Assembly: GCA_963854835.1 (NCBI GenBank)
Contig: OY978529.1
Location: 34,530,055-34,594,054, forward strand
Length of the DNA stretch: 64,000 nt
From: Megamerina dolium
Lineage: Eukaryota; Arthropoda; Insecta; Diptera; Megamerinidae
Direction: 5' to 3'
Part shown: piece after piece, positions 1 to 64,000 of the stretch
Position numbering within the stretch: position 1 is the stretch's first letter
How the letters are laid out: every line of letters begins with the position of its first letter
Position numbers and translations under genes: made by a program
Notes under the pieces: generated by a model
Told to the model about the DNA's origin: nothing
The model's input: the letters and a program-made list of their open reading frames with translations, nothing else
Databases searched by the model: none

Positions 1-138
1 TAAATATCATCGTGACGTTGGAGCAAGATTTGGCGTAAACTCATGTAATGGTGGATTAATGGAGGAAGAATATAGTTAGAATGGAATAATGTTCTCACGA
101 AACGAAAAAAAAAAAAGACAACAAAGTCATATGATTAT

Positions 139-306
139 GACATACATATTTTATGTCATCGTGTCACCTAACATCACCTACTTTATCTCATCAAGAGTAT
201 ACATATTATGATGTGCTACAATGGCATACGATTTTTTGACATACATATTTTATGTCATCGTGTCATCTAACGTCACCTACTTTATTTCATCATAAGTACA
301 CATATT
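139..306. repeat. Two-copy 99-bp direct repeat
   Basis: A segment beginning GACATACATATTTTATGTCA occurs at 139 and again at 238. The following ~70 bases (CGTGTCA, CTAAC, TCACCTACTTTAT, TCATCA) are nearly identical in both copies, so the period is 99 bp. It is too short to call a satellite; a local duplication is the simplest reading. Confidence 0.75.
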
Positions 307-309
307 CAG

Positions 310-1780
310 TTTTGCCGCGTGTTTTTCCACACATCAGCTTCCACCATATTTCGTTTGTATCTTAAAGAGATAAAAAAATTTATGAAATTCGGTGTATGTG
401 TATACATTTTGAAAATCACTGAGAGCGAGAGAGAGAGAGCTGTCACTTCTTATGTGATATTTGTACATTAAAAACTCTCATTTATCTTTCGTATTATCGA
501 GAGTGTGTGTCAATGAGTGTCGTATGTTGTTTTTTCGTCGTCATCTGCTTTCTATTCGCATATTCTATAGTTTTGTCAAAAAGTATGACCGAATTATATT
601 CTTACTAGCGTGTTTTATTCTTGTCTTTTGTTTTTGCTAGTTTTCTTGATTCACATTATTGGTAATAATACGTAAGTCGTGTACCTAATAGTGGCAGTAT
701 TGTTGCTAATGTAAATATTATTCAATTTTTTTTTTTTTGTATTTTATTGGCAGCTACATATTTATTTAGTTGATTTAGATCAGTCTTTATATGTGTACGA
801 ACATGTTTATGTTAGCAGAATAAACAAACGAGTTCAGTTTTTATTTTTCTCTGGCAACATTTGTTCCTTATTATGACTCGTATTAATTTTACGTGTACGG
901 TCATCTACATTTCTTAAAAAGTTCGAAATGAATTTTGTTTGCATTATCCCATGAGTATTAAAGTAAATAATTATTTGCAAAATGAAATATTTAAATGAAT
1001 TTTCAACATTCCCTAGTGTAATATATAAGGTGATTTTAAAATTTGACATAACTCTCCTGAGAGTCAATTTAACAGAAGTAATTGGTTTGTGTCTAAAGAA
1101 ATTTAAGATTAGATTAAGATTAATTAATTTGTTAAAATTTCATACTACAATGTCCTCGGTGATCACAGTAAAATTTTGACATTTGCAGCTGTAGATGTTA
1201 ATTTCGCTATCACTCTGTTAATTTCACTATGCATTCTGCTATCTTTTGCTTACGTTTTTTCTTATCATTGATATAAAACGTGTAAGTATTTACATGCAAT
1301 AGATATGGATATTGACTATATGAAATTAATTTGAAGTGTATTGACAACACCTGTCATCTGAACATTTCATTATCACTAATCAATATTGTTACGAAAATAG
1401 TTGGCAGCTAATAAGTAATCACGCAATACATGCAAACACGATGTTTGAAATGAATATCCCTTCTGAGAACCTGACCCGCAATTCGGTTTTACCAAAACAG
1501 TTACAAACAAGGAAATCAAAAAATGGGCAATAGACTTCAAAAGTGGGTCTATCGTATGATGTCAAAAGCAGCATAGATGTCCGAATCACAATCATAATAC
1601 TTCGAGGTGTACAATAGACCCTTGGGACCTCGGTACAGGAAGGAAATATCCTCAACCATCACATCCTTCGTCCAATATTTCTCTAATTTTTCATGGCCTT
1701 CAAATAATACAATTTCTCGAGGCCATCAAAATTTATGTTTATTCCATTATAATACCATTTTTCCTGCATTCATAAAGTAG
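310..1780. other. Unassigned AT-rich sequence
   Basis: There is no convincing coding region, splice-supported exon or terminal repeat here. A short GA run lies near 424-440. The stretch 1,420-1,780 has a less AT-rich composition and may be the worn upstream part of the LINE that becomes recognisable at 1,790, but I could not find conserved residues in it. Confidence 0.4.
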
Positions 1781-1789
1781 CCCATAACT

Positions 1790-2405
1790 GCAGAACATCT
1801 TTTAGCGAGATGTCCGAGCAATGCAACATTCAGTTCAGCATATGGTAGCCAGGGCACAGGGACATACTAGGGATGAATACCGCGGACGAGCTAGCAAACA
1901 AGAGTGCAACATTGTAAACTCTTTCTGACGAGGGGAGTATAGGCATTCCGATGACATCGTGTAACTTCTTCTAACCTCGGACGCATTACAGAAAATGAAT
2001 GTCAGATGGAAGTTGAAATACTCGTGTGTAACTACCCGATCAATCTGAGCCTAAAACGAACAAAAGACCTAATTGCGCTTAACAGACATGCGATTAGTAT
2101 GCTGGTGGGAATTATTACGGAGCATTGCTTGATACGGATGCATGCAAGTAGGCTAGGTCATCACGGCACTTGCCTACTGCCGAAGCTGCAATGACGAGGA
2201 AGAACTGGAGTCCATAACTCATCTCCTATATGAGTGTCCGGCCTTGAATTGCCGAAGATTGACTCACCTGGGCAGCCACTTCATACACGACCTCAACGAG
2301 CTGCAGTTTAGGTTGGTTCCTAAGAAAAATAGGGTTACCCACCTGCGGCATCACAACGGGCCTTACTTGTCCGAAGTGAGTCCGCACAATCGGGCAGTCG
2401 CCGGG
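1790..2405 (+). mobile_element. LINE relic (RNase H + C-terminal Cys motif)
   Basis: Translation in shifting frames shows the end of a retrotransposon RNase H domain (PGHRDILGMNTADELANKSA at about 1,847-1,905). A C-terminal region follows, with a cysteine/histidine cluster of the kind that ends such LINE proteins (CRSC, then HLLYECPALNCRR near 2,180-2,255). The frame is broken several times. The 3' end (GGCATCACAACGGGCC at about 2,348) corresponds to the same position in the better-preserved copy at 20.9-21.8 kb. This is a dead, 5'-truncated copy of an I/LOA-like LINE (RNase H present); the clade is inferred. Confidence 0.7.
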
Positions 2406-2890
2406 ATAAATCTAAAGAACATTCATGTAATTTGGAAGTTGTGCATCAGTGCTTGTCCTAGTGGAAGAGAAGTTTGTTCTTCGTCATAGGCGCTAATTTT
2501 TTCTTCAAATCGGCATAGAATCAAACCAAACTCTGCATAATATGTGGCGGTGATCGTTTTACTCTTTTCAAGGTAAACGATGTAAATGCGCGCATCGCTA
2601 AAATCTATCATCATGACCTTGTTGGTTGAAAAATCCACATTGACCTTAATCGCCTGCGATGCACCACGAGAAGTCTAGACTGTTGATTGTCCCGAGGTCT
2701 TTGGTTTATTGTGATGAATCCATGTTTTGTCTAATGGTACAAAAATTCGTTCGGATTGTGATTGAACATCGCCAAACACTGCTTTGAAGTTTTCAGGCGC
2801 GATACTCATCTTGCTGATAGCTTTTTCATATTCAATTACATGTGGCACAATTTGAGGATCATTGTCTGGGGGCGGAATAATTCCACCTCA
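2405..2890 (-). mobile_element. mariner transposase relic
   Basis: Read on the minus strand, this stretch gives fragments of a mariner transposase. They run in order KTWIHH (around the first catalytic Asp region), a block ending in DYLEKxxTI-like residues (IYIVYLEKSKTITATYYAE near 2,520-2,590), and a worn LLFHxD second catalytic block near 2,430-2,460. Stops and frameshifts are frequent, and neither terminal inverted repeat could be found. It abuts the LINE relic on the opposite strand, so one probably truncated or landed in the other. Confidence 0.65.
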
Positions 2891-2899
2891 GGACGCAAG

Positions 2900-4078
2900 A
2901 CCTAGACCCATATACTAAAACCTCCCAGTCCGTTTTTTTATGGCCATATTATATTTGCAATTTTTGCCTGACTGCCTTTAGAATAAATGGCAAAAAGGGT
3001 TAAAATTGATATCGAAGCAAAATATATTGTTTGGGTGTATATAGTAAAATTTTATGGGGAATAATTTTGTAGAACATTTTAACCCGTTAGCTCTCTCACG
3101 ACAGGGTCGTTTTGACCCGTATATTGGAAAAGCTGAAAAAATGGAATATGACATGTATTATATATTCGTCTCACTTGACATTGTGACATATGAACTTATG
3201 AGAACTTCTGAACCACCAATGTAGATATCTTTTCAAGCTGACAATGCTTAACACTTATATTCTGCAATATTTAAAACTAGGTTGCTTAAAAACTTCTGGT
3301 TTTCTCTTGTTGTAAGCATTATATATTTAATTGATCCACTTTGCGGGTTAAATTTATCGAATTAAACCAACGAATGGGTTAATTAAACCTCTTAGCTATG
3401 TAATTTATTTTTATTTTAGCTTATCTTCATTATATGTATCAATGTACCGCTAATTTGATTCTAATTGCTAGCAATTTGCGTGCTAATATTAGCACTGATT
3501 ACATGCATGCATGTACGGTATGCATTCGATGGTGGAGCAATAAAATGTACTTACAAAGAAGTATTTGTATGTATATTTTTACACTATGTGAAAAAAAAAA
3601 GAAAAACTATTTTGCACCCTACATGAAATTGTGCACTGCACGTATGGCTGTATCCTGCAGTCAACCGAGAACGATCCAACTTAATTTTAAACTTCTTTGT
3701 ATTTTAAGATTATACAACTTTGGAGGTTAGCGTTCCCTCCACTCCACCTCCACACCACCCCTAAAGCGCTTTATAAGAGGTTCAACATTTTTTAAAGCTT
3801 TTAAGGAACGCTTTCTCCTTCCCCTTTGGGATTATTTTCGAAGCGAGCTCCCTTTGCTTCCTACTGGGCATATATGAGTATAAAAATGTATACATAGCTT
3901 TTATTGTGGGAGGCTGATTGTTTATCTGAAAGTGTTTATTGTAGTTTAATTTCATTATATTTATTTTTACTCCTTTTTTTTTTTTTTTTTGGTAAATGTA
4001 TGCATACATAAATGTGTGACTGTTGAGTCATAATAATAATTAGCATATATACGTGTATACAGGCAAAAAGTGTTTTTA
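2900..4078. other. No gene found
   Basis: AT-rich sequence with short poly-A/T runs (3,590 and 3,970). Open frames here lack any recognisable domain or splice context. Nothing else seen. Confidence 0.4.
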
Positions 4079-4080
4079 TA

Positions 4081-4669
4081 CAGGGTGTTTTTTATGATGT
4101 TGAGAACTTTAAATAAAGATATAAAATACAAAACTATTAGCCTGATTAAAAAAAAATAGTTTTGTTTAGTTTCAATACGATTTCGGACGTGCTGCAATCT
4201 GTAAGTCCAATTGTTCACAATTTTTGGGGGCTTACGTCTGTTATGACTCGTTCAATGTTGGCCTCAAATTCGCTAATTCTAGTTCTAATTCTAATTGGCT
4301 TAAAGTGTTAAATCACATCTTGTAAATCAATTAACAGGTTCAAATCGTCAAATTGTATTTTATTATATTCTAAATTCAATAAATCGATGGGTTCACTAGG
4401 GCTTTAGCTATAAATTTTTTAGTACAACATTAAGCCTGGATCGATATTTTCTAAGTTTAAAAAATAATAATGCTATAATAATTAAAAACACAAAGAGAGC
4501 ATTGAATTTTAAATTAAATTTAAGTAATTTGAAAGCATTACCGAATCTAAACTGATTTGTATGGTGTGCTTGCAAACGATAACGCATAATTATGATTGTC
4601 TACTTTTAACAGCTGACAGCTTTGACAGATTGTCGCTGTCAAAATGTCTATCGCAACAAAAACACCCTA
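4081..4669 (-). mobile_element. Internally deleted Tc1/mariner-type element
   Basis: Terminal inverted repeats CAGGGTGTTTTTT (4,081) and AAAAACACCCTA (ending 4,669) are flanked by TA. Next to the left end the minus strand encodes the last residues of a transposase (NNWTYRLQHVRNR just after a frame giving ANIERVITDVSPQ). These match the C-terminal layout of the DD41D transposases elsewhere in this window. The rest of the gene is missing, so this is a non-autonomous deletion derivative of about 589 bp. The terminal motif TGTTTTTT also resembles the right end of the relic at 6.87 kb, suggesting the same family. Confidence 0.7.
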
Positions 4670-4929
4670 TATTAGGTAATACTGGTGTGGCAAATTAACA
4701 AGAAATTTATGATTTTATTCTTATAATTAAAATCATAGACTGAAAGAAATGCTCCGCAGAATTCAAATAACATGTAGCATGAATTTAATTTTCAAGAATA
4801 CCATACAATGAACTTTGTGCTTTGCTTTGTCAACAAAAATATATTGATTCACTATTTATAATAGACTATATTAATAGGTGAATAATATTGAATGTGTATT
4901 TTTAAAGAATTGTCCAAGGAAAATGATAT

Positions 4930-5400
4930 AAAATGTCATTTTACACTAGATGATATGAGAATTCGAGACCTCTCTCGAGGAACGAAAACAACACTCTACA
5001 AATGTATTATCATGACGGCCCTAACATATAGCGTAGAAGTTTGGACCACCGACAGGATGCTTAGAGTTTTCGAGACAAAAATTATTTTGAATAACGGATA
5101 AGGTATAATCATGAATTGTATGCCGATATTGTGATAGTTATGAGAATTAAACTCCAGCGATTGCACTGGCTCGGTCATAGTTAGCGAAAGAAAGAATAAA
5201 CTTCAGCTAATGAGATGTTGTATTCAGCAAATACTGTCAGAGGTTGACCTAACCTCCGTTTGAAGGACCAAGCATTGGAGGTATTAGCAGCGTTTGGAGT
5301 TTCTAACTGTCACCAGGTAACCAAAACAGAGATCAACGATGAAATGCTTTGTAAGCGGCCAAAATCAATCTTTGGTTATGGTAGATGAAGATATGGTAGC
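4930..5400 (+). mobile_element. LINE 3' end relic (RTE-like tail)
   Basis: The translation TYSVEVWT, DRMLRVFETKI and, after frameshifts, VIVMRIKLQRLHWLGH is the conserved C-terminal tail found after the reverse transcriptase of a common insect non-LTR element. The same tail is in the minus-strand copies at 13.2 and 33.3 kb. This copy has several stops and only the last 150 or so codons remain. Confidence 0.7.
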
Positions 5401-5749
5401 GGCTATAAAAATCAATTTGTGGCTATAAAATGAGCTTATTTTTTCAAGTTCTACAATATTATCAATCAAATTTCAATGAGTTTTATATCGAAAACTTATT
5501 TTTGTGTGAGTTGTCGAAATTATTCGTCATAGGTGAAAAATATTTTGCTGCAAATTATTTGTATTGCAAGAAATTCCAATTAGACATACAATAAAGATAA
5601 GAAATAAATATATAAATATGTGGCACTTATGCCACTTTGGCCCAGCTTTTCTTTTAATACTTTTTTGACATTTTTTGTGTTATATTCTATAAAAATTTGT
5701 TTCTAGTCTAATCGTTTAATATGTTGTTCCTAAGAAATTCCAACATGCT

Positions 5750-6880
5750 TCCAGTGAAGATGTGATTTGCTCTTTTTCGGCGTCCACTATATTGATTTGT
5801 GTGGTTGGTGTCAGCCATTCGTTCCAGAGGCTTCGATAGTCATGGAATTTTTGTCGAAATACTGTACTATTAAATTTTGTTGAAAATGTGTAATTCTCTT
5901 AAGAATTCTTTTCAAGTCTCTTAGATTTGCAGAGCTCCCTAGAAAATGTAATGGATGTTCTTTAAAGTGAAGCAGTTTCCGATTCCATAAAACGCTATAG
6001 TAGTTATCAAACCTGGTAAGGATTGACACCGCAACAATTGTTGCTTGGTTTTGTCATCCAAACTCGAAAGATTGCTACAGATCGCTAATTTTATTCAGTG
6101 ATGAGGCTCATTTTTGGCTCAACGGGTATGTGAACAAACAAGATTGTCGGATTTGGTATGTGGTACTTATAAGCACCGAAGGGCTCTTTGGCCGAGTTTC
6201 TCTTCCATTACTGTTGTGTGTGTTAAAATTTTGGATAGTGTTAGAAGGGACCTACTTATTTTAGCCGGTTCCGAACTGCAGAACTCTTGCGACATCACTT
6301 TTTCTGACACCATCTACAAAATCTTACTGTTTGGTGCGGCTTATGGGATGGTAGCATCATTGGTCCATACTTCTTTAAAAACGAGGCAGGCAACAATGAA
6401 CCCATCAATGGTGATCTCTACAGAGCCATGATAACATACTATTTGACTCCACATTTGCGTGGGGTGAAAGTGGAAGATATGTGGTTCCAGCAAGATGGTG
6501 CTATATGACATACATCGAACATAACAATAGATTTATCGAAGGAAATATTTGACGACAATATAATCTTTCGAAATGGACCTGTGAACTATCCTGAAGGATG
6601 TTGCGATTTAATGCCTCTGGACAATTTTTTGTGGGAAGGATATGTGAAAGGGCTAGTTTATGCTGATAAATCAGTAACTTTGGATGAATTGCAAGTCAAC
6701 ATTTAGCGAAACATTGCCGGGATAAGGCCTCAATTGCTTGAAAAAGTAACCGAAAATTCGGTTTCCTGATTACGCCATGTTCAAGCCAGCCGTGGCGGCC
6801 ATATGCTTGAAACAAGGCCAATTTTTAGTTCAGAATGTAATACATTTTGTATATATTTTTCACCCTTAAAAAACACCCCG
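5750..6880 (+). mobile_element. DD41D mariner relic interrupted by a SINE
   Basis: Fragments in order: FILFSDEAHFWLNGYVNKQD (first catalytic Asp, about 6,090-6,150); after the SINE, LTVWCGLWDGSIIGPYFFKN (6,320-6,380); MWFQQDGA (second Asp, about 6,480-6,505); and DLMPLDNFLW (third Asp). My count gives 41 residues between the second and third Asp, the rosa-type spacing. The C-terminus ends QASRGGHMLE near 6,815, and the right end carries TTAAAAAACACCCC near 6,876. Frameshifts and stops make it inactive. The 5' third (5,750-6,060) is barely recognisable and no left terminal repeat was found. Confidence 0.75.
6156..6308 (-). mobile_element. tRNA-derived SINE, 3' part only
   Basis: Reverse-oriented SINE body and tail (TATGTGGTACTTATAAGC, then TTTGGCCGAG, GTTGTGTGTGTTAAAATTTT, GCCGGTTCCGAA). 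It sits precisely between two halves of the mariner relic, replacing about 20 codons. The tRNA-like head is absent. Confidence 0.8.
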
Positions 6881-7003
6881 CACAATAAGAAGAAAACTTC
6901 TATTTTATTATGCTGAAATTGCTAACGAATACTCTATAAGACCGGCTATAGAGTAATTCTATTTTATCTATTATATGAGAGAGTATTTATTCATATAAAT
7001 ATT

Positions 7004-7344
7004 AGGTCCGTTCGTTTATTTTACTAGTAAAATTTCTCTATCAACCCGATTTAAGAGCGTAAGAAAAATCTTCTCTCAAAATGAGAACAAAGTGAAAAAG
7101 TACGCTAACGCAAATTTGTAAAATTTATTAGTAATTTCCAAACACCTTCAGTGCTGTTACTTGCCAGTAAGAACAACTGCTTTTTCTGTGTTACGAATTT
7201 TCACTAATTTGCAAGAATTATCACAGAGAGGAAATAATTTGCTCTCTCAATTGCCCCTCTTTTTGGCGTACGTGAATACATTTCCAGTAAGAAATAGTAA
7301 ATTTGTAATAATTTGTAAAAACTATTACGTACGCGAACGGACCT
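7004..7344. mobile_element. MITE-like element with AGGTCCGTTCG ends
   Basis: AGGTCCGTTCG at 7,004 is mirrored by CGAACGGACCT ending at 7,344. The flanks show either a 3-bp ATT duplication (7,001-7,003 and 7,345-7,347) or a TA duplication; the palindromic ends do not let me decide. The 341-bp interior is AT-rich and has no transposase. ATT/TWA duplications would suit PIF/Harbinger, TA would suit Tc1/mariner. Confidence 0.65.
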
Positions 7345-7349
7345 ATTGA

Positions 7350-7930
7350 AAGAGAAACTAATCGAAAGATAAAATAAGAGAAAATGATATAAAGAGTAAT
7401 ATGAAAGCACATGCGGTTCATGGTCTCTCAGTAAATATAATGTAACTTTTGACATGTAAATAAACCGTTAAATTACTACCACCTTTTCGTACGAGTACGA
7501 AATACTCTCTCGCAAAATTTCCTTCTAATTGACTGACTGACGTTTGCATTTGTTTACAACTTCATAATGTGATACGAGTCAATATTCGTCATCATACAAA
7601 AAGTATGTACTACTTCACTTGAGGGTACTGATTTATTTATTATCTTTAGAAGAAATGTATGTGATTTATTGCTATTAAAAGAAAAACAATATTGATTGTA
7701 AGTAAATAGAATAGTATCAAAAAGATTAAGGTGCAGGTGCAAAAGAGTTTATTTACCTTTCGTGGTATTTCATATGAGTTAACGAGTATTATTTTGATTG
7801 TCAAATAACAATTGATTAAATCGATGTTATGTGATGGCGGCGGCGATGGTGGCACTTTTATGACTTCATTATTAATATGATTTAATTGTTGAAAAATTGG
7901 ACCATTAATTTGAATTATTCGCATTTTCTT
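7350..7930. other. Upstream region of the acyl-CoA oxidase gene
   Basis: No open frame here has a recognisable domain. A splice acceptor (TTTTCTTGCAG) ends at 7,934, 33 bases before the start codon of the oxidase. This suggests that the 5' untranslated region is spliced and that the promoter lies further upstream, unseen. A short GC-richer run (GGCGGCGGCGATGGTGG) lies near 7,835. Confidence 0.4.
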
Positions 7931-7967
7931 GCAGCTCGAGAATCATACTATAAGAACATAACATAAA

Positions 7968-10900
7968 ATGGAGCTGACTACAGATACCACCTTTATACCG
8001 GATCTCCCAAAAGGACCACTATGTATATACCGCAAGAGAGCGAATTTTGACTGGAAGCGTTTGAGGTTGATTTTCGAAAAAGAACAGGCATTACGCATTA
8101 AGGTCGGTAGTACTCATATACATATACAATCAGATTTGAAATGAAACTTATACATTTCGGATTCTTCTTTTGCAGTATAAAGTTTGGAAGCTACTTGAGA
8201 ATGATCCACTATTTTCCAAATCGAAGACACAACTACCCAGTGACGAACACAAGCGTATCTGTGCAATGCAAATGAATCGGATGGCACATTTGGATTTGGT
8301 TTCGCCAGAAATTGAACAGAAATCATTTTGTGAAAAAACCAAATATTTGATGAACATTAACGAGGCATTGCACACGTATTGTCCCAGTCTGTCGGTAAAG
8401 ATTGCCCTCGGTGTTGGCCTTTTCAATAATGCCATACGCGCTATGGGTACAGAGCGTCATGTCAAGTATTACAAGGCCGCCTGGAATCGTGAGATAGTCA
8501 CATGTCTGGCAATTACCGAAGTGGCACATGGTAGCAATACGAAAAGTGTACGTACAACAGCGACATATGATCCAGCGTCACAGGAGTTCATCATTTCAAC
8601 ACCAGATTTTGAGGCGGCCAAATGTTGGGTCGGTAATCTTGGTAAGACGGCGACAATTGCTATGACTTTTGCCAATCTATATACGGCCGATGGTGAGAAT
8701 CATGGTCTACATGGTTTCATCATACCGATACGCGATCCGAATACGCTAGAAACGTATCCCGGCGTACTGGTCGGTGACATCGGAGAGAAAATCGGTTTGA
8801 ATGGCATCGACAATGGTTTTGTAATGTTCAAAAATTATCGCATACCACGTGAGAATCTCTTAAATCGAACGGGTGATGTAACACCCGAAGGTGTGTACGA
8901 AAGTGTATTCAGTGAACCGGGTAAAGTTTTGGGTGCCGCTTTGGAATCGTTCTCAGCGGGTCGTATTGGCATTATGCAAGAGTCTGTGAATACGCTTGCA
9001 GTAGCGGCGGTAATTGCTGTCCGCTATGCGGCGCTCAGGAAGCAATTCGGTCAGGAACGTAATGGACCCGAAATGGCAATCATCGAATATCAGTTGCATG
9101 TAAGTGTTGATGGGTGATCGGTCACTATACTTTTGCGGAGCTTTGTTTTTTCGAAAAAAAAAGAAATGGAATTAAGTCCCGGACAATCTGGGTCGCATCA
9201 TTTATACAGGCCGTCTAAAGAAATTATATGTCAGACGGACTAGAGTAGTCACGCTTTATGGATTTTTTTTAAAAAATGTGCTATTGAGTCTCGATCAATT
9301 CGGGACGCATCGAACACATAGCCCCACAAAAAAGAAAATAGAATATCCGACCGACCAGATTAGTTACGCTATATGGATTTTGTGTTTATTAATCTGAATC
9401 TAGGATTTTCTGCATCACCCTCAAGCATCTGCCTAATCTCAAAAAACAGAGTTTTTAGCTAATATTACAGGCTTTTTTGAGGTTAGAAAGAAAACTAGGG
9501 CGACGGCGGAAAATTCCACCACATATTCAAGTTTAGTCCATAGAATATGACTACTTTGGTCCATTGGTCATTCAAATATTTTTCTGTGGGGCTGTGTAGT
9601 TGGTGCGACTCGGGTTGATCGGGACTCAATAGCATTTTTTTCCGAAAAAATTAAGTTCGGTTTGTGTCCGCTACAATTTTTCTTGTGTGTTTGCGCTATT
9701 GAGCTTTGGCTTTCACTGGATATTTATATACATTTTTTCTTCCATTACAGCAATGGCGAATATTTCCTTATTTGGCTGCTGCTTGTGTACTCAAAATTGC
9801 TGTAGTCGAATTGACAAATACCTATCTCGAGATCATTGAACGATCACAGGCGGATTCGAATGGTTTTGAATTGTTGGTAAGTTTGCAAATGGAGGAAATG
9901 CAATATTGCACACACTCACAAGCCATAATCATTACAAGTAGTGCTATGTTATTAATCGTGTAAACAAAACATCCTTTTAATCAAAATATTGATTAATCAA
10001 TTATTCGATTAATTGAAATTTGGATTAATCATAATGCGAATTATTCGATTAGTCAGAATCGCAACTAGAGCGGTGACATGTATGACTGACCGCTATTAAT
10101 TTCTTCTTTTTCACATCTCCTCCAAATATACCTACCTCCTATACCCACTTCTTAAGGCGACTCCCATACAAAATTTACGTAAAAACATATGAAAATTGGT
10201 AAATGACCGCAGCAATCACCTTTAAACCGGTGAATTGTACGAGTGACCCCCATTCAACTTTTTCTCCTCAACCTGTTCTCCAAATAAACATACTCCCTAC
10301 CTCCGCCCCTTAAGCGGGCTCTCATATATTATATAAAATGAACGTAAAACATCTGAAAATCGACAAATAATCCCATAACTGAAAACGAATCATCCCGTGA
10401 GGGACGTTCATTAAATTTTCCTCCTCAACATTTTCTCCGAACATATGTACCCATTATATCCACCCCTTAAGGGAACTCCTATGACTCCAAAATGATCGAA
10501 AAAATCAATGGATTCCCAGGAATCGCCCCTAGAGCGATGAAACGTATGACTGACTTATCGGTTTTTCTTCTTCAACGTTTACTCCAGACTTAACACCTAT
10601 CTTCACCCATTAAGGGGACTCCCTTACAAAATCACCAAAAAAACATGTGAAAATCGACAAATAACCCTAGGAATTGCTCTCAGAGCGGCAAAATGTATTA
10701 CCGACTATCATTAAATTTTCCTCCTCAATATTTCTTTTTAACATACTAAGGGGCTGCCCGAAAAAATTCATGCGCCAAGTAACACTAATACACTATATCT
10801 CTCTCGTTTGCTTTCAAATTTAGACACAAATTGTCTCTGAAATTCATGCAGTGATATCATCATCCAAACCGATGATTACATGGACGGCACGTGATGCCAT

Positions 10901-11781
10901 ACAAGAGGCACGTGAAGCTTGCGGTGGCCATGGCTACTTGAAGGCTTCTAGATTGGGTGATTTACGCAACGATCATGATCCCAGTTGTACGTACGAAGGT
11001 GACAATAATGTATTGGGTCAGCAAGCTTCCAATTGGTTGTTGCGTCAATGGAAGGATGGCGTGGAGAGTCCAGTGGGTACGGCCAATTTTATACGTAATC
11101 GTGAAGAAATACTAAGAAAAACCTATGAGCAGGTATTGCAAACGTATTCGTTCGAGTCGCTGGAATGTAAGTTGTTAGTTGGAGAGAAAATTCTTCATTT
11201 AATTGATTTCCTTTCCCTTTTCAGTTGTTCTTCATTGTTACGAATGGATGCTGTGCTACCTGCTGGATACCACGACGAAGCGTATTTCACAAGCAATTGA
11301 TGCAGGCACACATCGTTTCGATGCACGTAACAATGCACAAGTTTATGGGGCACGTGAACTATCCATTGCCTATGCGGAGTATTTTGCATTGAGATGCTTC
11401 GTCGAACGTTTTCGACGACCTGATGTCATCGATGAATATGCCAGTGTCTTGAGTACGGTGTTTGGCATTTATTCGATGTGGTGTTTGGATCGACACATGA
11501 CTACATTCTATATTGGTGGCTTTGTGAGTAAATCCAATTTTGGCGAACGTGTACGAACACATCTGCTACAGCAATGTGCAGCCTTGAAGGATTCCGCCGT
11601 ATCGGTGGCGGATGCCTTAGCACCACCCGATTTTGCATTAAATTCAATTATTGCCAAATCAGATGGTCAGCTTTATGAGAATTTACAAAATGAATTTACA
11701 ACAAGTCAAGGCGCATTCGAGCGACCGGCATGGTGGAGAGATGTTATAATACCGAAACAGATGAAAAAATCAAAACTTTAG
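7968..11781 (+). CDS. Peroxisomal acyl-CoA oxidase, ACOX3-like
   Basis: Five coding exons join in frame: 7,968-8,102; 8,176-9,099; 9,751-9,876; 10,824-11,166; 11,225-11,781. They encode 694 residues, the usual size for this family. Acyl-CoA oxidases carry out the first, FAD-dependent step of peroxisomal beta-oxidation, making a trans-2-enoyl-CoA and hydrogen peroxide. Visible landmarks are the FAD/substrate motif TEVAHGSN (about residues 159-166), the CGGHGYL block, and CTYEGDNNVL, whose Glu (about 453) aligns with the catalytic base. The last three residues are SKL, a type 1 peroxisomal import signal. The DHDPSCTYEGDNNVL block fits the ACOX3/pristanoyl-CoA oxidase branch better than ACOX1 (inference from memory). 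All donor and acceptor sites are GT/AG and no stop interrupts the joined frame, so the gene looks intact. Introns 2 and 3 hold a fold-back repeat and a tandem repeat. The start codon follows a spliced leader. Confidence 0.95.
9170..9645. repeat. Fold-back repeat in oxidase intron 2
   Basis: GCTATTGAGTCTCGATCAAT at about 9,280 and the following TCGGGACGCATC, ACATAGCCCCACA pair with the reverse complement of 9,580-9,640 (TGTGGGGCTGTGTAG, GTGCGACTCGGG, TTGATCGGGACTCAATAGCA). The arms are about 58 bp. A related direct copy of the left arm starts near 9,172 (ATTAAGTCCCGGACAATCTG). No coding capacity. It could be a small MITE or the remains of tandem repeats that flipped. Confidence 0.6.
10060..10770. 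repeat. Tandem repeat array (~140-160 bp) in oxidase intron 3
   Basis: Landmarks recur in order: a CTTAAG-like box followed by GACTCCCATAC-like sequence, AAACAT-TGAAAATCGACAAATA, a GAGCG box, and CATTAAATTTTCCTCCTCAA. The CTTAAG-like box lies at 10,151, 10,310, 10,466, 10,609 and 10,745, giving spacings of 159, 156, 143 and 136. The copies are diverged. The same family recurs at 24.56-25.16, 25.87-25.93, 35.93-36.11 and 54.83-55.24 kb. Confidence 0.8.
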
Positions 11782-11789
11782 ATTGAAGT

Positions 11790-13155
11790 TTTGCTGTAGA
11801 ATGAAGAGTAGATGTAGATACAAATATGCATTTCATATTATTGTTGAGAGAATATGCATTTGTTTTGTTTTCTGTTTGTTTATTTTTCGTCATTATAATG
11901 TTTTCTTCTGTACGTACTATAAGCCCAGATAGACCACCGTGATTTGTAAATTATTCAGGCCCATATGTATACCACTAGTAGTTGCAGTAATTATTATATA
12001 CATCACTGATGTACAATACACACATAAACATATATTTAGATATGCTTTCGATGTAATTAGTCCAAAAATTTTAAAATTCATACTACCCCGTAAGAAAAAA
12101 GTCGACTTTTATGAAGAAATTTGTAATAATTTTGTATGGGAAATATTGCAGAAAGTCATTATATATGTATGTATAACCATGTATACATAACCATTACATA
12201 TGTATGTATGATATATTCTGTCGTCTTTATACCTATATACTTACATACTAAATTATTTTGTTTTTTCATATATTTTCTTTTTTTTTTGTACTAGAGATTT
12301 ATGCTAAATGCAATACATATAGGTAACCAGTCTTATTGGCTAATTTATATTTGCTAATATTGCTTATGAATATGATTATAATGATGATAGTGATGTTGTT
12401 GTTGATGATGATGATGATGACGTTTATGATAATTATTAGCTATTATTATTACGAATTAATGAATGTATTTTCTTTATACTTACTATTTACATATGTAATT
12501 CTAAATGAAAATAAGTAAGAAAAAAAAAAGAAGAGAAACGCATACACACTATTAAATCAATTTTAATATTATTGAAAAACTAAGAAAAAACCAACAACAA
12601 AATTGTATTATTAATTTATTACATTGAGATCTGTTTGAAATAAGTTTGCTTGTTATATTATTTATTTGGAGGTCGTCATCGTTGTGGTCGTCCTTGATGG
12701 ATGCATGCAATAGGCAAACCAAAGTCATCTACATTCAAATTTATGAGATAATCTATTAGATAATTATTTGAAAAATAATCATGAGGGTATTATAAACAAT
12801 TATTGGGAAATTTTTGTGTGCCTTTGCAACATCCTTTACGATCAGTTATCAATAAAATAATAATCAATACATGTATTAAAGCAATGCAATTTTACGTGAA
12901 CCATTTTACTTACATTCTAAGCCTAGGTACAGTGAGTGGTATATAATTATTCGATTTCTATTTCCTTTCTCATTTTCCATTATTCAATTAAGATCAATTA
13001 TTTCAATTAAGGATTTAATCTATGTAGAATTAAATATCATTGTGTCTATATGTGAGTAAGTACAGCAGTTTATGTATAAAATTTGAGAATGAGCCACTCT
13101 ACTTACATTCGGAGTAAGCACGGATCTTAGTTGCTTTTGCATTTTCCTTCTTTTT
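11790..13155. other. Region downstream of the oxidase gene
   Basis: AT-rich sequence containing the expected 3' untranslated region. ATTAAA occurs near 12,551 and AATAAA near 12,849; I cannot tell which, if either, is used. A short GAT/GTT triplet run lies at 12,381-12,420. No other gene seen. Confidence 0.4.
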
Positions 13156-13159
13156 ATAT

Positions 13160-13910
13160 GAACTTACTTATGTGGCTATTACAACAGAAAATCGATTTAT
13201 GCCGAATTTCGCTTGCATTGCCAGCTATCTCTAGCGCCAGTTAGAAAGTTCTCCAGTACTTGGTTTTTCCACCGGAGATAAGGTCTGCCTCTTTTGCGTC
13301 GTTCACAAGCGGGCTCCGAATATAACACCTTTTTAGTTGGACTGTGTTCTTCCATTCCCTCGACATGACCTAGCCAGCACATTTTGCTGAATTTTGGTGC
13401 TCTTTACTATATCGGTGCCGGGATACAACGCATATAACTCAGGTTGTACCTTATTTGATACCCGCCGCCAATGCAAATATGCCCAAAGATCTTGCGTAGG
13501 ACTTTTCTCTCGAAAACTCCAAACATTCTATCGTCTGAGGTGGAAATTGTTCAGTTTTGTATGACGGAACGAATGAGTTTCACAGAAATACCCAACTCAG
13601 ACATTGTTGTCTAGAGGTAATTCCTCGCTGGACTGTCGAAATCGGCTTTAGTAGGTATTGTGTTTCGATCTCTTTCTCCTGGGTCTTCTCTAGGATTTGG
13701 TGTTGTGTGAAAATCTGGTCAATAGTAGATTCACCAGATCTAAAGCTACACTGATAAGGTCCAATCAGGTTATTGCGCATAGGTTTCAATAGCAGGCTGT
13801 TTAAAGAGTTCCTAGAGTGTCTTCTTTTTGCCAAAAGTATAATTAAAATTTTGACTCCATTCCATCTTTCATATGAACATACCCAAAATTTTATTTTCAT
13901 CTGTCAATAC
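13160..13910 (-). mobile_element. RTE-like LINE fragment with internal deletion
   Basis: On the minus strand a reverse-transcriptase piece (NLIGPYQCSFRSGESTIDQI, about 13,720-13,780) is followed, after loss of most of the polymerase, by the C-terminal tail (WLGHVEGM, then GRPYLRWKNQVL, 13,240-13,380). The 3' end reads GCCACATAAGTAAGT at about 13,164-13,178, ending in an AAGT microsatellite. The order of domains and the matching 3' end in the 31.9-33.7 kb copy show it is one degraded element, not a host gene. Confidence 0.8.
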
Positions 13911-13994
13911 ATTCTATGTTTACAAACCATTTAAAGTTGACAAGTAAGTATAATTTTTAACAATTGGGAAAATAAGAAGAACATCGTGCTAGAT

Positions 13995-14940
13995 TAAATC
14001 CTTTGCCAAAAAAGGGTCATGGAAATTCATACCGAAGTGTTAAAAAGTGCCAGGTTAATTTCGTCCTTCAAAAACAATGTTTTATAAGTGGGCTGGTCTG
14101 TGTAAAAGTGGTCGTACAAGCATTGAAGACGATACACATGAAGGACGTCCAAAAACAGAGAAAATTGGGTATTGTTCGCTTGTTTAAGTGTAGTGGTAAC
14201 GGCGGGTAAAGTCTAAATTATCTGGTAACATTGATCACAGCAGGTCGTCTTATATTGTATTGGAAGTCCATTTCTGAGGAAATGTTTGAAATAATTTTCA
14301 TGTTGTTGGATTTGTCAAGAAGCTCGATGCCGCATGAACTGGGTGAGAAAAATCTACTCGATTACATTTGCGAATGCAATAACTTACTGAAGCACTTCGA
14401 AAGCGAGTCGTCACCGATGACAAGAAATAGATCATATATGGCAATGAGCAGCGAAAATGATCATGGAGGAGGCGACAAGATACGCTAGAAACAATCACAC
14501 AGTCATGCTGGGTGGAAATGGAAGAGTGTCATCCATTACGAGCAGCTTCAGCCTGACCAAACACGGTCGATTCGCAACTCTAACGTGAGCAATTAATGAA
14601 TTGAGTGAAGTAATCAAGCACACGCCACCAGAATTTACCAAATTGCAAAAAATGCTTATTTTCGTGGTATAACACAAGACCACACATATCTTTGGTGATT
14701 TGGGGAAAACTGGTAAAGCTTAGTTGAGAATTTTGGCCATCCCAATATACAGCCCTAATATTGCATCTTCATTCAATCGTCTATTCTGGTTGCTTGAAAA
14801 CTCCCTAGAGGTGAAAAATTGCTGTCGAAAAATGTCTCCGAAAATCATTTATCGGCATTCTTCGTCCAGATCTCACAAAAGTTCTATGAATATGGAATAA
14901 TGGCGAAAGGTCGATCGATAACAATGTACAATATTTTAGT
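13995..14940 (+). mobile_element. mariner relic (mellifera/cecropia-like)
   Basis: Transposase pieces appear in order: SGRTSIEDDTHEGRPKTE (about 14,110-14,165), PHELGEKNLLD (14,333-14,365), WKWKSVIHYEQLQPDQT (14,515-14,565), and the RPHIS block near 14,680, with a worn C-terminus up to about 14,900. Many stops and frameshifts make it inactive. The subfamily name rests on remembered family motifs. A SINE begins immediately after it. Confidence 0.75.
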
Positions 14941-14953
14941 TATTTCATTAGTT

Positions 14954-15276
14954 GGGAACCGTAGCTCAGTGGTTAGTGCGTTGGTCTTCTGATCTGTAGG
15001 TTGTGGCTTCAATCCCAGGCTGTTGGGGAACTTTAATATCGAAAAGAATTTCCTTTGGAACGGTACCCACGTGTCGGCAAGCAATTGGCAATTATGAAAG
15101 ATCTTTGTGACAAAGCTCAGAAAAAGTGATATCACAAGGGTACTGCCATTCGGAACAGGCTAATATAAGTATGGTCCATTCAAATACTGTCCAAAAATTT
15201 ACCACACACACAACAGTACTAAAAGAAAAGTTCTGTTGAAGGGCCCTTTGGGACGTATTAGTGCCACCTATAAGGT
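14954..15276 (+). mobile_element. tRNA-derived SINE, near full length (tail A)
   Basis: The head has an A-box-like TAGCTCAGTGGTTAG (14,962) and a B-box-like GGCTTCAATCCC (15,005). The body contains CAAGCAATTGGCAATT, AAAGCTCAGAAAAAGTGAT and GGTACTGCCATTCGGAAC, and the tail ends AGTGCCACCTATAA. An internal segment (the GTAACAACTTGCCATGAAAAAG part) is missing. It lies between two mariner pieces. Confidence 0.85.
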
Positions 15277-15279
15277 CCA

Positions 15280-15466
15280 ATTAAAATTAATCCATTATTT
15301 TTGCATTAAATTGATCCGATTTAGGCTTCTGGGCGATTGCTTCCTTCAGACGGTCCAATTGTTGACAGTATAGGTCCAAATTAGGAGTTTGGTCGTAGGG
15401 GAGCAGCTCATAGTAGATGATTCCCTGCCGATCGCACCAAACACATAGCAAGACCTTCCTGGTTGG
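15280..15466 (-). mobile_element. mariner transposase fragment
   Basis: The minus strand reads KVLLCVWCDRQGIIYYELLP followed by a YCQQLDRLKEAIAQK block. This is the conserved middle of a mellifera-type mariner transposase. It is directly joined at about 15,466 to a different transposase (DD41D) in the same orientation, but not in the same frame. Confidence 0.85.
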
Positions 15467-16488
15467 TTTTTAGGTGCTCAAGAGTTAAAGGTTTATCTGC
15501 ATAAAAATCGCATGATCTTGATACCGCCACTTGATATCGCCACGACGAGAAATTACGCGGCCAAAAAATTTCTCTTGCAATAAAGCCATATTCGCTCGAG
15601 TTGTGTGGCATGTGGCACCGTCTTGTTGAAACCACATATTCTCTAAGTCGTATTCTTCAATAGCAAGCAAAAAAAGTCGGTTATCATATGACCATAACGC
15701 TCCGAATTGACGGTGACAGTCGTTCCATCGTCGTTTTCGAAGAAGTAAGGTCCAATCACACCTCCGGACCAAAGAGCGCACCAAGTAGTGACTTTTTGTG
15801 GATGTAGTGACTTCTCTTCAATTACTTGAGGATTCTCAGAACCCCAAATATGACAATTTTGTTTGTTAACATACCCACCGAGTGAGAAATGTGCTTCGTC
15901 GCTGAAGAAAATTTTGTTCGAAAAATCGCCGTCCACCGCCTGTTGTTCAAGCACCCATTCGACGTATCTACGACGTTGTGAATGGTCAGCTGGCTTCAGT
16001 TGTTGTGTGAGCTGGATTTTATATGGATGTAGGTGTAGATCCAAATGCAAAATACGCCATAATGTGCCGTAAGACAGTCCTAATTCCTGAGAACGACGAG
16101 GAAACGACACATTTGGGTCTTCGGCAACACTTTCACTTACAGCAGCGATATTTTCGGTGGTACGAGCGAAACGATGATGCACAGGCCTTACAATATCTGT
16201 AACCGATCCAGTCTCTTCATATTTCTTCACAATTTGGCCAATTGCTTGCGTAGTTGGACGATTATGTAAACCATAATCTCCTCTTAAAGCACGATATATG
16301 GCTGTGGCAGAATCACCATTTTTATAGTAGGTTTTTACAATTTTAATGCATTGTGCGATAGTTAAGTGATCCATTTTCGCAAATGTCAGACTTTGAACTG
16401 AAAAAGAAAGAAATTGTTTTAACAACTCAGTTTGACAGATGTCGAATTCTAGCCCTATACTTTTGAAACCGCGAAATGGATAACCTTT
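15466..16488 (-). mobile_element. DD41D (rosa-type) transposon, 3' truncated
   Basis: The transposase starts at about 16,373 (MDHLTIAQCIKIVKTYY). It has a helix-turn-helix N-terminus with the PTTQAIG and SIP/SFPRRSQELGLS blocks, the first catalytic Asp in FFSDEAHFSLGG, and the second in WFQQDGATCH. The 5' terminal inverted repeat is present (ends GAAATGGATAACCTTTT at 16,488, flanked by TA). A frameshift near 15,650 splits the frame, and the last third, with the third Asp and the 3' terminal repeat, is gone. This copy keeps a seven-codon segment (about 16,287-16,307) that the copy at 32 kb has lost, so the two complement each other for reconstructing family history. Confidence 0.85.
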
Positions 16489-16499
16489 TAGAATTGAAA

Positions 16500-18140
16500 T
16501 ATTCGAATTTGATACATTTGTCATATGAAGGGAAACAGGGTATCAACACTTTCGTTTCGTTTTCCAATAAAATGAATTTTCCAATTTGTAAAGTCGATCA
16601 TCTTTGGCCAAAGAACAGTCTGTTTACTTTATTCAGCTACTTATTTATTATTATAATATTATATTATATTGTAATTTCTTGGAAGCAGTACGTACTTAGT
16701 TATATGGTTAAGTAGTCAATTTATCATCATTTAGTTACTAAAAATATCTATTATTTTAAAAAGAAATTCAAAAAAAAAAAAAAAAAATTACAGATCAGAG
16801 GTTACAAAAATTTCGCTAAACATGTTTAGTGATGATATCATTTGTGATGATCATTTGTTTTTTATTACCTACCCACTAATAATATTCATTCATATAAACA
16901 TTTATCATTCAAAAATGAAGTGAAACTAATTTCAACAAATATGAAATATTTTTTGTTAATATTTATTTTTATTTTATAGTTCTTAAATAAGTATTTAGTA
17001 TAGATATTATTGTTAATTGTTATTGTTATTGTTATAAACTATGGAATCATGTGTGTCATGTTATGCTATGTGTCTGAACAATATGGAATATTTAGGATCA
17101 ATAAGAGTTGTCAACGAGTTATGCATTTGTTTATGAAGTCAGTTCATTTACTTTTATATACACGAGCTATAGGAGAAGTTATTGAAATCTTTATGTTAAT
17201 TATCTTTTTTTTTTTAATGTAAAACTCCATTACCACAGTGGCGACTCATTTTAGCACGCAGAAGGAAAATGCATCCTTGAAGATAATGTGTTTGAGGATT
17301 TATTGATGAATGATGGATGGTCTAAAATAATTCCTTTGAGTTCTATGTAATTTCTCTTATTTCTTCTAAAGTGTTTTAATTCAAAAATTGTCAACTTTCC
17401 TTTTATTGCTCTTTAAAGATGTAATGAGACGTAATAAAATATTGCGAAATAGTTAAATGTTGTTCTTAAAGATGATATCATTTGGGTTATTTTCATACTT
17501 TCTATTATTAAATTGCTAATTTCAGGTAGCCATTGTTTTTTTCTTCTTCTTCTTCTTCTTCTTTCTTCTTTAACTAGCATTAATTATGCCTTGATTTGAA
17601 AGCAACCTAAAGTATTCTTTTAGTTTCATATATTTACATAACTACATTGGTATAGAATATACTTTCGTATATAAATATAGAATTGATTCTAGAACAACTT
17701 TCATATTGAATTAATTAATTACGAGTAAGTATTAATTGATTGTATGTGTATGTACTACATTCATTTTAATTTAAATCATTGCAGATGATCAATGATTCTA
17801 TATTCTATGCCTATTCTCCGGTAAATGGCTCATAATCCCTACGCAAGGTGTAATAGTAATTAAAATATTGGCTCAAACCTGTGTTATTAGAATCGAGTGC
17901 TAGATTTCCAGATAATGCCCAAGTATTCGGCAATACAAAATGAGATGAGGTCTTTGGAGTAACTTGATCGAGGATCCCTTAAAGTCTTTTTGTAAATATT
18001 TAATTTGGAATACTATCAGATTCCAAGCGCTATCATGAAAAAACTACAATGGGCCTTGATTAACCCATCTAGTTTAGTTCTTTTACAATGCTCTACTGAC
18101 GGAGTGCCTACGATCTATGCTTGTCTTAAGAAACATTGAT
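16500..18140. other. No gene found
   Basis: Very AT-rich. It contains a poly-A run at 16,770-16,787 and a TTC triplet run at 17,541-17,571. No exon, terminal repeat or known element recognised. Confidence 0.4.
17541..17571. repeat. TTC microsatellite
   Basis: Uninterrupted TTC units with one break (CTTTCTTCTT). Confidence 0.85.
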
Positions 18141-18500
18141 TATGTTATGCTATTGTGTCTACCCTCTCCGAAAGAGGACACACTTAGGCCAGAAAGGCCC
18201 ATTGGGATGCCACTGAGCTTCTCCTCCAATAATGTTGTGCGTGGTAAATTTGGACAGCATTAGAAGGTACCTTCTTATATTCGCCGGTTCCGAATGCCAG
18301 AACCCTTGTGACATCATTTTTACTTAGTTTTATCACATACGATAGTTCTTTTCAGAAGCTTTTTCATGGCAAATTGTTACTGCCGGAAAAATTGCCAATT
18401 CTTGCTGACAGGTGGGTAATGTTCGAAAGAAAAATCTTTTCAATAGTAAAATTTTGTTATACTTCAGCCGGGGATTGAAGCCACGACCTCCAGATATAAT
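18140..18500 (-). mobile_element. tRNA-derived SINE, tail B subfamily
   Basis: Reverse-oriented. It starts with the B tail (TTATGTTATGCTATTGTGTC, then GAGGACACACTTAGGCCAGA and GGATGCCAC). It continues through the shared body (AATGTTGTGCG, CGCCGGTTCCGAATGCCAGA, GCTTTTTCATGGCAAA, GACAGGTGGGTA) to the B-box side of the head (CAGCCGGGGATTGAAGCC at 18,467). The A-box end is missing. Confidence 0.85.
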
Positions 18501-18769
18501 TCAATACAATGGCAGCAAACGTAGGTACTTTTTAGAGCAAAGAACAATGAGATTAGGAGTCTCTGTTGATGCACCAATACGGATAAATTTTGTAATCAGC
18601 TTAATTGATTCTATAATAATAGATAATTTGCAAAAGTATTTTTCTATGGATAATTTTATGGGAACTTGCTGAGAGATTGATTCATCAGACCTCATTCATT
18701 AGTCGCAACACTGTGGTGAATGTAAAGAAATGCAATGCGAGCCGACGCCAAACATACAATAAAACGCGG

Positions 18770-19200
18770 AACATCGATCGAGATTCTGTGGTGGATATGT
18801 ATAGACACAATCTTCGGTTGAAAAATTAAGCGCTTATGGTTTCTAATGGATGACCCAACATGGTTGAAATAGAGATTCTGCAGCGTATGTGTAGAGGCAT
18901 AGTTTTTGGTGCGAAAATTAGTAAGTGGCTCTGATTTCTAATTGTAGAACCAATGCAGCATGCTAAGCAAAAAATACTAGATAAAACTCAAAAGCAAGAC
19001 TGAGGTTCTGTGGAGGACTTGTAAAGACACAGTTTCTGGTGGTAAAACTAAATGCCTTCGCCTTCTGATCGATGATCTAATCGAGTCTAAATAGAAATAG
19101 TCGATAAAATGCGCAACGTTGACCAAGATTTTGCGCTGAACGTATATAGATACATCTGGTGGAAACATTAAGTACTGTAAGATTTAATCAACATAAATAG
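18770..19200. repeat. Diverged tandem repeat, four units
   Basis: A block GATTCTGTGGTGGATATGTA, then TAGACACA, a GGTTGAAAA-like box and TTCTAATGGATGA recurs with changes from 18,782, 18,874, 19,005 and 19,127. Spacings are 92, 131 and 122. It is unlike the other two tandem families in this window. Confidence 0.6.
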
Positions 19201-19264
19201 TCCCAAAAAAAAAAAACGCTGAATTTGGCCGAAATTTTTAAGTTTAGACAATGAGAGAATTGAC

Positions 19265-19360
19265 CCAATTATAGTTGCCGATTCCGAACAGTAGAACTCT
19301 TGTCAATCATCATTTTTACCGAGCTTTATATTAAAGTTCTTTCAGAAACTCATTCATAAT
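19265..19360 (-). mobile_element. SINE body fragment
   Basis: GTTGCCGATTCCGAACAGTA, then AACTCTTGTC, CATCATTTTTACCGAGCTTT and a GTTCTTTCAGAAACTCATTC stretch match the SINE body in reverse. Head and tail are absent. Confidence 0.65.
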
Positions 19361-19364
19361 ATGT

Positions 19365-20925
19365 TAAGTTTTTGCCATCGGAAGATTTGATGGTATTGAA
19401 AGAACACGATTTTGTTTTTATAAAAAAAATACTGTTTGATTAGTCGTGACACGAACCAAACACTAACTCATGCAGCTATAGAATCCACCGTTTCGTGAGG
19501 ACCATAACAGGGCGAATAAACTCAAATAGAATGAAGAAGCGCCGTTCAAAAACTTGGTAAAAGATTATTTTGCAATAATTCTGTTCTTTTCCGTAATATA
19601 TTAATGAAATATGTAAGTATACCTCTTCTATTGTGATCCCATATTTTTGCAGCTGTTGAACATAGGTTCGAAAGCCCTAAGAATGCATGCGTCAAATCCA
19701 TCCTATTGTATGACTACGGAACTTGGCTTGCCTCTGCATGAAGTTTTTTGAAGCAAGCCTAGTTTTCGTCAATAAGTAATAATAAATTCAGTAGTAACGA
19801 ACTTTGTGAGCTCAATAAAGAATACTTAATATCGGTGTAAATAACCAGAAGGAAATGTAGCTGGTTAGGCGACACATTACGAAAGGAGCCACAATGACAC
19901 CCAAGATATAGGCACCCCATTCATCATGGGACGCGTAAAAAAATACGACTTAAAATCGCATCCGTTTTGAGTAAATGTTTTGTAGATGCCCTATGCAAAC
20001 AAAAGAAGCGAAGTAAATGGGGAGAAAAGAAGCAAGTATTGTTGTACGACCAAGTATATTGTTTTTTATGTAATCGTCGCGCCATACAAATTGAAGTTAA
20101 CTATTTACCATAATCTTTTAAGACTTTTTCGTTTTTCACAAAAAATTAATTACGCATTACATTTATTAAGTGCGGGCACCTATACCTAAATCGTTTTAGG
20201 TTCTTTTTTTTTTTGCTTTTGCTCGTATTATGAGTAATTTGTAATGTTATTGTCTTGATACATGAAAAATACCTAATGGAAGTACCTAAATGTACCCAGT
20301 TGAAAATTGCGAGAGCACTTCCCAATAGAAGCCCTTTTGGCAGACGTCGTTCTAAAAAGCACCAACCAAGTTGGTATTTTTTTGAAGCATTCGAAATCAA
20401 AAATTCATTTTTAAATAGAAAAAGGAAAATAAAAATGTAAAAGTATGGAGAAAAGGCATTCAAATAGACTTTTTAAAGAAAAAAAAAATAGTATAGTCTA
20501 ACAGCTACTTGTAAACTTCTTTCAATGCCGGCTGGGCAACTATACATTGCCGCGTACAAGTACTGTATATTTTCAGAATTATAAATAATGAATAACACTT
20601 ACAGAAACGAGTTTGTCTTTTTCTTTTTTTTGCTGTGTTTTTTGGCATGTCATCGCATGTAGAACCAGCAGCAATAACAAAACAATAACAAATTGCTTGA
20701 ATTTCATAATAGTCCCATTTGAAATTTTGTACGGAAGCTTTCCTTTACACGCGCATCAAATATTTTTTTTTATACGAATTAACATTTACGATATGAGTGT
20801 TAATAAGTGAATTTAAAAATTAAAAGATTTCTGTAAGTTATGCATATAATAATCTAATATTGGCTTTATATTAAGTTGAGAAAACTTTATATAATTTTTA
20901 AGATTGACAGATAAAGTGCAAATAT
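19365..20925. other. No gene found
   Basis: AT-rich unassigned sequence. An open frame at 20,255-20,440 has no recognisable family or splice context and its opposite strand is open over the same span, which argues for chance. Confidence 0.4.
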
Positions 20926-20929
20926 GTTC

Positions 20930-21790
20930 TAATTGGTGGTGTCTACTCTGAGGTGTTGGGCGACCAATTATCCTTCAGCTTGACGGATTAATGAAGTGGA
21001 TTCCAGGCTGAAGTTTTGGCCAAAAAAGAAGACCTCGCAGTCGTTAGGAGCTGTGCTCTAACAATAAATGACATCTATATTTACTCGGATAGTCAAGAGG
21101 CTCTGAGATCTCTCCAATTAGTAAGGCATTCATCAAAGACAGTGATCGAATGTCACGAGTTACTAAGCGAACTTGCCATACATCCCCTTTGGTTTTCCGG
21201 GCATAGAAATATTGAGGGTAATTGCAAGATGGATGAATTAGCCAGGCAGGGCAGAACTTTACCACTCCAACCGAATAGGGTTTCGGTGCCGATACCGTCG
21301 TCAACTTGCAAATTTTTTATAGATAGGTACACCATCGATGTTGCTGACAAACGTTGGCGACGGATCGCAAATTCTCCAACCAATAGGTTAACTTGGCCGG
21401 AAAGGAGCTTAAGTCGGACTAAGCTGCTGGTAAAATTCAATAGGCTGGTTACTAGAAGGACAATCGGAGTTCCAACAGGTTATTGTAGGAGCTGCCAAGA
21501 AAGAAAGGAGAAAGAATCGGTAGAACATCTTCTGTGTGGGTGTTTGGCTCTGTGCAAGAGAACGTTTAACACGCTCGGAATCGATTCTCTTGACAGTATT
21601 GTCACAAATCGCTAACATAAAATTAACAAATATAATATTGTTTATCAAATCGTCAGCATGGTTTAAGGAGGACCCAGTAGGGTAAGGACTAGTTACCGCG
21701 GTATCACAATGGGCTATAACTGGCCTAAATGCGTCATATGACAGCGACATTACCTACCTTATATTTTTTCAAAATAATTCACTTTAGTCA
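20930..21790 (+). mobile_element. LINE fragment with RNase H domain (I/LOA-like)
   Basis: An almost continuous frame (20,940-21,615) encodes the RNase H domain of a non-LTR retrotransposon. It shows FQAEVLA (around the catalytic Glu), YSDSQEALRSL (catalytic Asp) and FSGHRNIEGNCKMDELARQG (His and final Asp). A C-terminal zinc-finger-like block follows (CRSCQERKEKESVEHLLCGC). Frame loss occurs near 21,005 and at the end. The 3' untranslated part contains GCGGTATCACAATGGGC at about 21,696. Polymerase and endonuclease domains are missing, so it is a 5'-truncated insertion. Confidence 0.85.
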
Positions 21791-21952
21791 CACTAGAGGT
21801 CCAAATTAATCGTTTATCCAACTGATGACATGTACGATTCTCCCCCAATCTTCCAGTTCTATCAAATACATATCGCTAACTCTCCCGTTTGATTCTGGCA
21901 CTGTTCCATTATACAGAAAGCAACCTTCAAGTAGTAGAGTTCAATTATGGGT

Positions 21953-22190
21953 GGATGTCGTAGCTTGGTTGGTTAGTGCGTTGGTCTTCTGTGCAAAAGT
22001 CTGCTGGTCGTGTGTTCGACTCTCGGTCGGAACAGTGAAAGTGATGTTAAAAGAGTTCGCCGTTCAAAAACGTCCAATATAAGTAAGTCCTTTCTAATAA
22101 TGTCCAAATTTGATTTGCACAACAGTATTGCAAACAGAGAAGCCAAGTGTGTTCTCTAATAGAAGGGGTTTCTGAGAAAGGGTGGCCCCA
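21953..22190 (+). mobile_element. tRNA-derived SINE, divergent head
   Basis: The head has GTCGTAGCTTGGTTGGTTAG (A-box-like, 21,957) and GTGTTCGACTCTCGG (B-box-like, 22,011). It is followed by AAAGTGATGTTAAAAGAGTT, then the shared body AGTAAGTCCTTTCTAATAAT and GCACAACAGTATTG. It lacks the middle AATATCGAAAAGATTT block and is the most divergent head seen. Confidence 0.7.
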
Positions 22191-22224
22191 AACTCCAATC
22201 AACCAACAATGGCTCGATTATAGG

Positions 22225-22535
22225 TGAATTATGTAGCTCACTTGACTTGACCTTCTGTGCGTGTGTCCATAGGTTGTGAGTTCTATCCTCGGCCGAGGCA
22301 ACTTTAATATAAAAAAAAGTGTTTTTCCTCTTAGCCAGCAATTATTGTGGCAGTAACAATTCTAAAAAAAATTCTGTCACTAAGCTCAGGAAAAATGATG
22401 CCGCACGGGTTCTCTCATACGAAACCGACCAGTATATGTAGGTCCTTTCTAATTCTGTTCAAATTTAGCTCCTATAATAGTACTGAAAGAGAAGCTCGGC
22501 CAAAGAGTCCTTCGGCACTTCATTCAATTCATGTG
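22225..22535 (+). mobile_element. tRNA-derived SINE, degraded copy
   Basis: TATGTAGCTCACTTGAC (A-box-like), GTTGTGAGTTCTATCC (B-box-like), GGCAGTAACAATTCTAAAA, AAGCTCAGGAAAAATGATG, AGTACTGAAAGAGAAGCTCG and GGCCAAAGAGTCCTTCGGCA follow the order of the intact copies. Tail A type. Confidence 0.75.
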
Positions 22536-22559
22536 GCATCCAAATATCGAGGTTTTGTT

Positions 22560-23010
22560 TTGTGTTGAACTCATTAAATGGCAGTCAAAACTTGCCTTGT
22601 GGTCGGTCTGAAGTTTCTTAGGGATGTCATAACTGTTTATATGCCGGTTTTGATCAAAATTTCACCGCTATTTTATCGGCTATTTAGTCAAAAGCAATGC
22701 GTAAGCTTGTAACTTAAATTTGCTGTTCAAAAATGACTGAAATACAGTGAATTCTTTCTATTGGATGAAACTCGCAGTACAGCAATGCCACTTGCAATCG
22801 ATAATTCTGCAATTACTATAATCGTACTAAGGGCATCTTGCTCAGCAAAGATGTATTACATTTTTGCCAATAACATTTAGCAAATTTGGCCTCTTTTTCC
22901 ATGGATTGTTTTTAAGAAATTTAAATATTTCGATTTATTACTGCCTTTTTAAATAATCAGAAAATTTCAATTCATTAGATAAGATGACAATTTATCATTT
23001 TCTATTCCAG
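22560..23010. other. No gene found
   Basis: Unassigned AT-rich spacer between two SINE copies. Confidence 0.4.
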
Positions 23011-23012
23011 GA

Positions 23013-23345
23013 GGTGGATGCCATAGCTCAGTGGTTAGTGTGTTGGCCGTCTGATCTGTAGGTCGTGGGTTCAATCCCCGGCAGAAGTAGAACAAATTTA
23101 ATATCGAAAAGATTTTTCTTTCGAACGGTACCCACCTGTCGGCACGCAATTGGTAATTCTTCCGTCAGTAACAATTTGCCATGGAAAAGCTTCTAAAAAT
23201 ACTCTGTGACAAAGCTCAGAAAAAGTCTAAAATAAGTAGATCCCTTCTCAGACTGTCCAAAAATTTAGAACGCACAACACTTATGGAAGAGAAGCTCAGC
23301 CAAAGAGCCCTTCGGGCGTTATAAGTGCCACATATTAATTAATTT
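23013..23345 (+). mobile_element. tRNA-derived SINE, full length (tail A)
   Basis: Intact head: GCCATAGCTCAGTGGTTAGT with GGGTTCAATCCCCGGC about 38 bases later. The body includes AATATCGAAAAGATTTTTCT, GGTACCCACCTGTCGGC and AAGCTCAGAAAAAGT. The tail is GGGCGTTATAAGTGCCACAT followed by an AT-rich run. A short piece of the body (GTGATGTCACAAGGGTTCTG) is deleted near 23,228. Confidence 0.9.
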
Positions 23346-23349
23346 TAAT

Positions 23350-24300
23350 TCCAGGAGATTTATTTTCGTATTTTTGGAATTTTTAATTATAAGCGTAGAA
23401 CATTTATGTGCCCTAAGCACTTGTGGTTTCTATTCATTCATTCTTCTCATTCAATTGATAATATTAAAATTTATATTTTATTTTATTGTGGGAAATTACA
23501 ATGAAATAAAGTTTATAATTTATGATGCTAGAAAGGTGTAAATTGCCAAAATACTCGTTAATTAATTAATCAAAAGAAATTATCGAAATAATGACTTAAA
23601 TTGACATTGGTTGCCAAAAGAATATCTTGAAAAAAAAAAAACACAACTTGATGACTTTCGAAATGATTATCTTGTAAAGTAGATTTTTAATAAAAAACTA
23701 TTTTTTTTATGAAATAATTATGTAAATTTATTCTCAGAGAAGTGACTGGGTATGACACTCATTATGGAGGTCATTGTGTTAATAGTATACATTTCATTTC
23801 AGATTCTGCTGAGTTAGTCTGTGAACTCTCTGACCCTTCTCAAATGACAAAGATTTGTGCTCTCCTATTTTACATTATTGACTTACTTTAATTTATTGAC
23901 TCTGTAATAATAATTAATTTAAATGATCGATTCGATTTCTGACCAATCAAGTTGGTAACTCTATTAATTTGGGTGATTCCCTCAGAAGTGATTGGATCGT
24001 TTTTTTGTGTGTGTGTTTTGGTTCGTTCTAAAAAAAAACTGAATTTTATTAATTCTAAAATTTTTTTGTCTAACTTTGCTAAATAGACTTTTTTTCTTTG
24101 TTTTCTATCTGTTCATCAATAATTTCACTTCAGTTTATTTCTTTTGTGAATCAATTTACATTTAAGCGCGAGCGCGCGGCAAAGGTTTCTCTTTTTTTGA
24201 TTGTATAAAACTGCAAATAAATACAGTAGTATACATATATGTATGTATATTGGGTTGGGGAAAAAGTATTAGCAATCCACAATAAATACAAAAGTATATC
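23350..24300. other. No gene found
   Basis: AT-rich sequence with poly-A/T tracts (23,630 and 24,040). A TATGTATGTATA run lies at 24,236. Nothing else recognised. Confidence 0.4.
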
Positions 24301-24306
24301 TGTATA

Positions 24307-24542
24307 TTGCCGTAGCTCAGTGGTTAGTGTGTTGACCTTCTAATCTGTAGGTCGTGGTTCAATCCCCGGCTGATGCATAACAAATTTCATATCGAAAAGA
24401 TTTTTCTTTCGAACGGTACCCACCTGTCGGCAAGCAATTGGCAATTCTTCTGACAGTACAACTTGCCATGAAAAAGCTTCTAAAAGAACTTTGTGACAAA
24501 GCCCAGAAAAAGTGATGTCGTCACAAGGGTTTTCTTTGAACA
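24307..24542 (+). mobile_element. tRNA-derived SINE, 3' truncated
   Basis: Head GCCGTAGCTCAGTGGTTAGT (24,309) with GTGGTTCAATCCCCGGC (24,353). The body is complete up to AAAGTGATGTCGTCACAAGG, after which the sequence passes into the 150-bp tandem repeat. The tail is missing. Confidence 0.9.
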
Positions 24543-24554
24543 TACTTATTTCAT

Positions 24555-25161
24555 ATTTTTCATCCTTAATGGGACTTTTATATAAAATAAACGTGAAAAC
24601 GTCTAAAACTTGGCAAACAACCCTATAATTGAACCGAAATCGACTCTTAAGGCCTAACCAAGGCCTTTAAGGGCCTTTAAACATACTTACATGTACACTC
24701 TGCACTCCTTAAAAGGGCTCTCAACTAAATTGAGCGAAGAAACACATGAAATAAATCAATAAATCAACGTAGGAATCTCTCCAAGAGTGTTGCAATGTAT
24801 GAACGATCTCTATTAATTTTTCATCGATCACATTTCTTCTAAGCTTTGGATAAAAATATGTACACTTCTTAAGGGGGTAACCATACAAAATGAACACAAA
24901 AACATGGCAAAATTGAAAAATAACCGCATTAAGCACCATTAAGGCTGTAAAATGTTTGACAGACTCCCATTAATTTTCCATCTCTTGCGGAATTCTATTA
25001 ATTTTTTTCCGTAACAGTTCCTATAAACATACTTACCCCGTATCGTTACCCGTAAAGGAAGCTCCGATACAAAATGCCCGTAAAAATACATGAAAATCGA
25101 GAAATAACCCTAAGAATTACTCCTAGCGCGATTTATATGATCGTTCTACAATAATTTTCCC
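24555..25161. repeat. Tandem repeat array, same family as oxidase intron 3
   Basis: Four to five diverged units carry the landmarks CCTTAA/CTTAAGGGG, AAAACAT-GAAAATCGA-AAATAACCC and CATTAATTTTCC-TCTC. CTTAA-like boxes lie near 24,566, 24,707, 24,865 and 25,050. The array is interrupted by a Jockey-type insertion at 25,174 and resumes at 25,868. Confidence 0.75.
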
Positions 25162-25173
25162 TTCTCAATTAAT

Positions 25174-25855
25174 TTTTTTTTTTTTTTTTTTAACAAGCTT
25201 TTTTATTGGATCTTTCTAAAATTACTTAGAAACTAACAATATGTAATCAAATCTTACAAACTAAATAAAATTATGTGATATTCCCAACGTTCCATCACAA
25301 TTTGTTGAGTCACGAGGTATAGCAATTTCACAGCATATTCAGTGTGTCTTTTCTTTTTAATCGACGATGCCCCGTGCTCAGCAACAATTGCCTAGCAAGG
25401 GGATTCGGATGACTGTGTAATTTTTGAATGTAGCTTCTGCAAGACATTGCAACCTTCCTCAGAAATTGTGGGTACATTTAAATCTCGATGGATGTTAACG
25501 TTCCTCATATACCAAGGCGCGTTTACAATAATTCGCAGACACTTGGATTGTATTCGCTGCAATTTTTCGATATTTGAGGGAGATGCGGTGCCCCAAAACT
25601 GAATACCATAAGTCCAGATTGGCTTCAGGATTGCTTTATATAATAGCACTTTGTATTCGAGATTCAACTTTGATCTTTTGTGTAACAGCCACCATAACTG
25701 ATTAATTTTAAGCTTGATCTGAGTTTTCTTTGCCTCTATGTGATTTTTCCAGGTCAGCCTTCTGTCGAGGTGAATACCCAAGTACTTTGTTGAGGAACAT
25801 TGTGGAACTGATTGGCCATTAATTTTAAGTGGGGGACATGTATCTGGCCTTAGCG
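25174..25855 (-). mobile_element. 5'-truncated Jockey-type LINE with target duplication
   Basis: The minus strand encodes the end of a reverse transcriptase (STKYLGIHLDRRLTWKNHIE, then ILKPIWTYGIQFWG and APWYMRNVNIHRDL), typical of Jockey elements. About 200 bases of 3' untranslated sequence and a poly-A of about 18 follow (T run at 25,174-25,191 on the given strand). A perfect 12-bp duplication TTCTCAATTAAT flanks it at 25,162-25,173 and 25,856-25,867. The frame (stop at 25,392) is open throughout, so this is a recent, dead-on-arrival copy lacking most of the element. Confidence 0.9.
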
Positions 25856-25867
25856 TTCTCAATTAAT

Positions 25868-25935
25868 GTTCTGAACATACTTACCTCATATACCTAACAT
25901 ACTTATTAGGGGGACTCCCCTATAATATTGATGGT
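25868..25935. repeat. Tandem repeat remainder after the LINE
   Basis: GTTCTGAACATACTTACCTC and TTATTAGGGGGACTCCCC continue the repeat unit cut by the LINE insertion. Confidence 0.7.
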
Positions 25936-26175
25936 TTTTTAAAAAACTGAAAAAGTAGATGGGTCCAAATCAGGAATGTATTTATGTTTCCTTGGAAAGA
26001 AATGCTTTTAATGGGATAAATTTTATATTTTCCTCTGAGCCAATTAGTAAAAATTTTGCTCCAAATATAACATTCATAACTTTTAGTACTGCGGTCGTAA
26101 TGAAAATTACATAAAGATCGATATTTCATAATCAATGTTTGCTGTCAAACTAATAAGAGATGAGAAAGGAAGATA

Positions 26176-26222
26176 GGAGAGAGAGAGAGAGAGATAGGGA
26201 GAGAGAGAGAGGGAGAGAGAGA
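26176..26222. repeat. GA microsatellite
   Basis: Imperfect GA/GGGA run. Confidence 0.9.
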
Positions 26223-26518
26223 ATATTAATAGCAAATATTGAACATGAATTATAGCGTAAAAGTAATATCAGACCGATACTTTTTCCCCAAACACACAAT
26301 GATTCTCGATATATGCAAAAAAAAAAATAAAAATAAAAAACAAACAAAAAAAATCTAAATAAATGTATGCTTAAATATAGAAGAATTAAAATTGAAAATA
26401 GAAGAATTTTGCTCATCGATCGATTATTACTGATGATCGTACTATGGTAATGAACCTCAGGCTAGTCGTGCTAATATGTACTTTCTTTTTTCTCTTTTTT
26501 TTTTTTGGATAAAAAAAT

Positions 26519-26541
26519 CAACAACAACAACAACAACAACA
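26519..26541. repeat. CAA microsatellite
   Basis: Seven or more CAA/ACA units. Confidence 0.9.
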
Positions 26542-26804
26542 ATCACGAATCACACTTACAAAGTTGTTATTTTTTTTTTCCTTCTATTTTGTTCATATAA
26601 TTATTGAACGTGTGGGCCTTTGAATTGATAGCCAACTTGATTCCGCTCAGACTCAGACATTTCATCCAATTCATGTTTATAAGAAGACGTACGGTTACCT
26701 GTTTTGTTTATTCGTCCAAAAGGTATTGCGCTGTTAAGACCGTTTCTACAAGCCATAATTTTTGCGAACAAAAATTATTTCACAGTGTTTACTAAATACG
26801 AGAA

Positions 26805-26830
26805 CGAGAGAGAGAGAGAGAGAGAGAGAG
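26805..26830. repeat. GA microsatellite
   Basis: Uninterrupted GA run. Confidence 0.9.
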
Positions 26831-27195
26831 CGTAAACGAGAGGGTGATCGAACAAAGTAGAAATTGAAAATAAAAAAGTGAAACGATTAAATTATTGCTG
26901 AAACGAAAAAAAAAAATCAGTGAATTTGTAAGCTGCTATGTCTTGTATTCTAAGTTTGTTTTATTTACATATTCAAACATTTGATTAAGATTTGTTTTTT
27001 AAGTGTCATTGTTGTTGTTGTTTTTTTTGTTTGTTTTTTTTTTTTTTGTTATTGCTAATTCACTACTACGTTAATGGTTGTAATATGTAAACATCGAAAG
27101 AAAAAAAAAAGCAACAACAATCCAAAGCTTATCGCTTTAAATCTACGTCGAAATCTAGTTTTTATTGTGCGTTTTCATCAACTCTCTATATTATC

Positions 27196-27254
27196 GTGTG
27201 TGTGTGTGTGTGTGTGTGTGCGTGTGTGTGTGTGCCTGTGTGTGTATGTGTGTT
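27196..27254. repeat. TG microsatellite
   Basis: Long TG run with single substitutions (CGTG, CCTG, TATG). Confidence 0.9.
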
Positions 27255-28094
27255 GATAGACATTGAAATTATGAAATGAATTTCAGTGTCAGACCTTTTA
27301 AATAATAGAAAGAAAAACAATAATTTGTTATGATTTTGATTTGAAACTAGAATCACTTTGAGCATATTTCATTCAAATCATTCTCTCATTTTTTTGCAAA
27401 GAACTTGTCGTCAAATAGTGTACCTACAACAAGTAAGATATTTGAATTACGAGTTTATACTATACTCATAGTGTATAGCATTTACATTGTTTTTTGGGTG
27501 ATGATGAATTTGGACAAACAAAAATATTCTTTTTTTTTTCCTTCCTTTTGCCGTTTTTTCTATTTTAATAGTTGGTGTGAATTTGAAAAAAAAAAACAAA
27601 AACAAAAAAACAAAAAGAAATTAAAAAATAATTTCCTGTTTTAATTACGTGTTTGCTTGTGTACGATAATACGTTTGTATATTTGTTTTTGATATTGAAC
27701 ATAGATTAAAAAATTCTTAAAATAAATCAAATTAAGCGCATTTCCGTTGAAATTCGAACAAATCTATTTTGAAAAGTTTATTTAGAATTTATAAAAATTA
27801 TACAATATAAAAAAAATTTGAAAATTCGAAAAAAAGTAAATTCTGAAACAGTGCCTCCTTCATTAGTAAAACTGATCACACAATGATGTAATAAATTATA
27901 TGAGCATCAAAAGGATTAACAAAGCAAATTTATTGCGTAAACAAATTAAAAATTCTATTCACAAACACAATATAATATGTGGAAGTATATAATACTAACA
28001 CAGTGACACAAATTTTGAATGTATTAAAAATGCATTGGACATTCTAAATGTTTTAGAAGTGTGATCTACGTCGTTAGTAATCGCCTGAGTGAGT

Positions 28095-28255
28095 CGATGT
28101 GAGTGTTTTTGTTGAAAAGCAAATCAAAGTGGAGTTGGATGATGCCGTGTACCAGAATTCTGCACTGTTATTTACCACCATGAAAAACATGGCCAGCTGA
28201 ATTTAAGCGAGGCCGTACCAGCTTGAGGGACTATGAACATTTGTGACGTCAATAA
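28095..28255 (+). mobile_element. Possible mariner N-terminal fragment
   Basis: A frame reading YQNSALLFTTMKN is followed, after a shift, by AEFKRGRTSL. This resembles the mariner linker in which a ...S..T.K.W motif precedes AEFKRGRTS. Too short and broken to name a subfamily, and no ends found. Confidence 0.45.
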
Positions 28256-28699
28256 ACAGCTCTACCGTTTACCAAATAATTCCAGAAAACCGTCGAATGA
28301 ACTTAGGAATATTCATTGGAAGTCAAGCAGAAATTAAATCGCTAGAATCAATTTCTTTGAATTTCACCCATAAATGCGGGTAATCTTTTAATGAGATGTC
28401 CAAATTGTTTAATGTTTGCTTCGTATGAGTTCCGGGTCGCAGGAAAATCATGGGAAACGAAACAGCAGAGAGTATTGGCAACGTGAAAATTCCTCCTGGC
28501 AGTAAACGCAAAACAAAGAACTAACTCTAGATGGGATATAGAGCGCCCGTATGCCATTACCTGTGGTATTTGGCTTGAGTTGGACCAAAAAAAGGATAAC
28601 CGAACGACTGACTACACTTCAAAAGACATACTGTGAGCATCCTTATAGGTACCGTTATAGAGAGTTGACCCATCGGTAAGAATTCCATTCAGTTTAGGT

Positions 28700-28960
28700 T
28701 TAATATCATTCTATCACTGTAGCAGTTATGATTATGAGGCAGAATTGGAAACCATCTCGAGCCTTCTGTACGAGTATCCATTCCTCGCCACCACAGGAAG
28801 ATACATCTGGGCAACTAGAATAAGAACCATCTCAGTAGTCTGACTCAATGCCTTCCCGGAATACGGAATTGTTTGAGCGATGATATGGAGGCTCCATTTG
28901 TGGCATAACAATGGAACTAATTTGCAGAGCCGAGGATACACACAAAGAACGTATTTGTTA
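28700..28960 (+). mobile_element. LINE 3' end relic (RNase H type)
   Basis: The frame YDYEAELETISSLLYEYPFL (28,730-28,790) matches the C-terminal zinc-finger-like region of the LINE at 20.9 kb, with the cysteines lost. At the equivalent downstream distance stands TGTGGCATAACAATGG (28,898), the counterpart of the 3' motif at 21,696 and 2,348. Confidence 0.55.
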
Positions 28961-28964
28961 TATA

Positions 28965-30310
28965 CTAAATCATAATTTATGCATGAGAAGCTGTCCGAGA
29001 ATTCGGTTGCACGTTCTATTCGCATTAGATGAAGAACGCATGTAAATGAACATTTTTAATGCATTGCTGGAGCAGGTTAAGTGCAACAAATCAGAGTTTT
29101 GTCGCCGATTTATCACTGTTGATATAAAACTTGGATACAACATTTTATCTGAAAAACAAAAATATATTCAAAGTTTTTCCGAGTTTTTTTCTAATCTAAA
29201 ACAAAACTGAAAAACATTATGGTTTTTTGATGTTAGAAAGAAAACTGCTGGCGATGGCGGAAATCCGACTACGGAGTCGGGTTCAATGTTCTAAATTTTT
29301 TTTTTTTTAGCAGTTATAACTCCACAAAAATAATAGGCAAAGTATTTAGGGTCACTGCATCCGAATTAATGCTCGGATTTGAGCCATCGCCCACAGGTTA
29401 CCTTCTAACCTTAAAAGGGCTGTAATAAACACGAAAAACGATGTTTTTGAGCTCATGATCGGACAATTTTCTTTTTTCGTGAGCCAACATTATCTTTACA
29501 AAAGAAAAAACCATTACATGAGCATACTATCCATCATTATTTGACAGGCTGATGGCAGAAATTGAAGGAAAATGGAATTTGCCATAAAGTGACATCTTAT
29601 ACTTCAGCGATTGCTCCCTAAGGTAAAATTTGTACTTAGTGGGTAGAGGTGTTTGTGTCAAATGGATATGACCATCATCTTCAGAAAATATTATTTTGAC
29701 AGACGTCGAATATTATTTGGACGTATGAAAGAGCTAAGAGAAATATATTATGTGTCGACTCACAAGGAGATTAAGTTGAAAAATAAATAGAAATTTGAAG
29801 AAAAAATATCTTGTATCTTTGTTAGGTCGAAAGCTTTCATATTATATGTATATTATTGATATCTGAAGAAGTTCTGCCATTAAAGGTAGGACAATGTTGT
29901 AACTCATTTTGAGAAATAAACGAAACGATGTGGTTGCCAGTGATGGCCTTGCTGAAATAAAAGTTTTGCGAAAAATTAATAACAATGGCGCATTTCGTTT
30001 CGAAAAAACAACGAAGCCATCGGAGATGGTATCGAAAGGACACAGCGGGGAAGTTGCCATGAAGCCTCTACTCACGAATCAAAAGTTTAGCAAAATTCGG
30101 CTGTGGTTGTGGAATTTTTCAACAAATTATTATATATAAACAAGCCGTTTAACAAGATTCCGTCCCGACACAAAAGAGAAAGAGAGAGTGCGGGAAATAT
30201 TCGGAAAAACTGCAACTTTCTCTATTTTCAACAAAACTACAAAATTACCTACTTGAGTTTATTAATGATGAACTTTGAACCAAATTGTAATATTCCAAAT
30301 TAAAGCATAA
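28965..30310. other. No gene found
   Basis: Unassigned sequence. The stretch 29,210-29,290 (TGTTAGAAAGAAAACTGC, GGCGATGGCGGAA) resembles part of oxidase intron 2 near 9,480 (GGTTAGAAAGAAAACTAGGG, GCGACGGCGGAAA), so a further unnamed dispersed repeat is likely. Confidence 0.4.
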
Positions 30311-30318
30311 TGCATTAA

Positions 30319-30963
30319 GGGGTTACACCACTGTAGAGCACAAAAAAAAGGCAATATTCAAGATATTCAAATTCTGTAAAAATTATTGTTTAATGTCAAT
30401 CTTGAAGTCCAAAAAAACAATTAAGTTGTGCGATTCAAAAACAAAATGGCGGCTGTGCAGCATTTCCCCGCTGATGCGTTCTTTTCACTGCGATGCACGG
30501 CCGGAAACCTAGCGCTCGCAATTTTCGATCTGGAACAAAAAAAAAACGAATATTTTTTGATTCCATATTACAATAGCAATTATTAACTAATTATTGGATT
30601 AATTGATTTTTCGTAAAATGGCGACCCTTTGAAGGAAAAGTTGGAAAGTTCACCTAAAAAATCGTCAAAAAATTGTTTATAAATACAAAAATATGCACAA
30701 TTTCAAAAAACCCCTACGAGTTATGTTCGAGTGATGGTTCCGGCCAGCTCAAAAACAGTGGTTTCGAGAAAAACGCGTTTAAAGTTTAAAGGTGCTCGGA
30801 GAATACCTCAGATGTCTTGCGGCAAAACTTGAAATTCAGACACTTAGACATTTTTCCCGCCTTCCATCCTTTAGTATATTATTTTTGAGACTATTAATGA
30901 CTATTTAAGATAAAAAAAAAAACTTTTTTCCATTTTTTGAAAATTCTACATTGGTGTAACCCC
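30319..30963. mobile_element. MITE-like element between TTAA sites
   Basis: GGGGTTACACCACTGTAGA at 30,319 is mirrored by TCTACATTGGTGTAACCCC ending at 30,963 (18 of 19 match). Both ends abut TTAA (30,315-30,318 and 30,964-30,967). The 645-bp interior has no transposase. A TTAA target is characteristic of piggyBac-type elements, but because TTAA contains TA a Tc1/mariner origin is not excluded. Confidence 0.8.
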
Positions 30964-30969
30964 TTAACT

Positions 30970-31940
30970 AAAAATATTTAAAAATACACAAATGCATCGA
31001 ATTTTTGGAAATCACCACAAGTACAATCGATTGATCAGTTGTTTAGCAATTGTTTATGTAAATTGCAATCATGAGAAATCGTAATTATCCAATAATCCAA
31101 CTCTATGCAACACAATACATTCACTTACACAGCCATTAAAGCAACTCAGCTGAAGCATACGCTAATAGAGTTTAAAAAAAAAAAAAAACAGTATATTTGA
31201 AATAATTTTACAACAAATCGTATGTATTGTAGTATATTTGAATATCACAAATACAGGTTTAGTGATCAGCTCATCATGCCATAGAAATTGGCAAAAACAT
31301 CGGGGTTTTTCCAATCAAAACATTCAAATGTATTTTCAATTAATTTTTTTTTTTCTGTTCTTTTACTATTGTATGAGAATATTAATTTTATAATTGTTGT
31401 TTTATTGTACAATAAAATATTGAAATTTTATACTAATTGATTTAATGGAAAGATATTAATTGAAACTAATTATGGTGTCATGATTTGAAAAGTTAGTGAT
31501 CGTTTAAATCGATTCGCATATCAAAAAATTAGTTCAATATTGTAAATTATTAATGAGCAACAAAATCAAAATACATAATACAAAGTACAAAAATGCATAT
31601 TTTATATGTATGAATTATAATCTTTTAGAATAAAGTATAATAATTATATCGAGATTTATTCAAATAAACGAGTTTGATTGGAAAAAAGTTTAATTTTACA
31701 TTTTTTTTTCATAATTTGAGATATAATTAGAATTAATTTTAATGATAACATTTGGATATTCCATAAAATTATTAGCATTAGATTGCATTCATAATTCTGC
31801 CTTGATCAAACTATCCAATTAACTTGTGAATATTTTCGTGCAATAATTTTTTATGGACAATTACAGAATGTTCTCTGCAGGTACGCTGATTCTCTGAAAG
31901 CTTCAAAATCAGAAGAAAGAGTTTTCGAAGCTCGAGGTTT
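30970..31940. other. No gene found
   Basis: AT-rich spacer without recognisable features. Confidence 0.4.
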
Positions 31941-31998
31941 ATGCTACTTACTTACTTATGTGGCCATAATAACCGAATATCGATTTAGGCCGAATATA

Positions 31999-33260
31999 AA
32001 GGGTTATCCATTTCGCGGTTTCAAAAGTATAGGGCTAGAATTCGACATCTGTCAAACTGAGTTGTTAAAACAATTTCTTTCTTTTTCAGTTCAAAGTCTG
32101 ACATTTGCGAAAATGGATCGCTTAACTATCGCACAACGCATTAAAATTGTAAAAACCTACTACAAAAATGGTGATTCTGCCACAGGAGATTATGGTTTAC
32201 ATAATCGTCCAACTACGCAAGCAATTGGCAAAATTGTGAAGAAATATGAAGAGACTGGATCGGTTACAGATATTGTAAGGCCTGTGCAACATCGTTTCGC
32301 TCGTACCACCGAAAATATCGCTGCTGTAAGTGAAAGTGTTGCCGAAGACCCGAATGTGTCGATTCCTCGTCGTTCTCAGGAATTAGGACTGTCTTACGGC
32401 ACATTATGGCGTATTTTACATTTGGATCTACACCTACATCCATATAAAATCCAGCTCACACAACAACTGAAGCCAGCTGACCATTCACAACGTCGTAGAT
32501 ACGTCGAATGGGTGCTTGAACAACAGGCGGTGGACGGCGATTTTTCGAACAAAATTTTCTTCAGCGACGAAGCACATTTCTCACTCGGTGGGTATGTTAA
32601 CAAACAAAATTGTCGTATTTGAGGTTCTGAGAATCCTCACGTAATTGAAGAGAGGCCACTACATCCACAAAAAGTCACTGCTTGGTGCGCTGGTGTGTGA
32701 TTGGACCTTACTTCTTCGAAAACGACGATGGAACGACTGTCACCGTCAATTCGGAGCGTTATGGTCATATGATAGCCGACTTTTTTTTGCGTGCTATTGA
32801 AGAATACGACTTAGAGAATATGTGGTTTCAACAAGACGGTGCCACATGCCACACAACTCGAGCGAATATGGCTTTATTGCAAGAGAAATTTTCTGGCCGC
32901 GTAATTTCTCGTCGTGGCGATATCAAGTGGCCACCAAGATCATGCGATTTGACACCGCTTGACCGCTACGCGAAAGACCGTGTTTATGCAGATCAACCTT
33001 TAACTCTTGAGCACCTAAAAACCAACATTCGTCACGTTATGGCTGAGATACCGCCCAATATGTGTCAAAAAGTGGTCGAAAATTACCTCAAAAGAATCGA
33101 TGCTTGCAACAATTCGCGTGGTGGTCATTTAAATGATGTAGTATTTCACACATAATGTCAACGTTCAAACTTTATAACAAAAAAGAAATATCATGATAAA
33201 AAATATTTTATTTGTGTTTTATTTACATTTACTTTTGAAACCGCAAAATGGATAACCCTT
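31999..33260 (+). mobile_element. DD41D (rosa-type) transposon, complete ends
   Basis: Terminal inverted repeats of about 31 bp, differing at one position (AAGGGTTATCCATTTCGCGG at the left, its mirror with one change at 33,230-33,260), are flanked by TA at 31,997-31,998 and 33,261-33,262. Length is 1,262 bp. It sits in the 3' untranslated part of a LINE and holds a broken transposase gene. Confidence 0.92.
32113..33155 (+). pseudogene. Broken DD41D transposase
   Basis: The start MDRLTIAQRIKIVKTYY is followed by a helix-turn-helix region, the first Asp in FFSDEAHFSLGG, the second in WFQQDGATCH and the third in DLTPLD. Counting between the last two gives 41 residues (DD41D). Defects relative to the copy at 15.5-16.4 kb are an in-frame loss of seven codons after GDSAT (32,182), Trp to stop at about 32,621, a short deletion with frameshift near 32,690, and a small deletion after PLD (32,960) that removes the FFLWG-like block. 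The C-terminus (SRGGHLNDVVFHT) is intact. Confidence 0.9.
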
Positions 33261-33739
33261 TAACATGCTTCGCCAGCCATCTCTGTTCGTCGCTAGCTGG
33301 CGCCAGTTGGAAATTCTAAGCGCTGTCAGATTCTTCAGTACTTGGTCTTTCCACCGGAGGTCAGGTCTTCCTCTTCTGCGTCGTCCTCCAGCGGGTTCCG
33401 AATATAACATCTTCTTAGCTGGAGCGTGTTCTTTCATTCGCTCGACATGATCTAGCCAGCGCAGCCGCTGGATTTTAATGCGCTTTACTATGTCAATATC
33501 GGCATACAGCTCGTACAGCTCATGGTTGTACCTTATTCGGTAGTCCAAAGATCTTGCGTAGGACTTTTCTCTTGAAAACTTCAAGCATTCGCTCATCCGA
33601 GATGGAAATTGCCCAGGCTTCAGCGCCATATGTTATAGCACAGGCATGATGAGAGATTGTTTTTATCCGAATAAAATTTGAAATCATGAAATTAAAAAAC
33701 ATAATTTTTAACCGAATCATCTCATCTCATTTTGCGGTT

Positions 33740-34390
33740 GAAAATGATCACACATACCCAGTTTTAGTTCGATAACTGTATATTTTCGTGCATAACGTTA
33801 GAAAATATATATTCGAAAATATACTTTTCCATCGAAAGTAGAAGACATTTTTATTCGATTACGCTCGTAGACGAATATGTTTCTACATTGGTAAAAATAA
33901 TCTTCAATACCAAGTTTCTGTGCGATAACTTGATGTTTGTATGTGGAAAGTTATTGAATATAATTATATATGAGAAAATGTATTTTTCTATGAGAGATAT
34001 ACGCAATTTTCATTCGATTATGGTCATCGTGAAATATCTTCTTACGTTGGTGAAAATAATATCACATGCCGAGTTTCAGCTCTATAACTTTATATGGCTG
34101 CATGTAAACTTAGAAACACATTCGAATGCAGACTTTTGTAGATAGGTAGATTTTGAATATCTCAATTTCTTGATAAAAATAATGTAATCAAATTGTCGAT
34201 GGCTGTGTGCAAGCTTAGAAAGCATAGATTCGAAAACACATGTTTATATGACAGATGGTCTGAATATTTATTCGATTGCACCCTTTTTAAAATATGTCCA
34301 TTATCTGGTAAAAATAATCGTGCATACCGAATTTCAGCTCGATAACTTTATATCCAAGTACAAATTTGCACTTCCAGAAGGCTAAAATGC
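33740..34390 (-). repeat. 154-bp-type satellite, reverse orientation
   Basis: About four diverged units in reverse relative to the array at 51.8-53.3 kb. Landmarks are TTTCAGCTC-ATAACTTTATAT, AACTTAGAAA-CA-ATTCGAA and TGGTAAAAATAAT-(A)CATACC. A further partial unit lies at 34,760-34,850 (GTAAACTTAGAAATCATATA, GTATGGAAGATAGGCGTGGT). Confidence 0.75.
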
Positions 34391-34394
34391 AAGT

Positions 34395-34920
34395 GTTTGC
34401 TTCTATTAGGATTCCGTAACAATTCCTCGTTATAAAGAGGTTTAAAATTGATCTTTAGGAAAAAAATCCACAAGCCGTTTGAGAGCCGTTTGAGAGAAGG
34501 AATTTTATTAAGCAGCCGCTGCAGCCACTTCTACCAAATATATAGCTTCTAATTGGACTTTAGAAAAAAAAAAAATCCAAAGGTTTTAAAGCATTTTGCA
34601 TACACAATTGAGAATCTCGCTCTTTTTCTATCGAAGTAAAAATAGCTTCGAGCAGGTGATTAATTTCTCAGTCAAAATTGCTTCCATAAAGCCTTTACGA
34701 AGGAAAAAGCGAAGTGGAAATAACTTCTGTAGACACTTATCGAGGTGCAATATGTTACTTGAATATGTTTGTGGGTAAACTTAGAAATCATATAGGCGAA
34801 AATACATTTTTGTATGGAAGATAGGCGTGGTTTTCATCATTTAAACGATTCAACGATTTAAATTTAATACTATTTTCCGAATTTATAAAATATATATTTT
34901 TGGCTTTCTTACAGATATTC
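34395..34920. other. Upstream region of secreted-protein gene 1
   Basis: It holds one satellite fragment (34,760-34,850). The acceptor TTTCTTACAG at 34,913 sits just before the start codon, so the promoter and leader exon lie upstream and were not found. Confidence 0.45.
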
Positions 34921-34924
34921 AGCG

Positions 34925-37002
34925 ATGTGGAAGTTACTAATTCTTACAATAGCAATGAGTGGATTTAACGCGGAAGCAAGTAAATATGCACATTAAAATT
35001 GTTGAAAATTAATTCAATAATGAATTCTAAATAATTTTGTTTTACACTCTGCTGTAAATTATTTACTTGGCAGGTAGACGCACTGGAAAACGTTATGCAT
35101 CATATGGTGGCACTGGAGCCGGTTCATATGCCGGCGGTGATGATTATGATGATTATGGTTATGCACCCAATTTTGGTGCCGGCTTCATTGATCCCTATGT
35201 ATTTCATCAACAATTGACCGCACAAATATTGGCACAACATGCAGCACAACACAAGTAAGGCAATTACTTACACAATACGTATATCGTACAATATTTGTGC
35301 TTAGTACTCGTATGCTATTAGAATTTAATTAAATTAATTAGATGGTGATTTGTATGTATGTATGCAAATATTATAGCTAACCATTAGATTATATTATTAG
35401 CAATCTAATTATTTAAATTATTCGCTTGTATTATCTGCTGCTTGTTATTATTAGTGCGATTGCTTCCACATATTCAGTTGGTGATTCTGCAGCATATGCT
35501 GATGCTTCTTTGTATCCAGATGACATGTAAATATACATACTATATAAAATATTTATTATTATTTACATTAGAAATTGTTACTAATATGCGCAAGTGCTTA
35601 ATCATAAAATTTTGCAATTTTCTCGATACATATATTCATGCATATTAGGGTGTATCAAATCTGCGAATAAATTATGCTATCCAAAAGAGCTTATACCCGT
35701 TCATATAGTATTTTGAGCAAGAACTAAAAGAAAAGAAAGTCCAAAATCTGTCAAAACACAGCTACTGTCAACACTCTATATTAAGGTTGCAGTGTAATTC
35801 CATAAAATTGAATAAAATTGAATAAAATTCAATTGATGAAAATTTAGAATTCGCTCATAAGCCTCTTTCGTATTATTGAGCCATAAAATCGCGCCAACAA
35901 GGAGGGCAAAATATGACCGAGCTGGTGGGCTGCCATAAAAAATGACCGCAAAACATCTGAAAATCTACCAATAATCCCATAGCTGCACAAAAATCCCCAC
36001 TAGAGGGTGGTGATATGTTGTGCCGATCTTCATCAGATTTTACTTCTTCAATATTTTGACTGATCTCCCTTGCTAAACGTACCCTTCAACCTTTGGAAGA
36101 ACTCTTAAAGCTCACATTTCGTTGCGCCTTCAATAAAAATTTTATTTTAAAAAAGTTAAATTTTATTCGACAATTTTCCATCATGTTCAATTATGTCGAA
36201 AACGTAAGCTTTCAAAAAAAAAAATTGACCGACATTCCTTACATGTGTGCTATTTTTTACAAGCTTATTCAGCCAAGAGTTGTGATTTTGCACGCAATAT
36301 AAACAAAAATATCGACTTTTCAAAAGCAATTTTTTAACCAACAGAAAAAAGCCATGTGTTCCGAACTTTAAAAACCACTAAATGAAGAACCCTAATGTCT
36401 CGAATATGTATTTTTTTTTTCTTAGTTTTAAATATTTTTCCTTTAGATAGACTTTAGATACCAGTTTCGAATTGTATGTAAACATTTTGTTCGATTTGAT
36501 ACACCCTAATCTTCTACATAAACCAAAGAATAAAAATAAAATTTGATATATGAGAATGTCCATTGAAATGTATATTCTTATCTCACGATAGTGCTATTCA
36601 ACAACAAGCAGCTGCTGGTCATCAAGGTGGTTATTACAGCGGCGGTGCCGGTAGCAGCGGTGGTCATCGTCATCGTTATGCACCGAATTATGCAGCTGCC
36701 AGTGGTTCGATTGGACCGGGTGGTTATCATCAGACCGCATATATAAGCCCAGCAAATCCAGTAAGTCAATTTTGAAATAACCATTTCTTCATCTTCTGTA
36801 TCTATTCCACTCGTTCTTTCAGGCTGTTCCAAATATCAGCAATCGTTTCGGTGGCAGTTCCAGTCCCGGCGGCTACAAAGGTGTTTCGGTTAGTTCATTC
36901 AGCAGCAGTTCTGACATTGATGGCAAACGGAGTAGTCAACGTGGCGCTCAGACTACAGTGAATGATAATGGTAAAGTCACCACATACAGGGTGCACTCTT
37001 AA
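34925..37002 (+). CDS. Small secreted Gly/Ser/Tyr-rich protein
   Basis: Five exons join in frame: 34,925-34,979; 35,074-35,254; 35,455-35,526; 36,592-36,760; 36,823-37,002, encoding 218 residues. Residues 1-18 form a signal peptide (MWKLLILTIAMSGFNAEA), so the product should be exported. The mature part is rich in Gly, Ser, Tyr and His (SYGGTGAGSYAGGDDYDDYG, HRHRYAPNYAAA, GSSSPGGYKG). It ends in TTVNDNGKVTTYRVHS, a signature shared with the gene at 43.8-48.3 kb. All introns are GT/AG. Exon 3 is 72 nt and symmetric, so skipping it would give 194 residues in the same frame. Composition suggests an extracellular structural protein such as cuticle or eggshell, but I do not recognise the family. 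The start follows a spliced leader. Confidence 0.88.
35648..36506. mobile_element. MITE-like element in intron 3 of gene 1
   Basis: GGGTGTATCAAATC at 35,648 is mirrored by GATTTGATACACCC ending at 36,506, with TA on both sides (35,646-35,647 and 36,507-36,508). Length is 859 bp. It carries one and a half units of the ~150-bp tandem repeat family (35,930-36,110) and no transposase. Confidence 0.75.
35930..36110. repeat. Tandem-repeat unit inside the MITE
   Basis: GCAAAACATCTGAAAATCTA, CCAATAATCCCATAGCTG, CACTAGAGGG and TCATCAGATTTTACTTCTTC match the unit seen in oxidase intron 3. Confidence 0.7.
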
Positions 37003-37162
37003 TTCTTGTCCGATGATAAGGGGACACGAGGAAGTGCAAAATGTGATTTTGAATTTCTGTTTTTATTTTGTTTTACTTCGAATAACTTTCGATCACATAT
37101 GGTGTAATAATTTGGTAATATCTTGAAAATGATTGAAAAAAAAAAAAAAAAATAATAATAAT

Positions 37163-37168
37163 AATAAA
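37163..37168 (+). promoter_or_regulatory. Candidate polyadenylation signal, gene 1
   Basis: AATAAA about 160 bases after the stop codon, following an AAT run. Confidence 0.5.
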
Positions 37169-37199
37169 ATTTGCGATTAGAAAACGTATCATATGTAAT

Positions 37200-38400
37200 A
37201 TTTTATTTATTATTTTTTAAAAATAAAAATAATCAACATTTTATTTATTTTATTATTTTTCGCATTCCCTATGTTCTTTTGAATTGATTAATTAAGATCG
37301 TAATTGTTCCAAGAATGAACAAGAATTGCGGTCAGTGAAATAATGCAAAACAATCCGCACAGAGTGTTTTCTGAAAGAGCAAGGTTGCTTGAGGTTTTTC
37401 AAAAAAATTTCTGAAAAAAAAATCCAATTAATTTTTATTATTATTTTATGCGCTATCTTCTGAGTATGGTATCCAGATATTAGCATTTTAAGATATTTTG
37501 GATTTTTTGACGTAAGTTGTCATTAAATTTTCAAAATTTTTGACATTTTCCTTATCTCATACAATATTATCTTCAAGATTGGGGCAATATTTAAAAATTC
37601 GATTATCATCTGAAGGTTGTGACGATTAGTCCAATGTTAATATCTCAAATTACTCTCTGAGGTTACTGGATTAGGTACATTGATATTTAGGATCTTAGTT
37701 TTTTCTCAAAATACTTCCCGTTTTGACGACATTACTCCAAATGATTGCGACTGAAAACCATATGGATCAGATGCAATTTAGTGGGAAGATATTTTGAAGA
37801 AATAGTATGGGCTATATGCGATATATAAATCAATTTATTCGTGAGAAATATTAGGAGACTTTTAATTAGGGCAGGGTATATATCCAGAAACTTGGCTCGA
37901 GCACGCTTTTGTTGAATACACTGTATATATTCTTCATGAAGATGAAGTTGGCAATAATTTAGTGAATTTTTTTAAAAATAGCTACAGCAAATTGTGGCGT
38001 AATGTATGTAAATTGAATCCAAGACAATGTCACTTAAAGAAAATATAGGTTTATGGTATAAACAGAGTCTAGGAAAAAAAAAGTTTTATATGCAAGTGCT
38101 GACCTATTTACGAGGATGAGATAAAACAATTTCACCCTGACACATAATTTCATGGCACCAGTAGGTATAATTAATGGAGTTCTAATTCGTAACTCCTTGA
38201 ATTCTAAGGGAGTAATTCACCAATAGACACTACATTTGCCGACAATCGAGCAATACCTAGAATCAACGACTCCAGACTCTAGAATTAGGACTTCAGTCCT
38301 AACTTTTAATTTTGACTCCTGCTCAGAAAATCTTCTTTAAACTAAATACAGACTCTTTTCCATCATATTCAATAAAAAAAAGGGTGTGTGTGTGTGTGTG
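37200..38400. other. No gene found
   Basis: AT-rich spacer. A TG run lies at 38,384-38,408. Nothing else recognised. Confidence 0.4.
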
Positions 38401-38408
38401 TATGTGTG

Positions 38409-38575
38409 TAGCAATTATAGGTCCAAAAGGGCTCGTTGGACGAGATACTTTCCAGTACTGTTGTGTGTTTTGAATTTTGGACAACATTAGAAAGGTCCTA
38501 ATTAGATTGGCCAGTTCCGAAAGGTACATCCTTTGTGGCATCACTTTTTCCAATAGAGTTCTCACAATCCGTACG
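38409..38575 (-). mobile_element. SINE 3' part
   Basis: Reverse body and tail: AAAGGGCTCGTTGGACGAG, ACTGTTGTGTGTTTTGAATT, AGATTGGCCAGTTCCGAAAG and GGCATCACTTTTTC. The head is missing. Confidence 0.75.
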
Positions 38576-38579
38576 TCCC

Positions 38580-40310
38580 CTTGAAATCAGAATTAATAAA
38601 AATATTGAATAAGAAAAACTTTACCTTTATTGCTGTAATTACAATACAGCTTGACGTCGAGTGCCATTTTTTTGGGATAATCGAGAAAACATTCAAGCAT
38701 TTTTCGACTCATATATGTTTCGGTAGACATCCATTAGAGAGCAATGTTAAAGTTACTAACATCGTAAACAGCAATTTTGACTAGAAGATGACCCTAACCA
38801 CGTGCTTCCTAAAAAAATCTAATCCTAAGTCATCCTTCTGCTGGATTTGATGTCAGATAGCCTGATTGGGCTATGTTTATTTTCGGACAATTTGAAAAAT
38901 CGTATCATTGTAGTTAGTCCTAAAAATGTGGTATCAAAATGGCCGAGCACTTTTGGGCATTAGCTCCTCTTAGTAGCATTTGTAGTATTATTTATCGAGC
39001 TGCGAAGTTCTCTGAGGTTATCGAAGATTATTCAAGATGTGAATTTTAAAAGTTGCTAACATTTCTGTGATTTAAAATCTGCTAATGATATCAAAGAAAA
39101 GGGAAAACTCAAGTTCTAACGAAGAGAAGCAGGTATTGCACAGAGAAAGTAATCGTCCAAGATTTTTGCCCCGTCGCGGGAAATAAATATACCATCAATA
39201 TTTGTCTATCGCACTATCAAAGATACTATAGGATTCTTAGACCACGAGAAACCAATCCGTATGTATTGCAACAGAATTGCAATAAAAAAAAAATCCAAAA
39301 ATCGATTGCACCATGAAATATGATTTGGGACTCCTAGAACACGAGAGAGACATGCACTGAAGCAGAAATGCAAACGAAGAATGATTATAAATTACGTTTG
39401 GTAACTGAAGATCAAATTTTAATCGTTGTGGAACCATGAAAAGTATTCGAGAGTTTAAAAAGGACCCAATCCGACTTCTCTAATCGTGTTCAATTTTTTA
39501 AAAAATGGTATCAAAACTTTGGAGAAGGTATACAAATGTCAAGTTTTGGAGAAGGTTGTTAAGAAATTCAATAAAATATAATTCTTACATAATATGGACG
39601 ATCTTTGTAATAAGACTCCGACTAGGCCCGAAAAGTAAGAGCTTCTCGTACGCCGTTAAAAAATGTTTTATTTCAGTGTTTGACTGGCAAACTGGCAATC
39701 TCTTGAGTCACGACTTGTGATCTCTCTTAAAGGCTGTGATTTGTAATACTAACCGCAAAAATTTGAAACCTTAAATAGTACACTCGTCCGTGTAATATAC
39801 TGCAATCGATGAGTGACCGTAGAGGGTTCGTTCGTGTTAATTTTATTTCTTGTCGTGGTTACGGACATCCAATAAACATTACCGAGTTATTTTAAAATCA
39901 TATTTTATCACTGAAAAATACTACCAAACACTAAACTATGCGTGTAAGTACCGAATTGCACAAGAAAGTTGAATGATTAATTCTGAAGATTTCAGCAAAA
40001 TTAATGCGAACAAATTCGACTTAAGCGACTTACTATCTCTAACGCTAGTATATCTTTATTTTTTCTTAGAATAATTGGGCGATTTACTTAAATTTCATTT
40101 TCTTTAGAATCAAGTATTTTAGGGATTTTCATGGAATTCTACATTAGCTTCGGGAATGACAGAATCTATAATTTTCATCAGAATTATGCAAATTGAAAAT
40201 TTCGAAATTTTATCATTTACTAAACTGACGTGGATTTACTTACGGGTATTTATTAAATATCACTGTATATAAGTATAATCGCAAAATTGCTTCCTTTCTG
40301 GCATGAGGGT
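38580..40310. other. No gene found
   Basis: Unassigned AT-rich sequence. A weak duplication of about 98 bp (TTCTTAGACCACGAGAAACC at 39,234 against CTCCTAGAACACGAGAGAGA at 39,331) is the only structure noticed. Confidence 0.4.
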
Positions 40311-40317
40311 ATATTAA

Positions 40318-41106
40318 GGTGGCCTCTAAATGTATTTAAGAAAAATTTTCTATGCAAATTCTAGCAGTTTTCATCATCAAAATCTATTGAATTTTATTAA
40401 AAAAGGGAAAACAGAAACAAAAGTTTCGTTCCGCTCAGGAAGTTTTTCATTGATTTTTTAATATTACTTAACCAGAAGGCGGAATAAAAGTCATTTTTCC
40501 TTCTCCACAAGAGGAGATATGGATTTGTCGATTTTTAGGTGTTTTTAGGTGCATTTCGTATAGGCTGTCCATTAAGGTGTAGTAATAAGAGGTAAGTTGG
40601 AGGAAATATTACGGTGAAAAAATGAGTGGAAGTGTTTCACCGTACATGTTACTCCTCTAGGCTCACTCTGAGAACGGTGGAGGCAAAATTTACAATTAAA
40701 AATATAAATTTTGTTGGGAAGCCACTTTAACGTGTAAAAATAAGGTGTAAATATGTTTGCGAAATATTTGGAGAAAAAATGAATCGTGTTGAAGCATACG
40801 TTTTATCCATGTGGCGGCAACTACTGGGAACCTCTAAGAAATGGAAAAAATGGGTAGAAATTTTCGGAGGAATTATTTGTAAGAAAAATTAATAAAACTC
40901 CGTCTTCGATTCTTTAGAGGCGAGATATTATGTTTGAATAATATGAAAAATTTTTTTCAATTGTAGGACACGTGTGGAAAGGCTAGAATTATATCAATTA
41001 GCACGAAATTTCGTATTATGTAGTTTTTTCTAAAATCTAATATTTTGTTTTATGAGAACTAGAAAAGAAAAATAATTTGTTTTTTTTTTTTTAAATAAGC
41101 GCCACC
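40318..41106. mobile_element. Candidate MITE between TTAA sites
   Basis: TTAAGGTGGC at 40,314 is mirrored by GCCACCTTAA ending at 41,110. Beyond these ten bases the arms only loosely match (CTCTAAATGTATTTAAG versus CGCTTATTTAAA). Length is 789 bp between the TTAA sites and no coding capacity is visible. The TTAA-GG start is like the element at 30.3 kb. Confidence 0.5.
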
Positions 41107-41111
41107 TTAAT

Positions 41112-41854
41112 GTACATATATGTATGTGTACGTAGACGTGTACATAATTCAAGGTTTCCCAATGGCGTTTTGCAAAAATCTCCTTGCACTTTTTTAAGGT
41201 TTAAGTCCGTTCAAATGAAATTGATTAAGTACTTATTGTATTTGATAGAAAACGAAAATCATACGTAAGTATATGTATGGCTTGTGGCAAAAGTGAATTA
41301 ACTCAAAATATATGAGTTTCAAGTAAATAGTTAAAAAATAAACTACCGAACTTTATCATAGTCTACTAGCTGTATCGGTATAGTTTTGTTTAGTGGCGGA
41401 GGTTTTCTTTTTGAGCTCGACATTGCTTAGGTGGCCTATCTTGTGGTCTACCTTACATTTTCTCCAATACGATTTTTAATTTATATTATTTTTAAATGTC
41501 AACATTCATAGAATATATTGCAATAAAGTATCAAAAATTGCCATATTAAAATATATGAGGCATATATATGCCCACTAGTCAAGTTAATTAAAGTCCTCTG
41601 ACTTGTTCGGATTCCCATTCAATTACAGTGTATTTCATAATAAGGCAGATCGATTAAAAACGTAAGATAATCTTAGTAGTAGGACATTTAAAATTGTCAT
41701 TTTTGAACGACTTTGATATCATCTATTTGACTTTTGTCTACCTTTTGCATGAAATTCGGTTAATGGGCTCATATAGCTGCCTTACGGGTACCTTACAAAG
41801 TAATGCATCTATAGAAAACACAATCTATTTCGTTTTTCGGTAATCTATTTAATA
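41112..41854. other. No gene found
   Basis: AT-rich spacer. Confidence 0.4.
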
Positions 41855-41856
41855 TA

Positions 41857-43082
41857 CCAGGTGTACAAGCTTAAATCCGGTGTTTTCGGTAAAAAAAAAA
41901 AAAACACATTTTTTTCATAGAAAGCCAAAAATTAATTTATTCAAAGTATTTTCCCTCACTAGCTATACATTTTTGCCATCTCTCGGGCAATTTTTGTATA
42001 CCATGCCAAAAGAATTTCTCAATTTTCGTGGCAAACCACTCGTCAAGCCATTTTCCGACGTCTTCATACGAATCGAAGTGCTGTTCGGCGAGCGCGTTAC
42101 CCATCGACGAAAACAGGTGATAGTCAGAAGGGGCCAGGTCTGGTGAATAAGCGGGATGAGGTAGCACCCTCCAATTGAGTGTGTCCAAGTAATTTTGGAC
42201 CAATTTTGATGTGTGCGATTGGAGCGTTGTCGTGGAGAAAAATCAGCTTCTCATGCCTTTGTTCATAACCAGGCTTTTTTTCACCCAAAGCACCGCGCAA
42301 TTTCACTAGTTGTTGGTAGTAGCGGTGAGCATTTACAGTTCCACCAGGTTTCAACAGCTCGTAGTAGATGACACCCTGCTGATCCCACCAAACGATTTTG
42401 TCTTGGAGAAGAAGTTGCTGGTTGGCCACGATTTTTTTCGTTTAGGATTCTCAAAGTATATCCACTTTTCATCGCCAGTCACCACAAGATGCAGGAACGA
42501 CTTTCATTTTTGTCTAGCAAGCAAGATTTCGCATGTGTTTTGGCGTCGCTCCATCTGCCTATCGTTCAATTCATGGGGTACCCATTTTTCAAATTTTTGA
42601 ACCTTCACCATGGCTCGTAAACATTGGGAAATGGCTTGTTGAGTAACACCTAACTGTTTGGCAAGCATTTTTTTGCGATTGGGTGTCATCATCATCCAAA
42701 AGAGCCCGCATATCATGGTCCTCAACTTTTCTGGGTCTATTTTCACGCTTCTTGTCACTCAAGTCAAAATGGCCTTCTTTGAACCGACGAAACCAGTCCC
42801 TCCAAGTGGTATCCGATAGCGCACTGTCACCATAGGCCTCCATAAGCATTCGATGCGACTCAGCAGCAGATTTCTTCAAATTGAAGCAAAAAATTTGAGC
42901 TTTCTGGCACGAAACTAGACATGATTATACGAGGAAAAATGTATGTTGTTGTATGAAATCACTGATGATATTCACTAATTGATGTAAACAAGTGTCGAAC
43001 TCATAAAAAAAGGATGCACAGTCGATAAGAGCTCAATAACGCCATGTACGAGCAAACAGCGGATTTAAGCTTGTACACCTGG
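41857..43082 (-). mobile_element. mariner (DD34D) transposon with intact ends
   Basis: CCAGGTGTACAAGCTTAAAT at 41,857 is mirrored at 43,060-43,082, giving a perfect inverted repeat of about 23 bp ending ATCCG. TA flanks both ends (41,855-41,856 and 43,083-43,084). The 1,226-bp length is normal for a mariner. The single gene inside is broken. Confidence 0.93.
41937..42922 (-). pseudogene. Broken mariner transposase (DD34D)
   Basis: Read from 42,922 it starts MSSFVPE. It then shows, with shifts of frame, KSAAESHRMLMEAYGDSALS, WRDWFRRFKEGHFDLSDKKR, QLGVTQQAISQCLRAM, VTGDEKWIYFENP (first Asp), WWDQQGVIYYELLKPGG, LHDNAPIAHIK (second Asp) and YSPDLAPSDYHLF (third Asp). The last two Asp are 34 residues apart. 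At least four frameshifts are needed to read it (near 42,890, 42,680, 42,430 and 42,210), so the copy cannot make transposase. Its ends could still be mobilised by a relative. Confidence 0.9.
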
Positions 43083-43089
43083 TATTCTT

Positions 43090-43755
43090 TCCCAATTCCC
43101 CTTATATTCTTGTAAGTGACAATTCGAAGTACTAAATAAGTATTGGACTAGTAAAAAATTAACAGTTTAAGGAAATTCTGAATTATTTTGAGAGCATCAT
43201 TTATGGTATTTTCCCCACTGGGTTTTTAAATGTACAAATACGAGTATAAGTGTTGTTATATAGAAATTTGTTATCAATACTGCGACTATGACTATGATGA
43301 TGTTTTCTAGGTCAAGAAGTATCATACGGTTCAAGTTTCTTTTCTTGGACCATACTATTGTATATGTTTGTAAATATGTATGATGTATGCTACATATAGA
43401 AGAAGATGTTTGATTTAAATTTAAAATAAAAAATAAAAAAAAAAACAAAAAATTTAGTTTTTTTTTTTTGTTCAATTTTAATTGGATTTTATTATTATTA
43501 TTTTTTTCATAATTCATACTTCAGTTCCTCTTATCACCAATACTATGAAATTCTTATTATCAGTCTCACATGGATTACATTATGATGGAGCAGAATCGTC
43601 TTTAGCTTCATTTTGTCTGAGAGCAAATGAATTAAAAATGTACCTTGTTTCGTAAAATGAATTCATTATTTAAGAAGTGGTGGTAGGAGTAACACGTCTA
43701 AAAGTCAAATCGAAAAGTATTGTGTGTTCAATTAGAATTAAATATCTACAATCAA
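43090..43755. other. Upstream region of secreted repeat-protein gene
   Basis: Contains the unmarked promoter. The stretch just before the start codon (43,690-43,756) reads like a short 5' leader. No TATA box was placed with confidence. Confidence 0.4.
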
Positions 43756-43756
43756 G

Positions 43757-46700
43757 ATGAAGTGTTTCATTGTATTGGCCTTGTGCCTGTGTGCTGTTGT
43801 AGCAGGTAATTTTTGAAAACAACAATATATGAAAAATATGAAAAATTAGAATTCAAAAAATATATATTTTGCACTTATATCACTTTTTGGTGTGAAATTC
43901 GTGAGTTTTTATCAAATAAATTGCAGATGATTACAGAATATAATTTTTCTATGGTAAAAAAAAAAAAAAGTTTTAATTCAAAAAGAATTGAAAGAGAAAT
44001 TTCTGACACTACGGTTCTAAATTACGCTAAAGTTTTGCATTTATATTGTGTTTGAAAAATTATGTCAAAAATTGTCAATTGTCAAGTTATTCAATTCAAT
44101 TTAAAGTTCGAATTTTTATATTATTAATTTCATAATTAAATATTTTATATGGAAAAATGCCTAGTTTTGGAAATTATGTTGAGCTTTCGAAATTCTATTT
44201 TTCTGAAAATTGGAAAAAAAATCTAATGAAATTGTAATTTTTATATGAAATAGATTGTCCCTAACTGATCAGTTTCGAAAGAAATTTATAATTTGAAAAT
44301 TAAGCAAATGCTTCGAAAATAAAATCAATAAAAATTGAATAAATTTTTGTAAACGTTCAAATATCCCCAAGATGTGTTCGAAAGAAGAAAACAACCAAAA
44401 AAATTTTCATATAAATTCGATCATTGTTATATTTTCGATACAGAAATTTTTACCGAAATTATTTGACGTTAACTTTATTCAAATTATCTAATGTAAGATT
44501 TAAAAATTTTCGTATGAAAATATGAAATTAAAAATTTTCGAATTTTAAATGATCACATTTCAACATTTTGGAAAATTTTATATAATTTCTTAGTTTTGCA
44601 CAGCTTTCGAGTATATGCAAATAAGGGATCTACTTATATTAGACGGTTCCAAAGGGCAGAACTCGTGTGAGATCACTTGTTCTGAGTTTCGTTAGAAAAG
44701 CTCTTTTAAAAGCTTTTCAAAGCAAATTATTACTGCTGAAAGAATTGTGAATTGCTTGTCGAACTTTATTATCGAAAAAACTTTTCAGCCGGGGATTGAA
44801 CCCACGACCTACAGATCCGAAGACTAACGCACTAAAATTGAACATTTTTGTGAATTATGTAAGCCTTTCGAAAGTAGATCGTTAATAATAGTTTAAAATT
44901 ATATTTATTCGAATGTGATTACTAATTTGATTAGAAAATTCTTGAAAAATTCACACAGTAATGGAGTATAACTAAAGTTAAATATTAAGAGCTTTTCGAG
45001 TTATAGCAAATATATATATATGTATTTCGAAAGGTTAAACTGATAATTTTTGAAATATATGATATAATTCAACACGCAAAGTTTTTAAAAGATGAAAATG
45101 CGAAAATTTAAAAATTTTTGTATGAAAATTTCCATAATTTAATGCAAAAATTCTTGAAATAAGTTTCAAAAATAACATTTGAAAGCTTTAACCTTCGGAG
45201 CTGTTGTTTTTGAAATAAGCCCGATTTGCATTTACTGAAAATATTTTGTTATAATTTTGAAATTCTGCAATTCTTTGGAAAATTGCCCACTTCATAGCTA
45301 AAATGATGTCCAAACATATGAGAATTAACTTGCTATGAATTAATCACAAACACAATAATTTAGAAAACATTTGTGCTTTGCTCTAAAATCAGCACATTTT
45401 TGCTATGCGACGATCACCTGCAGTTCAACGAGCGATTTCGAAAAAGAGCAATGCATGACTACTTTCAAATAAAAAAAAAAAATAGAAATGCACTTGACAC
45501 TTTGTGCTTGTTGCTTGTTGTGTCAAATTTGGCATATTTGTCTACGCTATGAGCAACTCTGGTCCAGAGAGCATCATTATAACGAAATTCTATATATTTT
45601 ATTGTATTGAGAATCCGTTTGGGAGCAAATGATAATTAAATTGATTTATTTTAAGAAAAAATTCTAGTGAAATTGGAATAATAATGAAAAACAAAAAAGT
45701 ATATGTTTTGATGATAAGAGCGGCGGCATTTGACAATATACGAAGTGCAATGATCGTATATGCTTTTGGAGAATTCTAATCGCTTTGTTGGTTATAATCA
45801 ACGATTTGAATTAAACATTTTATTGAATTAAATCTCTTTTTTTTTCTTCATTCACGATTTTGAAGTGATAACTTTTGACATTTCATTCTTTTTTTTTTTT
45901 TTTCCTACTCAAGCTTATCTGTGACGGTGACAAGTTTTATAGAATTATGCAATAAAAATATTATGTCGTATTGTGATAATAACATCCTGTCTAATACAAA
46001 AACAAAAATTGATGTTTTTTAATTGAAATTAAATTGATTTTAATTTTGGCTTCTTTATTTCTTCTTTTATTTTTCACAGATGAGTTGGAAGGAAGGTAAT
46101 GAATGCATGGGAGATTGGAACAAGAAGTTGAAAGAGAAAACTTTTTGTAAAATGCAACAATTGAGTCAATATTATTTAGAGAAATAAACAACCAAAAAAT
46201 ATTGTAATATTTAGAGATTTTATTAATATTTAACAATTTTTCTTTCATTATCTTTGGGATTATATATACATTTTGCATATTGCTCGTAGAAGGAAGAATT
46301 TTTACCATTTGTAAGTACCTAAACAATTAAGGGAAAAAAGCTTCATCATTTCCTAATTGGCTTGGTACAAAATTTTATTCGCATAATTCTAATTAGATTG
46401 GCACGAAAATTAAAATTTGTGAAAAAAAAAAGCAAAATGCTCACATATTTTATGTGCTAATACTAATATCTATTACGTTTTTTCTTAATTTAATGCTTTG
46501 CACAGACACTATGGTCAACATCAACAAACTGTTGAAGAGGCAAAACGTCAGGTTAGCGAAGCTTTGGGAGCTAACTTAGATGCCGGGTAAGATGAAGCGA
46601 TAAAAGCACAGGAAAATGGAAATGAAATAATTTTACTATTCAATTTTAGTCAATCGTATGAGGAAATAGGCTCATATGGTGAAGGTGTTGGTACCGTCGG

Positions 46701-48332
46701 CTACGGAGGCGGTGCAGCTGCTTATGGTGCTGATGCTGCTTCTGCTTCCGCTTTCAAGGCTGGTTCGGCGGCACTCGCAAGCGGTTCATCTGGTTTCCAA
46801 AGTGGTTCCTCCTCCAATTTTGGTGCTTCAAGCGGTTTCAGTGCCAGTCACTCAGCCAACTTTGGGGCCTCGTCACAATCAAGCTCACAATTTGGAGCTG
46901 GTGCCAGCAGCATCCTGGGTGGTGCCGCCGGTGGACAAGAAACTATTGTCTCCGAGCAGACATCAAATCTGCACAACGTCGTACCAATTTCTTTGCAATT
47001 GACCAGCGGCGGTGCAGGTGGCGGTACTGAGAATTACTATCATGAGGAACAGCATCTATCGAGCCCAGCACAAACGCTGGAATATCACTTTCCGTCATCC
47101 TCGGGTGGTACTGAGAAAATTTATCATCACGAAGAGACGCACAATACACGAGCTTCGGCACCAATTATTCAATTTACCCCATCTGGTGGTTCCGAGAAAA
47201 TCATCCATCACGAAGAGAGACGTGTCAGCAGTCAACCAACTATTGTCCAATACGTACAACCTGGTGGTGGCTCTCAAAAAATAGTAACCATTAAGGAACA
47301 ACATGTTCAACAAGCTCCCACCTCTGTTTATTTCACACCATCTAGTGGCGGCCAAGAATCATTGCTACATATTAAGAAAGTGACTACTTCATCGCAACCG
47401 CAAGTGCTCCTTGGGGGAACACACTCCCACTTGGTTGGGTCTACATCAACTCAAAATGCCGCCTCAAATCTTGCTGCTATTTTGTCTGGCGGTTTGACAT
47501 CAGGTTCGAATTTCCATACTTCATCCGGTTTCCAATCTGGCGCATCACACTCCGGTTCAAGTCACTTTGGTGCTAATAGCGGCTTTGGTGCATTGCATCA
47601 AGGTTCAAGCGGTTTGCTTGCCAATAGCGGATTTGGTACTCACGGCAATTTGGCTGCCTCCAGCGGCTTTGGTACCCATAGCAATTTGGCTGCCAATAGT
47701 GCCTTTGGCGCTAATAGCGCCTTCCAATCCGGTGCTTCGTACGGCTCAGCTTTTGGTAGCGAATCGAAATTTGATGCTGCTTCCGCATTTGGTGCCAATT
47801 CCAACTCAAAATATGGTGCCGGTTTACTTGCCTCATCTGGTTTGGGCGCATCTGGTTTGGGTGCATCCGGTGTGGCGACATCATCTGGACTACACTCCTA
47901 CATGACTGAAGCTGAACGTTTAGCCAAGGCACAAGCACAAGGATCCACCTGGAGTGGTGGTCAACAAGCATCCGGCTCACTTCTGGATGGCGGTGCTGTT
48001 GGCGGTATTGGTGCTAGCGGTATCAGCAGTGGTTTTGGCAACTCTGGCATTGGCGGCGGTTACAAGAGCAATTCATGGGAGAAGGCATCCAAATGGGCAT
48101 CACAATCAGAGGTACATTTTTACTTGCGTGATTCTAATACGTGTTAATACAATGTATTTTCTTTACTATTTCACTAAAGTTTGGCTCCGACGGTCATGTA
48201 AAGAATTACAAAGAATTATCAACCGGTGAGAGTGAAAATTATGATATCAATGGCAGACGTGCCGGCTATAAGGCTGCTACCACCACTCTTGATGATAATG
48301 GCAAAATCAGCACCTACAGTCTTCACACATAA
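43757..48332 (+). CDS. Secreted Gly/Ser/Ala-rich repeat protein
   Basis: Five exons join in frame: 43,757-43,805; 46,080-46,095; 46,506-46,586; 46,650-48,111; 48,180-48,332, encoding 586 residues. Residues 1-16 are a signal peptide (MKCFIVLALCLCAVVA). Exon 2 is a 16-nt microexon (DELEG) whose phases match both neighbours. The main exon has an Ala/Ser/Gly/Phe-rich stretch, then five imperfect units of about 27-31 residues built on GG(T/S)EKI-HHEE and a Pro-rich end (about residues 165-300). After these come many short units around (N/S)SxFGA (about 350-470). The C-terminus LDDNGKISTYSLHT is shared with the gene at 34.9 kb. It looks like an extracellular fibrous or matrix protein; tissue and role are unknown. 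Intron 1 (2.3 kb) contains a SINE. Confidence 0.92.
43806..46079 (+). other. Intron 1 of the repeat-protein gene
   Basis: AT-rich 2.27-kb intron with one SINE copy and otherwise no recognised element. Confidence 0.8.
44625..44838 (-). mobile_element. tRNA-derived SINE in intron 1 of the repeat-protein gene
   Basis: Reverse body (GGGATCTACTTATATTAGAC, GGTTCCAAAGGGCAGAACTC, AAAGCAAATTATTACTGCTG) runs to the B-box side of the head (CAGCCGGGGATTGAACCCAC at 44,786) and the anticodon-like part (ACCTACAGATCCGAAG). The A-box end and the tail are lost. Confidence 0.85.
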
Positions 48333-48440
48333 GCTCATGCAAACATATTAAATTGATATTTAAATAATTTATATGTACGGTAAAAAATTCATTATGTATA
48401 CTTTGAAAAGTGAAACATTCGAATTTGAGAGAAAAAATCA

Positions 48441-48446
48441 AATAAA
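48441..48446 (+). promoter_or_regulatory. Candidate polyadenylation signal, repeat-protein gene
   Basis: AATAAA about 110 bases after the stop codon. Confidence 0.55.
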
Positions 48447-48449
48447 CAT

Positions 48450-49690
48450 ATGCAATTTACTACCAACCAACCAATATGCATCGTCTTTTAAGTTTAGTCT
48501 CTTAAGATTTGGTTGTTTACATGTGTCCAGCTAATTCTAGTTTAGGGGGTCTACTACTAGACGAGTCGCCAGGTAGTGGAAATAGGAATGAGCGATTGAT
48601 TTATAGGGTAAGTGGGATCATGCTCCGAAAGTGTCAATGGATGTTCTTCAAACCAAAGACCTGGAGTGGATTTTAAATGAGAGTTTTTAAAGGAAGGATT
48701 GGAAGCATGACTACATAAATTTTCATATTCTATATTTAAACATCCATTTCGTCTTCCATAAGAATGTAACTCAAGCCTTAATAAACCGTCTGATGGAATA
48801 TTTCAATGCTGAATTTCAATGAATCAATGTTCCTCATAGGAAAGAACTTTAAATCAGAAACCTTTAAGGGTCCCTCCAAGAGATCTTTCTTCCCACCATC
48901 GTGTTGACAGCGACAAGAGATCGATTTTGTCCCACGCAGCCTTGCACCTCTTCTGCAAGTCCTAAAGCTATTAAGAAGCATCAAATTTTGCTCCGTGTGC
49001 TTTTTAATCCTTTCAGCTCACTTTTCGGCATTCCATGTAGACTCTAATGAGCCTAAGATAATGCTGAACAATAGCTAGTTTCAAAAAGCCTGTATTTTTG
49101 TGGAACTACCGATGGACAGCAGTCATTATTCTTGCTATGTTCATTGTGCTACGACTTCTCACAGTATAAATGGAGCGATTTTGTTAGAACATTCACGAGT
49201 ATTATGCGAAGTTGATGTAAGAGAGTCAGAACATTTTCCAAAATAAAATCCTTAAACACAAAATCTTCAACCTTAAGAAAAATGCTATCCATTAAAACAA
49301 AAAACATAAATTCCAGATCAGAAGCATTATGGGTTAGGCCTCTTAGGCATCTCAATCGATTCCTTAAGCTTTGTCTTAGTAGATAGATTTCTGTAGCGCA
49401 AAAATGTAGAATTTTCGACCGAAAGACGGCAATTTGAGCCGTAAAGTAATAAAACAAAGATTGGTCCCGAATATTACACACTCCGCTCGATAGTCTCAAT
49501 GTATTTTTAATATCTGGAAATGACGATTCTCCGAAAGACGAATTTCGGGACTTTGTGGATCTACCGACTAAAAATATTGTTTTCTATATCATTTAATATC
49601 ATATTCAAAATCGATTGCTGTTTTCCAAATCCAAATCTTTAAAACTTATCAACTAAGCAGGTACGAGTATATTGAAAATCTGTGCTGACA
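48450..49690. other. No gene found between convergent genes
   Basis: Unassigned spacer between the 3' ends of the repeat-protein gene (+) and the next gene (-). Open frames at 48,778-48,984 and 49,149-49,499 (-) show no recognisable features. Confidence 0.4.
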
Positions 49691-52600
49691 TTATTTGCCC
49701 GAAAAAGGTGATTTCAATTTACCGTCCACAACTTGAATGACGGAACTAGTTGGGCGCATGGTTGTTGCTCCTGACTCCTGACTCGTTTGACTGCGTCGTC
49801 GACGATTATCAGCACTTGACGATATACAATAGCATGGCTTCCATGATTGTGTACGATAACCGTTTACGGAATTTGGCCTATATGGCTCACTGTATTGTGG
49901 ACGTTCAGTTGTCCATATACTCGGGACATAGTGAGTCCAACCGTCGTTGCCGCGCCGATAACCTGTACCACCAGCATTGGAACGTCTATCATCGGCGATC
50001 GTATAGACGGGAATATTATATGGATAATGTGGATAGTACGGATCATTGCCGCTGACACTACCGCCACCATAAGAGGATCCTCCGCGTCGCCCGCCATCAT
50101 AGCCCCGTCGTTCCGAGGAGAAATTCGGATTCCAATGTTTACGTGACTTGTGTACAGAAGTGGTGCTGCCGCCATCGCTGCGTCCTTTGAATATCGGTAC
50201 ACTGGCATCCTCTGCAAAAAAAAGGCAACGGATGGGGTTAATTTGATTTTTCGACAAGTGGAAACGCATTCACCTTTATCCATTTTTTGCTCTGAACTTG
50301 TAACATTCCTGTCATTGTCATCACCATCGGTTGTTAGCTCAAATGTAATATCCGTGTGTATGCCAACACGTTTCTTATGTTTACCAAGATCTGTTATTTC
50401 AACACTTTCCTTGGACTCTTCAACATTGGACAATAGAATCGAAAAGAAGAAGAAGATGACCACATTTACATAAATTATATTTAAAACTACTTGAATTTAA
50501 TGAAGTTACAAGTATGCACTCGAAATAGTTTTCAAGTATCATCAATATGTAAATAAGAAGATACCTTTCGATTTGTGCGCATCACCAGTGTCCACAGTCA
50601 CACGTACACCATGTATTTTTGGTGGTCCAGATTTGCCGCTGCCGCCATTTGTGCTGCCTGTATCCACTATAATGTCTCGTCCTCCACTTTTGCTTTCAAC
50701 ATCACGTTCATGTTCATCCTCTCTATCCTTTATTATAGTGCCATCGCTACCAGCTCTTCCACCACCACTACCACCAGCGCCACCACCTCGAGTACCTGAT
50801 ATTATAACAGGCACATCGGTAGTGTTCTTCTTTTTATCCTCTGCCTCATCAAAATCCAACTTCGATGACACTTTATTCGATTGACCTACTTGCATGAAAA
50901 TTAGAAAAAATTAATTAGAAAGCGGAGTGAGAGAGGGGCAGAAGAGAGAAAGTGAAAAAAAAAAATATATTTAAGTGGACGAAATTTCCAAATAGAATTA
51001 GTAATGTGGTGAACTGGAGTATAAATAAACAAGTTAACAACTTTCTATTTATTTATTCTTCTTCTTCTTTTTTGTGTGTGGCAAATCCATATTTGTAAAA
51101 TGGATGATCGAAGTGGGAGGAAAATTTCGATGGTACCATTTCAAAGTAGATGATTGCTTAATGATGAATTTTAGCTTCAAAACTATTGAACTTTAAGCAA
51201 TTTTGTTGTAATGATGGCCATACGTAGTCGTAGTAGTAACTTTATATGGGAGCTATAGGAAATAGTAGGCGTAACTCGCATATTTCATCCAGTAATGACT
51301 TTAGAGTGAATCGTTAGTATAAAATAAATGTTGAAAATGAATTTGTGATATAAATGAACTGTAAAATAAGAATTTCCTCTTGAAAATATATGTCATTTCA
51401 AGAAAAATGTACTTCAGCGCCATGAGATGTAGATTTTAGAGTTAAATAAATGTAGAAAAACTTTAAGATATCAATTTAGAAGAACTTATTTATGTTTAAT
51501 TAATGTATTGCAATTTAATTTTTAAAAATTTTAAATTAAATTTTAAATTAAGCTTTAGTCAAATACTGAGCAAAACCTCGAAATCAGTTTTAAGTTATGC
51601 AACAACCTTTTCATAATGCCCATTCAATAACGAAAAAATTGTAGCACAATGTTATTGATTAGAATCACCATCTATCATAAGTTGATTTAGTCATGTCTGC
51701 CTGATTGCTTGTCCAACTCTTCGTGCGATAACTATTGTCATTATAAAGCAATTTGCCTGAAAATTGGTATATATACTTATTTTTATCAATGAACTAATAT
51801 TTACATTGATGAGCAAAATCAAATGAAAATCATGGCTACCTGCGATACAAAAATTATTTTCGAATATAGTTTTTTGATATTTTGGGCACTAAAATACAAA
51901 ACGTTTGAGACTAAAATTCAGAATTTACGATTATTTTTACTAATGAAAACACCTCTTTAAAAATGAATGGAATCGTATGAAAATCACACCTATTTCCCAT
52001 ACAAAAGTATGTTTTCGAATGTATATTTGTAGATTTTCTGCATGAAAATATAAAGCTAGAAGACTGAAATTCACAGCATATCGTTAGTTTTATCAGTAAA
52101 CGAAAATATGTGAAGTTCAATATAAATACGCAAAAACTACGACTACCTCTCATACAAAATTATGTTTTCGAATGTATGTTTGCGTGCTTTGTGCATGCAA
52201 ATATAAAGCTATAGAACTGAAATTCATTGCATAAGGTTAATTTTTATCAGAGAATGAAAATATTTGAGATTAAACAATATTGGATAAAAATCATGCCTAC
52301 TTTTCATATAAAAGTACATCTTCGAAAGTGTGTTTGGAGATTTTTTGTATGAAAATAGAAAGCTATAATATTGAAATTCACTATATGAAGTTAGTTTTAC
52401 CAGAGAACAAAAGTATTTGAATCTGAACAGTATTGGATAAAAATTACGTCTACCTCCCATATAAAAATTTGTGTTCGAATGTGTGTTTTGGAGACTTTTA
52501 GTATGAAGATATGAAGATTTCGGATTGAAATTTGCTACATGATATTCATTGTTATCAGAACATGTATATATTTGAAACTTATCGTAATCGGATAAAACTT

Positions 52601-53707
52601 AATACTATCTCCCATATAAAAATATGCTTCTATATGTATATTTTCACACTTTGAGAATGAAAATATAAAACTATCTAGTTTAAATTAGGCATATAAGATT
52701 ATGTATACCAACACTATGATATCTTAGAGAATGGTCGAATGGTTGCACTAAAACCACATATACTTTTCATACTAAAGTCAATTTTCGAATATATATTTCC
52801 ATATATTGCACACGTGAATATAAATCTAAATGACTGATTTTCAATATGTTAAATTACTTTTACTAGGGAAGAATTATGTTCAAAAATGGGCGAAATCGGT
52901 TGAAAACCACGCTTATGTTTCATACAAAACTATGTTTTCGAATATATATTTACAGACTTTTCGTACGAAAACAACAAGCTATATATTTGATATTTAGTAT
53001 TTCACGTTGGTTTTACTAGCGAACGAATATAATCGAAAATGGGCGTAATAGGACAATGAATATGCCTATCTCCCATACAAAAGTATGTTTTCGAATGTTT
53101 GTTTTTGGACTTTGTGCACGAAAATACAAAGCTTTTGGGCTGAAACTTGGTCCTTTGACAATATTTTTACCAGTGAAGGGCTATGTTGAAAAATATGGCC
53201 CGTATCATATGAAAATTACACTTTATGTTAATTCGAAAGTCTTTGTCGTAGTGTTGGTTATCAATATTTTAGCAGTGACAAAATTAAATGTAAAATAATT
53301 ATATTTCAAATCTTTGATGGTTGGGAATTTAAAAATTCCACAATTAATGGTATAAGAAAATAAAAAAGAATTATCTCACATGAGGACATACAGTTTGAGA
53401 GGGTTAATATGTATATAGGGGCATACCATTTTCCAATTTAATATTTGATATGCTAAATATAGTCCATATTCATCTGTATCCATATTGAATGAAGCAACAT
53501 CCTCCATTAAATTTCAATGTTAAGACGACCCAAATACTCTTAATCAATCCCAGAGAATTATCCTTGCTTATCAACTTATATATATATACTATAACAACAT
53601 ATCGCAAATGTACACGAACCTTCAACATGCTGTTGTAGCAAAAAAATCATAATACATATTAAATAAAACGATGATGACGATGATGACCATTTATATTTGT
53701 TGAACAT
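49691..53707 (-). CDS. Secreted Gly/Ser/Arg-rich protein
   Basis: Four minus-strand exons join in phase: 53,707-53,620; 50,885-50,565; 50,417-50,274; 50,211-49,691, encoding about 357 residues. The last three are well supported by open frames, GT/AG borders and matching phases. The first is my inference. It reads MFNKYKW, a Ser run, then FYLICIMIFLLQQHVE, a good signal peptide, and leaves exactly the one-base phase that exon 2 needs, but its donor (GTTCGT) is weak. Exon 2 is Gly/Asp/Lys-rich (GGGAGGSGGGRAGSDG). Exon 4 is Gly/Arg/Tyr-rich (GYDGGRRGGSSYGGGS, DPYYPHYPYN) and has a dibasic run RRRR. An extracellular or matrix role is suggested by composition only; no family recognised. Intron 1 contains the 154-bp satellite array. 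Confidence 0.75.
51770..53290 (+). repeat. Tandem satellite array, 154-bp units
   Basis: About nine units. The box (C/T)CCCATA(C/T)AAAA-TATGTTTTCGAATGT recurs at about 51,996, 52,150, 52,305, 52,458, 52,613, 52,768, 52,921 and 53,074, a very regular 153-155 bp spacing, with a worn unit before it. Each unit continues with TGAAAATA-AAAGCTAT, TGAAATT, TTTTA-CAG-GAA and a GGGCGTAATCGG-TAAAAATCACGCCTAC-like end. It lies inside the inferred first intron of the minus-strand gene. Confidence 0.9.
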
Positions 53708-54780
53708 TATTTAAAAAAGGATATTTATTCGAAATTTGTTTATTTAACTTTTATTTTATTGTTATTTTTGATTACTGCACAGAATGTTTATTAATTCGAA
53801 TTTATAATTTAACTTAAGTACCCAATGTATTGTTGTTGATACTTAAGTTGGCCGTACACGCGAAACTCTTATAATAAACTAATCAAGTTGTTTTGTCGTC
53901 AAGTTGTTAGAACCATCGACATAGTTTATGTTCTTCTCAAATTAAGTAAGTAATAAATACGTATTGTATACTCGTAAATAAGTTTCATTTGAGAAAATTC
54001 ACGTTTTTTTTTTTTCTCTAGTATGATACAAATGTATTGTATAGTAGATATTTATACACTTACCTGCAGCTAATTGTCATTATACGTATATCTAGAAATC
54101 TAACGTGTATTAAATTGTTAAAGCCAAGTTCGTTGACTATTTATTTATGTAAACTTATACATACTACATATTGTCTGTGAGTATTAACTATACTTAAGTT
54201 AAAGCTATTAATACTCATCATCATCATCATCATCATCGTCACCATCACCATCACCATTACCATAATCATCATCATTCACCATCATCATCATCATTATTAT
54301 CTTACGCGTAGTCATTCATCGATAATATCTTCACGCTACCTGAAGCTTTATATACACGTAGGCAAGTTCTATATTGTTGCTTTAGTACATTGTTGATGCT
54401 GTTGTTCTTGCTGATTACGATTACATTACCCTACACAACAATTTCACTAATAGGTCCTATATACTACACTGTGGGAGGAGTACAATAATCCGCAGAATTT
54501 TACCCATCGAGAATCACAGAAATGTTATTCTTTGTGACTTTAAACATAGATGGCTTTTAAGATGGATTTCTTTAAAAACTCATACAAAAATTGCCGAATA
54601 ATCAAAGTTTTTTGAGGTTAGAAGAAAAAGCCTGCTCAATCAATCGCGATAAACATTTTTCTATATTTATTTGGTGATGTTTAATTAAAATCCGTGTGCG
54701 TATTTGACTCCGACAGGTGTCATTTCGTTTTTAACCTCAAAAATATCTCTACACTTGAGTGTGGTTACCCTACACATCGC
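53300..54780. other. First exon flank and AT-rich spacer
   Basis: Apart from the inferred first exon of the minus-strand gene (53,620-53,707) no exon was found. A CAT/CAC triplet run lies at 54,213-54,300. The piece 54,600-54,640 (TTTTTTGAGGTTAGAAGAAA) resembles oxidase intron 2 near 9,475. Confidence 0.4.
54213..54300. repeat. CAT/CAC triplet repeat
   Basis: Imperfect run of CAT with CAC and GTC interruptions. Confidence 0.9.
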
Positions 54781-54829
54781 TCCCATCAGTTTTAGACCGT
54801 TCCTAAAGGGGTAAAATATATAATTACTA

Positions 54830-55240
54830 ATATATGTACTCATTAGCTTTACCACTTGGGAAGGCTCCCATACAAAAGCAACATAAAATCACATGAGAAT
54901 CGACAAATAGCCTCATAATCGCGCCTAGAGCGTTGAAATGTATGACGGACTTCAATTATTTGTTCTTCCAAAACATTTCTTTCATATGGATTTAGTCTCT
55001 GTAAGTACCCCTGAAGGGATTCCCTTAAAAAAGTGAGTTTTTATACGGATCCATCATTCTCAGAGTGTCCCAAAAGAAGGAATATATCACTCCTATTCTT
55101 TCTGAACATACGTACACTCTATCTTTACGCCTGAGACAAAAGTTACCATAATTTCGCAGAAATCGATCTAAGTGCCGTTAAATATATGATCGACCCCCAT
55201 TAAATTTTCTATCTTAAAATTTCCCCTAAACATAATAAAT
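54830..55240. repeat. Tandem repeat, oxidase-intron-3 family
   Basis: Two to three units: GGCTCCCATACAAAAGCAAC, ATCACATGAGAATCGACAAA, GCGCCTAGAGCGTTGAAATG, then CCCTGAAGGGATTCCCTTAA 150 bases on, and GACCCCCATTAAATTTTCTA. Confidence 0.75.
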
Positions 55241-55249
55241 AAAATAAAT

Positions 55250-55582
55250 AAATAGTTGGCACTTATAAGCCCCAAAGGGATCTTTCTTCGAGCTTCTCTT
55301 CCATTACTGTTCTGTGTGTTAAATTTTGGATAGTATTAGAAGGGACATAGTTATTTTAGTCGGTTCCGAATGGCAGAACTCTTGTGACATCGCTTTTTCT
55401 GAGTTTTGTCACAGAGTTTTTTTTAGAAGCTTATCCATGGCAAATATTTACTGCTAGAAGAATTGACAATTGCATGCCGAAAGTTGGGTACGGTTCGAAA
55501 GAAAAATCTGTTTGATATTAAATTTTTTATACTTCAGCCGAAGATTGAACCCATGATCTAGAGATCAGAAGGCACTAACCCG
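55250..55582 (-). mobile_element. tRNA-derived SINE, near full length (tail A)
   Basis: Reverse-oriented. AAATAAATAAATAGTTGGCA is the tail in reverse, followed by the whole body (CAAAGGGATC, TAGTCGGTTCCGAATGGCAG, TTAGAAGCTTATCCATGGCA) and the head's B-box side (CAGCCGAAGATTGAACCCAT at 55,537). The A-box end is cut. Confidence 0.88.
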
Positions 55583-55635
55583 CAGCTCAGTGGTTAGTAT
55601 ACTGAGCTTCTATCTCCATCCCTCCTCCACATAGT
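55579..55635 (+). mobile_element. tRNA-like SINE head fragment
   Basis: CCGCAGCTCAGTGGTTAGTA and TGAGCTTCTATCT are an A-box and anticodon-like arm in the plus orientation, directly beside the reverse SINE. No body follows. Confidence 0.65.
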
Positions 55636-55639
55636 ACAA

Positions 55640-58350
55640 CTACTGTTGCTAGGTATCGACACATATTATAGACCTTGGTAAATTTTAATGAGTCGAACAA
55701 ACGCTCAGCTCAGAGAAAGTACGAATTTGTAAAAAAAAAAAAACACAGTAGTCATAAAATAGGAGGAAGAACATGAGAGACTTGGTATAAGATATCAATG
55801 TGCGTGAGGACAGGGGCTATGACTCGATCGTATTCAGAAAAGAGTACCACTTGGCTTGGGGGGTATCAAAATTAAAATTCTACTGAACGCCATGAAACAC
55901 GAGTTAACTTCAGGCGTGATTCCACCAAAGTAAGAAGGTGGACTACCAAAAAGTCCGCTGAGTATGCATTTAAAGTTAAAGCTTCCATCACTCGAAGCAA
56001 ACAGAACATTGACGGGTTTTGTGGCTTTTCTTCGGTCTTAAGGTCGTTCTCGCCTAAGATGATTGCTCATCCGCAACTCATTTTATATACCTTTAAGAAT
56101 TGGATGGGCTTAGAAACTTGCTCTAAATATGTTTGCGTAAATATGTATATTCCCATAGAACTTCATGCTACTATTTATAAACAACAGGTGCAGAACAATT
56201 GTGATGATGACGTTTACATTGTTTTCGCTGGATTACCCCATAACAGCAAGCCGGACAGACTAATTGTCTTTAATCAGTTATAAATAATCTTTCTGCTAAG
56301 ATACTAATGATGATGTTAGTATTGTTGTTTATATATTGTATCTTTATTAAATTTTGAGCGCAAAAAAAAAAAAGTGTTTGTCTTATTTCGATTTTGATCG
56401 TTTTTGTTTTTTTTTTTTTGCTTTTGGGAATTTTTATTCTCATCATTAATCAAACCAGTTGTAGACAACAAACGGACATATTCTAAGTATAAGTATGTAA
56501 TTATATTGAAATGATTTTGACAATAATTATCATGCAAATTACATCATGTTCATTCGAAGAGAAACATCAAAATAGTAATATACACATGTTATCACCGATT
56601 TCGACTAGCTATATTCATTGAATTGTGATAGAAGGCAATTGAAAAGGCTGATGCAAAAGTTTCGAGCCGCCAATGGTGGACCCTTCTGGGATTACTTTTA
56701 TTCTTCGAATATATATTTTTATTTGGAAAGATAAGAAGCTACTTATGTCAGGTGAATATCGTTTGAAACAAAATTTTAAACAGTTGTCTATGGATGGTCC
56801 CACCAACTGAACTTCGCCGAATCTAGCTCAGATCAGAAACTTTTGGTATCTAAACATTGCAGGTAGTAGGCACATTGATATTCCTGATTGAGATACAATT
56901 GTATCTGGTTATAAATAACAACAAGTATAATATTTATGCGACTACCCTCATTGTAAAGTATTTTATCTGCGAATTGAATTTATGCAATTAACATAAACGA
57001 CAATATAACCATTGGCATTGTTCTTGAAATTGTATACGTACAAGTTTTTGTTCGCTATTGTTAATAGATTGTGTCGGAAATGAGGCAAAAAAGTAGCAAA
57101 ATTATTTATTTTTAATGATCATCTTTTCCTTGCTAATATTTTACATGATAATTATAGACTTTTGTATTTTTGTTTATAATTGATATACAAATATTTTGAC
57201 ATTTAAAATGATATAATTATATTGAAATGATGAGTTTTGATTGTGATTGTTTTACTTGAAACTCTTATTGCTTTATCAATACTTTCTGAAATTCGGAAAT
57301 CTTCGAACTACTTCTAGTGCACATCTTATGTTGGGTACTTAAATCAGGTCTGATAAAGTTTAGGAAACCGAAAGGCATTGCAGTGCAGTGAGCTTTAGTT
57401 TCCCTAAGACCAAGGGGTTCCAGTAAAAGTTTCATAGATTTTTCATCTAGTTCCTAAAGAACGAGAGAATGGAAGATCAAGGACTTTCCAAGAGTGATTG
57501 TAGATCAATGGAGTCCATTATGACTAATTTACTTGAGCTCTTTTTCCATCGATCCCACAAAGATCCACAATCTCGACTCAGAGTTACCCTAATTATAACA
57601 GAAGATGAATGTGTAGAGTATCAAAACGTGCTGTCACATGTTGAGAGGGAAAACTCCTTGAGATGTGTTACCTACTTCATTTGGACAATTTGTGCGTTAT
57701 CTGTCAGATGAGAGAATCTTCAAACGGAAGGACACTAATTACTACAATCTTCCGATTGAAGATGTGCCGTCAATCATCACGATTTCTATTGCTCACGTGG
57801 GACAAACTAATATTGACTCTGTAATAAAAAAAATTCTTTCGATTATTTAAAGTTTGCTGATCCGTCTGTACTTTGAAGAGTTGTGGTACAATTGTCGAGA
57901 GCTTCAGATGCTTTGTGATCATGAATGATTTAAAAATCTAACTAAAGAACTAAGGAAAGGTTTATACAACTGTTCTCTGATAGGATGCATCTTCAAGCTG
58001 CTCCTTAATTTTGGGTGCCGCCATGTTCCATTTTTACTGAGGATAGAACAAACCCAAAGGATTCAACTAAAATTTATGTTAATCATCGATGCTCGGATTC
58101 CGGCTTCTTGTATTAAATATTGTACGAAAGCTCGATGGTTTTTTAACAAAAAAAAAAAAAAAAAAAATTCTTGGAAATGGGGTCGTCGAGGTGGGAGATT
58201 TTTATGCACTATATTCTAAGAGTTAAGAGTATAATTGAGTTCATGCTCTCATTTTCAACGTTAATAGGAAGAAGAAGCAGATATTAAGAGACATATTTGT
58301 TTTCTATCTAAAGAATGAGTGAGTTTGTAAATGGGCAAAATCGAATGCCC
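55640..58350. other. Mostly unassigned; one open pair of frames
   Basis: No element recognised. Between 57,469 and 57,850 two overlapping plus frames could be one sequence with a frameshift near 57,665 (the first ends VERENSLR, the second continues PTSFGQFVRYLSDERIFKRK). The composition is protein-like but I cannot name a family. Elsewhere the sequence is AT-rich with poly-A/T tracts. Confidence 0.35.
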
Positions 58351-58352
58351 AA

Positions 58353-58568
58353 TGCCCGGCTGAAGCATAACAAAATCTAATATCGAAAAGATTTTTCCTT
58401 TGAACGGTACCCACCTGTCGGCAAGAATTGGTAAATTTTCTGGCAGTAACAATTTACCAAAAATGCTTCTTAAAAGAGCTCAATGACAAACCTAAGTTAA
58501 AGTGATGTCACAAGAGTTCTGCCGTTTGGAACCGGCTAATATATTATAAGTAGGTAAGTTAGGTAAGT
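58353..58568 (+). mobile_element. Outer SINE, 5' part (tail B copy)
   Basis: Begins at the end of the head (GCCCGGCTGAAGCATAACAA) and runs through the body to CCGGCTAATATATTATAAGT. It is cut by another SINE and resumes at 58,939. Confidence 0.88.
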
Positions 58569-58928
58569 GGGTGCCGTAGCTCAGTGGTTAGTGTGTTCGC
58601 CTTCTGATCTGTAGGTCGTGGGTTCAATCCCCGGCTGATGCATAACAAATTTAATATCGAAAAGATTTTTCTTTCGAATGGTACCCACCTGTCGGCAAGC
58701 AATTGGCAATTCTTCCGACAGTAACAACTTGCCATGAAAAAGCTTCTTAAAGAACTCTGTGACAAAGCTCAGAAAAAGTGATGTCACAAGTGTTCTGCCG
58801 TTCGGAACCGGCTAAAATAAGTAGGTCCCTTCTAATACTGTCCAAATTTAAGACGCACAACAGTAATGGAAGAGAAGCTCGGCCAATGAGTCCTTTGGGG
58901 CTTTAAGTGCCACATATTTATTTATTTT
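58569..58928 (+). mobile_element. Inner SINE, full length with target duplication
   Basis: A 360-bp copy with an intact head: GCCGTAGCTCAGTGGTTAGT (58,573) and GTGGGTTCAATCCCCGGC. The body is complete and the tail is GGCTTTAAGTGCCACATATT plus TTATTTATTTTTT. A 10-bp duplication TTAGGTAAGT flanks it (58,559-58,568 and 58,929-58,938). The head's anticodon arm (CTTCTGATC) resembles an arginine tRNA with a TCT anticodon (inference). It is the best reference copy in the window. Confidence 0.93.
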
Positions 58929-58938
58929 TTAGGTAAGT

Positions 58939-59070
58939 TATAATGCTGTCCAAATTTAACTTGCACAACAGTATTGGAAGAGAAGCTCGGTGGTATCACA
59001 ATGGCCTTTTTGGCCTAAGCGTGTCCTCCCAGAGAGAGAGGGCAGCCACAATAACCTAATCTAACTTAAC
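58939..59070 (+). mobile_element. Outer SINE, 3' part with tail B
   Basis: TATAATGCTGTCCAAATTTA, GCACAACAGTATTGGAAGAG and AAGCTCGG continue the interrupted copy. Tail B follows: TGGTATCACAATGGCCTTTT, TGGCCTAAGCGTGTCCTCC and an AACCTAATCTAACTTAACC end. Confidence 0.85.
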
Positions 59071-59071
59071 C

Positions 59072-59310
59072 ATGCCTATTTTTCCCATATAAAAGTATGT
59101 TTTAGAGCTTCAAAACTTTGTTCATACTTTGTGCATTTAGACTAAATGTTAGTACAAGAGGTTGGTTTTACCCGAGAACAAGCATATTTAAAAATGGGCG
59201 TGATCGGATAAAATCCACGCCTACCTCCCATACAAATGTATATTTCTGTATGGATGATTTCTTATCCTACGCATGAAAGTACAAATTCAATGTAATGATT
59301 ACCATCGAGA
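59072..59310 (+). repeat. 154-bp satellite, about 1.5 units
   Basis: TTTCCCATATAAAAGTATGT at 59,089 and CCTCCCATACAAATGTATAT at 59,224, with GGGCGTGATCGGATAAAATC between, match the array at 51.8-53.3 kb in the same orientation. Confidence 0.75.
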
Positions 59311-59314
59311 TGAT

Positions 59315-59801
59315 AAAAGAAATGCTAGTGAGAACATGGGTAACAGCAAAAAAGTTGCTCAGATAATAAGCGGTGAGATAAAAAGGAGTTTTAGTGATTT
59401 TTTTCCTGTAATAAGTGTATATAGTGAAGCTTCAATTTTCTATGTGTAACTGTATATGTGCAATCAACCACAAATTAAAAAGAGTGGCACATTGAAACAG
59501 ACGTTCTACGATATTCACCATAGTATAGTGGATTTACCAGGACAATAAGCATGTATGGATTGGTATTCAGAAAAAGGAGATTCTATTCGAGAAGTTTATC
59601 ATACATTAAGGTGATATAATGTATTCGTATTTATATAATATGTATATTTATAAAAAAAAAACAGTATATTAATATATGAAGGATGGACATTGCGGTAATT
59701 CTTCTACTAAGGGTGCTTATTTATACAGCTATATTGAAAAATTGCGTGCAATGGGCACTATAGAGCTTTCCACTTTGTTTTCGTTTGTTCAATCTTCCGT
59801 T

Positions 59802-59836
<35 letters not shown>

Positions 59837-61925
59837 TCAATTCTTTTATCTATGGATTGCATTAGATTTATCAATTCATTTATCATCCTCACTCACTTAT
59901 TTTACACTACCTTATTTCCACTAGTCATCGCTGCAACAATAACAAAAACGCCATTAAAAATAATCGCAATAAAATCAAAAGAAAACAAACGCATTGCTAA
60001 CCCTGAACCATGTTCCAATTGCAAAGTGTTCTTCATTCGCATTCAAGCATTATATAGTACAACACTGAACCAATTATGCGTGCTACTGTTTCAATTTCAA
60101 TATCTATAACTTTTTCCTACAATATCAAAAAAAAAATTGATAAAAGAAATGATAGCACATGAAAACAAGAATAAAAGAGACATACATACAAACAAAAATG
60201 AAGTAAATTAAAGTGATGACATCGGAATCCATCTGCTTAATGGTGTACGTTCACAGATAAAATAACACAACATGTGGTGAAAGAGCCCAGGGAGAGCATG
60301 TAAGAGAAGGCGGTGTTGGTTAGCGATGTCGATCAGCTCCAAAAGCATAACTGGCTCTTTAAACACGAAGATATTTTCTATGGAATGCTGGATGGAGTAC
60401 GTTGTGCCTAACTCAGTGATGTATTCTTCTATGGGTTAATGAGGGTCATTAGCCATAAAAAATATTCCGGCATTTAAATATTCTACAATTCAATGGAGGA
60501 CAGTCTGTGCTGATTTCTTTCTGATCGGATTATAAACACCAAAAAGTCCATCAACCTAGCAACTTACATGTCATTTTTTCTTAGCAAGGTTTCAATTTCA
60601 AGGAAAATAAGGTTGAAATGGCGCAAACACTTGAGAATTATACAATTTGTTATGCACAGATGGCGAAGAGGCCTATACCTTTATCAACAATACAATAACC
60701 GATCACGGCATCCAGCTCTTGGATTGCTCTGGGCCCCAATTCATAATACCATGTAACACTGATTTGTGTGGAACATAGATGATGAATAGTTTGAACCCAT
60801 CTTTAGATCTATCTTCCTACAGATAGTATTAATTCGATTAGATGCACATCCGTCAATCATCGGCGCAAGTGACGAGCAGTTGAAATATGTGTACAATCTT
60901 TTGGGTTTTACCTTTTCCAAATGAACGAAAATGGACATTTTCACAAACAAAATTATATATAGAAGGGCACGAATATGCTAACGTCTAACTCATACTTAAG
61001 GTCTACAAAATAGCCCATGAACCAGATATCTGTTGATATTGATTTTTATCCCAAAGCGTTTTTCTTCTATGAGTCAACTTTCTAGGTTGAATGGCGAAAA
61101 TATTCCACACTCCTTATAAACTAAGGAGATTTCGGACTGTACTTCTAAAAAAAAATGAAGTATGTACATTTTAAGACTTTGAAAATTGACAATTTGATTT
61201 TCCAATAGAGTTAAATTAATCTTAAAATAAAATGTCAGCATTTGGGATAAAGTTAATCCACAAGAGACTTATTTGCCATTGCAAGCATACAAGTTTTGCT
61301 AAAAGGTATCGGCTTATATCCTTACAGCATTCAACTAAATTGAGAATTAAAAGCGAATGAAAACTGTTTTAGTTCAAAGTCCAGGTGGCAGCTGAAACCC
61401 ATTTTGCTCGGACACAAGTTTAAAAGCTTAAGGATGGTGTCGTACACTGGAGAATTTTTGTGATAATTACGGGAGTTATCAGGCCGTGCTTCTTTAAAAA
61501 CGAACCCGGTCATTCCATTGGTTAACTGGCATATGCTTTAGAGCTATAATAATAAATCATGCCGACGTGTGTGCTTGTGAATTAGACACCTAGACCGGCT
61601 GATTTAACAACTGTGTAATATATTTTTTTTTTTTTTGAAAAATTTTCTTGATGAAAAATCGGTGTTAAATGATTTTAAAATCTTCGTTTTCCTATTTTTT
61701 CCAACGAAATTTGGTTTACAACATAAAAATATTGTAGATTCTGCTTGAAAATGCAGTGAAAAAATTAACCTTCAAACGAAGCCATATTCGGATCAGGTGT
61801 CAGGGATGTAATTTCAATGAAAGTGTTTCTTTAGAACAAAGCAACATGTGCTATTTGTAAAATAGACATATAAGCATTATATGCCAAAAGCATCTTCGTA
61901 TATGTTCTTACTGAGATTTACGCTG
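59315..61925. other. No gene found
   Basis: Contains a GA microsatellite (59,812-59,836) and poly-A/T tracts. Open frames show no recognisable domain. Confidence 0.4.
59812..59836. repeat. GA microsatellite
   Basis: Uninterrupted GA run after a short CA run. Confidence 0.9.
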
Positions 61926-61927
61926 TA

Positions 61928-62055
61928 GCTTAGGTTAGGTTATGTTATTGCGGCTGCCTTCGGGGAGGACACACTTAGGCCAGAAAAAACATTTGTGGTA
62001 CCACCGACCATTTCTTCTAGTACTTTTGTGCATGTTAAATTTTGAACAGTACAAC
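61928..62055 (-). mobile_element. SINE tail B fragment
   Basis: Reverse tail B (GCTTAGGTTAGGTTATGTTA, TTGCGGCTGCCTTCGGGG, AGGACACACTTAGGCCAGAA, GGTACCACC) with a short piece of body (TTTTGTGCATGTTAAATTTT). Confidence 0.8.
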
Positions 62056-62067
62056 AGTATACATATT

Positions 62068-62372
62068 GGGTGCCGTAGCTCAGTGGTAGCTCAGTGTGTT
62101 GGCCTTCTGATTTGCAGGTCGTAGTTCAATTCCGGGCTGATGCATAACAAATTTAATATCGAAAAGATTTTTCTTTCGAACGGAAGCAATTGGCAATTCT
62201 TCCGTCAGTAACAACTTGCCATGAAAAAGCTTCTAAAAGAACTCTTTGACAAAGCTAAACCGAAACCGGCTAAAATGGAAGATGGAATGGAATGGAATGG
62301 AAGAGAAGCTCGGCCAATGAGCTCTTGGGGGCTTTAAGTGCCGCATATTTATTTATTTTTTTTTTTTTTTTA
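62068..62372 (+). mobile_element. tRNA-derived SINE, tail A
   Basis: The head starts GGGTGCCGTAGCTCAGTGG, with a small internal duplication (TAGCTCAGTG twice), and has GTAGTTCAATTCCGGGC. The body has deletions (GGTACCCACCTGTCGGC and the AAAAAGTGATGTCACAAG segment are missing). The tail is GGCTTTAAGTGCCGCATATT plus a TTATTTATTTT run. Confidence 0.88.
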
Positions 62373-62382
62373 CATATTTTAC

Positions 62383-62548
62383 AAGGGACCTACTTATATT
62401 ACCCGGTTTCGAATGGCATCAATCTTGTGACATCATTATTTCTGAGTTTTGTCACAGAAAAATCTTTTCGATATTAAAATTGTGCTTCAGCTGGGATTGA
62501 ACACACAACATCCGGATCCGGAAGGGCAACGCGCTAAATTCTGAGTCA
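62383..62548 (-). mobile_element. SINE copy with internal deletion
   Basis: GGGACCTACTTATATTACCC, GGTTTCGAATGGCATCAATC and TTCTGAGTTTTGTCACAGAA pass straight to AAATCTTTTCGATATTAAAA and the head side (CAGCTGGGATTGAACACACA, ATCCGGATCCGGAAG). The middle of the body is gone. Confidence 0.85.
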
Positions 62549-62554
62549 CTATTA

Positions 62555-62900
62555 ATTGGCTCCACAAATTTTTTCTTCGGTCTTTCCCGGTGTAGGCAGT
62601 AACTAAAATAAGGCGATGAAACAACAGCAAATGATAGTTAGAAACAACAACAACAACAACGATGATGCATGTTTATTGCAAGCAAGGTGAAGCCAAAAAT
62701 TCAACACAATGCAAGGTTTCTTTGTTGTTGTTTCGTTTACCCCCATGCTTACTATACCATGTACCATCGAATGTGGGATTAGAAACCTATGCTCTAGCAC
62801 ATACGGGAATAAAACTTTTCGTGTAGACATCATATCAGAATACAATGAGTATCTAATTTTTTTCTTTTTTGTTTTGTTTGAGCAACTCCATACAATTGTG
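62555..62900. other. No gene found
   Basis: Spacer with a short CAA run at 62,643-62,660. Confidence 0.4.
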
Positions 62901-62903
62901 GTA

Positions 62904-63230
62904 TACATTCTGTCAAATAAGTACCCGGAAATTCTCATTTTTAATTTTCCTTCCAACGTTTTGGCACAAGAAATTTTGTTTGAAACACAAAATTTCACAT
63001 AAACTCTTTGTTCGATATTTTTATCCATAGTAAAAATTGCAACGCACACAAAAGGTTGACTTGTTCCTAATGACGCCGTAACCAAACTAAATGACACATA
63101 GCAATAAAAATTCACAGAATAGTGGCTGACAGATGTGCCAACTTGGGAAAAATTTTTTTTTAAATATTCTCAGAGGTAAAATTAAAAAATGAGAATTTCC
63201 GATTTCCGGGTACTTATTTGACAGAATGTA
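62904..63230. mobile_element. MITE with long inverted repeats
   Basis: TACATTCTGTCAAATAAGTA, CCCGGAAATTCTCATTTTTA at the left is mirrored at the right, with only a 7-bp insertion (GGAAATC) in the right arm. Arms are about 46 bp, length 327 bp. TA flanks it (62,902-62,903 and 63,231-63,232). No coding capacity; a Tc1/mariner-type non-autonomous element is the likely class. Confidence 0.88.
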
Positions 63231-63234
63231 TACC

Positions 63235-64000
63235 TCACTTGGGACATTCACCCTCCTTCCGAGTACATAGATGTAGTCCGCCTACGTTTAGTACACTTGG
63301 CGCACCACTGACACTGTAGTTGCATAAGACAACGTGCTGTTTGTGTTCGAATGTAATCTTTAGCAAAAACAAAAGCGACACGAAAAATGTGAGTCATGAT
63401 GTTGTAGCATTGATGCAGACTACGAGTACTTCTTCCGGCTTCGACGTCCATTTTTCACCCCCACTATTATTTTTGCTAAGATTAAAATGCATTTGCCTTC
63501 GATACAAATGTATATGCGAATTCGTGAAGTGTGTTTTGTATTACGTACAGACACCCTTCGATAAATTTCTTGTGCATAGGTACTGGGCGCTCTCCCCCAA
63601 CATACTTTGGCTAGTGCAATCAAATGGTTGTGGTTGTTTCTTGAGGAAGGATAACAAAAATACGTAATTTCGATTAGATTTTCATTTTGCCACCCTTTTG
63701 CCCCGCCCATAATTTTCATTCATTCATTACGCAACCTAATAAAATTTATGACTTGGCATTAATTCGTACGTCTATTTAATCCTACGTTCTTTGACGTAAG
63801 TACACGAGGCTTGTAATACGTAATTTCGTAGGTCATTTAAGCAGTGATGGACCCCTTTTAATTATTGCTTGTAATGACACTTCCAAGTGCAATTGTTAAT
63901 TAATTGCTAAAGGAAAATATTGAAGATTAAGAAACTCCAATTGGTATGAGTGTGTGAGTCGGAGTGCTTTCATCGTGCTTGGGGTTTGTTATGATTACTT
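63235..64000. other. No gene found
   Basis: Less AT-rich sequence without a recognisable exon. An open frame on the minus strand (63,248-63,451) has a CQWCAKC cluster but no family match, and the opposite strand is open as well. Confidence 0.35.

Follow-up and report, generated by a model that had tools for sequence, protein, structure and literature searches.

How did one SINE come to lie inside another with a different 3' tail at 58.35-59.07 kb of the window (the whole 64,000-nucleotide stretch analyzed), and what moved each of them? We consider it likely that both belong to a tRNA-like, Pol III-type SINE family of two lineages, that SINE-B moved by way of a tail shared with LINEs and SINE-A by way of another LINE, and that a recent SINE-A sits here in an older SINE-B.

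The nest is real: a SINE-A inserted in an older SINE-B. The inner SINE-A (58567-58930, + strand) is full length at 364 bp; of 6,211 first-look candidates in the genome, 40 were scored, and these are 97 to 100% identical to it. As the earlier note had reported, it is flanked by a perfect 10-bp target duplication, TTAGGTAAGT, at 58559-58568 and 58929-58938 (+), beyond which the outer element resumes. The final two bases of the 5' copy are also the first two of the SINE consensus, and an extra 11-bp match between 58551-58561 and 58930-58940 is present because the 5' target site is a small tandem. A shared word of at least 10 bases between two random stretches of the window has a probability of ∼0.003. 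The outer SINE-B occupies 58350-58559 (+), where 58350-58543 matches positions 59 to 252 of the B consensus at 92.8%, so that the match begins at position 59 and the copy is 5' truncated. It picks up again past the 3' copy of TTAGGTAAGT with the remaining body and tail B, ending in CCTAA-like repeats at ∼59070 (58939-59070, +; 58930-59059 matches consensus positions 255 to 384 at 91.6%). A chance rearrangement or an assembly join could in principle mimic such an arrangement, in a region dense in SINEs and at a target site with a small tandem, but the inner SINE-A is full length and identical to other copies, duplications flank both of its ends, and the outer SINE-B continues after the second one; a join without insertion is hardly credible.

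A second A-in-B nest spans 61930-62545, with the outer SINE-B antisense. Its SINE-A (62067-62361, +) lies between the tail B (61930-62051, -) and the head and body pieces (62379-62545, -) of the outer copy and is flanked by the duplication TACATATT at 62060-62067 and 62371-62378, which at 8 bp (chance of ∼0.022) is weak if taken alone. Both clear nests are insertions of A into B, and none of B into A was noticed in this small sample, which was gathered around A and B hits. The earlier note had read the order of the subfamilies from the first nest; that step does not follow, as a single nest orders one insertion pair only and old tail-A copies exist.

Such old copies are found in the window itself. 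By consensus match, together with the tree for the first and third and a duplication search for the second, old SINE-A copies lie at 14953-15271 (+), which is basal in the tree, at 23014-23344 (+), which has a 10-bp duplication, ATTCCAGGAG, and at 55243-55573 (-). Consensus matches further place a truncated SINE-A at 6157-6307 (-), SINE-A pieces at 22366-22515 (+) and 38407-38550 (-), a SINE-B at 18173-18495 (-), and a piece with an A-like body and no tail at 24308-24531 (+). Altogether, 19 SINE pieces were merged by hand (58350 with 58930; 61933 with 62379 and 62456; 62067 with 62296) into 15 insertions, and a weak tail-A remnant at 5603-5667 brings the count to 16, close to the ∼17 copies or pieces estimated earlier. 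That remnant had also been a candidate LINE end and was rejected as such, being by eye a decayed tail A. Other features of the window were seen in passing. Frames resembling a mariner-type transposase by eye lie at 6004-6706 (+), with the SINE-A piece 6157-6307 inside them; two short pieces of these frames had no match in Pfam. An acyl-CoA oxidase-like gene is present in two pieces, 8140-9114 and 10824-11297 (+), both with ACOX_C_alpha1 above the cut-off and the former also with Acyl-CoA_dh_M.

The genome searched comprises 500.5 Mb in 8 contigs, six of them 63 to 123 Mb long. Exact searches with 22-mers, which underestimate old copies, found 7,720 matches for tail A and 1,107 for tail B, with none in the reversed control for either. 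At 364 bp for A and ∼386 bp for B, the elements are short, dispersed, and present in many copies, and the SINE family is young and very numerous. The best of 40 scored SINE-B places (of 711 candidates) is 98% identical to a B consensus built from 12 copies, errors in which could slightly lower that figure. It is the present burst that is recent, with A having 100% identical copies and the best of the 40 scored B places reaching 98%.

Target duplications in other genomic copies had been named beforehand as a test of the family. They were sought in 57 pieces that reach the tail end, 48 in fetched loci and 9 in the window, including one LINE end (L112) and a few parts of interrupted copies; L001 and L009, which overlap the window and were also left out of the consensus matching, and copies with short flanks were excluded. 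Duplications of at least 10 bp occurred in 18 of the 57, compared with a mean of 0.145 and a maximum of 2 in 200 rounds of shuffling the 3' flanks between pieces that have the same tail, and those of at least 8 bp occurred in 23 (shuffled mean of 1.285, maximum of 5). By class, duplications of at least 8 bp were found in 10 of 14 full-length A, 0 of 8 truncated A, 8 of 16 full-length B, and 5 of 19 truncated B copies. The truncated SINE-B copies with duplications are consistent with target-primed reverse transcription. With these duplications, the dispersed copies, and the 22-mer counts, the earlier description of a SINE family with two 3' tails is borne out. Some irregular copies were also encountered: L113 and L116 have an internal deletion with the tail hairpin gone, the head of L037 is apparently fused to position 254 by an internal deletion, and four SINE-A pieces with alternating orientations are clustered at L003:1529-2499.

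The earlier note had given both tails the same body, and this did not hold. The A and B body consensus sequences differ at 26 diagnostic positions (K2P of 0.093, 49 copies). The tree comprised 20 tail-A and 29 tail-B copies (49 in total), each with 150 or more body bases, leaving out 2 of 51 copies with fewer body bases and L001 and L009, which overlap the window. All 20 tail-A copies form one group, with a support of 0.74 including the basal copy at 14953 and 0.89 without it, and tail type tracks body group in all 49 copies. Copies near the boundary are mixed at diagnostic sites (A-like/B-like: L018, 6/10; L023, 6/13; the window copy at 14953, 7/6). Tail-A copies diverge from the young A consensus by a K2P of up to 0.16, so A cannot simply be regarded as the younger of the two. 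These comparisons suggest two long-lived sister SINE lineages, distinct in both body and 3' tail, for which one tail change would be the simplest history.

Both lineages appear to begin with a tRNA-like head. The earlier note had seen Pol III A- and B-box-like motifs there, and they were recovered: against box consensus sequences, the head carries a box A-like motif with 11 of 12 matches and a box B-like motif with 9 of 11 (58577-58588 and 58621-58631, +, in the inner SINE-A). Heads were compared with 20 tRNAs. The 62-base B head had 47 matches to Arg-TCT, 46 to Lys-TTT, and 45 each to Thr-AGT and Ile-AAT, the A head had 45 each to Arg-TCT and Ile-AAT, and shuffled heads scored far below real ones. 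A search of Rfam with the head returned no match at E values up to 1, and ARAGORN listed no tRNA for the window and, with its threshold lowered, "tRNA-???". The head is likely to be tRNA-like. The proposed resemblance to Arg-TCT stood insofar as this tRNA was the best of the 20 compared, but the margin was narrow (47 versus 46 of 62) and the A head was tied with Ile-AAT; an Arg-TCT origin is weakly indicated.

Tail B also occurs without a SINE. A tail-end search of the fetched DNA found places without a SINE body, among them position 21700 of the window and L011, and at both, the tail match follows a frame with an RNase H-like region and a CCHC motif. In the window, this LINE C-terminal frame lies at 20995-21615 (+; CCHC by eye; Pfam RNase_H at an E value of 0.0059 and 17.2 bits, below the cut-off of 25.8), and the stretch of LINE 3' UTR matching tail B lies at 21700-21735 (+; 83% over 36 bases). 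Protein homologues were 5 unnamed, uninformative hits. A CCHC-type LINE C-terminal fragment, 60% identical to LINE group F2 over 43 residues and followed by a decayed tail motif, lies at 2157-2400 (+). The LINE partners of tail B may belong to the LOA clade; LOA-clade LINEs likewise have an RNase H-like region, a CCHC-bearing C terminus ending in Trp-Phe, and a short 3' UTR.

Genome searches with the LINE 3' end and the 206-amino-acid LINE protein found many relatives, and 38 short LINE 3' regions were fetched, 15 by DNA match (tail included) and 23 by protein match. Among those fetched by protein similarity, the start of the motif was present in 19 of 23 (weak and off-place in L098); L097, L102, and L105 had no tail motif and L109 had its start alone, and all four were left out of the motif-match run. 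The LINE tails fell into groups F1a (15), F1b (3), F1c (2), F2 (8), and F3 (1), with 5 of 34 ends ungrouped (L090, L098, L099, L100, and L111). Tail B aligned to F1a, F1b, F1c, F2, and F3 with scores of 54, 53, 39, 48, and 66, compared with shuffled maxima of 24 to 25; the real scores were reached by none of 1,000 shuffles per group. The matches to F2 and F3 extend into the CCTAACC terminus. SINE bodies scored 14 to 18 against the LINE ends, which is the level of shuffles. Furthermore, Trp-Phe codons followed 25 to 55 bases on by the LINE hairpin had 311 matches in the genome and none in the control. The same genome pattern with a nearly exact SINE-B hairpin had 0 matches, and no LINE with the exact SINE-B loop was found. 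Two candidates, L039 and L069, in which tail B follows a reverse-transcriptase hit, were rejected as LINE 3' ends, being part of full-length SINE-B copies.

Tail B is common to SINE-B and LINEs of the same genome, the feature by which a stringent LINE/SINE pair is recognized, and it was probably copied from a larger element, a LINE, that probably moves SINE-B. By sequence comparison, the motif would be an old LINE property because it is found in five diverged LINE groups right after the C-terminal codons and with the same predicted shape. These same features speak against the tail having passed from the SINE to the LINEs, or having been taken by both from a third element, in which case it would not name the driver; we regard either course as improbable.

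Several of the LINEs met in these searches have unusual arrangements. Four LINE matches with 797-amino-acid frames, at intervals of 8155, 8170, and 8170 bases, make C6:33021579-33046571 (genome G000) a likely tandem LINE array; L105, which is part of it, has a frame that reads on without the usual LINE 3' end. Reverse-transcriptase matches are spaced 6357 and 6357 bases apart at C4:41472540-41485733 and 7198 and 7202 bases apart at C1:43530282-43545173, both possible tandem LINE arrays. Two F3 LINE 3' ends lie inverted within ∼420 bases of each other (L112:375-448, +, and 721-794, -). In L074, RVT_1 (142 bits) and RNase_H (40.2 bits) are in separate frames, by eye possibly of two LINEs.

As RNA, the tails of SINE-B, F1a, F1b, F1c, F2, and F3 are all predicted to fold into an outer stem enclosing two hairpins, placed before the terminal repeat. 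Fold z scores were -1.93 for F1a, -1.12 for F1b (equalled by 28 of 200 shuffles), -2.85 for F1c, -3.14 for F2, -4.56 for F3, and -3.30 for SINE-B. In an alignment of 10 hand-picked tails, namely two consensus sequences and eight copies, 92.2% of cells were paired (a level reached by 0 of 500 shuffles), two-sided changes were present in 7 of 23 pairs (1 of 500), and the covariation score was 0.175 (0 of 500); further pair types were within the range of shuffles (388 of 500). Sliding the structure by 1 to 3 columns left 33.7 to 48.5% paired and 0 to 4 two-sided pairs, the 4 at a slide of +2. Of the pairs with two-sided changes, 3 belong to the outer stem and 4 to the second hairpin; the central hairpin, GGGCC/GGCCT, shows no such change. 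At the second hairpin, F1a has GTCATATGAC, F2 has runs of C and G, and both F3 and SINE-B have CTCTC/GAGAG; the modeled shape of this hairpin is kept while its sequence changes. On these predictions, SINE-B and the five LINE groups would share a three-way-junction fold with two-sided pair changes.

For tail A the picture is different. Its predicted fold, taken from the identical copy L002, is one hairpin (58888-58903) inside a short outer stem (together 58881-58911, +), with a z score of -1.11 and 29 of 200 shuffles as good; tail-A folds were equalled by 29, 63, and 19 of 200 shuffles, and the older tail A at 23291-23345 has a different predicted fold. Against the five LINE groups, tail A scored 12 to 18, levels reached by 39 to 847 of 1,000 shuffles, and no tail shared by SINE-A and a LINE was found among the LINE ends sampled. 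SINE-A is probably driven by a LINE absent from these sampled ends. Two sets of candidate places were set aside. The 11 places listed with tail A and Trp-Phe codons were mostly SINE sequence and none was recognized as a LINE, and of 42 places selected because the tail-A hairpin lacked its usual SINE edge, the 4 fetched were all SINE-A copies with changes or deletions.

Two explanations of tail A have to be weighed. The first, to which we give an even chance, is that an unrelated LINE drives it or that recognition of its AT-rich end is relaxed. The perfect SINE-A copies imply a recently active driver, and tail A is without a match to the sampled LINE ends; against this, no such LINE was found, and the places inspected read as SINE-like only (4 of 42 fetched). 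The second is that tail A arose by reduction from the LINE-derived tail that B carries, with the core hairpin and TAAGTG retained but the second hairpin and CCTAA end gone, and that the LINE group of tail B still mobilizes it. The sequences of A and B agree as far as GAAGAGAAGCTCGG, after which each has, by eye, a hairpin and AAGTG, and upstream of the hairpin the F1b LINE ends show a resemblance to GAGAAGC..GGTGG. However, homology of A and B past GAAGAGAAGCTCGG could not be demonstrated, and the shuffle-level scores of tail A against the five LINE groups count against such descent, which we rate below an even chance and as the less probable of the two.

The preferred mechanism, with separate LINE drivers for A and B, can be outlined by analogy. 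We infer that Pol III transcribes the SINEs, that a LINE reverse transcriptase recognizes the tail, and that insertion is target primed, because LINE protein binds the tail stem-loop in known pairs (PMC4176376, available text) and also because insect SINEs with a common 5' part and different 3' ends are described (PMC3272025 and PMC8010984, available text). The SINE-B RNA would end in an outer stem around two hairpins and then CCTAA repeats, an end common to the RNase H-like, CCHC-bearing LINEs, and a LINE reverse transcriptase would most likely bind it, as in known stringent LINE/SINE pairs. Target-primed reverse transcription at a nicked site would then yield target duplications and 5'-truncated copies. 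The SINE-A RNA would end in just one predicted hairpin and an ATTT-rich stretch, with another LINE as its probable driver; SINE-A would be the lineage with identical, recent copies, one of which landed in the older SINE-B at 58.35-59.07 kb. We tentatively suggest, at somewhat less than even confidence, that the LINE driver changed once, from a now quiet B, with RNase H LINEs and a three-way-junction tail, to a spreading A with another tail and another LINE, and that the junction is an architecture undescribed for LINE/SINE pairs in the literature found.

A SINE with a LINE-shared tail is already a familiar kind of element. In searches of open-licence literature, none of the papers listed had a title or abstract describing either this SINE or any SINE paired with a LOA-type LINE. 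SINEs are reported to be scarce in most dipterans, at <1% of transposable-element content (PMC6327564, available text), and 206 SINEs are given for Bactrocera oleae, 0.39% in the table (PMC7106766, available text). If the host is a fly, a SINE family whose exact tail recurs thousands of times is conspicuous there. Identical SINE-A copies would serve as insertion markers, and the naturally occurring paired changes in the tail of SINE-B and its LINEs could be used to ask what the LINE enzyme reads.

Among known systems, the nearest to SINE-B are the pairs of UnaL2 (eel) and ZfL2-1/ZfL2-2 (zebrafish), in which SINE and LINE share a stem-loop 3' tail and binding of the LINE protein to that stem-loop has been shown; the available text names stringent pairs in the CR1, Tad1, and RTE clades (PMC4176376). 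SINE-B differs from the UnaL2 and ZfL2 pairs in its predicted outer stem with two hairpins, its CCTAA repeats, and its RNase H-like LINEs, and the case for it is made here from sequence. HaSE1, HaSE2, and HaSE3 of Helicoverpa armigera, with the LINE HaRTE1, are alike in having a common 5' part and differing 3' ends, one of which matches a LINE, but HaRTE1 is RTE-type by name, the other HaSE2 tail resembles a mariner-like element, and no junction fold is described in the available text (PMC3272025). The lepidopteran PxSE1-5 likewise have tails that match a LINE and that are exchangeable with those of other LINEs, and they differ from SINE-A and SINE-B in belonging to other insects and having other sequences (PMC8010984, available text).
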